Shown here: positions 1-64,000 of the stretch, piece after piece
Position numbering within the stretch: position 1 is the stretch's first letter
How the letters are laid out: each line of letters opens with the position of its first letter
NCBI RefSeq assembly: GCF_007559025.1
Contig: NZ_CP041765.1
Location: 554,679 to 618,678, forward strand
Source: Tomitella fengzijianii
GTDB taxonomy: Bacteria; Actinomycetota; Actinomycetes; Mycobacteriales; Mycobacteriaceae
Reading direction: 5' to 3'
Length of the DNA stretch: 64,000 nt
The notes under the pieces: model-generated
What the model was told of the DNA's origin: nothing
The model's database searches: none
Seen by the model: the letters and a program-made list of their open reading frames with translations, nothing else
Made by a program: the position numbers and the translations under genes

Positions 1-39
1 ACGCTGGGTCGCGCGCTCACCGGGCGCCGGGTGCTGTAG
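1..39 (+). CDS. recR: C-terminus of recombination protein RecR (partial)
   Basis: The first 13 codons read TLGRALTGRRVL then a stop. This matches the end of actinobacterial RecR, which typically finishes with a 'GGDLEYADEVTLGRALxGRR' type tail. RecR works with RecO and RecF to load RecA at gaps. Only the tail is present, so the call rests on one short motif plus context: in M. tuberculosis recR lies next to the GatD/MurT genes in this same converging arrangement. The 5' part lies outside the window. Confidence 0.75.
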   Translation, partial: TLGRALTGRRVL

Positions 40-49
40 GGGCGGCGGC

Positions 50-562
50 GTGAGCCTCGAGGTCCGGGCCGTCGACGGCCCGTCGGGCTCCGGCAAGACC
101 GTCTTCGCCGACGCGTTGGCGGCGCGGTTGCGCGGTGCCGGGCGCGACGTGGCGCTGGTGCGGGCGGACGACTTCGCGACGTGGGACGCCCCGGCGTCAT
201 GGTGGCCGCGGCTGGAATCCGGGGTGCTTCGGCCGTTGGCGCAGGGCCTGCCCGGCCGGTACCGGCGCGTGGAGTGGCGCCGGCAGTCGGATCGCGCGGA
301 GGCCGTGCCGGTGCCGGGGCGGTGGGTGGACGTGCCGGTGCCGGAGATCCTGATCCTCGAGGGCGTCACCACGGCACGACGTTCGATCGCGGACCGGCTT
401 ACCCGGGCGTACTGGGTGCAGTGGGGGGACGAGGCGGCGCGGCTGGAGCGGGCCGTCGCCCGCGATGGCGGGGACTGCCGCGAACACCTCGAGCGGTGGC
501 AGAGGTTCGAGCGCGGCTGGTTCGCGGTGGACGGCACGCGATCGCGGTGCGAGCCGGCGTGA
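50..562 (+). CDS. Small P-loop kinase, uridine kinase-like
   Basis: A 170-residue protein with a clear Walker A motif, GPSGSGKT, at residues 10-17. A strand ends in an acidic residue (ILILEG, near 100) as in Walker B of nucleoside/shikimate-type kinases. The DD pair near residue 40 fits the acceptor base of uridine kinase-like proteins. Substrate is unknown; I call the fold, not the reaction. It starts at a GTG 10 bp after recR, so it is probably co-transcribed with it, and it converges with gatD. It is shorter than true uridine kinases (about 210 residues), and the C-terminal part shows no recognisable nucleoside-binding motif. Confidence 0.7.
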   Translation: MSLEVRAVDGPSGSGKTVFADALAARLRGAGRDVALVRADDFATWDAPASWWPRLESGVLRPLAQGLPGRYRRVEWRRQSDRAEAVPVPGRWVDVPVPEILILEGVTTARRSIADRLTRAYWVQWGDEAARLERAVARDGGDCREHLERWQRFERGWFAVDGTRSRCEPA

Positions 563-579
563 GGCCCTGCCCGCGGCCC

Positions 580-1431
580 CTACCGTGAAGCGAGCCGCTC
601 GGTGCGCAACTGTTCGACATCCGGCATCTCGAGCGGCGCCAGGTCTCCGGGGGCGACGCCGAGCGCGCGGGCGATGAGCAGGTCCGCCAGCTCCGGGTTG
701 CGCGCGAGCACGGGGCCGTGCATGTAGGTGGCCACGAGCGACCCCTGGACGGCGCCCTCGAACAGCGTCTCGTCGGCGGCCGGGCCCTCCGGGTCCGAGG
801 CGCGCTTGTTCCCGGTACCGCGCACCACCCGGCCGAGCGGGCGCGCCGCCGGCCCCAGCGTGGTGTTGCCGCCGTGGTTCTCGAACCCGGTGAGCGTCGC
901 GGTGAGCCCGTCGACGAGGGGGGATGCGGCCACCTCGCCGATGATGCGCCCGGGTGCGTGGCGGGGCGTCACCAGCCCGCGGGCGACGAGGGCGCGGGAC
1001 ACGCGGCCGCCGGCCTCCGGCCGCCCGGGCTCGGTCGTCGCGTCCAGCAGGCCCAGGCCGTCGACCCGGCGCAGCGCGCCGCCGGGGCCGTCGGACGCGG
1101 TGAACCATTCGCCCATCACCTGCAGCCCGGCGCACACCGCCAGGACCGGCGCGCCGCGGTGCGCCGCGTTCTGCAGCCCGGGATGCGCGGTCATGTGGCG
1201 GGCGGCCAGCCGCTGCGCCGCGTCCTCCCCGCCGCCGAGTGCGTAGATGTCGAGGGAGTCGGGGACGGGTTCGCCGAACCCGGTGGCGACGATCTCGGCA
1301 CGGTATCCGCGCATGCGCAGACGCTCACGCAGCACCACCGCGTTGCCGCCGTCGCCGTAGGTGCCGAGCACATCCGGCAGGATCAGCCCGATCCGGACGG
1401 TCGAATCGCCTGCTGTCGTGTCGCCGCTCAT
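580..1431 (-). CDS. gatD: GatD, glutamine amidotransferase subunit of the MurT/GatD lipid II amidase
   Basis: A 283-residue class I glutamine amidotransferase of the CobB/CobQ type. The nucleophile Cys sits in AVCAGLQ (about residue 97) and the catalytic His in TYMHGP near the C-terminus. With MurT it converts the D-iso-glutamate of lipid II into D-iso-glutamine, using ammonia from glutamine, on the cytoplasmic face of the membrane. The ATG overlaps the murT stop as ATGA, so the two are translationally coupled, as expected for a heterodimer made at 1:1. The N-terminal strand RIGLILPDVLGTYGDGGN is typical of GatD. Confidence 0.92.
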   Translation of the reverse strand: MSGDTTAGDSTVRIGLILPDVLGTYGDGGNAVVLRERLRMRGYRAEIVATGFGEPVPDSLDIYALGGGEDAAQRLAARHMTAHPGLQNAAHRGAPVLAVCAGLQVMGEWFTASDGPGGALRRVDGLGLLDATTEPGRPEAGGRVSRALVARGLVTPRHAPGRIIGEVAASPLVDGLTATLTGFENHGGNTTLGPAARPLGRVVRGTGNKRASDPEGPAADETLFEGAVQGSLVATYMHGPVLARNPELADLLIARALGVAPGDLAPLEMPDVEQLRTERLASR

Positions 1432-2777
1432 CGCGCCGCCCCCTCCGGGCTCGTGTCCGTCCGGCTCGTGTCCCCTTCGAGGTTCTCGCGGTCCAGCGCC
1501 CGGTCGAGGCCCAGGAGCGCCGTGTAGTTGGCCAGCACCTCCACCCTGCCCGGCGGGCACCGGTCGACGGCGCGCAACACGTCCTTCTCCAGCGTGTGCG
1601 CGACGCCCGCATAGGAGAGGCGCACGGCCAGGTCGGTGCCGCGTTCGCCGGTAGCCACGACGGGGGCCGGGCTCGCCGCGAGCGCCTCGAAGTCCACATC
1701 CCAAAGCCACGACAGGTCCTCGCCGTCGGGGACCTGGCCGTTGACGGCGATGACGACTCCGTCCGCGGTGCGGTCCGACATCGCCAGGGCCTCCTGCCAT
1801 CCGGCGGGGTTCTTGGCCAGCAGCATCCGCAGCCGGTGCGGGCCGCGGACGACGGTGCGGTACCGGCCCGCCACCTCGGTCACGGTGCCGACGGCGTGCA
1901 CGGCAGCGGACGGGTCGACGCCGACGGCGACCGCCCCGGCGACGGCCTGCGCGGCGTTGCCGAGGTTCGCGCGGCCCGGGATGCGCAGGTTCAGCACGGC
2001 CGTGAAGCCGCCGGGGCCGGACAGGACGTCCCCGTCCACGGACCAGTGGGTCTGCGGGCGGGCGAGATCGCAGCCGGAGCAATGCCAGTGAGGGTGCGGG
2101 TCCTGGACCGGGCCTCCCGTTGCGGCGGCGTGGACGACCGGCTCGCCGCAGCGCGGGCACCCGGCCGAGTCGTTGGTCCAGCCCGCCCCGGCGCCCACCC
2201 ACACGACGTCCGGTGCGTCGAAGGCGACCGAGCTGACCAGGACATCGTCGGCGTTGGCGACGAGGACCGTCCCGGGGTGCCGGGCCAGGCCCTCGCGCAG
2301 GCGGCGCTCGACGGCGTTGATCTCGCCGACACGGTCGAGCTGGTCCCGGCTGAGGTTGAGCAGGACGACCGCCGACGGGGCGACGGCGTCGGCCACGTGG
2401 GGGACGTGCAGCTCGTCCACCTCGAGGGCGGCCGTACGGGCGGAGCGGGACTCGCCGAGCGCGGCGACCAGGCCCGCGTCCATGTTGGCGCCGTCGGCAT
2501 TGGTGGCCACCGGGCCCAGCGACGACAGGGCCGCCGCGACCATCCTGTTGGTGGTGGACTTACCGTTGGTGCCGGTGACCAGCACCGTGCGCTTCCCCGC
2601 GCCCAGCTGCCCCATGATCGAGCGGTCCACCTGCAGTGCGATGAGCCCGCCGATCATCGCGCCCCTGCCCCGGCCGGACTTGCGGGACGCCCATGCGGCC
2701 GCCGATGCGAGCCGCATCGCCGCACGTCCTCGCAGAGTCAGTCCGGCGGCCGGGGTTTCGGGGGAGGCATCGGTCAT
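1428..2777 (-). CDS. murT: MurT, Mur ligase-like subunit of lipid II isoglutaminyl synthase
   Basis: A 449-residue Mur ligase-family protein. The ATP loop GTNGKSTT lies near residue 70. A four-cysteine zinc ribbon (CPRCGEP ... HCSGC, about residues 205-232), which marks MurT among Mur ligases, is intact. The C-terminal DUF1727 region follows. MurT activates the D-glutamate alpha-carboxyl of lipid II with ATP, and GatD supplies ammonia. It lies 61 bp downstream of leuA behind a strong hairpin. A weak -10-like CAGACT ends 7 nt before the ATG, so it may start as a leaderless message. Confidence 0.92.
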   Translation of the reverse strand: MTDASPETPAAGLTLRGRAAMRLASAAAWASRKSGRGRGAMIGGLIALQVDRSIMGQLGAGKRTVLVTGTNGKSTTNRMVAAALSSLGPVATNADGANMDAGLVAALGESRSARTAALEVDELHVPHVADAVAPSAVVLLNLSRDQLDRVGEINAVERRLREGLARHPGTVLVANADDVLVSSVAFDAPDVVWVGAGAGWTNDSAGCPRCGEPVVHAAATGGPVQDPHPHWHCSGCDLARPQTHWSVDGDVLSGPGGFTAVLNLRIPGRANLGNAAQAVAGAVAVGVDPSAAVHAVGTVTEVAGRYRTVVRGPHRLRMLLAKNPAGWQEALAMSDRTADGVVIAVNGQVPDGEDLSWLWDVDFEALAASPAPVVATGERGTDLAVRLSYAGVAHTLEKDVLRAVDRCPPGRVEVLANYTALLGLDRALDRENLEGDTSRTDTSPEGAAR

Positions 2778-2790
2778 GCCGGAAAGTCTG

Positions 2791-2831
2791 ACACAGCGAC
2801 CGGCGCCCGCTGCGGGCGCCGGTCGCTGTGT
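2791..2831 (-). terminator. 19-bp perfect hairpin between leuA and murT
   Basis: Arms 2791-2809 and 2813-2831 are perfect reverse complements with a 3-nt loop. The stem is almost all G/C and has no U-tract. It sits directly after the leuA stop on the minus strand, so it probably ends or attenuates the leuA transcript before murT. Confidence 0.7.
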
Positions 2832-2838
2832 GCACGCG

Positions 2839-4887
<2,049 letters not shown>

Positions 4888-4929
4888 TCAGATCCCGCCG
4901 CGGCACTCAAGGAGGAGCACGCGCTGCAT
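4888..4929 (-). CDS. leuA leader peptide (13 aa, Val-Leu-Leu-Leu)
   Basis: The minus strand reads M-Q-R-V-L-L-L-E-C-R-G-G-I-stop, with four branched-chain codons in a row (GTG CTC CTC CTT) 237 bp upstream of leuA. A -10-like TAGACT at 4942-4937 ends exactly 7 nt before the ATG, so transcription would begin at or next to the A of the ATG and the peptide would be read from a leaderless mRNA. No Shine-Dalgarno precedes it. Leader-peptide control of leuA is an established idea in Actinobacteria; the leucine response here is inferred from the codons and position. Confidence 0.65.
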   Translation of the reverse strand: MQRVLLLECRGGI

Positions 4930-4936
4930 GAAGGCG

Positions 4937-4942
4937 AGTCTA
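4937..4942 (-). promoter_or_regulatory. -10 box of the leuA leader transcript
   Basis: TAGACT (TANNNT type) lies 7 nt before the leader-peptide ATG. The -35 region (TGGATC, 17-bp spacing) is weak. The rest of the 4943-5165 gap upstream, towards katA, shows no other clear element except the katA ribosome binding site. Confidence 0.5.
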
Positions 4943-5165
4943 CTACCCGCTCCGCCTCCGATCCAGACGGAGTTCAGGGGCACCGCATTCCCGGCCGGCC
5001 GCAGCGCCTGCGTGAGGCCTCACCGATCGTTCCCCGCAAGTCCACACGCAGGCGGGTCGACTCGGGCAGGATCGGAGTCGGGGACACCGTGACCCCAAAC
5101 CGCATGACCGGATGACTCCATGACACTGCAACCAACCGTGCGAATCTCGCAGGAGGACGACGCCG

Positions 5166-6632
5166 ATGACCTCGACCGACAATCCGAAGGCGGATCCGAG
5201 CACGCTGACCACAGCGGTCGGGGCGCCGGTGCCGAACAACCAGGACGTGCAGACGGCCGGACCGCGTGGGCCGCAGCTGCTGCAGGACGTGTGGTTCCTG
5301 GAGAAGCTCGCGCACTTCGACCGCGAGGTGATCCCGGAGCGCCGCATGCACGCCAAGGGCTCGGGCGCGTTCGGCACGTTCACCGTCACCGGTGACATCA
5401 CGCGCTACACCCGAGCGAAGATCTTCTCGGAGATCGGCAAGAAGACCGAGCTGTTCGCGCGGTTCTCCACCGTGGCGGGCGAACGCGGCGCGGCCGACGC
5501 GGAGCGCGACATCCGCGGCTTCGCCGTCAAGTTCTACACCGAGGAAGGCAACTGGGACCTCGTCGGCAACAACACCCCGGTGTTCTTCTTCCGAGACCCG
5601 CTCAAGTTCCCCGACCTCAACCACGCCGTCAAGCGCGATCCGCGCACCAACATGCGCAGCGCGGAGAACAACTGGGACTTCTGGACGCGGCTGCCCGAGG
5701 CGCTGCACCAGGTGACGATCGTGATGAGCGATCGCGGGCTGCCCGACGGGTATCGGCACATGCACGGCTTCGGCTCGCACACCTTCAGCCTGGTCAACGC
5801 GGACGGCGAGCGCTTCTGGGTCAAGTTCCACCACCGTTGCCGGCAGGGCATCAAGAACCTCACCGACGACGAGGCGGCGGCCGTCGTCGCGGGCGACCGT
5901 GAGTCCAGCCAGCGCGACCTCTACGAGGCCATCGAACGCGGCGACTACCCCAAGTGGACGCTGTGCGTGCAGGTGATGCCGGAGGCGGACGCGGAGAAGG
6001 TGCCGTACCACCCGTTCGACCTGACGAAGGTGTGGCCCAAGGCCGACTACCCGCTGATCGAGGTGGGCGAGTGGGAGCTGAACCGCAACGCGGACAACTA
6101 CTTCGCGGACGTCGAGCAGGCCGCGTTCAATCCGGCGCACGTGGTGCCCGGCATCGGGTTCTCCCCGGACCGCATGCTGCAGGGGCGTCTGTTCTCTTAC
6201 GGCGACGCGCAGCGCTACCGGCTGGGCGTCAACAACTACCAGATCCCGGTCAACCAGGCGCGCTGCCCGGTGGGCAACTTCCACCGCGACGGGACGATGC
6301 GGGTGGACGGCAACCAGGGGTCCACCAAACACTACGAGCCCAACGGCCACGGGCTGTGGCAGGAGCAGCCGGGGTATGCGGAGCCGCCGCAGACGGTCGG
6401 GGCGGTGGCGGATCATTTCGACTTCCGCGCCGATGACGACGACTACTTCTCGCAGCCGCGGGCGCTGTTCAACCTGATGGACGCCGGGCAGAAGCAGGCG
6501 CTGTTCGACAACACCGCGCGCAACCTGGCGGGGGTGTCGCAGGACGTGGTCGAGCGGCACATCGCCAACTGCACGGCGTGCGACCCCGCCTACGGCGAGG
6601 GGGTGCGGTCGGCCATCGACGCGCTGGGGTGA
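5166..6632 (+). CDS. katA: Monofunctional haem catalase
   Basis: A 488-residue small-subunit (clade 3-like) catalase that dismutates hydrogen peroxide in the cytoplasm. The distal His lies in [12 protein letters not shown] (about residue 62), the distal Asn in [10 protein letters not shown] (about 134), and the proximal haem-ligand Tyr in [14 protein letters not shown] (about 340). Length is normal for the group. The ATG has a strong AGGAGG ribosome binding site 8-9 nt upstream. It is divergent from the leuA leader and converges with metA. No OxyR, Fur or FurA gene is adjacent, so its regulator is not evident here. Confidence 0.95.
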
Positions 6633-6654
6633 TCGGTCGTCGGAGGCCCGATCG

Positions 6655-7566
6655 TCACGCCGGCGGGTCGAACGGCGTCTCCTGGTACACGCAATAGTTG
6701 AGCCAGTTCGCGAACAGCAGATGACCATGGCCGCGCCACCGGTTCACCGGCAGGGCGGTCGGGTCGTCGTCCCGGAAGTAGTGCGCCGGGACCGGGACCG
6801 GCAATCCCTGCTCCCGGTCACGCGCGTATTCGCGGGCCAGGGTGTCCGCGTCATACTCCGGATGGCCGGTGACGAACACCTGCCGGCCGTCCGGAGTCGC
6901 AGCGAGGAACACCCCGGCCTCGTCGCTGCGAGCCAGCACTTCGATCTCGCCGGTGGCCTCGACGTCGTCGGCCCGGACGTCGGTGTACCGCGAGTGCGGT
7001 GCCACGAACTCGTCGTCGAAGCCGGTGATCACCGCCGACCGCCGACCGGTGAGCCGATGGCTGAACACCCCCGACAGCTTCTGCGGCATCTCGTATTTGC
7101 CGATCCCGTAGTGGCGGTACAGCGCGGCCTGGGCGCCCCAGCACACGTGCAGGGTGGACTGGACGTTGGTGCGCGACCAATCCAGAATCCTGGTCAGCTC
7201 AGGCCAGTAGTCGACCTGCGCGAAGTCGAGGCGCTCGACCGGGGCTCCGGTGATGACCAGTCCGTCGAAGTGCTGCTCGGATACGTCGTCGAACGTCGAG
7301 TAGAACGCCTCGAGATGTTCGGCCGACGTGGTGCGCGAGACGTGGCTGGCCATGTGCAGCAACGTGATGTCGATCTGCAACGGCGTGTGGCTGAGCAGCC
7401 GCAGCAATTGCGTCTCGGCGACGATCTTGACCGGCATCAGGTTGACGATCGCGATCCGCAGCGGACGGATGTCTTGGTGTCCGGCACGCTCGTCGGACAT
7501 GACGAAGATCCGCTCGGACTCCAGGACCGCGCGGGCCGGCAGATCGTACGGCATGGTTACAGGCAT
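6655..7566 (-). CDS. metA: MetA-type homoserine O-acyltransferase (probably acetyl-CoA specific)
   Basis: A 303-residue MetA that acylates L-homoserine for methionine synthesis. The nucleophile Cys is in LHVCWGAQAAL (about residue 140) and the His-Glu pair in GHPEYD (about 233). In VITGAPVERLDF the residue after PV is Glu; published work on MetA links Glu here (B. cereus numbering 111) to acetyl-CoA use and Gly (E. coli) to succinyl-CoA. I chose the start that gives MPVTMPYDLPA, which aligns with family N-termini. TATTGT lies 8 nt before that ATG, consistent with a leaderless message. Confidence 0.9.
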   Translation of the reverse strand: MPVTMPYDLPARAVLESERIFVMSDERAGHQDIRPLRIAIVNLMPVKIVAETQLLRLLSHTPLQIDITLLHMASHVSRTTSAEHLEAFYSTFDDVSEQHFDGLVITGAPVERLDFAQVDYWPELTRILDWSRTNVQSTLHVCWGAQAALYRHYGIGKYEMPQKLSGVFSHRLTGRRSAVITGFDDEFVAPHSRYTDVRADDVEATGEIEVLARSDEAGVFLAATPDGRQVFVTGHPEYDADTLAREYARDREQGLPVPVPAHYFRDDDPTALPVNRWRGHGHLLFANWLNYCVYQETPFDPPA

Positions 7567-7618
7567 CGGCGACCACAATATTCCGGTGGGGGCGTCAGCG
7601 CCCGCGCCGGGGGGCTGA

Positions 7619-8266
7619 TCACGCTCCGGCCGGGAAGGGCGCCCCCCACTGCTCTCCGAACACCATGTCCGTCAGCGTGGGGCGCCGTCGCGGCTTGCGG
7701 TCCCGCTCGACGATCGCCGGGTCCGCACCGTCCTCGTCGCCGATATGCCCCAGCGCGATCATCACCAGCGGTTCGAAGCCGTCCGGGATCCGCAGGGACC
7801 GCCGGGCCTCGTCCCGGTCGAATCCGGACATCGGGTGTGCGACGAGGCCCATGGACACGGCCTGGAGCGACAATTGCGCCGTCGCGAGGCCGGCGTCGAA
7901 CATCGCGTACGGCAGGTCGCCCTTGTCGTTCACCGTCTGCACGACGCCCAGAACGAGAGCCCCCGCGGATGTCGCCCACCTCTTGTTCCCCTCGGAAAGC
8001 AACGACGCGAGGGTCGCGTGCGCGGCGTCGCCGCGAAGCCCAGCGAGGAACCGGACTGGGAATGTGCCGCCCCACGATGCGGCGACCCGCGCCGATTCGA
8101 CCGCCGCGAAGAGATCGTCGGGCGTCACCACGGCGTCGGGGTCGAGGTTGCGCGCGCTCCACCGCTGCGCGATCACCGGGTGGATCTGCACGCCCGAACC
8201 CGCCGAGCGGTCGGCGTGCGGATGATGCGGCTGCGCGGGTCCGGGTCCGTCGAAGATCTGCGACAC
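7619..8266 (-). CDS. Nitroreductase-family FMN oxidoreductase
   Basis: A 215-residue nitroreductase-fold protein. The FMN-binding start RWSARNLDPDAVV is followed by ARVAASWGGTFPVRFL, the DAGLATAQLSLQAVSMGLVAHPMSG helix that packs on flavin, and PLVMIALGHIGD near the end. These enzymes reduce nitroaromatics, quinones or related substrates with NAD(P)H; the physiological substrate is unknown. I chose the GTG at 8266 because TACCAT ends 6 nt before it. An in-frame ATG at 8293 is the alternative. It is divergent from lysC, and the 209-bp gap also carries a possible lysC -10 (TACCCT, 8390-8395). Confidence 0.85.
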   Translation of the reverse strand: MSQIFDGPGPAQPHHPHADRSAGSGVQIHPVIAQRWSARNLDPDAVVTPDDLFAAVESARVAASWGGTFPVRFLAGLRGDAAHATLASLLSEGNKRWATSAGALVLGVVQTVNDKGDLPYAMFDAGLATAQLSLQAVSMGLVAHPMSGFDRDEARRSLRIPDGFEPLVMIALGHIGDEDGADPAIVERDRKPRRRPTLTDMVFGEQWGAPFPAGA

Positions 8267-8475
8267 CGCCGCATGGTATCGACGCGAGGGCACACCGGAC
8301 CCGTCGTGGTGACCGACGCCTCACCCCGGAGTGACGTGACGCAGTGCACGCCCCGTGGCGGCAGCCTGATGCGGTGGCCGGCTGATCGGTACCCTGGATC
8401 TTTGATTACGACCGATAGAAGCAGTGACCGACCAACGACCAGTGATCGAAGAACACTGTCTGGAGGTACCCGAGC

Positions 8476-10784
<2,309 letters not shown>

Positions 10785-10814
10785 TCGCCGGGCGCGACGC
10801 CGAGTGCCGCACGC

Positions 10815-10870
10815 CGATCAGGTACTTTCTGCCGATTCCGGGAGGAGAATCGGCGGGGAGTACCTGATCG
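10815..10870. terminator. 24-bp imperfect RNA stem between asd and patatin gene
   Basis: Outer arms 10815-10826 and 10859-10870 are a perfect 12-bp inverted repeat. Inner arms 10831-10838 and 10847-10854 are a perfect 8-bp repeat. The 4 nt between them (TTCT against GGGG) can pair as three G-U plus one G-C in RNA, giving a continuous 24-bp stem. The 8-nt loop, CGGGAGGA, carries a Shine-Dalgarno-like sequence. It may terminate the lysC-asd transcript, but there is no U-tract. Confidence 0.6.
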
Positions 10871-10891
10871 ACGGTGCGTGCGAGGTGCGTC

Positions 10892-11878
10892 ATGACGGAC
10901 AAGCGGGCCGATCTCGTCTGCGAGGGCGGCGGAGTGCGGGGGATCGGCCTCGTCGGCGCGGTGGACGTGCTGGCGGAGGCCGGCTACTCGTTCCCGCGCG
11001 TCGCGGGATCCAGCGCGGGGTCGATCGTCGCGGCGTTCGTGGCGGCGCTGCAGAAGGCGGGCGAACCGCTCGGCCGCCTGCACGACATCGTCGACGCGAT
11101 CGACTACACCAAGTTCCCGGACCGCAGCCCGGTCGGACACGTACCGCTGGTCGGTCCGATGCTCTCGCTGTTCCTTTCGGACGGCATCTACGAGGGCGCC
11201 TACCTCGAGTCCTTCGTGGCGGGCGTGCTGAAGGATCTGGGGGTGCGGACCTTCGGCGACCTGCGCCTGGGCGACGGCGGCGCCACCGGGGACGGGCTGG
11301 AACGCAAATACGCCTGGGCCCTCGTCATCACGGCAAGCGACCTTTCCCGGCGCCGTCTGGTGCGCATCCCGTGGGACCTGCCCGCGTACAAGAAGGACCC
11401 CGACGAGTTCCCCGTGGCGAAGGCGGTGCGCGCGTCGGCGGCGATACCGTTCCTGTTCCAGCCGGTGCGGGTGTCCGGGGCGACGTGGGTGGACGGCGGA
11501 CTGGTGGACGACTTCCCCATCGAGCTGTTCGACCGCCCCAACAGTGCCGAGCCGCAATGGCCCACGTTCGGGATCCGGCTCAGTGCGCGCCCGGGTCTGG
11601 TGCCGCCGACGCATGCTGTGAAAGGCCCGTTCTCGATCGCGCTGGCCGCGCTCGGAACCTTGCTGAGCAATCAGGATGCCGCGTACCTGAACGACCCGTG
11701 CACGGTGCGCCGCACGGTGTTCGTGCCCTCGGACGCGGTGAGCCCCATCGACTTCGACATCACCGACGCGCAGGTGGACGCGCTCTACGAAAGCGGCTCC
11801 GACGCGGCCCGCAAGTTCCTGGCCGCGTGGGACTTCGGCGAGTACGTGGCGCAGTGCCGGCACGGATTCTCGGGGTGA
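10892..11878 (+). CDS. Patatin-like phospholipase
   Basis: A 328-residue patatin-family lipid acyl hydrolase. The oxyanion region CEGGGVRGIGLVGA begins near residue 9, the nucleophile Ser lies in GSSAGS (about 38-43) and the catalytic Asp in WVDGGLVDDFPIE (about 208). It probably cleaves phospholipid or another acyl ester; no signal peptide is visible, so it may be cytoplasmic. I chose the ATG at 10892, which has GAGG 6 nt upstream, over an in-frame start at 10874. A strong hairpin separates it from asd, suggesting its own transcript. It converges with the asparaginase gene. Confidence 0.88.
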   Translation: MTDKRADLVCEGGGVRGIGLVGAVDVLAEAGYSFPRVAGSSAGSIVAAFVAALQKAGEPLGRLHDIVDAIDYTKFPDRSPVGHVPLVGPMLSLFLSDGIYEGAYLESFVAGVLKDLGVRTFGDLRLGDGGATGDGLERKYAWALVITASDLSRRRLVRIPWDLPAYKKDPDEFPVAKAVRASAAIPFLFQPVRVSGATWVDGGLVDDFPIELFDRPNSAEPQWPTFGIRLSARPGLVPPTHAVKGPFSIALAALGTLLSNQDAAYLNDPCTVRRTVFVPSDAVSPIDFDITDAQVDALYESGSDAARKFLAAWDFGEYVAQCRHGFSG

Positions 11879-11890
11879 CCGGGAGGGTCG

Positions 11891-12907
11891 TCAGCCGGTG
11901 AACGCCCGCGTCACCTCGCCGTGCCCCACGCCTGCAGCGAGCAATGCGGCCAACAGGATTCTGGCCTGGCCGGCCCGCAGCACGGGGCTGAACACCGCCC
12001 CCGCGCGGGCCAGGTTCGTGCCCCCGCCCCCGCCGCCGTAGTCGGCGAAGGCGGGGCCGTGGGGCACCCTGGTGGTGACCACGACGGCGACGCCGGCGGC
12101 CGCCGCAGCGCGCACGGCACGCACCGCCGCGGCATTCGCGTTGCCGGCGCCCATGGCCTCGAGCACGATCCCGCGGGCGCCCGCGGCCCGGCAGGCGTCG
12201 ATGACGACGGCGTCGGAACCCGGGTACAACGCGACGGTGTCCACGCGGGGGAGGCTTCCGGTGGCGAGGCCGCCACCGGGCACGGCGGCGAGTGCGCGGC
12301 GGCGCGACTGTTCCGCCTCGTGCCGGTCCGGCCAGGCTGCGAACGCGTCCAGGTCTACTGTGCTCAGTTTGCGTGTTCCCCAGGCGGGCATTGTTCTTCC
12401 GGCGAAGGCGATCAGTACGCCCGCCTCGGAGTCGGCGGCCGGACCGGACGCCGTGTCCACCGCGCGAGCGAGATTGCCGGGCCCGTCCGCACCGGGCTGA
12501 TCGGCGCCGCGCTGCGCCCCGGTGAACACCACCCGTACGCGCCTGCGGCCGCCTCGAGCGAGAACAAGGTCGGTCAGCAGCGCGGTCTCCTCCATGGTGT
12601 CGGTTCCATGGGTGACGACGATCCCGTCGACCGCGTCCCCGGCACTCGCAGCGGCGACGTGCCGTGCGATGGCGTAGGCCGACGTGACGTCCATTGCGGC
12701 GCTGTCGACCGACATGAGCGCGCGCGCCTCGACATTCACCCGTTCGAGGAGGGGGGACGGGAGCGTCGACCGAAGGTCTGCGGCGTCGACTGCCGGCGCG
12801 AGACCGCCGTCGGAGCCGCGCACTGCCGCGATCGTGCCCCCGGTGGTGAGCACCAGGACGCGCGGGTGCGCGGCGCCGGATCGAGCCCGTGCCCGAAAGG
12901 GCGTCAC
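11891..12907 (-). CDS. ansA: L-asparaginase
   Basis: A 338-residue bacterial asparaginase/glutaminase-family enzyme. The first catalytic Thr is in LTTGGTIA (about residue 20) and the second Thr-Asp-Lys-type region in VTHGTDTMEETA (about 98). It releases ammonia from asparagine. No signal peptide is present. The GTG start overlaps the stop of the pirin gene as GTGA, so translation is coupled; the open frame continues upstream inside pirin but without family similarity. A polyglycine stretch (YGGGGGGTN, near 290) replaces the usual short loop before the C-terminal helix. Confidence 0.88.
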   Translation of the reverse strand: MTPFRARARSGAAHPRVLVLTTGGTIAAVRGSDGGLAPAVDAADLRSTLPSPLLERVNVEARALMSVDSAAMDVTSAYAIARHVAAASAGDAVDGIVVTHGTDTMEETALLTDLVLARGGRRRVRVVFTGAQRGADQPGADGPGNLARAVDTASGPAADSEAGVLIAFAGRTMPAWGTRKLSTVDLDAFAAWPDRHEAEQSRRRALAAVPGGGLATGSLPRVDTVALYPGSDAVVIDACRAAGARGIVLEAMGAGNANAAAVRAVRAAAAAGVAVVVTTRVPHGPAFADYGGGGGGTNLARAGAVFSPVLRAGQARILLAALLAAGVGHGEVTRAFTG

Positions 12908-13887
12908 GGGTTTCGGCGGGGCGTGATGCGCGCGTGGGGCAACGGTGGTGCGGGCAGCCGGTCGATGCCCTGCGGGTCGTGCCCCGCGTATCCGTGCACC
13001 TCGCCGAAGCGCGGGGAGCGGTCCTGCCACTCCTCGCGGAAGGCGGCGATCTCCTCATGGGACCGACCGACGAAGTTCCACCACATGACGATCTCCTCGC
13101 CGAAGGGCGGTCCGCCGAGCAGTAGCATCCGGGCCGGGTCCGCACCCGTGTTGCGGAGGGTGAGGGTCCGTCGTCCTTCGCCGGAGAATCCGAGTTCCGC
13201 ACGCTCCAGGGCGGTCCCGCAGAACTCGACGCTCCCCGTGTCCACCAGCAGCCCGTGCTCGAAGTCGTCCTCCACCTCGATGCGCGCCGACGAGCCCACC
13301 GGCAGCAGCAGCTCGGCGCCCAGAATCGGGGCGGCAGTCTCCACCGGGGAACGCGAACCCAGCAGGGAGCCGAGGAACACGCGTGCGGTCAGGCGGTCGC
13401 TGCGAAGCGGCTCGGGGACGTAGTGCGTGAAATCGCGGGGGCCGTCGCGGTGCGACTGCGGCAGCGCGATCCACAGCTGCGCGCCGTGCAGCACAGTGGT
13501 GGCCGCGGTGGACACCTCGGAGTGGCAGATCCCGCGGCCCGCGCTCATCAGGTTGAGCTCGCCCGGCCGCACCATCGCGTGCATGCCCAGGCTGTCGCGA
13601 TGCTCGATCTCGCCGGTGAACAGCCAGCTCACCGTCTGCAACCCGGTGTGCGGGTGAGGCGGGACGTCCATTCCGCCGGACGCGGAGACGTCGTCGGGCC
13701 CGTAATGGTCGAGGAAGCACCAGGCGCCGATCAGCGACCGCTTGCGCTGCGGAAGGGTCCGCCGCACCGTCATCGCGCGCGGACCGCCCAAGGGGACGTC
13801 ACGAGGCGGGATGACCTCCACCGCGTGCTGGGGCGGATCCCCCGCGCCGCACACGACCTCCGGGGGATGCGCCTCGACGTTGCTCAT
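12904..13887 (-). CDS. Pirin-family cupin protein
   Basis: A 327-residue bicupin pirin. The metal site is visible in HPHTGLQTVSWLFTGEIEH (three His plus the Glu-His pair, about residues 62-80). The pirin_C domain fills the second half. Bacterial pirins are metal-dependent, and some have quercetinase activity or modulate enzymes; the role here is unknown. I chose the ATG giving MSNVEAHPPEVV; GGAGG lies only 1 nt before it, which is unusually close. It is translationally coupled to the downstream asparaginase gene and divergent from dodecin. Confidence 0.88.
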   Translation of the reverse strand: MSNVEAHPPEVVCGAGDPPQHAVEVIPPRDVPLGGPRAMTVRRTLPQRKRSLIGAWCFLDHYGPDDVSASGGMDVPPHPHTGLQTVSWLFTGEIEHRDSLGMHAMVRPGELNLMSAGRGICHSEVSTAATTVLHGAQLWIALPQSHRDGPRDFTHYVPEPLRSDRLTARVFLGSLLGSRSPVETAAPILGAELLLPVGSSARIEVEDDFEHGLLVDTGSVEFCGTALERAELGFSGEGRRTLTLRNTGADPARMLLLGGPPFGEEIVMWWNFVGRSHEEIAAFREEWQDRSPRFGEVHGYAGHDPQGIDRLPAPPLPHARITPRRNP

Positions 13888-14014
13888 GCCTCCGATGCTG
13901 CCAGAGATCGTCGCGCGGAGGCGATCGAATCCGGTCCCGCCGCGGTCCGGGCTGCCGTAGCGTCGGAGGTGAACGTCGCACGCCGAGGTCGATTCGCCGA
14001 GGAAGGTGATCACG

Positions 14015-14227
14015 ATGGGTTCAGAGGGGCACGTCTATCGGATGACGGAGGTCGTGGGTTCCTCTCCCGACGGCACCGACGCGGCCATCCGCAACGCCAT
14101 AGCCAAAGCGTCCGAGACCATCCGCAACATCGGGTGGTTCGAGGTGGCGGGGACCCGTGGCTACGTCGACGGCGACCAGGTGGCGTACATGCAGGTGACA
14201 CTGAAGATCGGGTTCCGCGTGGACTGA
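14015..14227 (+). CDS. Dodecin, flavin/CoA-binding protein
   Basis: A 70-residue dodecin. The family pattern is plain: VYRMTEVVGSSPDG, then AIAKASETIRNIGWFEV (flavin-stacking Trp near residue 40), then VAYMQVTLKIGFRVD at the end. Twelve copies assemble into a hollow sphere that stores or buffers flavin and CoA. The ATG at 14015 has AGGAAGG about 8 nt upstream; an in-frame GTG three codons earlier is less likely. It is a single gene, divergent from pirin. Confidence 0.9.
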   Translation: MGSEGHVYRMTEVVGSSPDGTDAAIRNAIAKASETIRNIGWFEVAGTRGYVDGDQVAYMQVTLKIGFRVD

Positions 14228-14269
14228 CCGCCGCTGCGACGGGCAGCCGGCAGCGGTTAAGCTCGGACG

Positions 14270-14337
14270 CGGCGATGGATCTCCGCCGAGGCCGCGCATC
14301 GGCCTGAACCGCCCCGCCCGGGGCTGATGGCTCCTTC
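14270..14337 (+). promoter_or_regulatory. Fluoride riboswitch (crcB motif)
   Basis: The conserved elements occur in order: GGCGATGGATCTCCGCC at 14271-14287, a short hairpin, TGAACCGCC at about 14305-14313, and GGCTGATGGCTCCTT ending near 14336. These match the crcB-motif consensus (GGxGAUGG...CCGCC...AACCGC...GGCUGAUGxCUCCU). It lies 20 bp upstream of the first crcB start, which confirms the call. When bound to fluoride it turns on the exporter genes. Confidence 0.93.
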
Positions 14338-14356
14338 CCCCGTGGAAAGGAGACCT

Positions 14357-14818
14357 GTGTCCGCACCACTGCATCGTCGGGCGACCCTCGCAGCGCTGGT
14401 CGCCGTGGGCGGCGTCGTCGGCACTCTCGCACGCCACGGCCTGGGCTTGCTCTTTCCCGATGATCCGGGGCAGTGGCCGGTGACGACGTTCGCCGTCAAC
14501 ATCGCGGGGGCGTTCCTGCTGGGAATGCTGCTCGAAGCTCTCACCCGGTTCGGGCGCGGCGCACCGGGGGGTTCGGGTACGGGCCGGTCGACGCTCGTGC
14601 GACTGGGCGTGGGGACCGGAATGCTCGGTGCGTTCACCACCTACAGCACCCTCGCATTGGACACCGACCTGCTGCTGCATCGGGGTGCCGCAGGCGCCGC
14701 CGTGTCTTACGCACTCGCCACGGTGCTCGTCGGCGCGGTCACCTGCGCACTCGGCATCGCGGTGGGCGCACGGCTGGGGCCGCGCGTCGCCGGACGGCCT
14801 GAGCGTGACGGGTCATGA
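14357..14818 (+). CDS. crcB: Fluoride exporter CrcB/Fluc, subunit 1
   Basis: A 153-residue four-helix membrane protein of the Fluc family. The signature regions GGVVGTLARHGL (residues about 20-31), FAVNIAGAFLLGML (about 50) and GMLGAFTTYSTLALD (about 95; the Phe/Thr/Ser face of the pore) are present. It begins at a GTG with AAAGGAG upstream, behind the fluoride riboswitch. The adjoining paralogue overlaps it by ATGA. Paired crcB genes in Gram-positives usually make heterodimeric channels. Confidence 0.93.
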   Translation: MSAPLHRRATLAALVAVGGVVGTLARHGLGLLFPDDPGQWPVTTFAVNIAGAFLLGMLLEALTRFGRGAPGGSGTGRSTLVRLGVGTGMLGAFTTYSTLALDTDLLLHRGAAGAAVSYALATVLVGAVTCALGIAVGARLGPRVAGRPERDGS

Positions 14819-15183
14819 CGACGCTGTGGGTCGCGCTCGCCGGCGGCGGGGGTGCGACGGCGCGGTTCCTCCTGGACGGTGCCATCACCTCGCGCCGCGC
14901 ATGGCGGTTCCCGTGGGCGACGCTCGCGATCAACGTGCTCGGCTCCCTGCTGCTCGGTTATCTCACGGGACTCGCGATGTTCCACGATGCCCCGACGGGA
15001 TTCACCGTGATCGCGGGCGTGGGATTCTGCGGTGGATTCACCACCTTCAGCGCCGCCAGCGTGGAGACCGTCCGCCTGCTGGAGACGCGCCGCTACGCGG
15101 CCGGGCTGGCGAACCTGGGCGGGACGCTCGTCGTCACGGCGGCCGCCGCGGCGCTGGGTCTGTGGCTGGCTTCGGTGTCGTAG
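14815..15183 (+). CDS. crcB: Fluoride exporter CrcB/Fluc, subunit 2
   Basis: A 122-residue paralogue of the preceding protein with GGGGATARFLLDG, WATLAINVLGSLLLGY and GVGFCGGFTTFSAASVET. The four hydrophobic helices and the family's pore Asn and Phe positions are intact. The ATG overlaps the stop of the first crcB gene, so both are made together and controlled by the same riboswitch. The two proteins differ enough to be complementary halves of a heterodimer. Confidence 0.93.
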   Translation: MTTLWVALAGGGGATARFLLDGAITSRRAWRFPWATLAINVLGSLLLGYLTGLAMFHDAPTGFTVIAGVGFCGGFTTFSAASVETVRLLETRRYAAGLANLGGTLVVTAAAAALGLWLASVS

Positions 15184-15222
15184 CGGGGGTCGCTGAGGGG
15201 CGCACGGGAAGTGGGAGACGGG

Positions 15223-15675
15223 ATGGACAGGGTCGGGATGGACAAATGCATCGTGGTGGGGTTCGACGGGCTCCCCGCAGGGCGGGCCGCGTTGGCGAAG
15301 TCCGCGGAGCTCGCGGCGGCGCTGGGGGCATGGCTGGCAGTGGTGCACGTTCCGGACACCGCCGACGAGCCGGTGGACCCGGACTCGCCGGCCTGGGCGG
15401 AGGGTCGCGATGCCGCGGTGGCGGCGGTGCGGGCCTCAGCGGAGCATGAGCTGGCCGCGACTGCGGTCCGCTGGCGGTTCGACGCGCTCGCGGGACCGCC
15501 GGCCGCGGTGCTGGGAAGCGTGGCCGACGAGGAGCACGCCGACATGATCGTGCTCGGGGCGCCGCGGGCGGGCCTGGCGGCGGCGATGGAACGGCTCCTG
15601 GGAGACGCCGTCGCGGTGCAACTGCTCCGGCACGGCCACCGCCCGGTCCTGGTCGTCCCGGAACACTCCCGGTGA
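15223..15675 (+). CDS. Universal stress protein (UspA family)
   Basis: A 150-residue single UspA domain. The N-terminal strand [16 protein letters not shown] and C-terminal [14 protein letters not shown] are typical. The ATP-binding G-2x-G-9x-G(S/T) loop is altered: it reads [20 protein letters not shown], so nucleotide binding is uncertain. I favour the ATG at 15223 (GGGAG 5 nt upstream); an in-frame GTG at 15211 and an ATG at 15238 are possible. It is a monocistronic gene downstream of crcB. Confidence 0.82.
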
Positions 15676-15745
15676 GCGCCCCGCCCGCAACGGCATTCCC
15701 GCACGCCGCCTGTGCAGTGGATGCGGGGCAGGCCATGATGGGGAG

Positions 15746-16555
15746 ATGGCGGACGATACGGATACCTCGGCGCGGCGCTGGACCTACCTGATGGACATGG
15801 ACGGCGTCCTCGTCCACGAGGAGACACTGATCCCGGGTGCGGACGAGCTCATCGCCGAGCTCACCGTGGCCGGCAACCCGTTCCTGGTGCTCACCAACAA
15901 CTCCATCCGCACGCCACGCGACCTGCGTGCGCGCCTGGAACAGACGGGATTGGACGTGCCCGAGTCGGCCATCTGGACCTCGGCCCTCGCCACGGCGAGT
16001 TTCCTGGACTCGCAGCGGCCCCGCGGCACCGCGTACGTCGTCGGCGAGTCCGGCCTGACCACGGCCCTGCACGACGTCGGCTACGTGCTCACCGACCGCG
16101 ACCCGGACTACGTGGTGCTGGGGGAGACCCGCACCTACTCGTTCGAGGCGATCACCACGGCGATCCGACTGGTGGAGCGGGGTGCGCGGTTCATCGCCAC
16201 CAACCCGGACCCGACGGGCCCGTCGCGCGACGGGTCGCTGCCCGCGACGGGTGCAGTGGCGGCGCTCATCAGCAGGGCGACGGGCCGCGAACCGTACTTC
16301 GTGGGCAAGCCGAACACGCTGATGATGCGGTCCGCGTTGCGCGCCCTGGGCGCGCACTCGGAGCAGACGCTGATGATCGGCGATCGGATGGACACCGACG
16401 TGGTGGTGGGCCTCGAAGCGGGCATGCGGACGATCCTCGTGCTCAGCGGCATCTCCACGCGCCAGACGATGGAGATGTACCCGTACCGGCCCACCCTCGT
16501 GGTGGACTCCGTCGCCGACCTCGTGGGGAGGACCGGGGACCCGTTCTCCCGGTGA
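15746..16555 (+). CDS. HAD-superfamily IIA (NagD-like) phosphatase
   Basis: A 269-residue HAD hydrolase of the NagD subfamily. Motif I is [13 protein letters not shown] (nucleophile Asp near residue 17), motif II VLTNNS (about 48), motif III Lys in VGKPN (about 190), and motif [13 protein letters not shown] (about 211). Members dephosphorylate small sugar phosphates or nucleotides; the substrate is unknown. It is followed at once by a 21-bp terminator hairpin shared with the converging tRNA-Pro gene. Confidence 0.88.
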
Positions 16556-16605
16556 CCCCAGCAGGACACCTGCGCGCGGATTGCGCAATCGAGACCCGAT
16601 CGAGA

Positions 16606-16651
16606 GCAAAAGTGCCGGGACACCGTCTGAACGGTGTCCCGGCACTTTTGC
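16606..16651. terminator. Bidirectional terminator, 21-bp perfect stem
   Basis: Arms 16606-16626 and 16631-16651 are perfect reverse complements with a 4-nt CTGA loop. Both ends carry an A/T run (CAAAA and TTTTG), so it works as an intrinsic terminator for the plus-strand phosphatase gene and the minus-strand tRNA-Pro. Confidence 0.9.
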
Positions 16652-16656
16652 CACTG

Positions 16657-16730
<74 letters not shown>

Positions 16731-16790
16731 TGGCAGACGGAACGCGCACCGGGAAAACGTCCCCGGGGCACTTCCGAACAAGCCTCGCTG

Positions 16791-16796
16791 AGTCTA
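16791..16796 (-). promoter_or_regulatory. -10 box of tRNA-Pro
   Basis: The minus strand reads TAGACT, identical to the -10 box of tRNA-Thr in this window. Its TAG is also the stop codon of the metallophosphoesterase gene. No good -35 is visible within that gene's end. Confidence 0.5.
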
Positions 16797-17801
16797 GCGC
16801 ACACCCGCACCGGATCGCGAAACGGCCTCCCCGTCCTCCGTCGCAGCCCTGTCGACACGCGCGGGGACGAGGGTGAGCAGGGTCGCCTCCGGCCTGCAGA
16901 AGAAGCGGGCGGGCGCATACGGCGAGGTGCCCAGGCCGGCGGAGACGTGCAGTTTCATGTGCTCGCCCCACTGCGAGGGCCCCTTGACCCGCGAGCGGTC
17001 GATGCCGCAGTTGGTCACCAGCGCGCCGTACACAGGGAGGCAGAGCTGGCCGCCGTGGGTATGCCCGCACATGGCGAGGTCGTAGCCGTCGGAGGCGAAG
17101 TGGTCCAGCACCCGCGGCTCGGGGGAATGGCTCAGGGCCAGGCGCAGATCGGCTGCGGGGTCCGCCTTGCCTTCGATCGTGTCGTAGCGGTCGCGTTGCA
17201 GGTGAGGGTCGTCCACGCCGGCGACGCTGATCGTGTTGCCGCCCGCGGTGATCTCCTGCTTGCGGTGGGTGGCGTCGATCCACCCCCGTTCGACGAATGC
17301 GGCGCGCAGGTCCTGCCACGGCAACGACGGGCCGGGTACGCGCTCGTGGTTCCGGTCGAAGTACTTGAGCGGGTTCTTCGCCACCGGGCCGAAGTAGTCG
17401 TTGCTGCCGAAGACGAACGCGCCGGGACGGTCCAAGAGCCCCCCGAGCGCCTGTACCACGGCCGGCACGGCGCGGGGATGCGCCAGGTTGTCGCCGGTGT
17501 TGACGACGAGGTCCGGTTCCAGCGCGTCGAGTTCACGCACCCACGCCTGCTTGAGCTGCTGGCGGGGCAGCATGTGCAGGTCGCTGAGGTGCAGCACGCG
17601 GATGCTGGGTGAACCGGGGGCGAGCACCTCGAGCGTGGAGGTGCGCAGTGCGAAGGCGTTGCGCTCGATCAGCGTGGCGTATCCGAGCGACGCGGCACCC
17701 GCGGCGGCCACCGCCCCGAGCGCCGGCACCACGGGCCCGCGGCGGATCCGCCGACTGCTCGCCGGGCGGGGTGTCCAGTTCAATCCGAAAGTTGTGCCCA
17801 C
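16794..17801 (-). CDS. Membrane-anchored metallophosphoesterase (Rv3683-like)
   Basis: A 335-residue calcineurin-like phosphoesterase. An N-terminal hydrophobic segment (VVPALGAVAAAGAASLGYATL, about residues 23-43) anchors it. Metal motifs are HLSDLHM (about 73), NTGDN (about 102), FGSNDY (in place of GNHE, about 131) and CGHTHGGQ (about 247). The substrate is unknown; relatives act on envelope lipids or nucleotides. I chose the GTG at 17801 because TATCGT ends 7 nt before it; the frame stays open further upstream. It is divergent from the YqeY gene. Confidence 0.85.
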   Translation of the reverse strand: MGTTFGLNWTPRPASSRRIRRGPVVPALGAVAAAGAASLGYATLIERNAFALRTSTLEVLAPGSPSIRVLHLSDLHMLPRQQLKQAWVRELDALEPDLVVNTGDNLAHPRAVPAVVQALGGLLDRPGAFVFGSNDYFGPVAKNPLKYFDRNHERVPGPSLPWQDLRAAFVERGWIDATHRKQEITAGGNTISVAGVDDPHLQRDRYDTIEGKADPAADLRLALSHSPEPRVLDHFASDGYDLAMCGHTHGGQLCLPVYGALVTNCGIDRSRVKGPSQWGEHMKLHVSAGLGTSPYAPARFFCRPEATLLTLVPARVDRAATEDGEAVSRSGAGVR

Positions 17802-17913
17802 GGACGCCACGATACGGCAGGCGTCCGCATTGCGAATCGGTGCGCGAGGTCGGGTCGCGAACCCCCGGGCACGCGGGCCGCGAACGCTTCCCGAGCGCGT
17901 ACCGTTCCACGTT

Positions 17914-18384
17914 ATGGGAGAACTCAAGGATCAGATCCGCGCCGACCTCACCGCCTCGATGAAGGCCAAGGATGCACTGCGCACGGGGACGCTGCGGATG
18001 GTGCTGTCCGCGGTGCAGGCGGAGGAGGTCGCGGGCAAGGAAGCGCGCACCCTCACCGACGACGAGGTGCTCAAGGTCATCGCCAAGGAATCGAAGAAGC
18101 GCCTCGAGGCCGCGCAGGTGTTCGACGACGCCGACCGCGCGGAGCTGGCGCAGAAGGAGCGCGCCGAGGAGGAGATCCTCGCGGCGTACCTGCCGCAGCA
18201 GCTCGACGACGACGAACTCGCCCAGGTGGCGGACGCGGCCATCGCGGAGGTCCGTGAGCAGCTGGGCGAGCAGCCGGGGATGCGTCAGATGGGACAGGTC
18301 ATGAAGGCGGCGACAGCGCGCGCCGCGGGGCGCGCGGACGGCTCCCGCCTGTCCGGGGCGGTGAGGTCCCGGCTGGCGGGCTGA
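17914..18384 (+). CDS. GatB/YqeY-domain protein
   Basis: A 156-residue YqeY-family protein: MGELKDQIRADL at the start, DALRTGTLRMVLSAVQ, the LPQQLDDDEL hinge (about residue 93) and GMRQMGQVMKAATARAAGRADG towards the end. This is the helical tRNA-binding tail domain found on GatB, here alone; its cellular role is undefined. TACCGT ends 8 nt before the ATG and there is no Shine-Dalgarno, so it is probably leaderless. It converges with ponA2 (13-bp gap). Confidence 0.92.
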   Translation: MGELKDQIRADLTASMKAKDALRTGTLRMVLSAVQAEEVAGKEARTLTDDEVLKVIAKESKKRLEAAQVFDDADRAELAQKERAEEEILAAYLPQQLDDDELAQVADAAIAEVREQLGEQPGMRQMGQVMKAATARAAGRADGSRLSGAVRSRLAG

Positions 18385-18397
18385 CCCGGCCTGTTGG

Positions 18398-20770
18398 TCA
18401 GTCGGTGTCGTCGCGTCCGTCGTTCCCGTTGCCGCCGCCGTCGTTGCTCCGGTCCTCGGACCGTGGCGTCCGGTCACCGCGGTCGCCGCGATCGTCGGCG
18501 GGCTTACGGCTGCCGTCGCTGATGTTGATGGTGATCGTGGCACCGGGCACGGCGGAGCCGACGGGGCTCACCGAGACCACATTGCCCTTCTGGTTGTCGG
18601 ACGGCACCGTCACCGACTTCACCTGGAAGCCCGCGCCGCGCAGGCGGGCGGTGGCTCCGGCCTCGGTGCGGCCCGTGACGTCGGGCACGATGGCCGAGGC
18701 GTTGCCCTTCACGTACTGCGGGTCCGGCGGGGGCAGCACCGGCGGCGGGTAGTCGCCCAGGATGCGGCCCACGGCTTGATACCAGGCGAGCGCGGGCTCG
18801 GTGCCGCCGTACACGTTGCCCTCGGCGCAGGAGCGCAGGGGCGACGTGCAGATGGGTCCTGGATTGGTGCCGTCGTTGTAGACGTAGGAGAACCCGGCGA
18901 TGGACTGCGTGAAGGCCAGGAACGCCGACGAGCGGTAGGTCTCCGTGGTTCCGGTCTTCGCGGAGACCGGCGCGGTCCATCCGGCTGCGGCGGCCGAGCC
19001 GGCTGAGGTGCCGCCGGCCACGTGGTCCTGCCCCAGTCCGACGGCCAGGGTGTTCGCGAGGCCGGGGTCGATGACCTGCTTGCACGCCTCCTGCGTCACC
19101 GGTACGGGCTTGCCGTCGCGGTCGAACACGGCCTCGATGGGGGTGGGCGGGCACCAGGTTCCGCCGGACGCCAGCGTGGCTGCCACGTTGGCCATCTCCA
19201 GCGGGTCCACCGGGGTGGGGCCGAGCGTGAACGAGCCGCGGTTCTCGTCCTTGACGATCTGCGCGAGGCTGCGGTCGTCCACCCCGGACGTGCCGGGCGT
19301 GGTGTACGAGCGCAGTCCCAGGCGCACCGCCATATCTACGGTGGGCGGCACCCCGACGTCCTTGAGCATTTTGACGAACGCGGTGTTCGGCGAGGTGGCC
19401 AGGGCCTGCGTCAGCGACATGACCGTGGGGTAGTCGCCCACGTTGCGCACGCAATACGAATCGGCGGGGCAGCCGGCCGCGCCGCCGTGCCCCATCCCCT
19501 GCGCGGCGAAGAAGGGCGGGACCTGCACGGTGGTGTCCAGGCCGAGCCCCTTCTCCATCGCGACCGCTGTGGTGAAGATCTTGAAGGTCGAGCCCGCGCC
19601 GTCGCCGACCATCGTGAACGGCTGCGGCTGGACGGTCTCGTGCGCGGCCGCGTCGAGCCCGTAGGTGCGGCTGCTGGCCATCGCGACCACCTTGTGGGCG
19701 TCCTTGCCGGGCTCGATCAGGTTCATGACCTCGGCGATGCCGTCCAGATCGGGTGAGGCGGTGTCGGTGAGCGCGCGCTTGACCGAGTCCTGGATCTCCG
19801 GCCGCAGCGTGGTGCGGATCAGGTAGCCCCCGCGCTGGAGCTGCTCGTCGGTGAATCCGGCGTCGTTGAGGTAGTTGAGGACGTAGTCGCAGAAGAATCC
19901 GCGGTCGCCGGCGGCGATGCACCCGCGCGGCAGCGTGTTCGGCTTGGGCAGGATCCCCAGCGGCTCCTTCTTCGCCTCCGCGGCCTGCTGCGGGGTGATC
20001 GCCTGGGTCGACGCCATCGCGTCCAGCACTTCGTTGCGCCGGGCAGTGGTCTCGTCGGGATTGATGTAGGGGTTCAGGCGCGAAGGCGACTGCACCATTC
20101 CCGCCAGCATCGCCGATTGGGTGAGACTCAGGTCCTTGGCGTCCACTCCGAAGTAGGTGCGCGCCGCATCCTGCACGCCGTAGCTGCCGTTGCCGTAGGG
20201 GACCAGGTTCAGGTAGCGCGTCAGGATCTCGTCCTTGGACAGCTGCTTGTCCAGCGTCAGCGCCATGCGGGCCTCGCGGAGCTTGCGCGAGATGGTCGTC
20301 TCGGTGGCGGCGCGGCGCTGCGCGTCGGTCTGGGCGGCTACGTACGCCAGATAGTTCTTGACATACTGCTGGTCGATGGTCGACGCGCCCTGCTGCACCT
20401 CGCCGCTGCTGGTGTTGGTCAGCACCGCGCGCAGGGTGCCCTGCCAGTCGACGCCCTTGTGGGTGGCGAAACGGCGGTCCTCGATGGAGACCTGGGCCAG
20501 CTTCATGTAGTTCGAGATCTGGTCGCTCGGCACCTCGAATCGGCGCTGGTCGTAGAGCCAGGCCAGCGGGTTCCCCGCGGCGTCGACGATGGTGGTCACC
20601 GCCGGCGCGTCGCCCTCCAGCACCTGCGACGACGACGAGTCCACGGCATCGCTGGCCTTGTTGACGACGACACCCACGCCCCCGAACACGGGGAACAGGA
20701 CGCCCGCCAGCACGACGCCTGCGAGCACGCAGATGCCGAGCAACTTCGCGAATGTCTTCCCTGACGGCAC
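18398..20770 (-). CDS. ponA2: Bifunctional penicillin-binding protein with PASTA domain (PonA2 type)
   Basis: A 790-residue class A PBP that polymerises and cross-links peptidoglycan outside the membrane. One N-terminal helix (about residues 9-30) is followed by a GT51 domain with catalytic Glu in SIEDRRFATHKG (about 96), then a transpeptidase with GSTFKI (Ser about 395), SPN (about 463) and KTGTTE (about 615). A PASTA domain (VPDVTGRTEAGATARL, about 695-755) and an acidic/Gly tail follow. It begins at a GTG with TACTCT 7 nt upstream, so it is probably leaderless. It is divergent from whiB, as ponA2-whiB4 are in M. tuberculosis. Confidence 0.95.
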   Translation of the reverse strand: MPSGKTFAKLLGICVLAGVVLAGVLFPVFGGVGVVVNKASDAVDSSSSQVLEGDAPAVTTIVDAAGNPLAWLYDQRRFEVPSDQISNYMKLAQVSIEDRRFATHKGVDWQGTLRAVLTNTSSGEVQQGASTIDQQYVKNYLAYVAAQTDAQRRAATETTISRKLREARMALTLDKQLSKDEILTRYLNLVPYGNGSYGVQDAARTYFGVDAKDLSLTQSAMLAGMVQSPSRLNPYINPDETTARRNEVLDAMASTQAITPQQAAEAKKEPLGILPKPNTLPRGCIAAGDRGFFCDYVLNYLNDAGFTDEQLQRGGYLIRTTLRPEIQDSVKRALTDTASPDLDGIAEVMNLIEPGKDAHKVVAMASSRTYGLDAAAHETVQPQPFTMVGDGAGSTFKIFTTAVAMEKGLGLDTTVQVPPFFAAQGMGHGGAAGCPADSYCVRNVGDYPTVMSLTQALATSPNTAFVKMLKDVGVPPTVDMAVRLGLRSYTTPGTSGVDDRSLAQIVKDENRGSFTLGPTPVDPLEMANVAATLASGGTWCPPTPIEAVFDRDGKPVPVTQEACKQVIDPGLANTLAVGLGQDHVAGGTSAGSAAAAGWTAPVSAKTGTTETYRSSAFLAFTQSIAGFSYVYNDGTNPGPICTSPLRSCAEGNVYGGTEPALAWYQAVGRILGDYPPPVLPPPDPQYVKGNASAIVPDVTGRTEAGATARLRGAGFQVKSVTVPSDNQKGNVVSVSPVGSAVPGATITINISDGSRKPADDRGDRGDRTPRSEDRSNDGGGNGNDGRDDTD

Positions 20771-20914
20771 GCACCACAGAGTACGCAGGGTGGCGCCCGC
20801 GCCGTCTATGCGGCGCGCGGGAAGGCGCCATCGGTGGCGCTGCGGGGCCCGGAAAGGCGGCGGCGGGAGCTTTTACCCGATCCTTGGGGTTGCAAGGCGG
20901 TGTTCAGTCGCCTA

Positions 20915-20945
20915 AGTTAACAATTACTGTGATGCAGTTAACAAT
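20915..20945 (+). promoter_or_regulatory. whiB promoter with AGTTAACAAT direct repeats and CRP-like box
   Basis: The AT-rich patch holds two identical 10-mers, AGTTAACAAT, at 20915-20924 and 20936-20945, exactly 21 bp (two helical turns) apart. Between them is a -10-like TACTGT (20925-20930). Overlapping it, TGTGATGCAGTTAACA at 20928-20943 matches the CRP/GlxR consensus TGTGA-N6-TCACA at 9 of 10 positions. This suggests cAMP-Crp control plus a second dimeric regulator. Confidence 0.55.
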
Positions 20946-20976
20946 CTGAGAGTTGCACGCGAAGGGGGCAGGTCAT

Positions 20977-21408
20977 ATGCGCACTTCAGCCCATATGTCG
21001 GAATCCGAGAGCGTACGAAAGAACACGGGCGACCCCGCCGCGGGCCGGTCACCCGCCAAGTCCACCGGGCACGGCGCTTCGGTGCCGAAGCTCCGCAAGA
21101 CCGGAATCCCGCCGCTGTCGGTGGATTCCAGCGAGGCGCGGATGGCCTGGACGTCGCAGGCTCTGTGCCGCAATATCGACCCGGACGAGCTGTTCGTCCG
21201 GGGCGCGGCGCAGCGCAAGGCGGCGACGATCTGCCGGCACTGCCCCGTCATGCTCGAATGCGCGGCGGACGCCCTCGACAACCGGGTCGAGTTCGGCGTG
21301 TGGGGCGGCATGACGGAGCGTCAGCGCAGGGCGCTGCTCAAGGAGCACCCCAATGTGCGGTCCTGGGCCACCTTTTTCGAGGCCGCCCGCCGCCGCTCCG
21401 CAGTCTGA
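20977..21408 (+). CDS. whiB4: WhiB-family Fe-S regulator (WhiB4-like)
   Basis: A 143-residue WhiB protein. The four [4Fe-4S] cysteines are in ALCRNIDPD, ICRHCPVM and LECAAD, followed by the GVWGGMTERQRRALL turn and helix that contact sigma factor/DNA. Redox- or NO-responsive WhiB4 controls antioxidant genes in M. tuberculosis. The N-terminal 60 residues are a basic, poorly conserved extension. I chose the ATG at 20977 (AAGGGGG upstream). The position divergent from ponA2 and next to the ArsA-like pair fits WhiB4. Confidence 0.9.
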   Translation: MRTSAHMSESESVRKNTGDPAAGRSPAKSTGHGASVPKLRKTGIPPLSVDSSEARMAWTSQALCRNIDPDELFVRGAAQRKAATICRHCPVMLECAADALDNRVEFGVWGGMTERQRRALLKEHPNVRSWATFFEAARRRSAV

Positions 21409-21412
21409 CCGG

Positions 21413-22564
21413 TCAGGGGCCGTCGGCCGCAAGCTGATCGCCCAAGGCCCGCAGCGCGTCCAGGCTCGAGACCTCGAACGGCAATGAGGGCACCCCGACG
21501 ACGGGCACCTGCGGGTGCGCGCCGGTGAAACGGCCGAGCAGCCGCACCTCGCGCTTCGCGGTCGATCCCCGCTCGGCGTGGATCCGCAGGACCGCGCCGG
21601 CCAAGGGCGGCAGGCTCGGCACCGGCGCGTCGTCTGCCGTTGCCCCGCGCTGCTCGTCCAACCGGTCCGCTGCGGCCAGTGCCGTCTCCACCGGCAGCTG
21701 CGCCAGCATCGGGTGCGTGCGGTTGAGTACCAACCCGGCCAACGGCATGTCCTCCGCGGTGAGGCGTTCGACGAAGAACGACGCCTCGCGCAACGCGTCC
21801 GGCTCCGCGGCGGAGACCACCAGGAACGCGGTGCCCGGCCTGCGCAGGAGCTGATACGTGCGGTCGGCCCGTTCGCGGAACCCGCCGATCATCTCCTCGA
21901 ACGACTGCACGAACATCGATGCGTCGGCCAGCATCGAGCTGCCGACCACCGTCGACACCGCCCGCATCGCCATGCCGACGGCTCCGCTGACGATCTTGCG
22001 GATCCCCCGGCCCGGGGCCATGAACATGCGGATCATGCGGCCGTCGAGGAACGCCCCCAGGCGTTGCGGGGCGTCCAGGAAGTCGAGCGCGTTGCGCGAC
22101 GGCGGGGTGTCCACCACGATCAGGTCCCACGCGTCTTCGGCGACCAGCTGCCCCAGCTTCTCCATCGCCATGTACTCCTGCGTTCCGGCGAAGGAGGTGG
22201 CGACGGTCTGGTAGAAGGGGTTCGCCAGGATCTCCCGGGCCCGCTCGGGAGTCGCGTACTGGACCACCATGTCGTCGAAGGTGCGGCGCATGTCCAGCAT
22301 CATCGCGTGCAGTCCGCCGCCCGAGTCGTTGTCCGGCAGCGGCACCGGTTGCGGTGTGTTGCCCAGGTCCTCCACTCCCAGCGCCTGCGCCAGCCGGCGC
22401 GCCGGGTCGATGGTCAGCACCACCACGGAGCGGCCGGATTCGGCGGCGCGCAGGGCGAGCGCGGCGGCCGTCGTCGTCTTTCCCACGCCGCCGGCGCCGC
22501 AGCACACGACCACCCGGGTGGCGCTGTCGCCGAGCATCGCACCGACGTCCACGGTGCCGGTCAT
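21413..22564 (-). CDS. ArsA/Get3-like ATPase, second of pair
   Basis: A 383-residue ATPase of the ArsA/GET3 family. A deviant P-loop [16 protein letters not shown] lies near residue 20, followed by [17 protein letters not shown] and the switch [18 protein letters not shown] (about 155). The membrane-lipoprotein-like [18 protein letters not shown] stretch near 190 is typical of the Rv3680 group. Function is undefined; such pairs have been linked to stress tolerance and lipid metabolism rather than arsenic. The ATG overlaps the stop of the first gene as ATGA, implying a heterodimer. Confidence 0.88.
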
Positions 22565-23589
22565 CGGACCCCCTGCCCGGCCAGCTGTTCGGCCAATTGG
22601 TAGACGCCGCCGAGGTCCATGCCATCGGGCACCTCGCCCAACTCGAGTTGCGCCACGTGCAGGCCGGCGAGCTCCCGTGCGCTCGCGCGCTGTGCCCGGC
22701 ATCGGATGGCGTGCTCGATCGTCTCGGTCAGCAGTCCCGCGAAGTCCTCGTCTGCGACGGTGAGGTGCACGCGCTCGAAGTCCGCGCGGATGGCCTCGGC
22801 GTCGATCTCGCCCTCCGCGGCCGCGGCGATCATCTCGTCGTCGAGATAGGTGGCCTCCGTGCGGTTGACGATCACCGCGCCCGGCTGCAGGTCCAGGCGC
22901 TGCAGCTCGGCCATGGCGTCGGCGGTCTCCTGGACCGGAAGAGCCTCGAGGAGGGTCACCAGGTGCACCACCGTCTGCGGGGAGTGCAGCAGATCGACGA
23001 CGCCCTCCGACTGGGCGCGGATGGGGCCGCCCTTGGCGAGGTCGGCCATCGCCTTGGTGACGTCGAGGAAGCTTCCGATGCGGCCGGTGGGCGGCGCATC
23101 GACCACGACCGCGTCGTAGAGGTACCGGCCGTCCACTGTCCGGGTCGTCGCCTCCTTGACCTTGCCCGTGAGCAGAACGTCGCGCAGCCCGGGTGCGAGC
23201 GTCGTGGCGAACTCGACGGCGCCGATGCGCTTCATCGCCTTGCCCGCGAAACCCAGGTTGTAGAACATGTCGAGGTACTCGAGGAACGCGGCCTCTATGT
23301 CGATGGCGAGTGCATGCACCTCGCCCCCGCCGTCGGCCACGGCGACCTTCGTCTCCGCGTAGGGCAGGGGCGCGGTGTCGAATACCTGGGCGATTCCCTG
23401 GCGCTCTTCGACCTCGATAAGCAAGACCCTGCGGCCTCCCGAGGCGAGTGCGAGCGACAGCGCGGCGGCGACGGTGGTCTTGCCGGTACCGCCCTTGCCG
23501 CTGACGAAGTGCAGACGCGACTGCGCTGCGGTTTCCGGCCACGTGGACGTCAGTCCCTCCACCGTGGAGCGAGCATGTGTTGTGGGCAC
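22561..23589 (-). CDS. ArsA/Get3-like ATPase, first of pair
   Basis: A 342-residue ATPase. The deviant Walker [18 protein letters not shown] lies near residue 30 (signature Lys present), with [17 protein letters not shown] as the switch II region (about 160). It is the partner of the overlapping downstream gene and matches Rv3679 in position. It begins at a GTG with TACACT ending 6 nt upstream and no Shine-Dalgarno, so it is probably leaderless. It is divergent from a DUF4177 gene. Confidence 0.88.
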
Positions 23590-23717
23590 CGCCCGAGTGT
23601 ATGAGGTGAGACGACCGCGCAGGTGCGGAAGCCCGCCCGTGGCCGCGTCGGCAGGATCGGCCGACGGGGTGTCGCGGTGCCCGCAAAAGGGGCCGGCGGC
23701 GGGGATATGGTGTCTCC

Positions 23718-23897
23718 ATGAGTGAACCCGAGCAGGCAGCAGGCGCGGTCAGGTGGGAATACTTCGTGGCACCGCTGCTGATCCACAACCCCAAGGCCAT
23801 CCTCGACAATTTCGGCGACGACGGCTGGGAGCTGGTCTCGGTGCTGCCCGGGCCCACCGGTGAGCAGCACGTCGCCTACCTGAAGCGCCGCAAGTGA
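23718..23897 (+). CDS. DUF4177-type small protein
   Basis: A 59-residue protein: [12 protein letters not shown], then [19 protein letters not shown] and YLKRRK at the end. The GWELVSV core is the DUF4177 signature. Function is unknown. TATGGT ends 6 nt before the ATG, consistent with a leaderless start. The stop overlaps the GTG of the RidA gene as GTGA, so it leads a three-gene operon (DUF4177, RidA, beta-lactamase-fold hydrolase). A small gene sits at this place in mycobacteria as well. Confidence 0.85.
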
Positions 23898-24361
23898 GCG
23901 CCGCCACGCCGACCGGCCGGCTGGCCGAGCTGGGCCTGACGCTTCCGCCCGTGGCGGCGCCGCTGGCCTCGTACGTGCCCGCCGTGCGCAGCGGGCAGTT
24001 CGTGTTCACCTCCGGCCAGCTGCCCACCGTCGGCGGCGAACTGCTGCGGACCGGGAAGGTGGGGGCGGACGTCACGCCGGAGGACGCCAAGGACCTCGCG
24101 CGCGTCGCAGCGCTCAATGCTCTTGCCGCCGTCGACTCCGTCGTGGGGCTCGACAACGTCGCGCGGATCGTCAAGGTGGTCGGGTTCGTCTCCTCCGCCC
24201 CGGGGTTCGGCGGTCAGCCCGGCGTCGTCAACGGCGCCTCCGAGCTGCTCGGCGAGGTGTTCGGCGAGTCCGGGCGGCACGCGCGCAGCGCCGTCGGGGT
24301 TTCGGACCTGCCCATCGACTCCCCGGTCGAGGTGGAACTGCAGGTCGAGGTGCGGTCGTGA
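23894..24361 (+). CDS. RidA/YjgF-family protein
   Basis: A 155-residue Rid-family protein: LPPVAAPLASYVPAVRSG, FVFTSGQLPT and GRHARSAVGVSDLPIDSPVEVEL. RidA proteins hydrolyse reactive enamine/imine intermediates. The usual active-site Arg is the one in RHARSAVGV (about residue 132), as in the RidA pattern xxRxxVxVxxLPxxxxVExE. This subgroup (Rv3678c-like) is longer than E. coli RidA. GTGA overlaps on both sides couple it to its neighbours. Confidence 0.88.
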   Translation: MSAATPTGRLAELGLTLPPVAAPLASYVPAVRSGQFVFTSGQLPTVGGELLRTGKVGADVTPEDAKDLARVAALNALAAVDSVVGLDNVARIVKVVGFVSSAPGFGGQPGVVNGASELLGEVFGESGRHARSAVGVSDLPIDSPVEVELQVEVRS

Positions 24362-25158
24362 CCGCGCCGGTCCACCCGGCCTACGGGGTCCTGCGACCGG
24401 TGACGGCCACCGCCGGGGTCCTGCTGTGCCGCAACCCCGGAATCATGGAGCTCGACGGAACCAACACCTGGATCCTCCGCGCACCGGACTCGGACGCGGT
24501 CGTCGTCGTGGACCCGGGTCCCGACGACCAAGAGCATCTGCAGCGGATCGCGGGCCTGGGCCCCGTGGCCACCACCATCGTCACCCACCGGCACGATGAC
24601 CACACCGGGGGGATCGACAGGCTCCGTGAGCTCACCGGTACCGGCGTGCACGCCGTGCTACCGGAATACCGCCGAGGCGACGGCGGCGCCCTGGATGACG
24701 GTTCGGTGATCGACGCGGCGGGTGTGCGTCTCCGCGTGCTCGCCACGCCCGGACACACCGCGGACAGCGTCTCGCTGGTGGTCGAGGGCGACGGCGGCCA
24801 CCCTGACGCGGTCCTCACCGGCGACACCATTCTGGGGCGCGGCACCACCGTGATCGACCCGCAGGACGGTTCGCTGCGCGACTATCTGGGTTCGCTGGAT
24901 CGGCTGATCGACGCGGGGGAGGGGCTCGCGTGCCTTCCCGCGCACGGACCCGACCTGCCTGACACCTCCGCCGTGGCGCGCGACTACCGCGCGCACCGTC
25001 AGCAGCGCCTGAACCAGGTGCGCGATGCGCTCGCGGCGCTGGGGGACGACGCCACGGCGCGGCAGGTGGTCGAACACGTCTACCGTGACGTCGACGAATC
25101 GCTGTGGCCGGCCGCGGAATGGTCTGTGGCCGCGCAGCTGGACTACCTGCGCGGCTGA
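24358..25158 (+). CDS. Metallo-beta-lactamase-fold hydrolase
   Basis: A 266-residue MBL-fold protein of the LACTB2/Rv3677c type. Zinc ligands are in THRHDDHTGG (about residue 80), GHTAD (about 133) and TGDTILG (about 160), with a late His in PAHGPD (about 200). A C-terminal helical domain (HRQQRLNQVRDAL...) resembles the substrate-binding tail of LACTB2 ribonucleases, so RNA or thioester hydrolysis are both possible. It is the last gene of the DUF4177-RidA-MBL operon and converges with crp. Confidence 0.88.
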   Translation: MTAPVHPAYGVLRPVTATAGVLLCRNPGIMELDGTNTWILRAPDSDAVVVVDPGPDDQEHLQRIAGLGPVATTIVTHRHDDHTGGIDRLRELTGTGVHAVLPEYRRGDGGALDDGSVIDAAGVRLRVLATPGHTADSVSLVVEGDGGHPDAVLTGDTILGRGTTVIDPQDGSLRDYLGSLDRLIDAGEGLACLPAHGPDLPDTSAVARDYRAHRQQRLNQVRDALAALGDDATARQVVEHVYRDVDESLWPAAEWSVAAQLDYLRG

Positions 25159-25188
25159 GAGGCCGCCTGCACGACCGGAATACGCCTG

Positions 25189-25240
25189 CGGGCGGCGACA
25201 CGACGGTCCGGGGGATACCCGGCCGGGATGTCGCCGCCCG
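25189..25240. terminator. Inverted repeat between converging genes
   Basis: CGGGCGGCGACA (25189-25200) and its exact complement (25229-25240) flank a 28-nt GC-rich centre that can itself fold (CCGG/CCGG). It lies between the convergent hydrolase and crp genes and may terminate both. There is no U-tract. Confidence 0.5.
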
Positions 25241-25245
25241 TCAGG

Positions 25246-25920
25246 TCAGCGTGCGCGGCGCGCGAGTCGCTCGGAGTCGATGATGAGCACGCTCTTGCCT
25301 TCGAGGCGCAGCCAGCCGCGGTGCGCGAAGTCTGCAAGCGCCTTGTTGACGGTCTCGCGCGAAGCGCCGACGAGCTGCGCGATCTCCTCCTGCGTGAGGT
25401 CGTGCGTCACGCGGAGGGCGCCGGCCTCCTGTGTGCCGAAACGCTGGGCCAGCTGGAGCAGCGCCTTGGCGACACGGCCGGGAACGTCGGTGAAGATGAG
25501 GTCGGCCAGCGAGTTGTTGGTGCGGCGCAGGCGGCGGGCCAACACGCGCAGAAGCTGTTCGGCGATCTCCGGGCGCTGCGAGATCCAGTCCTTGAGCGCC
25601 TCACGGTCCATCGAGACCGCCTTGACCTCGGTGACCGTGATGGCGCTGGACGTGCGCGGGCCCGGGTCGAAGATGGAGAGCTCGCCGAACATGTCCGACG
25701 GGCCCATGATCGTCAGCAGGTTCTCGCGGCCGTCCGGCGAACGACGCCCGATCTTGATCTTGCCGGTGCCGATGATGTACAGCCGGTCGCCCGGCTCACC
25801 TTCGTGGAAGATCGTGTGGCCTCGCGGAAACTCGACCGGCTGAAGCTGCTTGATCAGGGCGGAAACTGCGGAGGGTTCTACTCCCTGGAAGATTCCGGCT
25901 CTGGCCAGGACCTCGTCCAC
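25246..25920 (-). CDS. crp: cAMP receptor protein (Crp/GlxR)
   Basis: A 224-residue Crp-family regulator. The cNMP-binding domain shows [15 protein letters not shown], then [17 protein letters not shown] (phosphate-binding Glu/Arg, about residues 79-95). The C-terminal winged helix carries the recognition helix [22 protein letters not shown] (given in two parts: [10 protein letters not shown] near 186, then ALADFAHRG). It is a near-universal global regulator in Mycobacteriales. It starts at GTG with GAGGAG 5 nt upstream. Two adenylate cyclases encoded 27 kb away could supply its ligand. Confidence 0.96.
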
Positions 25921-26055
25921 GTGGGCTCCTCATGGTCTGTGCTGTCTGTGTCTGCGCCGTGCAAACCTGCTGTGTGCCCCACGGCTCTTGGTGCCCGCGC
26001 ATGCCCGGGCACGCGGTGCATCACACGCAAGTCTAGTGACCGGCGCGTAATGCCG

Positions 26056-26071
26056 TGTGATCGAGGCTACA
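26056..26071. promoter_or_regulatory. CRP-like half-conserved site upstream of crp
   Basis: TGTGATCGAGGCTACA matches TGTGA-N6-TCACA at 8 of 10 positions. It lies 136 bp upstream of the crp start within a 293-bp non-coding stretch that otherwise shows no clear element. Possible autoregulation; evidence is weak. Confidence 0.3.
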
Positions 26072-26213
26072 GGCACGCCGCGCCGCGCGGCGGGATTTGG
26101 CTGCGGGCCGGCGCGGAACAGGCGCCGACGCGCGGCATCGCCCTGACGTTACCGTGTGTGACTGCGGCGGCCGCGTGAGCCTCCTCGCAGCCGGCGTGGA
26201 ACCGCCGGCGGCG

Positions 26214-26432
26214 TCACTGCACCCGCGCGTGCGCAGGCTCGGTGAGCAGCTCGCTGGGGGTGTGCGACTCGATGAACTCCTGCGGGTCGCCGACGTGGTC
26301 GGTGCGGTGCTTGAGCAGCGTCTCGATATGTTCCATCGCCATGGCGAAAGCGATCACGATAACCGGCGCGAGGACGACGAGGACTACCTGCATGCAGGTG
26401 AGTAAACACCGTCGAAGTCTCGATACGGACAC
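26214..26432 (-). CDS. Small membrane protein (72 aa)
   Basis: A short protein with one hydrophobic helix, [20 protein letters not shown], followed by [16 protein letters not shown] and a polar tail. M. tuberculosis also has a small putative membrane protein between crp and nth, which supports a real gene. Start is uncertain: GTG at 26432 (72 aa) or ATG at 26393 (59 aa, beginning with the helix). No strong Shine-Dalgarno precedes either. It is divergent from nth. Function unknown. Confidence 0.6.
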
Positions 26433-26538
26433 GAACCCGCCGAGAGTTGTCCTCCGTCACACCCTGTGCGGTCGCCGCCGGGGCGGATGCCCCGTGCGGT
26501 GTCCGCAGGCGTCGTACCCGGTCCGTAGTCTGGTCTGC

Positions 26539-27339
26539 GTGGTGGTGAGCGGAGGTGCCGGTGTGCGGCGCGGTCGGCGGTGGTTGAAACCCGAGAGCCG
26601 GCTGGCCCTCGTGCGGCGCGCGCGGCGGATGAACAGGGCGCTGGCGGAGGCTTTCCCGCACGTGTATTGCGAGCTCGACTTCACCACGCCGCTGGAGCTC
26701 TCGGTGGCGACGATCCTGTCCGCGCAGTGCACCGACAAGCGCGTCAACATGGTGACCCCCGCGCTCTTCGCGCGGTATCGGACGGCGGAGGACTACGCGA
26801 GGGCCGACCGGGCAGAACTCGAGGAGATGATCCGGAGCACCGGCTTCTACCGGAACAAGACGGACTCGCTGATCAGACTCGGCCAGGCGCTGGTGGACGA
26901 GCACGGCGGCGTCGTGCCTGGCGACATGTCGGAGCTCACGCGGTTGCCGGGGATAGGGCGTAAGACGGCGAACGTGATCCTCGGCAACGCCTTCGACGTG
27001 CCCGGGATCACCGTGGACACCCATTTCCTACGGCTGGTCCGCCGGTGGCGGTGGTCCGCGTCGACCGATCCGGTCAAGGTGGAGCACGAGGTGGGCGGGC
27101 TGATCGAGCGGCGCGAGTGGACGCTCCTGTCGCATCGGGTGATCTTCCACGGCCGGCGCGTCTGCCATGCTCGGCGGCCCGCGTGCGGGGTGTGCGTGCT
27201 CGCAGGCGACTGCCCCTCCTACGGCGAAGGGCCCACAGATCGCGCGGAGGCCGCGGCGCTGGTACGCGGCCCGGAGAGCGCCCATCTGCTCGATCTCGCC
27301 GGAATCGTCCCGCACCCGGACGAGGAGCCCTCCCGGTGA
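26539..27339 (+). CDS. nth: Endonuclease III
   Basis: A 266-residue base-excision glycosylase/AP lyase for oxidised pyrimidines. The helix-hairpin-helix [15 protein letters not shown] carries the catalytic Lys (about residue 142), and the catalytic Asp is in TVDTHFLRL (about 160). The [4Fe-4S] cluster cysteines [17 protein letters not shown] are intact. A -10-like TAGTCT ends 7 nt before the GTG at 26539; a second in-frame GTG at 26563 has GGAGG 7 nt upstream and is an equally fair start. The next gene overlaps the stop by GTGA. Confidence 0.93.
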
Positions 27340-27977
27340 GGGGCCTGAGCGCCTCGGCCAAGACCGGAATCGGCGTGTTCATCGTCCTCGTCGCGCTCAT
27401 CGTCGCGATGGTCATGACCGTGATGGACGACGACGGCGGGCCCGGCGGGTCCGCCTCCGGTACTGCGACCTCGAGCCCACCGAGCCCGGGTCCGCAGGGC
27501 GAGGACGAGCAGGACGCCGGCGAGCAGGACGCGGCGCCGCCGGCTTCCGACACCCCGCTGCAGGGCCTCACGCTCACAGACCTCTACGACGGGCGGCCTG
27601 TGGACGTGGGTTCAGCCCTGGCGGGCAAGCCCGCGGTGATCAACCTGTGGGCGTACTGGTGCGCGCCGTGCAGGGAGGAACTGCCGGCGATGGAGCAATT
27701 CGCGCAGCAGGCCGGCGACGCGGTAACCGTACTCACGGTGCACAGCGACCTGCACCCGGACAAGGGGCGTGCCCTGCTCGAAGACCTCGGCGTCGACCTG
27801 GAGTCGGTGGCGGACCCGGAGCGCAAACTGGCGACGGCCGTGCGCGCGCCGCCGGTGATTCCGGTGACGGTGCTCGTGCGGCCCGACGGCACGGTGGCGA
27901 AGGTGGTGGCGATACCGTTCACGGACGCCGACCAGATTGCGAAGGTCGTCGAGGAGGAGCTGGGAGTGACGCTGTGA
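27336..27977 (+). CDS. Membrane-anchored thioredoxin-like (TlpA/ResA) protein
   Basis: A 213-residue exported thiol-disulfide protein. An uncleaved-looking hydrophobic segment (about residues 8-30, [16 protein letters not shown]) is followed by a Gly/Ser/Glu linker and a thioredoxin domain with the active site [15 protein letters not shown] (about 108) and the cis-Pro in [10 protein letters not shown]. It should act outside the membrane on secreted cysteines. It lies in a coupled run nth-tlpA-NUDIX-marP, all joined by GTGA overlaps; MarP has conserved cysteines and could be a client. Confidence 0.9.
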
Positions 27978-28768
27978 GTATCGCGGACGAGGGCGCGTCG
28001 GCGGCCTGCGACGCCGGGGCGGTACCGGGCTGGCTGGAAGACCTGGCTGAGCGGATGCGCGCCGGCGGCGCGGGTCAGGACGCGCCTGCCGGTGGCGGGC
28101 GCCCGCTCGTTCCGCGGGTGCTGCAGTCCCGCGCGGTGCCGCCTGGCGTCCGGACTCGCCCGGCGTCGGTCCTGATGCTGTTCGGGGAGGGTGGCGGTGC
28201 CGCCGACGCCGTGCAGGGCGTGCCGCGGACGTCCGGCGGGGTCCCGGACGGCGACGTCCTCCTCACCCAGCGGGCCGCCACGCTGCGGCATCACAGCGGC
28301 CAGGTCGCGTTCCCGGGCGGCGCGGCGGACCCCGGCGACGGGGGGCCGGTCCAGACGGCGCTGCGCGAGGCGGAGGAGGAGACCGGGCTGCGTCCCGACG
28401 GGGTGCAGCCGCTGACGGTGATGCCGGAGCTGTTCGTGCCGCCGTCGCGATTCCTGGTCAGCCCCGTCCTCGCCTATTGGCGGGAGCCGTGCCCCGTCCG
28501 CGTGGTCGACGAGGCCGAGACCTCACGGGTCGCCAGGGTCCCGTTGGCGGACCTCGTAAATCCCGCGAACCGCTTCCAGGTGCGATACCGCAAAGTCTTC
28601 ACCGGCCCCGCCTTCACCGTCGACGGAATGCTCGTCTGGGGGTTCACAGCCGGACTTCTGTCGGCACTGATCACCGAGGCGGGTTGGGAACAGGAGTGGG
28701 ACACCGGTGACGTCCGCGAACTGGACGTGACCCTGCCGGAGGTCGACGAGCAGGCTACGCGCAGGTGA
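27974..28768 (+). CDS. NUDIX hydrolase, CoA pyrophosphatase-like
   Basis: A 264-residue NUDIX protein. The Nudix box is complete across positions about 114-136 (GGAADPGDGG, ALREAEEETGL). The upstream LLTQRAATLRHHSGQVAFPGG matches the CoA pyrophosphatase signature LLTxRxxxLRxHxGQVxFPGG (here split for length: QRAATLRHHSGQ, VAFPGG). It probably hydrolyses CoA or acyl-CoA. The N-terminal 60 residues are Gly/Ala-rich and not conserved. GTGA overlaps couple it to both neighbours. Confidence 0.9.
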   Translation: MSIADEGASAACDAGAVPGWLEDLAERMRAGGAGQDAPAGGGRPLVPRVLQSRAVPPGVRTRPASVLMLFGEGGGAADAVQGVPRTSGGVPDGDVLLTQRAATLRHHSGQVAFPGGAADPGDGGPVQTALREAEEETGLRPDGVQPLTVMPELFVPPSRFLVSPVLAYWREPCPVRVVDEAETSRVARVPLADLVNPANRFQVRYRKVFTGPAFTVDGMLVWGFTAGLLSALITEAGWEQEWDTGDVRELDVTLPEVDEQATRR

Positions 28769-29955
28769 CCGGCTCGGCCTGGCTCGACATCGCGGTCGTC
28801 GCCATCGCGGTACTCGCGGCGATGTCCGGGTGGCGGTACGGCGCGATCGCGTCGGCGCTCGCCTTCCTCGGCGTGCTCGGCGGGCTCGCGGCGGGCATTG
28901 AACTGACCCCGCACCTCGTCGGCGGCGTGGAGGACGCCCGTGGGCGATTGATCCTGGGCATCCTGTTGATCGTGTTGCTGGCGGTCTGCGGCGAGATCAT
29001 CGGAGTCAGCGTCGGCCGTTTCGCACGGCGATTCATCCAGCACCATGCGGTGCGGCTGGTCGATTCGGCCGTGGGCGCGCTGTTCCAGGCCGTGGCGGTT
29101 CTGGTCACGGCCTGGTTGCTGGCCGTGCCGGTCGCGACGAACACCCAGAGCACCGCCGCAGCTGCGGTGCGCGATTCGTGGGTGCTCAGCAACGTCGACG
29201 CGCTCGCCCCGTCGTGGCTGCGGGCGGTACCCGGCCGGCTGTCCTCCCTTCTCGACACCTCAGGACTCCCCGATGTACTCGGTCCTTTCGCCCGGACACC
29301 GATAACCGACGTCGATCCGCCTGTGCCGGGGTCGGTGTCGGCGCCGGGGGTCGTCGCAGCTTCGGAGAGCGTGCTCGAGATCCGTGGCAGGGCGCCGGGC
29401 TGCCAGCGCACGCTGGAGGGGAGCGGCTTCGTGGTGGCCCCGCAGCGGGTCATGACCAACGCGCACGTCGTGGCAGGCACGTCCTCCGTGTCGGTGATGA
29501 CGCGCGACGGCGCGCTTTCGGCGACGGTGGTGCTGTTCGACTCCACCACGGATGTGGCGATCCTGGACGTTCCAGAGTTGAACGTCTCCGCCTTGCGGTT
29601 CGCCCCCGAGCCTGCCCACAGCGGCGAGGAGGCCGTCGTCCTCGGGTATCCCGGCGGTGGCCCGTTCACCGCCAGCCCCGCGCGTGTACGCGACAGGATC
29701 ATGCTCAGCGGGCCGGACATCTATCATTCGACGACGATCGAACGCGAGGTGTACACCATCCGCGGCAAGGTGCGCTCCGGCAATTCAGGGGGGCCGTTGG
29801 TGGCCCTTGACGGTAGCGTGCTCGGCGTGGTGTTCGGTGCGGCCGTGGACGATCCGGACACGGGCTTCGTGCTCACCGCGGAAGAAGTGCAAGCCCAGGT
29901 GTCGTCGGCGGAGGAGTGGTCGGGGGCCGTCGGCACAGGATCGTGCGTGGCTTAG
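28765..29955 (+). CDS. marP: MarP-like membrane serine protease
   Basis: A 396-residue protein with four N-terminal membrane helices (CvpA-like, residues about 5-125) and a periplasmic chymotrypsin-fold protease. The triad is visible as His in MTNAHVVAG (about 234), Asp in STTDVAILD (about 264) and Ser in RSGNSGGPL (about 343). Two cysteines (GCQRTL and GSCVA) could form the regulatory disulfide. MarP of M. tuberculosis is needed for acid resistance and cleaves the peptidoglycan hydrolase RipA. It ends the coupled nth-marP run. Confidence 0.95.
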   Translation: MTGSAWLDIAVVAIAVLAAMSGWRYGAIASALAFLGVLGGLAAGIELTPHLVGGVEDARGRLILGILLIVLLAVCGEIIGVSVGRFARRFIQHHAVRLVDSAVGALFQAVAVLVTAWLLAVPVATNTQSTAAAAVRDSWVLSNVDALAPSWLRAVPGRLSSLLDTSGLPDVLGPFARTPITDVDPPVPGSVSAPGVVAASESVLEIRGRAPGCQRTLEGSGFVVAPQRVMTNAHVVAGTSSVSVMTRDGALSATVVLFDSTTDVAILDVPELNVSALRFAPEPAHSGEEAVVLGYPGGGPFTASPARVRDRIMLSGPDIYHSTTIEREVYTIRGKVRSGNSGGPLVALDGSVLGVVFGAAVDDPDTGFVLTAEEVQAQVSSAEEWSGAVGTGSCVA

Positions 29956-29986
29956 ATCCTGTTTGCCGCGTCCGGCGGGCGCCTCG

Positions 29987-30928
29987 TCAGGCCCGGAGGA
30001 ACCGGAGGATCGACGACGTCGTCGCGTCGGGCGCCTCCTGATGGGGGAAGTGCCCCGCGCGCAGGGATTCCAGTTGTCGCTGCGGGGCCCAGCGGGTGCA
30101 ATGCCGGAACGTGTCGGGCAACATGAACGGGTCGTCCGTGCCGTGGATCTGGACCACGGGGGCACGGGGCGGGGTGCGCATCGCCGTGCGGAAACGCGCC
30201 CCGTCGGGCCGGAACTGGCTGCGGAATGCCCAGCGGTGGTACTCCAACGCGCAGTGCGCGGTGCCGTCGATCCTGATGGCGGTGCGTACGCGCCGCTCCG
30301 CCTCGGCGAAGTCGGCCGTACGCGCCCACTCCGCACCGGCGCGTTCGCGCAATAACGCGGCCGCTCCGGCCCCGTCGTTCGTGGTGAGCCTGTGCTCGCC
30401 GAGGCGCGGTATCTGGTCGGACAACAGTCGTGGCGCCAGAACCGAACGTTGGGACGCGTCCGCCAGCGCCGCGCGCCGGAGTCCGAGCGGATGCGGGGCG
30501 GAGACGGTGACGATTCCGCGAACGTGCGCGGGATACAGCACGGACGCCGCCCAGCAGACCTGGCCGCCGTCGCCGTGGCCGACCAGGAATGCCTCGTCGT
30601 GTCCGAGCCCGCGGATCAGCCCCGAGAGGTCGCCGGCGAGGGTCCACCCGTCGTAGCCGCGCGGGGGCTTGTCGCTGTCGCCGTAGCCGCGCAGATCGAC
30701 GGCGACGGCCCGGTAACCGGCGTCGCCGAGGGCGGTGAGCTGATGACGCCACGACCACCAGTACTGGCCGAATCCATGAACGAGCACCACGAGCGGAGCG
30801 TCGGCGTCGTCGGGCCCCGCCTGCACGGCATGCAGCCGGATGCCGTTGCCCCGGACGTCGAGATGTCGCCATGGCCCATCGTGACGGACCGTGGACGGAT
30901 CCGGCGCAGTGCGGTTATCGGCCATCAT
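29987..30928 (-). CDS. ephE: Alpha/beta hydrolase, epoxide hydrolase-like (EphE position)
   Basis: A 313-residue alpha/beta hydrolase. HGFGQYWWSWRHQ is the oxyanion loop, VDLRGYGDSDKP the conserved strand-turn, GHGDGGQVCW the nucleophile elbow with Asp as in epoxide hydrolases (about residue 118), HGTDDPFMLP the acid loop and GHFPHQEAP the catalytic His near the end. The location next to marP is that of ephE in M. tuberculosis. Substrate unknown. It starts at one of two adjacent ATGs; the holin-like gene follows upstream on the same strand. Confidence 0.85.
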   Translation of the reverse strand: MMADNRTAPDPSTVRHDGPWRHLDVRGNGIRLHAVQAGPDDADAPLVVLVHGFGQYWWSWRHQLTALGDAGYRAVAVDLRGYGDSDKPPRGYDGWTLAGDLSGLIRGLGHDEAFLVGHGDGGQVCWAASVLYPAHVRGIVTVSAPHPLGLRRAALADASQRSVLAPRLLSDQIPRLGEHRLTTNDGAGAAALLRERAGAEWARTADFAEAERRVRTAIRIDGTAHCALEYHRWAFRSQFRPDGARFRTAMRTPPRAPVVQIHGTDDPFMLPDTFRHCTRWAPQRQLESLRAGHFPHQEAPDATTSSILRFLRA

Positions 30929-30985
30929 GATGCCCGGTGCTGCGCCGACTCGAGCGTGCGGCCCGGTGCGGCGGCTGCAACGGCT

Positions 30986-31549
30986 TCAGCGGGCGTGCCT
31001 ACCGGACGCCGCAGCGGAGGCCTCGGCCATCGACCGCTCATGCACCGAGGAACCGCCGGGGGCGGATGACGATGCCGGAGACTTGCCGCCGGAAGGCAGT
31101 ACGGAGGAGATCTCCTTGACCGAGTCGATCGTCTTGTTCGGCGCGCGCAACTTGCGCACGCGCAGATAGCCGAGGAACCCGGCGAACGCGGCCGCGAGCA
31201 CCTGGATGCCGAACACGATCAGGAATGCCGCCCACCGCGGTAGCCACTCGCTGAGCAGCTCGCCGAGGAAGAAGAAGAAGAAAAACGCGCTGAACAGCAG
31301 GATCGTCGCGGCGATGATGAAGAACACGCTGCCCTGCAGGGCCTTCTTCACCTCGCCGGTGACCTCGGCCTTGGCCAACTCGACCTCGGAGCGCACCAGC
31401 GTGGATACCTGGCTGGTCGCGTTCTTGACCAGCGCACCGATGGAAGCGTCCTGTGCGGCCGGGTCCAGGTCCGACAGCGGGATCGACGACAGGGACGCGG
31501 GCGCCCCGTCGCCGGCGCCGCGGCCTGTGGTGCGGTCGGTGAAGCTCAC
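30986..31549 (-). CDS. Phage-holin-family (superfamily III-like) membrane protein
   Basis: A 187-residue membrane protein of the actinobacterial holin-3_6 type (Rv3669-like). A helical SIGALVKNATSQVSTLVRSE-type segment (about residues 36-55) precedes two hydrophobic helices (FFIIAATILLFSAFFFFFFL and FLIVFGIQVLAAAFAGFLG) and a polar Ser-rich tail. Despite the family name this is a chromosomal housekeeping locus, not a prophage. GTG start with AGGGTT upstream. Function unknown. Confidence 0.85.
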   Translation of the reverse strand: MSFTDRTTGRGAGDGAPASLSSIPLSDLDPAAQDASIGALVKNATSQVSTLVRSEVELAKAEVTGEVKKALQGSVFFIIAATILLFSAFFFFFFLGELLSEWLPRWAAFLIVFGIQVLAAAFAGFLGYLRVRKLRAPNKTIDSVKEISSVLPSGGKSPASSSAPGGSSVHERSMAEASAAASGRHAR

Positions 31550-31744
31550 GTCAACCCTCCGTACTACGTCTGCATACGTCTACGCCCATCGGCGGCCCGT
31601 CTGCTGCCCGTTCGCAGCAAGGCTGCGTCCGTACAGCTGCGCGCGGGGGCCGCATCGGCCTCAGGGAATCATCGTGCCATGCGAGGCGGACTCCCACATG
31701 CCGGGTGCCGCAGAACGACAGGGGCGGATATCAGGACAGGCCGC

Positions 31745-32989
31745 TCACACGACCGGATCCTGCCCGGCGGAGTCCGCGGCCACCCGACGGTGGTGCCGTC
31801 CGCACAGCGCCATTGCCACCGACCCCAGAATCGCGGCGATCATGGAGCCTGCCAGCACCGCGATCTTGGCCATCTCCACGGCATCGCCGTGCTGCAGGCC
31901 CGCCAGAGAGAGTTCCGCGATGAGCAGGCTCACGGTGAATCCGATGCCGCCGAGCATGGCCAGCGCCAGAATATCCAGGTTCTGCAGGCCGCGGGGCCGC
32001 TGCGCCAAGCCGAACTTGATGGCCAGCCACGATGCGCCGAAGATCCCGACCGTCTTGCCCACCACCAGGCCGACGACGATGCCGAGGGCGATCCGATCGG
32101 AGCCGAGTTCTCCTAGAAGCTCGCTGTCCACGTGCACACCGGCGGCGAAGAAGGCGAAGATCGGCACGCACAATCCGGCGGACCACGGCGTGATCCGCTC
32201 GGCGAGCCTTTCTGCGGGGGCCGTTGCCTCTCCACGATCGGCGCGGACGCGGGTCAGCAGTCCCAGGGCGACACCCGCGATGGTCGCGTGGATCCCGGAG
32301 CTGTGCATGAACACCCAGGTGAGCACCGCCAGCGGGACATACAGGAACGGTGTGGTGATGCGGCGGTACTGGGCGAACCAGTAGACGGCGAGGCTGGCGA
32401 CGGCGGCGAGCAGCCATCCGATGGCGATGCCGGATGCGAAGACGAACGCGATGACGGCGATCCCGATGAGGTCGTCGACCACGGCGAGGCTCAGCAGGAA
32501 CACGCGTGCAGTGGCCGGGACGTTCTTGGCGGTCAGGGAAAGCACGCCAAGCGCGAACGCGATGTCGGTCGCGATCGGAATGGCCCAGGCCTGATCCACC
32601 CCCGGGCTGCCCCAACCGATGCCGAGCAGGATCAGCGCGGGGACGACGACGCCGCCGACCGCCGCGATGATGGGGAGCACCGCCTTCTTGCGGTCGGACA
32701 GCTCGCCGAGGACCATCTCGCGTTTGAGTTCGACGCCGGCGACGAAGAAGAACACCGCGAGCAGGCCGTCCTTGGCCCAGTCTCCGAGCGTGAGGTCGAG
32801 GTGCAGCGCCGACGGGCCGACGACGGTGTCGCGGAGCGAGACATAGGCGTCGAACAACGGGGTGTTGGCGCAGACCAGCGCCAGAACCGCGGCGGCGAGG
32901 AGGGCGAGCCCTCCGACGGTTTCCTTGCGGAAGAAGTCGCCCGTCCGTTGGGCGTGGCCGGGGGTGAGGGTCATCGGATTGCTTGGCAT
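31745..32989 (-). CDS. nhaA: Na+/H+ antiporter NhaA
   Basis: A 414-residue NhaA with about 11-12 hydrophobic helices. The ion-binding tandem Asp pair is in LSLAVVDDLIGIAVIAF (about residues 172-173), and the pH-sensor/loop motif VFFFVAGVELKREMVLGELSD is recognisable near 75-95. It exports Na+ for H+ across the membrane. The ATG at 32989 lacks a clear Shine-Dalgarno; an in-frame ATG five codons later is also possible. A 195-bp gap with no gene separates it from the holin-like gene downstream. Confidence 0.93.
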   Translation of the reverse strand: MPSNPMTLTPGHAQRTGDFFRKETVGGLALLAAAVLALVCANTPLFDAYVSLRDTVVGPSALHLDLTLGDWAKDGLLAVFFFVAGVELKREMVLGELSDRKKAVLPIIAAVGGVVVPALILLGIGWGSPGVDQAWAIPIATDIAFALGVLSLTAKNVPATARVFLLSLAVVDDLIGIAVIAFVFASGIAIGWLLAAVASLAVYWFAQYRRITTPFLYVPLAVLTWVFMHSSGIHATIAGVALGLLTRVRADRGEATAPAERLAERITPWSAGLCVPIFAFFAAGVHVDSELLGELGSDRIALGIVVGLVVGKTVGIFGASWLAIKFGLAQRPRGLQNLDILALAMLGGIGFTVSLLIAELSLAGLQHGDAVEMAKIAVLAGSMIAAILGSVAMALCGRHHRRVAADSAGQDPVV

Positions 32990-33511
32990 GGGAGGCGGAA
33001 GACCTTCCGTCTGGTGTCGTCAGCGGAGCCGAACCCGGGCCGGCCCCACGTGCACGGCCACGTTGCATCCTGTACGGCGCGCCGCAGCGTCACCGCGCAT
33101 CGAGGATCCGTCATGTGAAAACCATACGTAGAGCGATGTCCGTGCATCGACTGCCGACCAGACTTCCCGGCACACCGGACGCGAGCCTACCTTGCCGCGC
33201 TCGCCGGTGTCGGACGGCCCGATCTCCGCGTTGATGAGACGTGAGGGAGGACACCCGCTGGGCTACAACAGCTTTCGGCACTCCGGCAACCTGTTCCTGA
33301 TGGCTGTTTCGGGAAACTGATCAAACCATTGTGATACTTCATTCAACGCGTGACGGAGCGTCGGTTGACTGGAGGGTCCGCTGCGGGATGTGCTTGAGAT
33401 TCAACCCGATGATGAGGAGCCCGGAATATGCTATGCCGTTCGGATGACAGACGTTGAATCCCATCTATTCCCCTGGGGCTGCTCCACCGCTACTCTCGGG
33501 TCATAAAGTGC
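32990..33511. other. Non-coding gap, low GC, no gene seen
   Basis: No convincing coding frame occurs here on either strand; the short open frames lack codon bias and family similarity. From about 33,240 the base composition becomes markedly more A/T-rich than the flanks. The left part must hold the nhaA promoter, which I could not place with confidence. Confidence 0.5.
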
Positions 33512-33530
33512 TACTGTGATGCGCATCAAC
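33512..33530 (+). promoter_or_regulatory. Extended -10 promoter with CRP-like box for the Gly/Ser-repeat gene
   Basis: TGC-TACTGT (33509-33517) is an extended -10. TGTGATGCGCATCAAC at 33515-33530 overlaps it, matches TGTGA-N6-TCACA at 8 of 10 positions and contains the perfect palindrome GATGCGCATC. The 11-mer TACTGTGATGC is identical to that at the whiB promoter (20925-20935). The transcript would have a leader of about 130 nt. Confidence 0.5.
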
Positions 33531-33654
33531 TGGATGACCAGCGCAATCCGGGCCGAGGGGGCTTCGGGTCGTGCCGGAACCGTGTGGCGTGCCGCGTCGG
33601 ATATGCGTGCACTCCGGGGCGTCCAGAGTGGAATCAACGTCAAGGTGGGTATCC

Positions 33655-36111
33655 ATGCAAGGTGGCAGAAGGCGTCTTTGTAATTCGCATTCCAGTGGCG
33701 GGGGAAAGAGGATCGTCGGCGGGGCTGCGGCATTCGCGACGCTGGCGTGGTTGACGATTCCGGGAATCGCGATCGCGGGTACGCCCGGCCAGCAGTCCGA
33801 GCAGGACAGTCAGAGTCGGTGCGAACAGAAGACCGAGGTCGGCGGAGGCGAGGTGTACGTCGGCAGCTCGTGTGACGTCGACATCGACATCCCCGGCATC
33901 GACCGGGAGTGGGCGAGCCGGACGGTGACGGACATCATTGCGTCGGCGAACGCCGTGATCCCCGACGGCTGGGTGAACGCCGGCGTGCACGGCCAGCTGA
34001 CCGTCACGATCCCCGGCCTGCCGGTGTTCGAGGTGCCGGAGTTCAATGTCGGCAGCGCCGTCGGGGTGGCCGTGGGTAGCACGGCGCTCGGCAGCGTGAC
34101 GTTGGGCAGTTCTGCGCTGCTGCCGATCCTCGCGGCGGGCAGCATGGGTGCGATCGGGAGCGGCGGCTCGGGCAGTTCGAGCCTCGACTTCGGCAGCGGC
34201 GACATCACCCTGCCCGGGAGCTCGACCAGCAGCATCTCCGACATCATGCTGGCGCTTGGAAGTACCGGCGGTAGCAGCGGATCCGATGAGGGGTCGGGTT
34301 CCTCGGGATCCTCCGGTCAGGGCGGCTTCGGCAGCATGGATCTGACTGGCAGCCTGGGTGATTTCGAGTCGAGCATCGGTGATCTGGTCACGGGCAGTAC
34401 CGGGTCGTCTGGTTCTGAGGGGGGCTCGGGCAGTGAGGCCGGGCTGGAGCTGGGTTTGCAGTTCATTCTGGGTAGTGCGGCGTTGCCGTTCGCGAGCCTG
34501 GCGGGCAGTGTCGACGGCGGTAGCTTGCCGGGGGCGGGGAGCACCGGTTCCGAGTCCGGTGGCAGCAGTGGGGCCGGCAGCAGTGAGTTGACGGGCAGTT
34601 TGGAGGACGTCCCGGGGAGCATCGCGGGCAGCATCGGTGATCTGGTCACGGGCAGCATGGGGTCGTCCGGCTCTGAGGGCGGCTCGGGCAGTGGTTCCGG
34701 CAGCATGGATCTGACTGGCAGCCTGGGTGATTTCGAGTCGAGCATCGGTGATCTGGTCACGGGCAGTACCGGGTCGTTTGGTTCTGAGGGGGGCTCGGGC
34801 AGTGAGGCCGGGCTGGAGCTGGGTTTGCAGTTCATTCTGGGTAGTGCGGCGTTGCCGTTCGCGAGCCTGGCGGGCAGTGTCGACGGCGGTAGCTTGCCGG
34901 GGGCGGGGAGCACCGGTTCCGAGTCCGGTGGCAGCAGTGGGGCCGGCAGCAGTGAGTTGACGGGCAGTTTGGAGGACGTCCCGGGGAGCATCGCGGGCAG
35001 CATCGGTGATCTGGTCACGGGCAGTACCGGGTCGTCTGGTTCTGAGGGCGGCTCGGGCAGTGAGGCCGGGCTGGAGCTGGGTTTGCAGTTCATTCTGGGT
35101 AGTGCGGCGTTGCCGTTCGCGAGCCTGGCGGGCAGTGTCGACGGCGGTAGCTTGCCCGGGGCGGGGAGCACCGGTTCCGAGTCCGGTGGCAGCAGTGCGG
35201 CCGGCAGCAGTGAGTTGACGGGCAGCTTGGAGGACGTCCCGGGGAGCATCGCGGGCAGCATCGGTGATCTGGTCACGGGCAGCATGGGGTCGTCCGGCTC
35301 TGAGGGCGGCTCGGGCAGTGGTTCCGGCAGCATGGATCTGACTGGCAGCCTGGGTGATTTCGAGTCGAGCATCGGTGATCTGGTCACGGGCAGTACCGGG
35401 TCGTCTGGTTCTGAGGGGGGCTCGGGCAGTGAGGCCGGGCTGGAGCTGGGTTTGCAGTTCATTCTGGGTAGTGCGGCGTTGCCGTTCGCGAGCCTGGCGG
35501 GCAGTGTCGACGGCGGTAGCTTGCCCGGGGCGGGGAGCACCGGTTCCGAGTCCGGTGGCAGCAGTGCGGCCGGCAGCCTCACGGATTTGTTCACCGGCTC
35601 GAGCGACAGCCTTGGTGACGGAAGCCTCGACTCCATCACCTCGAGCCTCGGGCAGCTGACCACCGGATCAGGCGACAGCGTCGAGGGCAGCTTGGATCCG
35701 GGCAGCCTCGACGCCGGCAGCGCCGCGGAAATCATCGGGCAAATCACTGCGGGCTCCAGCGACAGCCTTGAGGGCAGCCTCGATCCGGGGAGCCTGGACC
35801 CGGGCAGCTTCGACGCAGGAAGTGCGACCGAGAGCCTGGGGCAGATCACCGCCGGTTCCAGCGAGAGCCTCGAGGGCAGCCTGGACCCGGAGAGTGTGAG
35901 CGGCAGCGTCAGCGAGAGCCTCGGGCAGCTGACGGCGGGCTCGACGTCGAGCGTGGGTGAAGACAGTAGCCTCCAGCCTCCGGAAGCGAACGGTGGCGGC
36001 GGGTTCGAGATCACCGGCAGCCTCGGCAACACCTTCGGCAGCGGGACGGGAGGCGGCATCGGCCCGTTCGGCAGCATCGGCGGCACCGGCATTCAGTTCC
36101 CCGGCAGCTGA
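33655..36111 (+). CDS. Secreted Gly/Ser-rich repeat protein (818 aa)
   Basis: I do not recognise this protein. A basic N-terminus and hydrophobic segment (RIVGGAAAFATLAWLTIPG) end in AIAG, a likely signal-peptidase site near residue 39. A short non-repetitive domain with two cysteines follows (SRCEQKTEVGGGEVYV ... SSCDVDIDIPGIDREW). The rest is built on GS at short intervals: four near-identical LELGLQFILGSAALPFASLA blocks, LTGSL-ED/GD segments, then a tail of GSLDPGSLD and LGQITAGSS repeats. No LPXTG, membrane helix or cell-wall domain is seen. ATG with AAGGTGG upstream. A structural surface or biofilm role is a guess. Confidence 0.85.
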   Translation: MQGGRRRLCNSHSSGGGKRIVGGAAAFATLAWLTIPGIAIAGTPGQQSEQDSQSRCEQKTEVGGGEVYVGSSCDVDIDIPGIDREWASRTVTDIIASANAVIPDGWVNAGVHGQLTVTIPGLPVFEVPEFNVGSAVGVAVGSTALGSVTLGSSALLPILAAGSMGAIGSGGSGSSSLDFGSGDITLPGSSTSSISDIMLALGSTGGSSGSDEGSGSSGSSGQGGFGSMDLTGSLGDFESSIGDLVTGSTGSSGSEGGSGSEAGLELGLQFILGSAALPFASLAGSVDGGSLPGAGSTGSESGGSSGAGSSELTGSLEDVPGSIAGSIGDLVTGSMGSSGSEGGSGSGSGSMDLTGSLGDFESSIGDLVTGSTGSFGSEGGSGSEAGLELGLQFILGSAALPFASLAGSVDGGSLPGAGSTGSESGGSSGAGSSELTGSLEDVPGSIAGSIGDLVTGSTGSSGSEGGSGSEAGLELGLQFILGSAALPFASLAGSVDGGSLPGAGSTGSESGGSSAAGSSELTGSLEDVPGSIAGSIGDLVTGSMGSSGSEGGSGSGSGSMDLTGSLGDFESSIGDLVTGSTGSSGSEGGSGSEAGLELGLQFILGSAALPFASLAGSVDGGSLPGAGSTGSESGGSSAAGSLTDLFTGSSDSLGDGSLDSITSSLGQLTTGSGDSVEGSLDPGSLDAGSAAEIIGQITAGSSDSLEGSLDPGSLDPGSFDAGSATESLGQITAGSSESLEGSLDPESVSGSVSESLGQLTAGSTSSVGEDSSLQPPEANGGGGFEITGSLGNTFGSGTGGGIGPFGSIGGTGIQFPGS
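34330..35575 (+). repeat. Near-identical 369-bp tandem repeats in the Gly/Ser gene
   Basis: Equivalent points occur at 34435, 34804, 35062 and 35431, giving spacings of 369, 258 and 369 bp. The short unit lacks exactly 111 bp (37 codons), the distance between two copies of the SIGDLVTGS coding segment within one unit. This indicates recombination between short internal repeats. Copies differ by only a few bases. Confidence 0.95.
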
Positions 36112-36130
36112 TAGTCGGAACACACCACAC

Positions 36131-36166
36131 CGGCGACACCCCGCGGTACACCGCGGGGTGTCGCCG
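36131..36166. terminator. Terminator after the Gly/Ser-repeat gene
   Basis: Two perfect 17-nt arms (36131-36147 and 36150-36166) separated by 2 nt form a GC-rich hairpin 20 bp after the stop. There is no U-tract. Confidence 0.75.
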
Positions 36167-36236
36167 CATCCGAGGCGTTACAGGATCCGTGCCGGCACTG
36201 GGCGGCCCATGTTCGAACGGGCGGTAGCCTGCGACT

Positions 36237-37007
36237 GTGACATCGAGTCGACATTCTGCGCCCGACCCACTCGCCCGGCTGGCGGAGCTCCCCGGAGTGT
36301 CCGACGCCGCAGACCGGGCACGCGCGGCGCTCGAAGAGGCCCACAGGCACAAGGCCAACCGTCGCGGCTGGCAGACGTCCGCCACCGAAGCCTCACTGCG
36401 TGCCGCCCGCAACTCTGCCGCCCTCGACGGCGCATCCACCGAGTTGCCTGAGGACGGAGACATCAGCGACCCGCTCCTGGCCGGAGCTCTCCGCGTGTCG
36501 GCAATGCTCGACGGGGACGCGCTCACCAACACCCTGGGCACGTGGGAACGGGCGCCACTGCAGGTGATCGCCCGCCTCCACACTGTCGCGGCGGCCGGCA
36601 TCGTCGACGATCCGGATGAACTGGGCCGCCCCCGCACGGTGCCGGGTATCAGCGAACGCCTCGACGCGCTGGCCGAACTTGCCACGGGCGGTACGAGTGC
36701 CGCCGCACCGCTTCTGGCGGCCGTAGTCCACGGCGAGCTGCTGACGCTTCGCCCCTTCGGTACTGCGGATGGCATCGTCGCTCGGGCAGCGTCGAGACTC
36801 ACCTGTACTGCGACTGGGCTCGATCCGCATAACCTCGGCGTGCCGGAGACCTACTGGCTCAAGCGCCGCAACGCTTATCTTCAGGCCGCTGAGGGCTACG
36901 CCGCGGGTACCGCAGAAGGAGTTGCCGGCTGGATCATCACCTGCTGTGCGGCATTGGAGACTGGCGGACATGAAGCCGTGAAAATCGCCGACGCGCATTC
37001 CGGATAA
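36237..37007 (+). CDS. Fic-like protein with degenerate active site (Rv3662c-like)
   Basis: A 256-residue protein in the position of M. tuberculosis Rv3662c. The segment HGELLTLRPFGTADGIVAR (about residues 163-181) follows the Fic layout (helix, HPFxxGNGRxxR), but His is Arg, Asn is Asp and the first Arg is Ile; Phe, Gly and the last Arg remain. An upstream NSAALDGAS (about 62) resembles the Fic inhibitory motif (S/T)xxxE(G/N). AMPylation activity is therefore unlikely. TAGCCT ends 6 nt before the GTG, so it is probably leaderless. The Fic relation is my inference. Confidence 0.75.
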   Translation: MTSSRHSAPDPLARLAELPGVSDAADRARAALEEAHRHKANRRGWQTSATEASLRAARNSAALDGASTELPEDGDISDPLLAGALRVSAMLDGDALTNTLGTWERAPLQVIARLHTVAAAGIVDDPDELGRPRTVPGISERLDALAELATGGTSAAAPLLAAVVHGELLTLRPFGTADGIVARAASRLTCTATGLDPHNLGVPETYWLKRRNAYLQAAEGYAAGTAEGVAGWIITCCAALETGGHEAVKIADAHSG

Positions 37008-37475
37008 GCGAAATATCCTTCTCTGAACATGAAGCGGGCGACGGCATCACCCAACATTTGAGTGCCGTCGCCCGCTAACACAGACTGCCAGTTGCCATGC
37101 GTGCATCATTTGGGTTGCGTGGGTGGCCTCGGCGCATTAACTCCGACTGCATGGGGATCCCTACCCAAAGGAATCAGCATCCCAGCAAAGCCGGAACAAT
37201 AACGCAGGCCCACAACACTTTTGCCTCCTGCGGCGTGCTCTGCGTGGTGAGTCTGGTTGTCCATGTCGGGAAACATCAGCCGGGAGAACGATCCTTCTCT
37301 TCTGAATCGGCCTTGGCCTGCTGTGCTTCCGTGACTTCTTTCTACCCTCTATGTGTCGCCGTTGCAAGGGGTTCCGGTTAAGTTTCTCCCGGTGGCAAAA
37401 TGTGTTCTCATCAGCGATAATTCGCTTGACGATCGTGTGTTGAGCCGACTGATCGAACGGCTCGAGGGGCCGCGT
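37008..37475. other. Non-coding gap with hairpin at 37033-37076
   Basis: A 14-bp perfect stem (37033-37046 with 37063-37076, 16-nt loop) after the Fic-like gene probably terminates it. The remaining 400 bp are richer in A/T than the neighbours and show no credible gene; a 94-codon frame at 37097-37381 has no codon bias or family resemblance. Confidence 0.55.
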
Positions 37476-38300
37476 TCAGCGCCGGCGTCGCAGCAGCCTC
37501 CACGCGACAGCGCCTGCGGTCATCGCACCCAGGCCGGCGGCGGCCCCGGCGACCGCCGACCGCGATCCATGCCGAGCGCGTCCACGCCTGATGGCGACGG
37601 CGTCGACGAACGTCAGGACCGGCCAGCCTCGCTCGGCCGCGGCCTTCCGCAGTTTTCGATCCGGATTGACGGCGGTGGGGTTGCCGACGCATTCGAGCAT
37701 CGGCAGGTCGGTGCTGGAATCCGAGTACGCGTGGGACCGCGAGAGGTCGTATCCGTGCTGTTCGGCGAGCCGGCGGATGGCCTCCACCTTGCCCGTGCCG
37801 AAGCAGTAGAAGTCCACCTCGCCGGTGTATTTCCCCTCGCTGACCTTCATGCGGGTGGCGACGCTGTGGTCGGCGCCCAGGGCGGCGGCGATAGGTGTGA
37901 CGACCTCCTCGCCGGAAGCGGAGACGACGACGACATCGTGGCCCAGTGCGGTGTGATCGGCGATCAGCTCGGCCGCCTCGGCGAATACCAGCGGAGTGAC
38001 GATGTCGTCGAGCGTTTCGTCGACGATGGACCGGATCTGCTCGACGTCCCAGCCCGCGCACATGTCCGTGATGTGCCGGCGCATCCGGTCCATCTGGTCG
38101 GCGTCCGCTCCGGAGAGCAGGAACAGGAACTGGGCGTAGCTGCTCTTGAGCACGGCGCGGCGGTTCAGCAGCCCCTCATCGAAGAAGGGGCGGCTGAATG
38201 CGAGAGTGCTCGATTTCGCGATGAGGGTCTTGTCCAGATCGAAGAAAGCGGCGACACGGCGCTGTGGCGGCGCCGCAGAGGGGCCGGGATTGGCGGACAC
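37476..38300 (-). CDS. HAD-IB hydrolase, SerB-like phosphatase (Rv3661-like)
   Basis: A 274-residue HAD subfamily IB phosphatase. Motif I is AAFFDLDKTLIAKSS (nucleophile Asp near residue 21), motif II VVVSASGEE (about 125), and motif IV AYSDSSTDLPML (about 190), followed by NPTAVNPDRKLRKAA, typical of the SerB-like family. A C-terminal hydrophobic, Arg-capped segment (AGAAAGLGAMTAGAVAWRLL) suggests membrane association. I chose the GTG at 38300 because TATCCT ends 6 nt before it; another GTG two codons upstream is alternative. It is divergent from 6C RNA and ssd. Confidence 0.88.
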   Translation of the reverse strand: MSANPGPSAAPPQRRVAAFFDLDKTLIAKSSTLAFSRPFFDEGLLNRRAVLKSSYAQFLFLLSGADADQMDRMRRHITDMCAGWDVEQIRSIVDETLDDIVTPLVFAEAAELIADHTALGHDVVVVSASGEEVVTPIAAALGADHSVATRMKVSEGKYTGEVDFYCFGTGKVEAIRRLAEQHGYDLSRSHAYSDSSTDLPMLECVGNPTAVNPDRKLRKAAAERGWPVLTFVDAVAIRRGRARHGSRSAVAGAAAGLGAMTAGAVAWRLLRRRR

Positions 38301-38373
38301 ACTCACAGGATAGAGCCGACGACGCGCGGAAGTGGCTCATGGAAAATCTTGCCGTCGTGGCGTCGCGCGGGTG

Positions 38374-38379
38374 TAGCAT
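38374..38379 (+). promoter_or_regulatory. -10 box of 6C RNA
   Basis: TAGCAT lies 7 nt before the inferred RNA start; TTGCCG at 38349-38354 could be the -35, though the 19-bp spacer is long. Confidence 0.45.
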
Positions 38380-38385
38380 GAAGGC

Positions 38386-38470
38386 GCTCGGCCAAGCCGA
38401 GTGCCTTCAGCCCAACCCCCCGGGGCTGGACGCAACGGCCCCCACCCACTCCCCCCTGGTGGGGGCCGTT
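38386..38470 (+). ncRNA. 6C small RNA (B11 type)
   Basis: Two hairpins each display exactly six cytosines in the loop, the defining trait of actinobacterial 6C RNA. Hairpin A: CAGCCC/GGGCTG at 38408-38428 with loop AACCCCCCG. Hairpin B: 13-bp stem, 38434-38446 with 38458-38470, loop CACTCCCCCCT. A 5' stem (CTCGGC/GCCGAG, 38387-38401) precedes them. The locus between a SerB-like gene and ssd, on the ssd strand, is where M. tuberculosis encodes B11/6C. The C-loops are known there to pair with G-rich ribosome binding sites of many mRNAs. The 5' end is inferred from the -10 box. Confidence 0.9.
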
Positions 38471-38668
38471 CCATGTCGTGGGGCGGTTATGAGGTCTGCT
38501 CGAACCGCGCCCGCCCGGAGCCGCGTTTTCCACAGGCTCCGACTTTCCACAGGAATCTGCATAGGGCCTGTTCGGCGGTTGCCGGCCCGCCATCGCGGTG
38601 CGTGGGATGCGGAAACGTCGTAGTCGACGCGGAAGCACGTGGCCGGAAGCGGTCGGCAGGGGGGCGAG

Positions 38669-39805
38669 ATGGTGGCAGCGAGCGCGACGCATGCGGTTGG
38701 GGTGTGGGTGGCCGGCGCTGAGCTACGGGCGGAGGTGGAACGCGCCGCAGCAGCGGCGGGTGTACGCCTCACGCGGTCCGAAACGCAGGAATCCGGTTCC
38801 TTGGCGTCGGGTGCGCAGCCGGGCTTGCCGCCCACGGACAGTGAGTGGGGCCGTTGCCCGATCATCGTTCTCGACAGCGCCGCCGCGGCGGCCTGTGAGG
38901 GTGCCGGGTTTCCGCGTCGCCACGCGGTACTGGTCGTGGCCGCGCCCGGCGATGCCGATGCGAGCCTGTGGCAGTGCGCGGTGCGCATCGGGGCGGAGGC
39001 CGTGCTCGAGCTGCCGGACGACGGCCACGCACTGCTCGCGGCGTTCAACCGACATGCGGGCTTCGGGGCGTCGGGCGACGGCGGCGTCATCACGGTCGTC
39101 TCGGGGCACGGCGGTGCGGGTGCATCGATCCTCGCGACCGCGCTCGCACTGACCGCCGACACGTCCGCGCTGCTTGTGGACCTGGACCCCTCCGGGCCCG
39201 GCCTCGACCTTCTGCTGGGGATCGAACGGGACGAGGGACTGCGCTGGCCTGAACTGCGATTGCGGGACGGCCGCGTCGACCCGGACGCCTTGCTCCGCGC
39301 GTTGCCCCGCCGCGGATCGACGACGGTGCTGTCGTCGCCCCCTCCGTCGGGCGCAGCGGATGGATCGTGTGCAGCGCCCCGGGCGGGTGCCGTGCGGTCG
39401 GTGCTCCAATCCGGGCACGACGGCGGGATGACGGTGATCTGCGATGTGTCCCGTCAACGGTCGGAGGCCACTGAGGCGGCGGTCGAGATGGCCGACCTGA
39501 CTGTCCTCGTCGTCGCGGCCGACGTCCCGGCGTGCGCGTCCGCGGTCCGATGCTCCGCGTGGCTCCGGCGGCACACCGAGGACGTCGCGCTGGTGGTGCG
39601 CGGGCCTTCACCCGGCGGCCTGCGCGGCGGGGATGTGGAGGCGGCATTGGGGCTGCCGCTGCTCGCGTCCATGCGCCCGGAACCGCGGCTGGCGAAAGCA
39701 CTCGAACGTGGAGGGCTGACGTTCGCCCGCAGGTCGCCGCTGGCGGGTACCGCGCGCGCAGTCCACCGCCTGCACGCGCGCCGCCCGCAGGCCGGTGCGG
39801 CTTGA
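38669..39805 (+). CDS. ssd: Septum-site-determining-like protein Ssd (CpaE/MinD-like)
   Basis: A 378-residue ParA/MinD-superfamily protein. The N-terminal half is receiver-like as in CpaE/TadZ. The P-loop region reads VVSGHGGAGASILATAL: the signature Lys and the catalytic GKT are replaced, as I recall for Ssd homologues. A conserved LLVDLDPSGPGLDLLLG follows. In M. tuberculosis Ssd affects septation. Its place directly before tadA suggests a TadZ-like pilus-positioning role. I chose the ATG at 38669 behind AGGGGGG. Confidence 0.85.
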   Translation: MVAASATHAVGVWVAGAELRAEVERAAAAAGVRLTRSETQESGSLASGAQPGLPPTDSEWGRCPIIVLDSAAAAACEGAGFPRRHAVLVVAAPGDADASLWQCAVRIGAEAVLELPDDGHALLAAFNRHAGFGASGDGGVITVVSGHGGAGASILATALALTADTSALLVDLDPSGPGLDLLLGIERDEGLRWPELRLRDGRVDPDALLRALPRRGSTTVLSSPPPSGAADGSCAAPRAGAVRSVLQSGHDGGMTVICDVSRQRSEATEAAVEMADLTVLVVAADVPACASAVRCSAWLRRHTEDVALVVRGPSPGGLRGGDVEAALGLPLLASMRPEPRLAKALERGGLTFARRSPLAGTARAVHRLHARRPQAGAA

Positions 39806-39828
39806 CACCCGGATCACCAGCCGGCGCA

Positions 39829-41004
39829 GTGGTCGACGAGCCGCTTCTGGCGCGCGTGCGCGAACGTCTCGCCGGGGCTGCCGGCGTGCCCGCGCCGGCA
39901 GCCGTGGCGGAGGCCGTCCGCGCCGAGGCACGCGGCGTCATCGGGGACGCCGACATGCTGCACGCATTGCGGGAGCTGGAGACCGAACTGGTCGGCGGCG
40001 GCCCGCTCGCTTCGCTGCTCGCCGCCCCTGACGTGTCCGATGTGCTCGTCAACGCTCCCGGCGAGGTCTGGGTCGACCGCGGAGGCGGGCTGGAGCGTAC
40101 AGGGATCAGGTTCGCCGATGAGGCCGCGGTGCGCAGGCTCGCCCAGCGGCTCGCGCTGGCGGCGGGCCGGCGCCTCGATGATGCGCAGCCCTGGGTCGAC
40201 GCGCACCTGGATGCGGCCGACGGAGGCGCCCACATGATCCGGGTGCATGCGGTGCTCTCGCCGGTGGCGCGTCACGGCACCGCGCTGTCGCTGCGGGTGC
40301 TGCGGCCGGCCACACAGAGCCTCGATGCGCTCGCGGCGGGCGGTTCGATAACGCCGGAAGCCTTGCGACTGCTGCGGCGCATCGTCTGTGCGCGGCTGTC
40401 CTTTCTCGTCGCGGGCGGGACGGGTTGCGGGAAGACCACGATGACGTCGGCGTTGCTCGGCGAGGTGGATCGGACCCAGCGGATCGTGTGCGTCGAGGAT
40501 GCGCCGGAGCTCGCGCCGCGCCATCCGCACGTGGTCAATCTGGTCGCCCGGCCCGCCAATGCGGAGGGCGCCGGGGCGATCTCACTGCGGGATCTCGTGC
40601 GTCAGGCGCTGCGCATGAGGCCGGACCGGATCGTGGTCGGCGAGGTGCGCGGTGCGGAGGTGCTCGACATGCTGGCCGCGTTGAACACGGGCCACGAGGG
40701 CGGCGCGTGCACGCTGCACGCCAACTCCCCGAGTGAAGTGCCGGCGCGGATCGAGGCGCTGGCGGCCACCGCCGGCGACGGCTCCCAGTTCGACAGCCGC
40801 GGCCTGCACCGCCAGCTGTGCGCGGCCGTCCAGGTGGTGCTGCACGTTCGGCGCGCGGCGGACGGTCGCCGCGAGCTGGCGGAGATCGCTGTACTCCGAT
40901 ACGGGCCGGCCGGATGCGAGGCGGTGCCGGCGTGGACTGCGGATGGGCCGGGGCCGGGGATCGGCCGATTGCGGGAGCTGCTGGCGGGGACGGAAGCCCC
41001 ATGA
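39829..41004 (+). CDS. tadA: TadA/CpaF secretion ATPase
   Basis: A 391-residue VirB11/TadA ATPase powering pilus assembly. Walker A is [16 protein letters not shown] (about residue 200), the Asp box [12 protein letters not shown] (about 222), Walker [16 protein letters not shown] (about 265) and the His box [15 protein letters not shown] (about 290). Length is normal. Start is uncertain: GTG at 39829, or a TTG at 39802 overlapping the ssd stop as TTGA. It leads tadB, tadC, a Flp-like pilin gene and two tadE-like genes. Confidence 0.92.
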
Positions 41005-41022
41005 CGGCCGGCCGGCGAGGGG

Positions 41023-41853
41023 GTGTGTGAGGTGGACGCGGGTACTGCGGCGACCGCACTGCTGGGAGCCGCCTTGTGGATGGTGCCGGGGCCGCCGTCG
41101 CTCAAGCGGGTTCGCGAGTGGGAACGTACGGACGGGCCCCATACAGGCCGGTGGCGAGTCGTCGGCTCCTGCGCGGCGATCGCCACCCTCGTCGCCGGCG
41201 CACTTTGGGGAGCGGGTCCTGCGTTGTGCGTGGTCGTGGCGACCGTGACCGTCCTGCACCTCCGGGCGCGCCGGCGCGCTGCGGCGCGATACCGGGAGGA
41301 GTCCGCGCAGCTGGCCGCGGCCCTCGAGATCGTCGTCGCCGAACTGCGCGTGGGCGCGCACCCCGGCCGCGCGTGCGAGGCCGCGGCCTCGCACGCGCGG
41401 AAGGGGGCTGTGGCCGTGCGTCTCGCCAGGGCGTCGGCGCAGGCGCAGCTCGGGGGCTCGATATCGCGGGTGCTGGCGGCCGGGGACGGAACGGTCGCCG
41501 AGAAGCCAAGCGGTCTGGATCACGACTGGCGGCGGCTCGCCGTGGTGTGGGCGGTTGCCGAACGCCGTGGAATCGCGCTGGGCAGCCTCCTCGACGCCGC
41601 GCGCGCCGACCTGGCCGTGCGCGTGTCTTTCCGGCGACGCGCCGAGTCCGGGCTCGCAGGAGCCAGGTCCACCGCGGCGATCCTGGCGGCGTTGCCGGTG
41701 GTCGGGATCGGGTTCGGGCACCTTATGGGCGCGGCGCCGCTGACGGTGCTGACCGGTGGTGGAGCCGGAGGCGTTCTGCTGATCGCGGGGGTGCTGTTCG
41801 ATTGCGCCGGACTCGTCTGGGCAGAACGGATCATGTCGGGAGCCGCTCGGTGA
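41023..41853 (+). CDS. tadB: TadB-like pilus assembly membrane protein
   Basis: A 276-residue T2SS-F-type inner-membrane protein. Hydrophobic segments occur near residues 48-75 and at the C-terminus (about 215-265). The cytoplasmic part has the GspF-like [26 protein letters not shown] pattern (split: [23 protein letters not shown]) and [20 protein letters not shown]. It probably forms the platform with TadC. GTG start 18 bp after tadA; the stop overlaps tadC by GTGA. This group is shorter than proteobacterial TadB. Confidence 0.85.
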
Positions 41854-42680
41854 GCCCGTTGGTACTTCTGTTGCTGGTCGGCGTGCTCGTGGTGCTCCCG
41901 GCGCATGCGGGACGGCTGCGTGCAGTGGTGCGCCCGCCGCTATCCGCGGTCGACGCAGCGGCGTCGCCACGGGTGACCGTGCGGACTCTCGCCACGGGGG
42001 TGCTGGCGAAACTGCGGCGCGAGGATCTTCTCCCACTGGCAGGCGGCACGGTGATCGCGGTGGTGGCGGGAGGGGCGCTCGGAGCCTGCATCGGTGCGGC
42101 GCTGTCCGCGGCGGCGATGTGGGCGACGCGACGGTGGGTGGCGCGCGTGGTCCCCGACGACCCGCTCGCTGTGGCCGCCGCGCTCGACCTGCTGGCCGCC
42201 TGCCTGCAGGCGGGTCTGGCGGTCCCGGACGCGGCGGTTGCCGCTGCGCAGGTGTGCGACCCGGTCGCGCTGAACAGCGCCGGTCTGGCCCGTGACACGG
42301 CTGCGCGCGGCGGCCACTTCGGTGCGGCACCACGACTGGCAACCGCGTTGCGCAGGGTCGCCGACCTGCTCTCGCTCGGAGGCGATCCCGCCGATGCATG
42401 GGAAGTGCTGGCTGCGGAGAAGGGGCTGGAGCCGATGGCGCGGTTGGCGCGGCGCAGCGCCGACTCGGGTGCCTCGCTCGCGAGCGAGGCGGGGCGGCTC
42501 GCGGACGACTTTCGTACGCGCGCGGCGGATTCGGCGGTCGCGTCGGCGGAGAAGGCCGGCGTCGCCATCGCGGGGCCGTTGGGCGTCTGTTTCCTGCCTG
42601 CCTTCGTCTGTCTCGGCATAGCGCCGGTGATCGTCGGGCTCGCGGGGGACATCCTCGGCGGAGGACTCGGTGCCCCATGA
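41850..42680 (+). CDS. tadC: TadC-like pilus assembly membrane protein
   Basis: A 276-residue GspF-domain protein. An N-terminal helix (LVLLLLVGVLVVLPAHA) and a second segment near 65-90 precede the domain with DPLAVAAALDLLAACLQAGL and LRRVADLLSLGGDPADAWE; the C-terminus is two hydrophobic helices (AGPLGVCFLPAFVCLGIAPV). It pairs with TadB as the membrane platform. GTGA overlap with tadB. A 111-bp gap with a good ribosome binding site precedes the pilin-like gene. Confidence 0.85.
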   Translation: MSPLVLLLLVGVLVVLPAHAGRLRAVVRPPLSAVDAAASPRVTVRTLATGVLAKLRREDLLPLAGGTVIAVVAGGALGACIGAALSAAAMWATRRWVARVVPDDPLAVAAALDLLAACLQAGLAVPDAAVAAAQVCDPVALNSAGLARDTAARGGHFGAAPRLATALRRVADLLSLGGDPADAWEVLAAEKGLEPMARLARRSADSGASLASEAGRLADDFRTRAADSAVASAEKAGVAIAGPLGVCFLPAFVCLGIAPVIVGLAGDILGGGLGAP

Positions 42681-42791
42681 CAGGACGTGCGCCGGCGCGT
42701 CAGGCGGCCGCGCGCGGTGCGACAACGACTTCCGCCGGACGTAATGCACCGGCGGAGACCAGGAAACGGACGAACACGGGAGGGGAATTCG

Positions 42792-43232
42792 ATGGTGGAC
42801 GCGACCGGAGTGGTCATCGACGACATGCCGGACGACAGGGCACGGGGCGATCTGGTGCCGGAGTACTCGGTGCTGGAGAACCCGGTGCCGTCGGATGCGG
42901 TGGAAGGGGAGGGGCTAGCGGAGGGCACAGCGTGGACAGAAGCAGAAGAGGAACACTGCGGCTGCTTCGGGCCGGGCACAGGGGGCGATCCCGGCCTGAT
43001 GCGCGGGCTTGTCCGCACCGCGGTGGGCAAGGCGCGTGACGTGACCGACGAGGTGCGGCTGCGTCTGATGCTCGCGGCGTCCGGGGATGACGGGATGAGC
43101 ACCGTCGAGTATGCGATCGGGACGATCGCCGCGGCCGCGTTCGGCGCTGTGCTCTACCAGGTGGTCACCGGAGACGACATCGTCTCCGCGCTCACGGGGA
43201 TCATCGACGACGCGCTCGCGACCAGCGTGTGA
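42792..43232 (+). CDS. DUF4244 Flp-like prepilin with long N-terminal extension
   Basis: A 146-residue protein whose C-terminal 45 residues are a class III pilin: GDDG then MSTVEYAIGTIAAAAFGAVLY, with cleavage expected after Gly101 and Glu at +5. Relatives are usually about 65-80 residues, but here about 100 residues precede the cleavage site: an acidic stretch, a CGCFGPGTGGDPG element and a basic helix. The ATG at 42792 has a strong GGGAGGGG. A later in-frame ATG at 42999 would give a normal 77-residue prepilin but lacks a good ribosome binding site. The next gene overlaps by GTGA. Confidence 0.85.
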   Translation: MVDATGVVIDDMPDDRARGDLVPEYSVLENPVPSDAVEGEGLAEGTAWTEAEEEHCGCFGPGTGGDPGLMRGLVRTAVGKARDVTDEVRLRLMLAASGDDGMSTVEYAIGTIAAAAFGAVLYQVVTGDDIVSALTGIIDDALATSV

Positions 43233-43705
43233 CACGCATCGTCGGGCGGGGAGGCGCGTCCGCGGCGACGCGCCTCCCCGCGCCCGGCCCGGATCGCGGT
43301 GAGGGCAGTGCTCCGCGCGGTGCCGGCCATCGGCGTGGCGAGAGCGGAATGGCCACCGTCGAGGCCGCGATCGCGCTGGCCGCGCTCGTGGTGGTGATCG
43401 CGGCCTGCGTGGCGGCGGTGATGACGGTGGTCACGCAGGTGCGCTGCGTGGATGCGGCCCGCGAGGTGGCGCGGCTCGCGGCGCGGGCGGACGGTCGCGC
43501 CGTGGATGCCGGGCGCCGGATACTCCCGGATGCGCGGATCGACGTGACGACCTCCGACGGGATGGTCGTGGCCGTCGTGTCCGTGGACGCGCCGGTACTG
43601 CCGATGTCGCTGTCCGCGACGTCGGTGGCAGCGGTCGAACCAGGGGGCGCCGCGGGGGGCCGCGCAGCAGGGGGCGGAGCAGCGGCGGACGGAGCAGCGG
43701 GATGA
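43229..43705 (+). CDS. tadE: TadE-like pseudopilin
   Basis: A 158-residue protein with a prepilin-type segment ESGMATVEAAIALAALVVVIA (split: SGMATVEAAIAL, AALVVVIAAC), Glu at +5 after the predicted G|M cleavage near residue 40. A pilin-like mature part with CVDAAREVARLAARAD follows, then a Gly/Ala-rich tail. TadE-type minor pilins take part in pilus assembly or initiation. GTGA and ATGA overlaps tie it to both neighbours. Confidence 0.85.
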   Translation: MTRIVGRGGASAATRLPAPGPDRGEGSAPRGAGHRRGESGMATVEAAIALAALVVVIAACVAAVMTVVTQVRCVDAAREVARLAARADGRAVDAGRRILPDARIDVTTSDGMVVAVVSVDAPVLPMSLSATSVAAVEPGGAAGGRAAGGGAAADGAAG

Positions 43706-44091
43706 CCGGTGCGCGACGTGCGCCGCGGGAGGCCGGGTCGGCCACGGTGTTCGCCGCGCTCGGCATGCTGGCCGTCCTCGCGTTCACGGCGCTGTGCGTG
43801 CAGGTGGGCGGCGCGGTGGTGGCGCGGCATCGGGCGCAGGCGGCGGCCGATCTGGCCGCGCTCGCCGCGGCGGCGGCCCTGGCGGACGGCGCGGAGGCAT
43901 GTTCGGCCGCTCGCCCGGTGGCGCGGCGGAACGGGGCCGGGGTCTCGGCGTGCGAGGTGGAGGGCCGGACGGTTCTGGTACATGCGACGGCGTCGCTGCC
44001 GCTGCGCGGATTTCCGGGACCGGACGTCGCCGAGGCGGTGGCGCGCGGCGGCTGGAACGTCGGCCGGCCGGCCGACGTGGAGGCGGGGTGA
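43702..44091 (+). CDS. TadE-like membrane protein (Rv3654c-like)
   Basis: A 129-residue protein with one hydrophobic helix (TVFAALGMLAVLAFTALCVQ, about residues 15-34) followed by VVARHRAQAAADLAALAAA, the TadE/TadG-like signature of flanking 'helicase/secretion neighbourhood' proteins. Two further cysteines (CSAARP, CEVEGR) may pair outside the membrane. It ends the tad operon and converges with the helicase gene. Confidence 0.82.
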   Translation: MTGARRAPREAGSATVFAALGMLAVLAFTALCVQVGGAVVARHRAQAAADLAALAAAAALADGAEACSAARPVARRNGAGVSACEVEGRTVLVHATASLPLRGFPGPDVAEAVARGGWNVGRPADVEAG

Positions 44092-44115
44092 CCCGGCCCG
44101 TGCCGATTGCGGCGT

Positions 44116-46458
44116 CTATCCCGCGCCGCGGCCCAGTTCTCCCAGCACTGCCCGCAGCAGAGCGATGGCGCCGGCCTTGGACAGCGGCTCGTTGCCGTTG
44201 CCGCACTTGGGCGACTGGATGCACGACGGGCAGCCCGAGGCGCACTCGCAGGCGGCGACTGCGTCATGCGTGGCGCGCAGCCACCGGGCCAGCTCGGCGT
44301 GCCCCCGGTCCGCGAACCCGGCGCCTCCCGGGTGCCCGTCGTAGACGAACACCGTCGGCAGGCCCGTGTCCGCGTGCAGCGCGGTCGACACCCCGCCGAT
44401 GTCCCACCTGTCGCACGTGGCCACCAGCGGCAGCAGCCCGATCGCGGCGTGTTCCGCGGCGTGCAGGGCGCCGGGGAAGTCGGCCTCCACCAGGCCTGCG
44501 TCTGTGAGTAGTTCCGGCGTCACGGTGTACATCACCGCGCGGGTGGGAAGCACCCCCGGCGGCATGTCGAGGTCCACCTGGTCGAGCACCTCGCCGGTGT
44601 GCAGGGTGCGCAGGAACCCCACGACCTGGTGCGTCACCTCGACGGAGACCGAGGCCACAGTCACTTCGCCGAAGTCCTCGCGGGCGTGCACGTCGGTGAT
44701 CTCGATGGAGGTGTCCTCGCGTGAGTGCGTGGTCCAGTCCGGCTCCTCGGCATGTACGAGGGCGATCCCGTCCTCCAGGTCGAGTTCGTCGACGACGAAT
44801 GAGTCGCCCTGGTGGATGTGCACTGCGCCGGGGTGGATCGTCGCGGGCGCGCGTGCGGAGTCGACCGTGCCGAGCAGTCTGCCGGTCTCCGCATCCACGA
44901 TCGCCACCTCGCGGCCGCCGGAGCCGCGGATGTCGACGTCGCCGTGGGGCCGGACATCCGCGGTGGGGTACCAGCCGCCGCGGCGGCGCCGCAGCAGGCC
45001 GTCCGCGGCCAGGGCCTCGACCACTTCACCCGCGCCCAGCTCCTGGACCTCGGCGGCGGTCAGCGGCGATTCCACCGCCGCGCAGAGCAGCTGCGGGCCC
45101 AGCACGTACGGATTGGCCGGGTCGGTGACGGTGGCCTCGACAGGCCGTTCGAGCAGCGCCGCGGGGTGGTGCACCAAGTAGGTGTCCAGCGGATCACCGC
45201 GGGCCACCAGCACCACCAGCGAGCCCTCCCCGCGGCGGCCCGCCCGGCCCGCCTGCTGCCAGAACGACGCGACCGTCCCCGGGTACCCGGCGACCACCAC
45301 CGCGTCGAGCCCGGCGATGTCGACCCCGAGCTCCAGCGCGTTCGTCGTCGCGACGCCGAGCAGCGCGCCGTCGGCCAGCGCGGTCTCCAGCGCGCGCCGG
45401 TCGTCGGCGAGGTACCCGGCGCGGTAGGCGGCGATGCGGTCGGCGAGCTCGGGCACGGCGTCGCCGACGAGTCCGGATGCGGTGAGCGCGGTGATCTCGG
45501 CGCCGCGCCGTGACCGCACGAAGGTGAGGGTGCGCGCCCCCTCCACCACGAGGTCGGCCATGATCCGCGCCGCCTCGGCGCCCGCCGACCGCCGGACGGG
45601 CGCCCCGTTCTCCCCGGTGACCTCCGGCAGCAGCGGCGGCTCCCACAGGGCGACGGTCCGGGGGCCGTGCGGCGAGGCGTCGTCGGTGACCTCGGCGACG
45701 TCGGCGCCCACCAGCCGGGACGCCGCCGCGCCCGGTTGCGACGTGGTGGCGCTGGCCAGCACGAACACCGGCGTCGCGCCGAACCTGGCGCACAGGCGCC
45801 GGAGCCGCCGCAGGATGAGGGCGACGTTGGATCCGAACACGCCGCGGTAGGAGTGGCACTCGTCGACGACGACATACCGCAGGCGGCGGAAGAACTGGCT
45901 CCATCGGGCGTGGCCGCCCAGCATTCCGAGATGCAGCATGTCCGGATTGGTGAACACCCACCGCGAATGGGCGCGCACCCACTCGCGCACCTCGCGGGGG
46001 GTGTCGCCGTCGTAGGAGGCGGGGTTGACGGGCGCCGGGGCCGGCGATGTGGCGCCGGACGACTCGACCTCGGCGCACAGCGCGTTCACCGCGCGCAACT
46101 GGTCGGCGCCGAGGGCCTTGGTGGGGGAGAGGTACAGCGCTGTCGCGCGCGGGTCGGCATACAACGCGCTCAGCACGGGCAGGTGGTATCCCAACGATTT
46201 GCCCGACGCGGTCCCGGTGGACACCACCACGTGCCGACCCGCATGCGCGTGCTCGGCCACCGACGCCTGGTGCAGCCACGGCCGCGGGATGCCGGAGGAC
46301 TGCAACGCCGCGACGACGCCGGAGTGCGCCCAGACCGGCCACTCGGTGTGGCGGGCCTCGCGCCCGGGGAGGTCGACCGCGTGCGTGAGCACCTCCGGCG
46401 CGGCGGCGCCCGCGAGCACGTGTGCGAGAAGCTCGCGTCCGAAGCTCGTCGCCGTCAC
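44116..46458 (-). CDS. DECH-box helicase with C-terminal Cys cluster (Rv3649/SftH-like)
   Basis: A 780-residue superfamily 2 helicase. Motif I is STGTASGKSLGYHLP (about residue 75), Ia SPTKALGADQL, motif II VVVDECHSYRG (about 180), motif III ASATTSQPG, motif VI QQAGRAGRRGEG (about 410). A DUF1998-type C-terminal domain carries four cysteines (CECASGCPSCIQSPKCGNGN), probably for zinc. It is an ATP-dependent 3'-5' DNA helicase family of unknown pathway. I chose the GTG giving VTATSFGREL, with AGGGGAG about 8 nt upstream. Confidence 0.9.
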   Translation of the reverse strand: MTATSFGRELLAHVLAGAAAPEVLTHAVDLPGREARHTEWPVWAHSGVVAALQSSGIPRPWLHQASVAEHAHAGRHVVVSTGTASGKSLGYHLPVLSALYADPRATALYLSPTKALGADQLRAVNALCAEVESSGATSPAPAPVNPASYDGDTPREVREWVRAHSRWVFTNPDMLHLGMLGGHARWSQFFRRLRYVVVDECHSYRGVFGSNVALILRRLRRLCARFGATPVFVLASATTSQPGAAASRLVGADVAEVTDDASPHGPRTVALWEPPLLPEVTGENGAPVRRSAGAEAARIMADLVVEGARTLTFVRSRRGAEITALTASGLVGDAVPELADRIAAYRAGYLADDRRALETALADGALLGVATTNALELGVDIAGLDAVVVAGYPGTVASFWQQAGRAGRRGEGSLVVLVARGDPLDTYLVHHPAALLERPVEATVTDPANPYVLGPQLLCAAVESPLTAAEVQELGAGEVVEALAADGLLRRRRGGWYPTADVRPHGDVDIRGSGGREVAIVDAETGRLLGTVDSARAPATIHPGAVHIHQGDSFVVDELDLEDGIALVHAEEPDWTTHSREDTSIEITDVHAREDFGEVTVASVSVEVTHQVVGFLRTLHTGEVLDQVDLDMPPGVLPTRAVMYTVTPELLTDAGLVEADFPGALHAAEHAAIGLLPLVATCDRWDIGGVSTALHADTGLPTVFVYDGHPGGAGFADRGHAELARWLRATHDAVAACECASGCPSCIQSPKCGNGNEPLSKAGAIALLRAVLGELGRGAG

Positions 46459-46562
46459 CGTCCCGCTCCCCTCATCGCCGTCCCACTCCTCCCGCGCGTG
46501 GCACCCGGGTTCCGCGGATGCGCGTTCGCGCAGGTATGACCGCCGCACGATATTCGGATTCG

Positions 46563-46614
46563 TTGACTATGTGATCTGCGCCTCTGTACTATCCGCCTTG
46601 AGTTATTAGTCACA
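46563..46614 (+). promoter_or_regulatory. Sigma-A-like promoter with CRP-like box for the short Gly/Ser protein
   Basis: TTGACT (46563-46568) and TACTAT (46587-46592) are separated by 18 bp, the best -35/-10 pair in the window. TGAGTTATTAGTCACA at 46599-46614 matches TGTGA-N6-TCACA at 8 of 10 positions with a perfect right half, and sits on the expected start site, a place suited to repression. The leader would be about 80 nt. Confidence 0.6.
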
Positions 46615-46681
46615 TGAGAAACATCAACCACATCAGTCACGCGTTCCGGTCCGTCGGGACGTCGCTTCCACGGAGGTCCCC

Positions 46682-47176
46682 ATGAGTATCACCCGCACTC
46701 GCAGCGCCGTCGCAGGCGGCGTCGCGCTCGCCGCCGCAGCAGCCCTGGCACTGCCCGCGGTGGCCTCGGCGGCGCCGCAGAACAACAGCCCGCTCGGCAG
46801 CATCATGGACGCGGGGTCGTCGCAGTCGGCGATGCCGGACCCGGGGTCGCTCCAGTCGTCGCTGGGCAGCGTCGTCGCTCCCGTCGCCAGCCTGGCCGCG
46901 CCGCTGGGGAGCCTGCTGGCACCGGTGGGCAGCCTCGCCGGCTCGCTGGCCTCGGCGATCGTGCTGCCGGCGGGAAGCCTGCTGGCGCCGCTCGGCAGCG
47001 CCGTGCCGGGAAGCTCCGGCAGTGCGGCCCCCGGCAGCAGCAGTGTTCTGCCGCTGCCGGACACGGGCAGCACGCAATCGTCCGGGACCGGAGGCGGGTC
47101 CTCCGACACTGGCAGCGCCGGCCAGTTCGACGACCTCATCGCGACGCTCACGAACCTGTTCACCGGGATGTCCTGA
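46682..47176 (+). CDS. Secreted Gly/Ser-rich protein (164 aa)
   Basis: An unrecognised exported protein. The signal peptide VAGGVALAAAAALALPAVASA ends in ASA-AP near residue 33 (given as AGGVALAAAAALALP plus AVASAA). The mature part repeats PLGSLLAPVGSLAGSL-type units (LAAPLGSLLAPVGS, LLAPLGS) and GS dipeptides, then a Gly/Ser/Thr linker and a short C-terminal helix DDLIATLTNLFTGM. It resembles the 818-residue protein in style. It has its own strong promoter and an ACGGAGG ribosome binding site. It occupies the place of cspA in M. tuberculosis gene order. Confidence 0.85.
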   Translation: MSITRTRSAVAGGVALAAAAALALPAVASAAPQNNSPLGSIMDAGSSQSAMPDPGSLQSSLGSVVAPVASLAAPLGSLLAPVGSLAGSLASAIVLPAGSLLAPLGSAVPGSSGSAAPGSSSVLPLPDTGSTQSSGTGGGSSDTGSAGQFDDLIATLTNLFTGMS

Positions 47177-47221
47177 CCGGGACCGGCGCGATACGTCGGC
47201 GCGCGACGCTACTATTCGCGG

Positions 47222-47812
47222 GTGCAGCAGCTGTCCCTCTTCGCGGCGGAGTCCGAGGAGCCCTCGCCGTCCGATCTCGCCGGATTGCTCGCCGCGGGCG
47301 GGCACGCGGTGGCGACCGGTGCGGGGGCCCGCATCTCCATCATCGTCGACGACCCATGGCGCGCCCGCGCGATCCTGCTGATGATGGAACAGGCGTTGCC
47401 GGCGGGACGCCCGCAGGCCGCCGAGATCCTCGAAACCGACGAGGGGCGCCGGCTTGCGCGCACGGATCCCGCGCCGGAACTGCGGCGGCTTGCCGGGCAG
47501 TGGCAGCGCGGCGCGGCCAAACGCGTCCCAGACGGGTGGACTCCCTCGGCGAGGGCGCTGCGCGCGTGGTCCCTCGCTGCGGGGCGGGCCGTCGACGGGC
47601 ATTACCTGCTGGGCCTCGATCCGCATGCCGAACAGACGCATCAACCGCTGGCCGCGGCGCTCGCTCGCGCCGGGATCGCCGTCACGGTGATCGGCCCGCG
47701 CGGCGGCGGGCCGGCGGTGCGCGTGACGGGTCGGCGTCGGCTCGCGCGGCTCCGCGAGAACATCGGCGATCCGCCACCGGACGCCCCGCCGGACGCGTGG
47801 CCGCCGGTGTGA
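47222..47812 (+). CDS. Conserved hypothetical protein (Rv3647c-like)
   Basis: A 196-residue cytoplasmic protein found next to topA in Mycobacteriales. It starts MQQLSLFAAE, has a mixed alpha/beta middle (ARISIIVDDPWRARAIL, LLMMEQALPAG) and a basic C-terminal half (RVTGRRRLARLRENIGDPP). I see no catalytic motif. TACTAT ends 6 nt before the GTG with no Shine-Dalgarno, so it is probably leaderless. A 181-bp gap without features separates it from topA. Confidence 0.85.
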   Translation: MQQLSLFAAESEEPSPSDLAGLLAAGGHAVATGAGARISIIVDDPWRARAILLMMEQALPAGRPQAAEILETDEGRRLARTDPAPELRRLAGQWQRGAAKRVPDGWTPSARALRAWSLAAGRAVDGHYLLGLDPHAEQTHQPLAAALARAGIAVTVIGPRGGGPAVRVTGRRRLARLRENIGDPPPDAPPDAWPPV

Positions 47813-47993
47813 TCGGCACCGACGGTGAGACGCGCCCGGGTCGGGTGTGCAAGTCTGGTGGCGATGCCGGGATGGCGCATCGGCGGTCGGCATTGCACAC
47901 GACCGACGGTCGCTGAGTATGGTCGTGTTCCGGTAGCGGCGGGTGCGGTGCGCCGGCTCGCGCGGCGCGACTCGGAAAGGGTTTGGTCAGCAG

Positions 47994-50966
47994 GTGGCAA
48001 GCACGAAGCAGGGCTCCGGTGCGAAGAGCGGATCGGGCGACGCGGTCACGCGTCGGCTCGTTATCGTCGAGTCCCCGGCCAAGGCCCGGACCATCGCCAA
48101 CTACTTGGGTGCCGGTTACGTCGTCGAGTCGTCACGTGGCCACATCCGCGACCTGCCGCGCGGAGCCGCCGACGTCCCGGCCAAGTACAAAGGTGAGAAG
48201 TGGGCGCGCCTGGGGGTGGACGTCGACCACGATTTCAATCCTCTCTACGTGGTGAGCCCGGATAAGAAGTCCACCGTCACCGAGCTGAAGTCTCTGCTCA
48301 AGGACGTCGACGAGCTCTACCTCGCCACAGACGGCGACCGCGAAGGCGAGGCCATCGCCTGGCACCTGCTCGAGGCGCTCAAGCCCAAGGTTCCGGTCAA
48401 GCGCATGGTGTTCCACGAGATCACCAAGCCCGCCATCATCGCGGCCGCCGAGAACCCCCGTGACCTGGACCAGGATCTGGTCGATGCGCAGGAGACGCGG
48501 CGCATCCTCGACCGGCTCTACGGCTACGAGGTCTCGCCGGTGCTGTGGAAGAAGGTGATGCCCAAGCTCTCGGCCGGCCGCGTGCAGTCGGTGGCCACCC
48601 GCATCATCGTGCAGCGCGAGCGCGAGCGTATGGCCTTCACCGCCGCCGACTACTGGGACATCGCCGCCACGCTCGACGCGGGGGCGGACGCCGCGCCGCG
48701 GTCATTCGGCGCCAAGCTGCAGTCGATCGACGGCAAGCGGGTGGCCACGGGACGCGACTTCGGCCAGGACGGAAGGCTCAAGGCCGCCAAGTCGGGGAAG
48801 GCCGAGGTGGCGCTGGTCGACGAGGCCTATGCCAACGCGCTCACCGAGTCGTTGCGGGGCACCGACCTCACGGTGTCCTCGGCGGAGGAGAAGCCGTACA
48901 CCCGCCGCCCCTATGCGCCGTTCATGACCTCCACGCTGCAGCAGGAGGCCGGGCGCAAGCTGCGGTTCTCGGCCGAGCGCACCATGCGCGTGGCGCAGAA
49001 GCTGTATGAGAACGGCCACATCACCTACATGCGTACCGACTCGACCACCCTGAGCGAGTCGGCGATCCGGGCGGCGCGGGAGCAGGCGGGTGAGTTGTAC
49101 GGGCCGGAGTACGTGCACTCCAGCCCGCGGCAGTACACCCGCAAGGTCAAGAACGCGCAGGAAGCGCACGAGGCGATCCGCCCGGCGGGCGACCAGTTCA
49201 AGACGCCCGGCGAACTGCACGGCCGACTCGACGGCGACGAGTTCCGGCTCTACGAGCTTATCTGGCAGCGCACCGTGGCCTCGCAGATGTCCGATGCCCG
49301 CGGCGTCACGCTGAGCCTGAAGATCGCCGGCACCGCGCGCAGCGGTGAGCAGTGCGTGTTCTCCGCGTCGGGGCGCACCATCACCTTCCCCGGCTTCCTC
49401 AAGGCCTACGTCGAGACGGTGGACGCCCTCGAAGGCGGCGAGGCCGACGACGCCGAGCGCCGGCTGCCGTACCTGTCGGAGGGGCAGGGCGTGACCGCCA
49501 CGGAGCTCCGGCCGGACGGGCACACGACCACCCCGCCGTCCCGATTCACCGAGGCCAGCCTGGTCAAGGCGCTCGAGGATCTCGGGATCGGCCGACCCTC
49601 CACGTACGCGTCGATCATCAAGACCATCCAGGACCGTGGATACGTCTACAAGCGGGGCAGCGCACTGGTTCCCGCATGGGTCGCGTTCGCCGTGATCGGC
49701 CTGCTCGAGGCGCACTTCGGGCGGCTGGTGGATTTCGACTTCACGGCCTCCATGGAGAACGAGCTCGATGAGATCGCCGCGGGGACGCAGAGCCGGATCG
49801 ACTGGCTCACGGACTTCTACTTCGGCAACGAATCGGACCCGGCCGGCACACTGTCCGGTTCGGGCGGGCTCAAGCAGCTGGTGGGCGGCAACCTGGAGGA
49901 GATCGACGCGCGCGAGGTCAATTCGATCCGCGTCTTCGACGACTCCGAGGGCCGGCCGGTGTTCGTGCGCGTGGGGCGGTACGGGCCGTACCTGGAGCGC
50001 ACCGTCGTCGGCGACGACGGCGAACCGAAGTCGCAGCGCGCCAACCTGACCGACTCGATCTCGCCGGACGAACTCACCGTCGAGGTGGCCGAGAAGCTCT
50101 TTGCCACCCCGCAGGAGGGGCGCGAGCTCGGCGTGGATCCGGCCACCGGCCACCGGATCCTGGCCAAGGAGGGCAGGTTCGGTCCGTACGTCACGGAGGT
50201 GCTGCCCGAACCGGAGCCGGCCGCCGACGGGACCGCGGGCGCGGACTCGGGGATCGGGTCGAAGGCCGAGGAGTCCGGTGCTACCGCGGCCAAGAAGGCA
50301 CCCGCCAAGAAGGCACCCGCCAAGAAGGCAGCCAAGAAGGCGGCGGGTCCGAAGCCGCGCACCGCTTCGCTGCTGAAATCCATGGAGTTGTCGTCGATCA
50401 CGCTCGACGAAGCCCTCACTCTGCTGTCGCTGCCGCGGGTGGTGGGTGTGGACCCCGATTCCGGGGAGGAGATCACCAGCCAGAACGGGCGTTACGGTCC
50501 GTATATGAAGAAGGGCGCGGACTCGCGGTCGCTGGCCACGGAGGATCAGATCTTCTCGATCACCCTCGACGAGGCCCTCAAGATCTACGCCGAGCCCAAG
50601 CGCCGGGGCGGGCAGACTGCGAAACCGCCGCTGCGCGAGCTCGGCGACGACCCGTCCACCGGCAAGGCGATGGTGATCAAGGACGGACGGTTCGGCCCCT
50701 ACGTCACCGACGGTGAAGTGAACGCGAGCCTCCGCAAGGGAGATGAGGTCGCCGAGGTCACCGTGGACCGCGCCTCCGAGCTGCTGGCGGACCGGCGGGC
50801 CAAGGCGCCGGCCAAGAAGACCGCCGCCAAGAAGACTGCCGCCAAGAAGACCCCGGCCAAGAAGACGGCGGCCAAGAAGGCTGCTGCGAAGAAGACCGCC
50901 GCCAAGAAGACCGCCGCCAAGAAGACCGCCGCCAAGAAGACCGCCGCCAAGAAGGCCGCGGACTGA
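47994..50966 (+). CDS. topA: DNA topoisomerase I with Lys/Ala-rich tail
   Basis: A 990-residue type IA topoisomerase that relaxes negative supercoils. The TOPRIM domain begins RLVIVESPAKARTIANYLG (about residue 22) with DGDREGEAIAWHLL (about 113); the active-site Tyr lies in HITYMRTDSTTLSES (about 345). The C-terminal part has repeated 'GRYGPYxxx' domains as in mycobacterial TopA rather than zinc fingers. Two AKK tracts (about 765-783 and the last 55 residues) form a histone-H1-like basic tail that aids processivity. GTG start; AAAGG lies about 12 nt upstream. Confidence 0.95.
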   Translation: MASTKQGSGAKSGSGDAVTRRLVIVESPAKARTIANYLGAGYVVESSRGHIRDLPRGAADVPAKYKGEKWARLGVDVDHDFNPLYVVSPDKKSTVTELKSLLKDVDELYLATDGDREGEAIAWHLLEALKPKVPVKRMVFHEITKPAIIAAAENPRDLDQDLVDAQETRRILDRLYGYEVSPVLWKKVMPKLSAGRVQSVATRIIVQRERERMAFTAADYWDIAATLDAGADAAPRSFGAKLQSIDGKRVATGRDFGQDGRLKAAKSGKAEVALVDEAYANALTESLRGTDLTVSSAEEKPYTRRPYAPFMTSTLQQEAGRKLRFSAERTMRVAQKLYENGHITYMRTDSTTLSESAIRAAREQAGELYGPEYVHSSPRQYTRKVKNAQEAHEAIRPAGDQFKTPGELHGRLDGDEFRLYELIWQRTVASQMSDARGVTLSLKIAGTARSGEQCVFSASGRTITFPGFLKAYVETVDALEGGEADDAERRLPYLSEGQGVTATELRPDGHTTTPPSRFTEASLVKALEDLGIGRPSTYASIIKTIQDRGYVYKRGSALVPAWVAFAVIGLLEAHFGRLVDFDFTASMENELDEIAAGTQSRIDWLTDFYFGNESDPAGTLSGSGGLKQLVGGNLEEIDAREVNSIRVFDDSEGRPVFVRVGRYGPYLERTVVGDDGEPKSQRANLTDSISPDELTVEVAEKLFATPQEGRELGVDPATGHRILAKEGRFGPYVTEVLPEPEPAADGTAGADSGIGSKAEESGATAAKKAPAKKAPAKKAAKKAAGPKPRTASLLKSMELSSITLDEALTLLSLPRVVGVDPDSGEEITSQNGRYGPYMKKGADSRSLATEDQIFSITLDEALKIYAEPKRRGGQTAKPPLRELGDDPSTGKAMVIKDGRFGPYVTDGEVNASLRKGDEVAEVTVDRASELLADRRAKAPAKKTAAKKTAAKKTPAKKTAAKKAAAKKTAAKKTAAKKTAAKKTAAKKAAD

Positions 50967-50994
50967 CGCACGGCCCGCGGAGTGGCCCCGGCGG

Positions 50995-52275
50995 TCAGGT
51001 GTGCGGGCCGGTGGCCACGGGAGGCATCTCCTGCCAGTGGGCGAGGACCGACGGGTCCTGCATCTCCATCCATTCGACGACGTCGGAGTAAGTCGCGCAG
51101 ATGGTGCCGCCGTCGTCGCATACTTCCCGCATGAAGTCGGCGGTCGCCGGGTTGAACGCGTTGCCGTTCCATTGGTTGAAGTGGTTGGCGATGACGAGCG
51201 GCGCACGGTTGCCGCCCCTGGCCTGGTCGTACATGTACATATAGGTGTCCTTGACGATCCGGCGCACCTCCGGGGCGGTGCCCGGCTCGTCACGTGCGCG
51301 GTTGAAGGTGTACCAGAAGTTGTAATCCAGTGCGGTCTGGGTCTTTCCGAGCGGCGGCGAGTACACGTTGGGGATGGGGAACTCCCAGACGCCCTCGACT
51401 TCGTAGGGCCACGAGATGCCGGTGCTCGGCGACGGCATGGACGAATCCCACGTCATTCCGTGCGCCTTCCACGCGGGGATCAGCTCGTCGATCCGGCCTT
51501 CCAGGCACTGGGTGCGGCCGCCGCGGACCTCTTCGGGGCCGAAGAGCAGTTCCTCCGGCGCGCCCTCGAGGCCGTTGTTCGGCTTCCAGTTCGCCATGAG
51601 CGTGAAGAACTCGTCCAGTTCGACGTTCCAGTCGGCGGTGTTCCAGCGGTCGCCGTTGTAGCCGCCGCCCGCGCAGAAATGTCCCACGTAGTGAGTGCCC
51701 ATCTCGTGGCCGCCGAGCCAGGTCTCGTTGAGGTAGCGAACCTGTTCGAGGACCTCGCCCGGGGTGCCGCCGAAGGCCACCGCCGCTTCCCCGGGGTCGT
51801 GCCCCGGCCCCTGGTAATGGAATGCGTTGTCGTCGGTGAGGAAGTACAGCCCGGTCATCAGCGCGGTGAAACGGGCGCCTGAGGCGCGGGCGGCGTCGAG
51901 GAACATGTCCCAGTTGGGAGTGACCCCGACGCCGTCGAAGGAGAACAGGACGAATTGCGGGGGCTTCTCCCCGGGGGCGAGACGCGTCATCGGGACGTTG
52001 GAGGGGGGCGGCGCGGGGAGCGCCGGGACCTCGGCGGGTTCGGCGGCGTTGGCGGGGTGCTGGAGGTCTCCGGCTCCCGCCGCATTGCTGTTGCCGGTGC
52101 TCTGCCACTCGAGGACGCCGATCAGCGCGGTCACCACGAAGACCACTGCGGCGATGGCGACGTATTCGGTTCCGCCGGGCCGCCGACGCATGCCGGGGCG
52201 GCGATAGCGTGCGCGGCGGGCACGCGTGCGGCTCCGCAGACCGATCCGGCGGGGGCGGGTGTGGCGTCCTTTCAT
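50995..52275 (-). CDS. Membrane-anchored polysaccharide deacetylase-like protein
   Basis: A 426-residue protein with a very basic N-terminus and one helix (YVAIAAVVFVVTALIGVLEW, about residues 38-57), then a Pro/Ala linker and a NodB-like domain. LFSFDGVGVTPNW (about 110) and GGHEMGTHYVGHFCAGG (about 190) supply the metal/catalytic Asp and His. The domain is embellished with long loops, and the second Asp of the usual TFDD is Gly, so activity is uncertain. It should act outside the membrane on cell-envelope glycan. A -10-like TATAGT lies about 160 bp upstream. Confidence 0.82.
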   Translation of the reverse strand: MKGRHTRPRRIGLRSRTRARRARYRRPGMRRRPGGTEYVAIAAVVFVVTALIGVLEWQSTGNSNAAGAGDLQHPANAAEPAEVPALPAPPPSNVPMTRLAPGEKPPQFVLFSFDGVGVTPNWDMFLDAARASGARFTALMTGLYFLTDDNAFHYQGPGHDPGEAAVAFGGTPGEVLEQVRYLNETWLGGHEMGTHYVGHFCAGGGYNGDRWNTADWNVELDEFFTLMANWKPNNGLEGAPEELLFGPEEVRGGRTQCLEGRIDELIPAWKAHGMTWDSSMPSPSTGISWPYEVEGVWEFPIPNVYSPPLGKTQTALDYNFWYTFNRARDEPGTAPEVRRIVKDTYMYMYDQARGGNRAPLVIANHFNQWNGNAFNPATADFMREVCDDGGTICATYSDVVEWMEMQDPSVLAHWQEMPPVATGPHT

Positions 52276-52434
52276 GGGCGGCGCCGCACCGCGGCACGAC
52301 GGGCGCCGACGGTGTGCCTCCGATCATCCGCCCTGCCATGGCTGTCCGTCGACACACGGGTGTTGCTGGGCCGCAAGGTACTTCGGCGTCCGACGTGGAG
52401 CTGAGTGCGGGGTGTGGCGGCTGTCACGTCCCGC

Positions 52435-52440
52435 ACTATA
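52435..52440 (-). promoter_or_regulatory. -10 box (TATAGT) upstream of the deacetylase gene
   Basis: TATAGT on the minus strand lies 160 bp before the deacetylase start in a 257-bp gene-free gap. No good -35 is visible, and the resulting 5' leader would be about 150 nt. I see no riboswitch motif in it. Confidence 0.4.
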
Positions 52441-52532
52441 ACAACGGTCGCCCCACGTGGCCGACAGGCGTTTCACTGCGTGTCAGCCGTCCGCGCACGG
52501 ACGGCCCGGGTGTGGCGAGCGGGGCCTGACCG

Positions 52533-54035
52533 TCATTCCTCCGGTCGCATCAGCCGTGTCGTCTCGGTGCGACCGCGCAGGAGTACCGCGTCGCCCGCGC
52601 GCCATCGCGCCCGCTCGTCGGCGGACGCGGCGTCCCACACGGTGGACGACGCCAGCGTCCGCGTCGGCTCGTTCTTCGCCAGCTCCGTGAGACGTGCGGC
52701 CTCGTTGACCGGCGTTCCGATCACGGTGTACTCCATCCGGTCCGCACCGCCGACGTGTCCGGCCACCGCCGTGCCCGCGGAAACGCCGATGCCCATCCCG
52801 CTCCGGCCAACGATGCCGGTCAGGATGGGGCGCAGTTCGCGGGCCGCGGCGAGGGCGGACGAGCAGGAGTCGCCGTGGTCGATGGGCGCGCCGAACACCG
52901 CGAGCGTCGCGTCGCCCTGGAACTTGTTGACGAATCCGCCGTGCGCGTCGACGACCCTGATGACGGCGTCGAAGAACTCGTTGAGCATCCCGACGACCTC
53001 CCTGGGGCCGGACCGGTCGGTGATCGTGGTCGACCCGACGAGGTCCACGAACAGCACGGCCACCTGATGTTCCTCGCCGCCGAGATCCGTGCCGCGCTCG
53101 AGAGCCCGGCGGGCCACGTCCTCGCCGACGAACCGGCCGAACATCTCGCGCAGCCGCCGTCGTTCCGCGAGCCCCGCGACCATCCCGTTGAAACCCATCT
53201 GCAGTTCGCCCAGCTCGGTGGTGTCGTACACGGTGACCTGCGCGGTGAGGTCGCCTCTTCTGACCTGCTGCATGCCGCGCTGGAGCGCGCGGATCGGATC
53301 GCCGACGGCGCCCGCGGCCAGCCACGTGGTGAACGCGCCCAGGACCAGGCCCGCGACGCTCAGAGTGATCACGGCGGGGCGGATGTCCGCGGGCCGGCCC
53401 ACGTCGTCCGCAAGGCCGACATCCGCGGCGACCATGAGGATCCCCAGTACTGGGATCCCGGTGCCCAGCAGCCAGGCCGTGAGGATGCGCTGGCGCACGC
53501 CGGGCGTGAAGACCTGCGCGAGGATCGTGCCGTCGAGGAGTGCGGTGGTGGCGGGTCGAAGGAACCGCTCGGCCTCGAAGTACGTGAGCGCGGCGCTGGC
53601 GATCCCGCCCAGGATGACTGCGAGCGTGACAACGCTGCCCATCCCCGCGGAGATCCTCGTGCCCTCCCAGACGACCGGCACCCCGCACACCACCCACAGC
53701 GCGCCCACCAGTATCGCCTGCGCGATGGGCATGCGGATGACCCGACGGCGCACCGCACTCTGCGCGGGGCGCCCGCCGACGCCCGGGGCGGCGCGCTGCC
53801 ACCGGATCACCGGCCATGCGATCCACAGCGTTCCGACGATCAGCAGGACCGCGGAAGCCGCTACCACCCCGAGGAACTGAGGGAGATGACCGGCGGCGAA
53901 GTCGTTCACCGCGGGCGAGAGTGCGTATCGCATGAGCAGGTACAGGAAGATCGCGCCCGCGAGGTTCGACGCCGTCGTGCCGACGACGAGCGCGGCCAGC
54001 ACTGCGCGCGGGCGCGTCGACGGTGCGAGGACCAT
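52533..54035 (-). CDS. Membrane adenylate cyclase, class III with HAMP (first copy, downstream)
   Basis: A 500-residue Rv3645-type cyclase. Six hydrophobic helices (about residues 12-250) are followed by a HAMP linker (VGDPIRALQRGMQQVRRGDL) and a catalytic domain. Metal Asp residues are in LFVDLVGSTTI and FQGDATLAVFG, the adenine-selecting Lys in GGFVNKFQG (about 385), and the transition-state Asn/Arg in GTPVNEAARL (about 450). It makes cAMP from ATP. TAGGTT ends 6 nt before the ATG, so it is probably leaderless. Its paralogue lies 80 bp upstream on the same strand. Confidence 0.92.
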   Translation of the reverse strand: MVLAPSTRPRAVLAALVVGTTASNLAGAIFLYLLMRYALSPAVNDFAAGHLPQFLGVVAASAVLLIVGTLWIAWPVIRWQRAAPGVGGRPAQSAVRRRVIRMPIAQAILVGALWVVCGVPVVWEGTRISAGMGSVVTLAVILGGIASAALTYFEAERFLRPATTALLDGTILAQVFTPGVRQRILTAWLLGTGIPVLGILMVAADVGLADDVGRPADIRPAVITLSVAGLVLGAFTTWLAAGAVGDPIRALQRGMQQVRRGDLTAQVTVYDTTELGELQMGFNGMVAGLAERRRLREMFGRFVGEDVARRALERGTDLGGEEHQVAVLFVDLVGSTTITDRSGPREVVGMLNEFFDAVIRVVDAHGGFVNKFQGDATLAVFGAPIDHGDSCSSALAAARELRPILTGIVGRSGMGIGVSAGTAVAGHVGGADRMEYTVIGTPVNEAARLTELAKNEPTRTLASSTVWDAASADERARWRAGDAVLLRGRTETTRLMRPEE

Positions 54036-54115
54036 GGGGTCAACCTAGCGTCCCCGACGGTGGTGGGTGCCGTGCTCCGGGCCGAACGGGTGGATCCGGA
54101 ACGCGGTGCGCAGGG

Positions 54116-55651
54116 CTAGGCCGTCGAATGGGCGGCGTCGCGTGCCGGGCGGGGCCGGCTCAGCCGGGTTTCGGCACGTCGCCCCCGCAGCAGAACCGAT
54201 TCACCGGGCGCCCAGCGCCGGGCCTCGTCCGCGGAGGCGGAAGCGACCGCGGTGGCCGAGGCGAGCACCGCGCACGGCTCGTTCTTCGCGAGTTCGGTGA
54301 GCCGGGCCGCTTCGTTGACCGGATCGCCGATCACGGTGAACTCGAATCGCGCAGCGGCCCCCACGTGCCCGGCGATGGCGGTCCCCGCAGAGACGCCGAT
54401 GCCGAACTCCCCCTCCCCGACGACGATGTCGAGACGTTCGCGCAGCTCACGCGCGGCGGCGAGCGCGCCGCCCGCGGGGTCGGGATGTTCGAGGGGAGCC
54501 CCGAAGACGGCGAGTGCCGCATCGCCCTGGAACTTGTTGACGAACCCGCCGTGGTGCCCGACCGCGTCGACGATCTCACGGAAGAACTCGTTGAGGAGCA
54601 CCACCACCACCTCGGCGCCGACCGTCGCGGCGAGCCGCGTGGAACCGACCAGGTCGACGAACAGCACGGCGACGTGGCGTTCCGCCCCGCCCAGCTCGGT
54701 ACCGCGTTCCAGCGCCCTGCGGGCTACGTCCTCGCCGACGTACCGGCCGAAGAGATCTCGCAGGCGCTGACGTTCCTCCAGGCCGCGCGTCAGGTCGTTG
54801 AAGCCGGCCTGCAGCAGCCCGATGTCACTGCCGTCGTACACCTCCACGGCCGCGGTCAAGTCGCCGGCCTGGACCCGCCGCTGCGCTTCGCGCAGCTGCG
54901 CGATGGGATCGCCGATGGCACTCCCGACCAGGTAGAACGCGAATACCCCGACGACGAGCGTGATCAGCGAGACGATCAGGACCACGTCGAGCACCCGGGT
55001 CGCGTCGGACGGCAGCACGCCGAGCTTGAGGCCGCCGACGGTGAGGGTGATGCCGACGACGGGGATGCCCGTACTCACCGCCCACGCCAGCATGATGCGG
55101 CTGGACACGCCGGGGGCGTTGGTCTGCTCCATCACGCCGTAGCTCAGGGCCTCCGCCGCGAGGGGGCGCAGTATGCGCTCGGCCTGCAGGTAGCCGAGGG
55201 CGCTGGTGGTGACTGCGCCCAGCCCGCCGGCGACGGCGATGGACAGCACCCCGCCGCCGAGCGTGGTGACGTTGATGAGGGTGAGCAGCAGGACTCCGCC
55301 CGCCCACATGCACATGTGCAGGATCGCGTGGTACAGGGGAACCCGCATGGCCCGCCGCCGCACTTTGAGGGTGTCCTCGATGCTGTCGCGCTGCCATCGC
55401 AGTACGGGCAGCACGAGCATGATGCCCCCGATGCCGCCGACGATGAGGGCGACGACGAGGTAGCTGAAGAACAGTGCAGCCGAGGCGGGCGTGAACGCGG
55501 ACGGGGTGGTGATGGGGCTGTCCGGGATGAGGATCTTCATGCACAGGAACACCAGCAGCGCCCCGACGACGTTGGCGCTGAGCATCGCCATGGCATACAC
55601 CGGCCACGGCGTCTTCACCAGCCAGCGGGCCAGCCGCCATAAGCGTCGCAC
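54116..55651 (-). CDS. Membrane adenylate cyclase, class III with HAMP (second copy, upstream)
   Basis: A 511-residue paralogue of its neighbour: six hydrophobic helices, HAMP (IGDPIAQLREAQRRVQAGDL) and a cyclase domain with LFVDLVGSTRLA, GGFVNKFQGDAALAVFG and GDPVNEAARLTELAKN, so all catalytic residues are present. I chose the GTG at 55651 because TACGGT ends 7 nt before it; the frame is open far upstream into holB on the other strand. It is divergent from holB with only about 50 bp between starts, so both promoters overlap. Confidence 0.92.
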   Translation of the reverse strand: MRRLWRLARWLVKTPWPVYAMAMLSANVVGALLVFLCMKILIPDSPITTPSAFTPASAALFFSYLVVALIVGGIGGIMLVLPVLRWQRDSIEDTLKVRRRAMRVPLYHAILHMCMWAGGVLLLTLINVTTLGGGVLSIAVAGGLGAVTTSALGYLQAERILRPLAAEALSYGVMEQTNAPGVSSRIMLAWAVSTGIPVVGITLTVGGLKLGVLPSDATRVLDVVLIVSLITLVVGVFAFYLVGSAIGDPIAQLREAQRRVQAGDLTAAVEVYDGSDIGLLQAGFNDLTRGLEERQRLRDLFGRYVGEDVARRALERGTELGGAERHVAVLFVDLVGSTRLAATVGAEVVVVLLNEFFREIVDAVGHHGGFVNKFQGDAALAVFGAPLEHPDPAGGALAAARELRERLDIVVGEGEFGIGVSAGTAIAGHVGAAARFEFTVIGDPVNEAARLTELAKNEPCAVLASATAVASASADEARRWAPGESVLLRGRRAETRLSRPRPARDAAHSTA

Positions 55652-55703
55652 GGTTGTCACCGTAGTCGCAGCGTGTCGGCGGGGGAGACTATTGTCGGGC
55701 CAC

Positions 55704-56918
55704 ATGGTGGTGAGTGCGGGGAGCGTGTTCGATCGGCTGGTGGGCCAGGACCGGGCTGTGGCGACGCTGGCGGCCGCGGCGTCCGCAGCGCGCGGTGCGG
55801 CGGGCGACGGCGGCACACCGTCGGGGATGACGCATTCCTGGCTCTTCACCGGTCCGCCGGGGTCGGGGCGGTCCATCGCCGCGCTGGCCTTCGCGGCCGC
55901 ACTGCAGTGCACGTCGGAGGGGGCTCCCGGATGCGGCGAGTGTTCCGCGTGCCGGACGGCCCTCGCGGGCACCCACGGCGATGTGCGCCGCGTGGTGCCG
56001 GAGGGGCTGAGCATCCCAGTCAAGGAGATGCGCGCCATCGTGCAGATTGCCAACCGCCGGCCCAGCGTGGGCCGCTGGCTCGTCGTGGTGGTCGAAGACG
56101 CGGACCGGCTCACCGAGGGCGCGTCGAACGCACTGCTCAAGGTGGTGGAGGAGCCGCCGGAGCGCACGGTGTTCCTGCTGTGCGCCCCGTCCACGGACCC
56201 GGGCGACGTGTCGGTGACGATCCGTTCCCGCTGTCGGCACGTTGGGCTGGTGCAGCCGCCCACAAGCGCGGTGGCGCAGGTCCTCCGGGAACGCGACGGG
56301 TTGGACGAGGCACAGTCGCAGTGGGCGGCGTCGGTGAGCGGTGGGCATGTGGGACGGGCCCGGTGGCTGGCGCGCGACGAGGCGGCACGCGCCCGGAGGC
56401 TGCAGGCCCTGCGGCTGCCCACTGCGGTGCTGCGGCCGGCCGGCGGCTACCTGCTGAGCAAGCAATTGGTGGACGCCGCCGAGGCCGAGGCCAAGGATGC
56501 CAACGCGGAGCGGGAAGCGAGGGAACTGGACGAGCTGCGCACCGCGTTGGGGGCCGGCGGCACGGGCAAGGGCACCGCAGGCACGATGCGCGGCACCGCC
56601 GGGCTGATCAAGGACCTGGAGAAGCAGCAGAAGACCCGGCGCACCCGGTCGCAGCGCGATGCGCTGGACCGTGCGCTGATGGACGTCGTGGGCCTGTACC
56701 GGGACGCATTGGCTGTGAGTATGGGCTCGTCAGTGCCGGCTCTGCATCCCGACCTGGCCGATGACGCCCGCACGATTGCGCGCGAGGCGCCGCGGCCGGG
56801 GTTGCTGCAGGCGGTCGAGTCGGTGCTCGAGTGCCGCGAGGCGCTGTCGTCGAACGTCAAGCCGCAGGTGGCGATGGACGCGATGATCGCGGGGCTCGAG
56901 GCGGCCACGCGGCGGTGA
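55704..56918 (+). CDS. holB: DNA polymerase III delta' subunit
   Basis: A 404-residue clamp-loader delta' subunit. It starts VFDRLVGQDRAVATL, has a modified Walker A GPPGSGRS (Arg replaces Lys, near residue 52) as expected for the non-hydrolysing subunit, a zinc module CGECSACRTALAGTHGDV (about 80) and NALLKVVEEPPERTVFLL (about 140) with the SRC motif SRCRHVGL. TATTGT ends 8 nt before the ATG, so it is probably leaderless; GTG codons 3 and 6 nt later are alternatives. It is Rv3644c-like and divergent from the cyclases. Confidence 0.93.
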   Translation: MVVSAGSVFDRLVGQDRAVATLAAAASAARGAAGDGGTPSGMTHSWLFTGPPGSGRSIAALAFAAALQCTSEGAPGCGECSACRTALAGTHGDVRRVVPEGLSIPVKEMRAIVQIANRRPSVGRWLVVVVEDADRLTEGASNALLKVVEEPPERTVFLLCAPSTDPGDVSVTIRSRCRHVGLVQPPTSAVAQVLRERDGLDEAQSQWAASVSGGHVGRARWLARDEAARARRLQALRLPTAVLRPAGGYLLSKQLVDAAEAEAKDANAEREARELDELRTALGAGGTGKGTAGTMRGTAGLIKDLEKQQKTRRTRSQRDALDRALMDVVGLYRDALAVSMGSSVPALHPDLADDARTIAREAPRPGLLQAVESVLECREALSSNVKPQVAMDAMIAGLEAATRR

Positions 56919-56952
56919 GGCGGGCGGTGACGCGGGCTGCGCCCCCCGATTT

Positions 56953-56980
56953 TTGTTGCGGGCCGCTGTGCCGCTAGACT
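56953..56980 (+). promoter_or_regulatory. tRNA-Thr promoter
   Basis: TTGTTG (56953-56958) and TAGACT (56975-56980) with a 16-bp spacer. The 5' leader holds an 11-bp perfect hairpin (56992-57002 with 57012-57022) just before the mature tRNA. Confidence 0.6.
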
Positions 56981-57028
56981 TCAATCCGCTCGGTCACCCC
57001 GGGCGGATAGTCCGGGGTGACCGGAAAC

Positions 57029-57104
57029 GCCACCTTAGCTCAGTCGGTAGAGCGATTCACTCGTAATGAATAGGTCACCGGTTCGATTCCGGTAGGTGGC
57101 TCCA
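57029..57104 (+). tRNA. tRNA-Thr (anticodon CGT)
   Basis: A full cloverleaf: acceptor arms GCCACCT/AGGTGGC, D arm TAGCTCAGTCGGTAGAGC, anticodon loop CTCGTAA in a TTCA/TGAA-type stem giving CGT, and T arm CCGGTTCGATTCCGG. The discriminator is U and CCA is encoded (57102-57104). A 22-bp terminator hairpin follows at once. Confidence 0.96.
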
Positions 57105-57149
57105 ACGCACCGGACCCCACCCCCCGAGGGGGGTGGGGTCCGGTGCGTT
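57104..57149 (+). terminator. Terminator of tRNA-Thr, 22-bp perfect stem
   Basis: Arms 57104-57125 and 57128-57149 are perfect complements separated by 2 nt. The stem has runs of six C and six G. It begins at the last base of the encoded CCA. Confidence 0.85.
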
Positions 57150-57235
57150 CGGCGCGCAGAACGAGGGCTGTGCCCCCGGTCAGGCCGGTGAAATCCGCGC
57201 TGCCGCGGCAGCGCGACGCGCGCCGGGGAATCGAC

Positions 57236-57265
57236 TTGGCACCCTGCGCGCGGTGCTGTTAGCCT
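57236..57265 (+). promoter_or_regulatory. Promoter of the C-loop RNA candidate
   Basis: TTGGCA (57236-57241, five of six bases of TTGACA) and TAGCCT (57260-57265) are spaced by 18 bp. Transcription would start near 57272. Confidence 0.55.
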
Positions 57266-57271
57266 GTGTAT

Positions 57272-57400
57272 TAGCGGCGGTTCGCGCCTACCCCCCCCTG
57301 GCGCACCCCGCTCTCGATTCCTTCCGCCACCTCCCCCCCGGCGGAAGGAATCCCGGCCCGTCCCGCCTCCACCCCCCGGATGGCGGGACGGGCCCCTTAC
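57272..57400 (+). ncRNA. Candidate small RNA with three C-rich loops (6C-like)
   Basis: Three consecutive hairpins expose C-runs. H1: GCGCC/GGCGC at 57284-57304, loop TACCCCCCCCT. H2: 13-bp perfect stem, 57316-57328 with 57340-57352, loop ACCTCCCCCCC. H3: 13-bp perfect stem, 57355-57367 with 57382-57394, loop with six C flanked by TCC/GGA. A CTTACTTT stretch follows. A good promoter lies just upstream and there is no coding frame. The design is that of 6C RNA, present elsewhere in this window, but with one more hairpin and unrelated stems. The function is inferred: pairing with G-rich ribosome binding sites. Confidence 0.75.
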
Positions 57401-57432
57401 TTTCCCGGCCTGCTAGGCGTCCGGCGTTACCG

Positions 57433-61172
<3,740 letters not shown>

Positions 61173-61175
61173 GCG

Positions 61176-61829
61176 GTGCCGGGCATGACCTTCGACGCCC
61201 TCGACGTCCCGGGGGCCTGGAGCTTCACCCCGCGACAGCATCACGACGAGCGCGGGATGTTCCTGGAGGCGTTCACGGCGGACGCGCTGCGTGAGGCGAC
61301 GGGCCGCACGCTGACGCTCGAGCAGGCGAACTGCTCGGTCTCGCGGGCCGGGGTGCTGCGCGGGATCCACTTCTCCGACGTCCCCCCTGGCCAGGCGAAG
61401 TACATCTCCTGCGTACGCGGCGCGGTCCTGGACGTCGTGGTGGACGTGCGGACGGGGTCGCCCACGTTCGGCGTCGCGGACGCGGTGCGCCTCGACGACG
61501 TCGACCGGCGGGCGGTGTTCGTCTCGGAGGGACTGGGACACGGGTTCGTCGCGCTCACCGACGACGCGACGGTGATGTATCAGTGTTCCACCGGATACGC
61601 CCCGGGCCGTGAGCACGGCGTGCACCCGCTGAGCGTCGGCGTCGACTGGGGCGTGGACCCCGCCGCGCTGGTGCTCTCCGCCAAGGACCTGGTGCTTTCC
61701 GCCAAGGACCTCGTGCTTTCCGCCAAGGACGCCGCCGCGCCGACGCTGAGCGAAGCCGCAGAGCAGGGGATACTGCCGCGCTACGATGCCGTGATGGAGT
61801 GGATCGCGCTGCAGGAGGACAAGGCGTGA
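61176..61829 (+). CDS. rmlC: dTDP-4-dehydrorhamnose 3,5-epimerase with 7-residue tandem repeat
   Basis: A 217-residue cupin epimerase, third step of dTDP-rhamnose synthesis. The catalytic His is in [18 protein letters not shown] (about residue 66), the Asp/Tyr region in [14 protein letters not shown] and VMYQCSTGY, and GLGHGFVAL is conserved. Near the C-terminus LVLSAKD occurs three times in a row, where relatives have one copy of this 'LSxKDxxAPTL' segment. GTG start with GGGGGTGA upstream; the rmlA start overlaps the stop by GTGA. Confidence 0.93.
61668..61730 (+). repeat. Three 21-bp tandem repeats inside rmlC
   Basis: Units 61668-61688, 61689-61709 and 61710-61730 differ by only one to two bases and keep the frame (LVLSAKD each). 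Confidence 0.95.
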
Positions 61830-62695
61830 AGGGGATTATCCTCGCGGGCGGGTCCGGAACGCGCCTGCACCCCATCACCCGCGGCATCAGCAAGCAACTG
61901 GTGCCGGTGTACGACAAGCCGATGGTCTACTACCCGCTGAGCACCCTGATGCTGGCGGGCATCCGCGACATCCTCGTCATCACCACCCCGGAGGACCGGG
62001 GGCTGTTCGAGCGGCTCCTGGGCGACGGCGGGCAGTTCGGCGTCTCGCTCACCTACCGCGTGCAGGAGCGCCCCGAGGGGCTCGCGCAGGCTTTCGTGCT
62101 GGGGGCGGAGCACATCGGTTCCGATCCGGTTGCACTCGTCCTGGGCGACAACATCTTCTACGGCCCCGGACTGGGCACGCAGCTGCGGCGGTTCAACCGC
62201 ATCGACGGCGGCGCCGTGTTCGCCTACCGGGTGGCCGACCCGTGCGCCTACGGGGTCGTGGAGTTCTCCGAGGACGGCCGGGCGCTGTCGCTCGAGGAGA
62301 AGCCGACGGCGCCGCGTTCGCACTACGCGGTGCCGGGGCTGTACTTCTTCGACAACGACGTGGTGGATATCGCCCGCGAGTTGTCGCCCTCGGCGCGGGG
62401 GGAGTACGAGATCACCGACATCAACCGCGCCTATCTCGACGCGGGCCGGCTGCACGTGGAGGTGCTGCCGCGCGGCACCGCGTGGCTGGACACCGGCACG
62501 TTCGACTCGCTGCTCGAGGCCGGCAACTTCGTGCGCACCATCGAGCAGCGCCAGGGCCTCAAGATCGGGGCTCCCGAAGAGGTCGCGTGGCGCCAGGGTT
62601 ACATCGGCGACGCGGAACTCGAATCGCTGGCCTGCGCCCAGGTCAAATCCGGGTACGGGAAGTACCTGCTGGAGATGCTCGCGCGCGGGAGGTAG
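61826..62695 (+). CDS. rmlA: Glucose-1-phosphate thymidylyltransferase
   Basis: A 289-residue nucleotidyltransferase, first step of dTDP-rhamnose synthesis. The signature [16 protein letters not shown] opens at residue 3; [31 protein letters not shown] (metal Asp, about 110) and [18 protein letters not shown] are conserved, with [14 protein letters not shown] near 220. Length is exactly typical. GTG start overlapping rmlC. It completes the galE-rmlBCA operon; rmlD is not in the window. Confidence 0.96.
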
Positions 62696-62774
62696 ACGGA
62701 GCGGCCGGGCCCCGTGCACGCGTTCCACGTGCGGGCGCGATGGCCCGATCGCGGCGTCCTCCGACAAGTACCTA

Positions 62775-62793
62775 TAAACCTAGCCTTGCCTTA
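62775..62793. promoter_or_regulatory. Iron-box-like (IdeR/DtxR) sequence upstream of the methyltransferase
   Basis: The 19-mer TAAACCTAGCCTTGCCTTA matches TTAGGTTAGSCTAACCTAA at 12 of 19 positions, with the centre conserved and the halves unequal. It lies 68 bp before the gene in an A/T-rich promoter region that also holds GCTGT-ACA-ACAGC (62817-62829). Weak evidence. Confidence 0.3.
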
Positions 62794-62861
62794 CTCGTGT
62801 GGAGTCCCCCACAATAGGCTGTACAACAGCTTGATTAATTCGCCGAACCCGGAGGCCCGTC

Positions 62862-63650
62862 ATGACCGTCAGCATCCCGCTCCCACAGCGCCCCATCGAA
62901 GATCTGCCGGGGCACTGGCTGCTGGCACGTCTGGGCAAGCGTGTTCTGCGCCCCGGGGGCCGGGGGATGACGGAAACGCTGCTCTCGGCGGCGAAGATCC
63001 CGGGCGCGGACGTCGTGGAGCTGGCACCGGGGCTGGGCAAGACGGCGGCGCTGATCCTCGAGGGCGGACCGCGCAGCTACACGGGCGTCGACGAGGACCC
63101 GGACGCCGTCCTGTCCACGCGTGCGGGCATCGGGGGCCGCGGGACCGTCCACGAGGCGCCGGCGGCGGAGACCGGGCTGGGCGACGCGAGTGCGGACCTG
63201 GTGGTGGGTGAGGCGATGCTGACGATGCAGAGCCCGCGCGGCAAGGATGCGATCGTCGCCGAGGCCCACCGGGTCCTCCGTGCGGGCGGCCGCTACGCGA
63301 TCCACGAGCTGGCCATCGAACCCGACACCCTCGACGACGAGCAGAAGACCGAGATCCGCAAGGCCCTGGCCCGCTCGATCAAGGTCAACGCGCGCCCGCT
63401 GACCGAGCGGGAGTGGACGGAACTGTTCGAGAAGCACGGGTTCCGGGTCGAAACGGTGCGGCACGCGGACATGGCGTTGCTGGAAGCCAGGCGCAATCTT
63501 GAGGACGAGGGCCTGCGCGGTGTCCTGACGATCGTCGTCAACCTGCTGCGCAACCCGGGGGCGCGCAAGCGTGTTCTGGAGATGCGCTCGGTGTTCCGCC
63601 GCCACCGCGACAACATGTCGGCGATCGCGCTCGTCGCCGTCAAGCAGTGA
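62862..63650 (+). CDS. SAM-dependent methyltransferase (class I)
   Basis: A 262-residue Rossmann methyltransferase. Motif I is VVELAPGLGKTAALIL (about residue 51), with the acidic SAM contact in YTGVDEDPDAV (about 73), motif IV in ADLVVGEAMLTM (about 111) and a post-motif RVLRAGGRYAIHEL. Substrate unknown; the N- and C-terminal helices do not point to a known class. GGAGG lies about 7 nt before the ATG. The next gene overlaps its stop by GTGA. A possible iron box upstream hints at metal control. Confidence 0.82.
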   Translation: MTVSIPLPQRPIEDLPGHWLLARLGKRVLRPGGRGMTETLLSAAKIPGADVVELAPGLGKTAALILEGGPRSYTGVDEDPDAVLSTRAGIGGRGTVHEAPAAETGLGDASADLVVGEAMLTMQSPRGKDAIVAEAHRVLRAGGRYAIHELAIEPDTLDDEQKTEIRKALARSIKVNARPLTEREWTELFEKHGFRVETVRHADMALLEARRNLEDEGLRGVLTIVVNLLRNPGARKRVLEMRSVFRRHRDNMSAIALVAVKQ

Positions 63651-64000
63651 GCGGCCGCGTCGGTGACGGCGACGGATTCGGCGATGAGGGGCATTTCATC
63701 GTCGACGAGGGGGCACAGCGGAATCCGCATGCACTCAACTGGCCGACGGTTCTCGCCTCCGCGGGAGTGGCGGCCGTCGTCGCGTCGCTGATCCTCAGCA
63801 TCGGCATCGTCGGAATGCACCGTGACGATTCCGCGGCCGCCGCGCAACCGGCGGTGGTGCGTGTGGTCGCCGATCCGGGCACCGGAATCCAGGCTGACGG
63901 GGCAGCGGGTGCAGGTGTCGAAGCCGCGGATCCTCCGGCGTCCGGCGCACCGCCCGTGGACGGCGGCCCCGCTCCCATTCCCGGAGCGACGGCCGCTGCA
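63647..64000 (+). CDS. Membrane-anchored secreted protein, 3' end outside window
   Basis: A frame of 118 codons open to the window end, starting at a GTG that overlaps the methyltransferase stop (GTGA). About 30 polar residues precede one hydrophobic helix (VLASAGVAAVVASLILSIGI), then a Pro/Ala/Gly/Asp-rich extracytoplasmic stretch. The type-II membrane topology is visible, but no domain is reached before the edge. Function cannot be assigned. Confidence 0.75.
   Translation, partial: MSGRVGDGDGFGDEGHFIVDEGAQRNPHALNWPTVLASAGVAAVVASLILSIGIVGMHRDDSAAAAQPAVVRVVADPGTGIQADGAAGAGVEAADPPASGAPPVDGGPAPIPGATAAA

Follow-up and report, generated by a model that had tools for sequence, protein, structure and literature searches.

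The locus downstream of tRNA-Thr in Tomitella fengzijianii raises the question of whether a row of C-rich hairpins found there is an RNA of its own and, if so, how it stands to the canonical 6C RNA (RF01066) of the same genome and to other C-loop RNAs. The features concerned are collected in Table 1, in coordinates of the window, that is the whole stretch of 64,000 nucleotides that was analysed, unless a locus is named. A sequence-only reading had described three hairpins with loops of eight, seven and six cytosines and two perfect 13-bp stems, and these are indeed present over the span 57273-57394. Three extra pairs are possible in H1 of the window species, and H3 is terminator-like as judged by eye. 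The minimum free energy of 57265-57412 is -81.4 kcal/mol compared to -51.7 ± 4.0 for shuffled sequences (z -7.5), none of the 200 shuffles being as stable. Spaced C runs were searched with the pattern C6-N22-48-C6-N22-48-C6, which matches three times in the window, the matches overlapping one another at this locus, and four times across the whole genome G000 (4.01 Mb); in shuffled windows the mean is 0.06, with at least three matches in 1 of 100 shuffles.

Table 1. Positions of the second RNA, its neighbours and the C-loop RNAs compared with it
Feature	Position	Strand	Basis or remark
holB (DNA polymerase III delta-prime), syntenic marker	55710..56918	+	Pfam PF13177, 120.6 bits
tRNA-Thr(CGT), upstream, syntenic in Tomitella	57029..57104	+	
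Long terminator-like hairpin after tRNA-Thr, separate from the RNA	57104..57149	+	by eye
-35-like TTGGCA	57236..57241	+	read from sequence
Extended -10 TG-T-TAGCCT, site TGTTAGCCT	57257..57265	+	TAGCCT 57260-57265, TG 57257-57258
Hairpin H1, loop with C8	57273..57312	+	outer 5 bp and inner 5 bp
Hairpin H2, loop ACCTCCCCCCC / ACCUCCCCCCC, C7	57316..57352	+	13 perfect bp
Hairpin H3, C6 loop	57355..57394	+	13 bp, then one-base bulge and 3 inner pairs
U-containing short tail CCUUACUUUC, probable 3' end	57395..57404	+	sequence
TAGCAT, -10-like site of canonical 6C	38374-38379		
Canonical 6C 5' hairpin, CAA loop, not C-rich	38384..38404	+	
Canonical 6C RNA, two C-loop hairpins	38400..38474	+	RF01066, 66.5 bits
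Nocardia-type second RNA	L252:2437-2509	+	also L247, L249, L256
Three-C-loop 6C loci	L213:3023-3131, L214:3066-3174, L215:3011-3118, L216:2905-3011		and 12 further loci

A TTGGCA-N18-TAGCCT promoter had also been proposed, and this claim stands in part. The letters are there with their 18-nt spacing and the extended -10 holds throughout, its region CTGTTAGC[C/G]T being invariant in all five Tomitella genomes. The -35 is partly kept, since TTGGCA is found also in G002 and G003 while TTCGCA stands in G001 and CTCGCG in G004, and the consensus promoter scan calls no sigma-70 site at the locus because TAGCCT agrees with TATAAT at only three positions. Transcription is predicted to start at about 57271-57273. 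The terminator scan likewise reports none at its threshold at this locus, H3 tail included. An open reading frame on the + strand (57133-58452) crosses the RNA; it is largely antisense to the gene of the Ig-like-domain protein, and no convincing coding frame is seen at the RNA, in agreement with the earlier claim.

The RNA follows holB and tRNA-Thr in all five Tomitella genomes, the window genome (G000) included. The custom three-hairpin model that had been suggested as a check finds every one of these copies, including that of G001, which was absent from the first covariance model and was recovered by it with 61.1 bits (E 1.4e-7). Stem covariation, the other check suggested, was followed in the five orthologs, with pair counts taken from model alignment A7. 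Paired states occupy 95.3% of 192 cells, and changes on both sides are seen in 11 of 39 pairs. None of 500 shuffles reaches the paired share, the both-side-change count or the covariation score, a comparison to be read with the caveat that related sequences can beat all shuffles without any structure; structures slid along the alignment have 0-2 such pairs. The sample is of five sequences, three of them close, and the alignment is fitted to the structure from the window sequence. By hairpin, the outer and inner helices of H1 are 100% paired in the five sequences with both-side changes in 3 of 10 pairs, compared to 6 of 13 in H2 and 2 of 16 in H3. The further-pair-types measure of covariation is not unusual, being reached in 87 of the 500 shuffles. 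On these aligned sequences, the stems are maintained by compensatory change.

While the stems vary across the genus, the loops remain C-rich (C5-C9; C6-C8 for H1). Indeed, the C runs of H1, H2 and H3 are 8/7/6 in G000, 7/7/6 in both G003 and G002, 7/7/9 in G001 and 6/6/5 in G004, and the orthologs fold with z values of -9.3 (G003), -9.2 (G002), -4.2 (G001) and -5.1 (G004). The CCUCC that had been pointed out in the H2 loop is present and kept, as ACCTCC in the DNA, in four of the five orthologs, the G001 loop being a plain C7. Only in H2 does CCUCC stand free of pairing; the sequence has one further CCUCC, most of which is within the H3 stem.

These observations bear on whether the locus is an RNA at all. 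The three hairpins could instead be a cluster of terminators between holB/tRNA-Thr and the convergent gene, with no RNA of their own and with C runs that are ordinary for terminator loops in GC-rich DNA. H3 and its tail do resemble a terminator, and the downstream neighbour in the window, a gene with bacterial Ig-like domains, is convergent. However, tRNA-Thr has its own terminator-like hairpin (Table 1), as do the four orthologs, where hairpins of other sequence were recognised by eye after tRNA-Thr. Furthermore, the three hairpins, their C-loops and the upstream extended -10 are all kept, and a conserved loop sequence is not needed by terminators. We consider such a cluster unlikely, the more so as the downstream genes of G001 and G004 run in the same direction as the RNA. 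In G001 this gene is csbD, which starts ~110 nt past the RNA, and in G004 it encodes a nucleotidyltransferase whose Pfam domain starts ~145 nt past it; the gene is taken to begin after the RNA, at the domain start, and a listed open frame of G004 (L067, 2800-4128) spans the RNA and enters the gene.

If the RNA were a leader acting in cis on the gene that follows it, co-directional neighbours such as these two would be expected, but that gene is not the same in the three lineages, and in the window it is encoded on the opposite strand, which makes a leader very improbable. Because the downstream gene differs among the three lineages the RNA looks free-standing, and this variability weighs against both a cis-leader and a terminator of one convergent gene. 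The reading that we favour, and hold to be likely, is that the locus encodes a free-standing trans-acting sRNA of ~125-135 nt, which would be a second 6C-like C-loop RNA, confined to Tomitella as far as the searched genomes show.

The relation of this sRNA to 6C was examined with covariance models in both directions. The canonical 6C RNA is where it had been expected, at 38.4 kb, so that the genome does carry two C-loop RNAs, the canonical 6C and, 18.9 kb from it, the second 6C-like RNA with three hairpins. Canonical 6C is above the cut-off in four of the five Tomitella genomes. In G004, which is 81% complete, there is none above the cut-off and the best match (24.7 bits) falls on the three-hairpin RNA; this corresponds either to missing sequence or to a real loss. 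G001 has an extra, weak 6C-like match of 37.5 bits, below the threshold, on the - strand (L255, G001:C90:151465-151533).

The RF01066 model, whose use had been suggested, does not place the second RNA in the family: it scores 44.5 bits against the curated gathering threshold of 47, and 45.5, 42.4 and 41.1 bits in three orthologs, with no match at E <= 1 in G001. Two consecutive loops of about six cytosines, as in RF01066, are found in H2 (C7) and H3 (C6), with the C8 of H1 in addition, and the position after tRNA-Thr is not the canonical 6C locus. The two-hairpin model settles on H2-H3 or, in G003, on H1-H2, as would be expected of three equivalent hairpins. Conversely, the Tomitella model gives 24.8 bits (E 0.0075) on the canonical 6C of the window. 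When the model is run as R2 on 77 loci, most of them 6C, the top score goes to a 6C with three C-loops (G318, 43.8 bits) and the next to one with two (G020, 40.7 bits), so that the model shows no special tie to the three-C-loop form and does not tell the two forms apart. The second RNA is thus termed 6C-like and is not an RF01066 member. Elsewhere in the window, at 14262-14343 (+), a fluoride riboswitch match scores 34.9 bits, just over its threshold of 34.

The range of the RNA was followed by position and by similarity. Thirty holB loci were compared, five from Tomitella and 25 from other genera, with tRNA-Thr recognised in 26 of the 30 and a fixed stretch taken for the rest. Three hairpins were found in none of the 25 other loci (24 genera; 500 nt inspected per locus), and isolated single C-loop hairpins occur at four of them. 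Among 80 named holB loci, model R1 matched only that of T. cavernea (L103), the species whose holB protein came up at 92% identity when the neighbouring holB proteins were searched in named genomes, and which is counted with G002 and not as an extra species, and none of the 79 non-Tomitella loci; the next-best hit is on the other strand at E 0.37, and a few of the loci end soon after holB. A blastn-type search of 301 family genomes matched 31 at E <= 0.01, of which the five Tomitella are clearly set apart; in the 26 remaining genomes the matches are short and C-rich (best E 1.5e-4). In 251 family genomes R1 found the five Tomitella and two weak matches. The latter are full-length matches to the Tomitella model in other genera, at G095:C4:399644-399766 (-) with 37.8 bits and at G162:C1:2395472-2395567 (-) with 36.7 bits. 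In 150 genomes of the order, R2 matched only G000; plasmids and phages gave no blastn match to the RNA. R1 and R2 ran with strict filters, 13-22 candidates being scored per genome, so that distant relatives may be missed; within this limited sensitivity, the second RNA appears Tomitella-specific as far as searched.

What such an RNA could do is best approached from 6C/B11, for which C-loop action is documented. In the H2 loop region stands CACCUCC, which we take to be the anti-SD letters of the 16S rRNA 3' end. According to the M. marinum study, the C-rich loop of the B11 terminator pairs with G-tracks adjacent to ribosome-binding sites, translation is impeded and mRNA decay is promoted, the loop that matters being that of the terminator (PMC12395582); in M. 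abscessus either C-loop is enough (PMC10470900). The Tomitella RNA has the working parts of 6C/B11 three times over, hence the same action is the best inference. A transcript would run from ~57271 to the end of H3, and its unpaired C-loops would pair with G-tracts at or beside ribosome-binding sites, so that translation might be blocked and the mRNA decay, as published for 6C/B11. The three similar loops may act redundantly or through added valency, and H2 with its CACCUCC would be the best fit to SD-type sites. By likeness of design an anti-SD action is plausible, and taken together the observation is real, the RNA being conserved in Tomitella and probably a trans-acting sRNA that would silence mRNAs at their ribosome-binding sites.

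The C-loops might also serve in a structural or protein-binding RNA and contact protein rather than mRNA. We know of no protein partner of such C-loops. The B11 report allows for a further core function, potentially through direct protein interaction (PMC12395582), but B11 loop mutants lose target repression in both studies (PMC12395582; PMC10470900). We find this alternative rather improbable.

In order to look for targets, the pattern GGGGGAGGT-N2-9-RTG, the complement of the H2 loop, was searched forward and reverse in the five genomes against a reversed-pattern control. Sites and controls number 5 and 4 in G000, 19 and 4 in G001, 8 and 5 in G002, 15 and 4 in G003 and 6 and 4 in G004. The sites hence exceed the control in every genome, markedly so in G001 and G003, and SD sites would do so too; furthermore, the H2 loop of G001 lacks CCUCC and its ratio is nevertheless 19/4, which argues against reading the excess as targeting. 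Targeting of one gene, presumably DUF3040-like, was considered, as the site before it is kept in four of the five Tomitella genomes; this candidate was rejected, because CCGGGGGAGG also precedes the gene in 12 of 25 loci of other genera and G004 is without the site. No target candidate is supported by the H2-complement search in the five Tomitella genomes, and C-loop target prediction is described as not accurate in the B11 paper (PMC12395582). The start region of the DUF3040-like gene, in the 30 nt that precede the start codon in L317-L346, is strikingly conserved, with GCCGGGGGAGGTACC followed by GTG in 9 of the 25 other-genus loci; 6C itself might act on this region, or the region might be no more than a strong SD.

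Three C-loops in a row are found in other families as well, on 6C itself. Among the C6-triple matches listed in 61 relatives, those lying 20-46 kb from holB in genomes G311, G314, G319 and G324 turned out to be 6C loci (58.7-66.9 bits) with an extra 5' hairpin whose loop is C6-C8. The survey that followed took in 65 of the 89 genomes in which 6C was matched, namely all 31 outside the window's own family (f1, which we take to be the Mycobacteriaceae by GTDB usage) and 34 of 58 inside, with canonical 6C defined as the best match of a genome and a 5' hairpin counted when its loop has at least five C. Such a hairpin is present in 16 of the 31 genomes outside f1 and in none of the 34 inside, where visual inspection of the sequence upstream of 6C suggests a hairpin whose loop is different, in line with the fold of the window's own 6C. 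By family, it is found in f4 (4/4), f5 (3/3), f10 (1/1), f12 (4/4) and f15 (4/4), compared to 0 of 15 in f6, f7, f8, f9, f11, f13 and f14, two of the 15 having weak C4 hairpins. RF01066 scores of the 16 range from 40.2 to 75.6 bits with two (G330, G339) below the threshold, and the model does not cover the third, 5' C-loop hairpin; alignment A8 of these 16 misaligns H1 between families.

A design with three hairpins had been thought to lack precedent, which does not hold in view of these 16 of 31 non-f1 6C RNAs and of the rhizobial alpha-r14 RNAs (PMC10746234). The term new anti-SD family is likewise too strong, because alpha-r14 has three anti-SD hairpins (PMC10746234) and 6C acts alike with two C-loops. 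For 6C, published work reports three stem-loops, two of them C-rich, in mycobacterial 6C/B11 (PMC12395582; PMC6582537) and a 27-nt 5' extension beyond the Rfam prediction in C. glutamicum (PMC4046766); within the literature searched, no account of a 6C RNA with a third C-loop was found. The Rfam 6C model could be lengthened on the 5' side.

Tentatively, the order might be seen as holding a superfamily of multi-hairpin C-loop RNAs. The ancestral 6C would have been three-looped, as 6C still is in five families, the window's family would have lost the first C-loop from its canonical copy, and a second copy would have been gained separately by Tomitella, with three loops, and by Nocardia, with two, loop number and C-run length being evolving settings of one G-tract-silencing system; we put this forward as a possible history and a rather doubtful one. 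6C is widespread in Actinobacteria and regulation by C-loops has been shown only recently. The three-loop RNA of Tomitella and the families with a third loop on 6C offer natural experiments on how many loops are needed and on whether paralogs divide targets.

Of the known systems, 6C resembles the Tomitella RNA in design. Both have consecutive stable hairpins with C6-type loops, the last one terminator-like, both window copies have a TAGCNT -10-like site, and the Tomitella model fits most of the 6C loci given to it, mostly over full length and with ~17-44 bits. In contrast to 6C, which is ~93-100 nt long, the second RNA is longer, stands at a different locus and has three C-loops instead of two. 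Three consecutive C-loop hairpins are shared with the 6C of f4, f5, f10, f12 and f15 (16 of 16), and the 19-nt CGCCTACCCCCCCCTGGCG of Tomitella H1 recurs in the last 6C hairpin of G339. These three-C-loop 6C RNAs are however at a separate locus in the eight genomes checked, 20-46 kb from holB in G303, G311, G314, G319, G322 and G324, 181 kb from it in G318 and on another contig in G304. Additional 6C copies are also reported for some mycobacteria, and on plasmids, in one study (PMC9569102).

An extra C-loop RNA beside canonical 6C, with a TAGGAT -10-like site, is found in Nocardia too. There, and in G017, a near-identical second C-loop RNA lies away from the 6C locus. It occurs in 22 of the 251 family genomes, those 22 belonging to two genera (one of them g22, assigned to Nocardia from the best blastn matches of a single holB locus). 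Ten second 6C matches were folded, of which four are of this type; the remaining six were assessed by visual inspection alone. Unlike the Tomitella RNA, the Nocardia-type RNA has two hairpins; in L252 it is flanked by adenylate cyclase and ABC transporter genes, and none of the five Tomitella genomes is matched by its DNA. Scr3202 (RF02833) and other Streptomyces C-loop sRNAs resemble the second RNA in their C-rich hairpin loops (PMC3765725), which the RF02833 alignment shows too, and RF02833 scores 35.8 bits on the window RNA against the 52 needed. Finally, alpha-r14, or NfeR1 'cuckoo' RNA (RF02344), is alike in having three hairpins with an anti-SD motif in each, which in these rhizobial RNAs is CCUCCUCCC (PMC10746234). 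It belongs to a different lineage, CCUCCUCCC is absent from the window RNA sequence, and RF02344 gives 20.5 bits on the window RNA and 23.7 on that of G004 against 58.8 needed.
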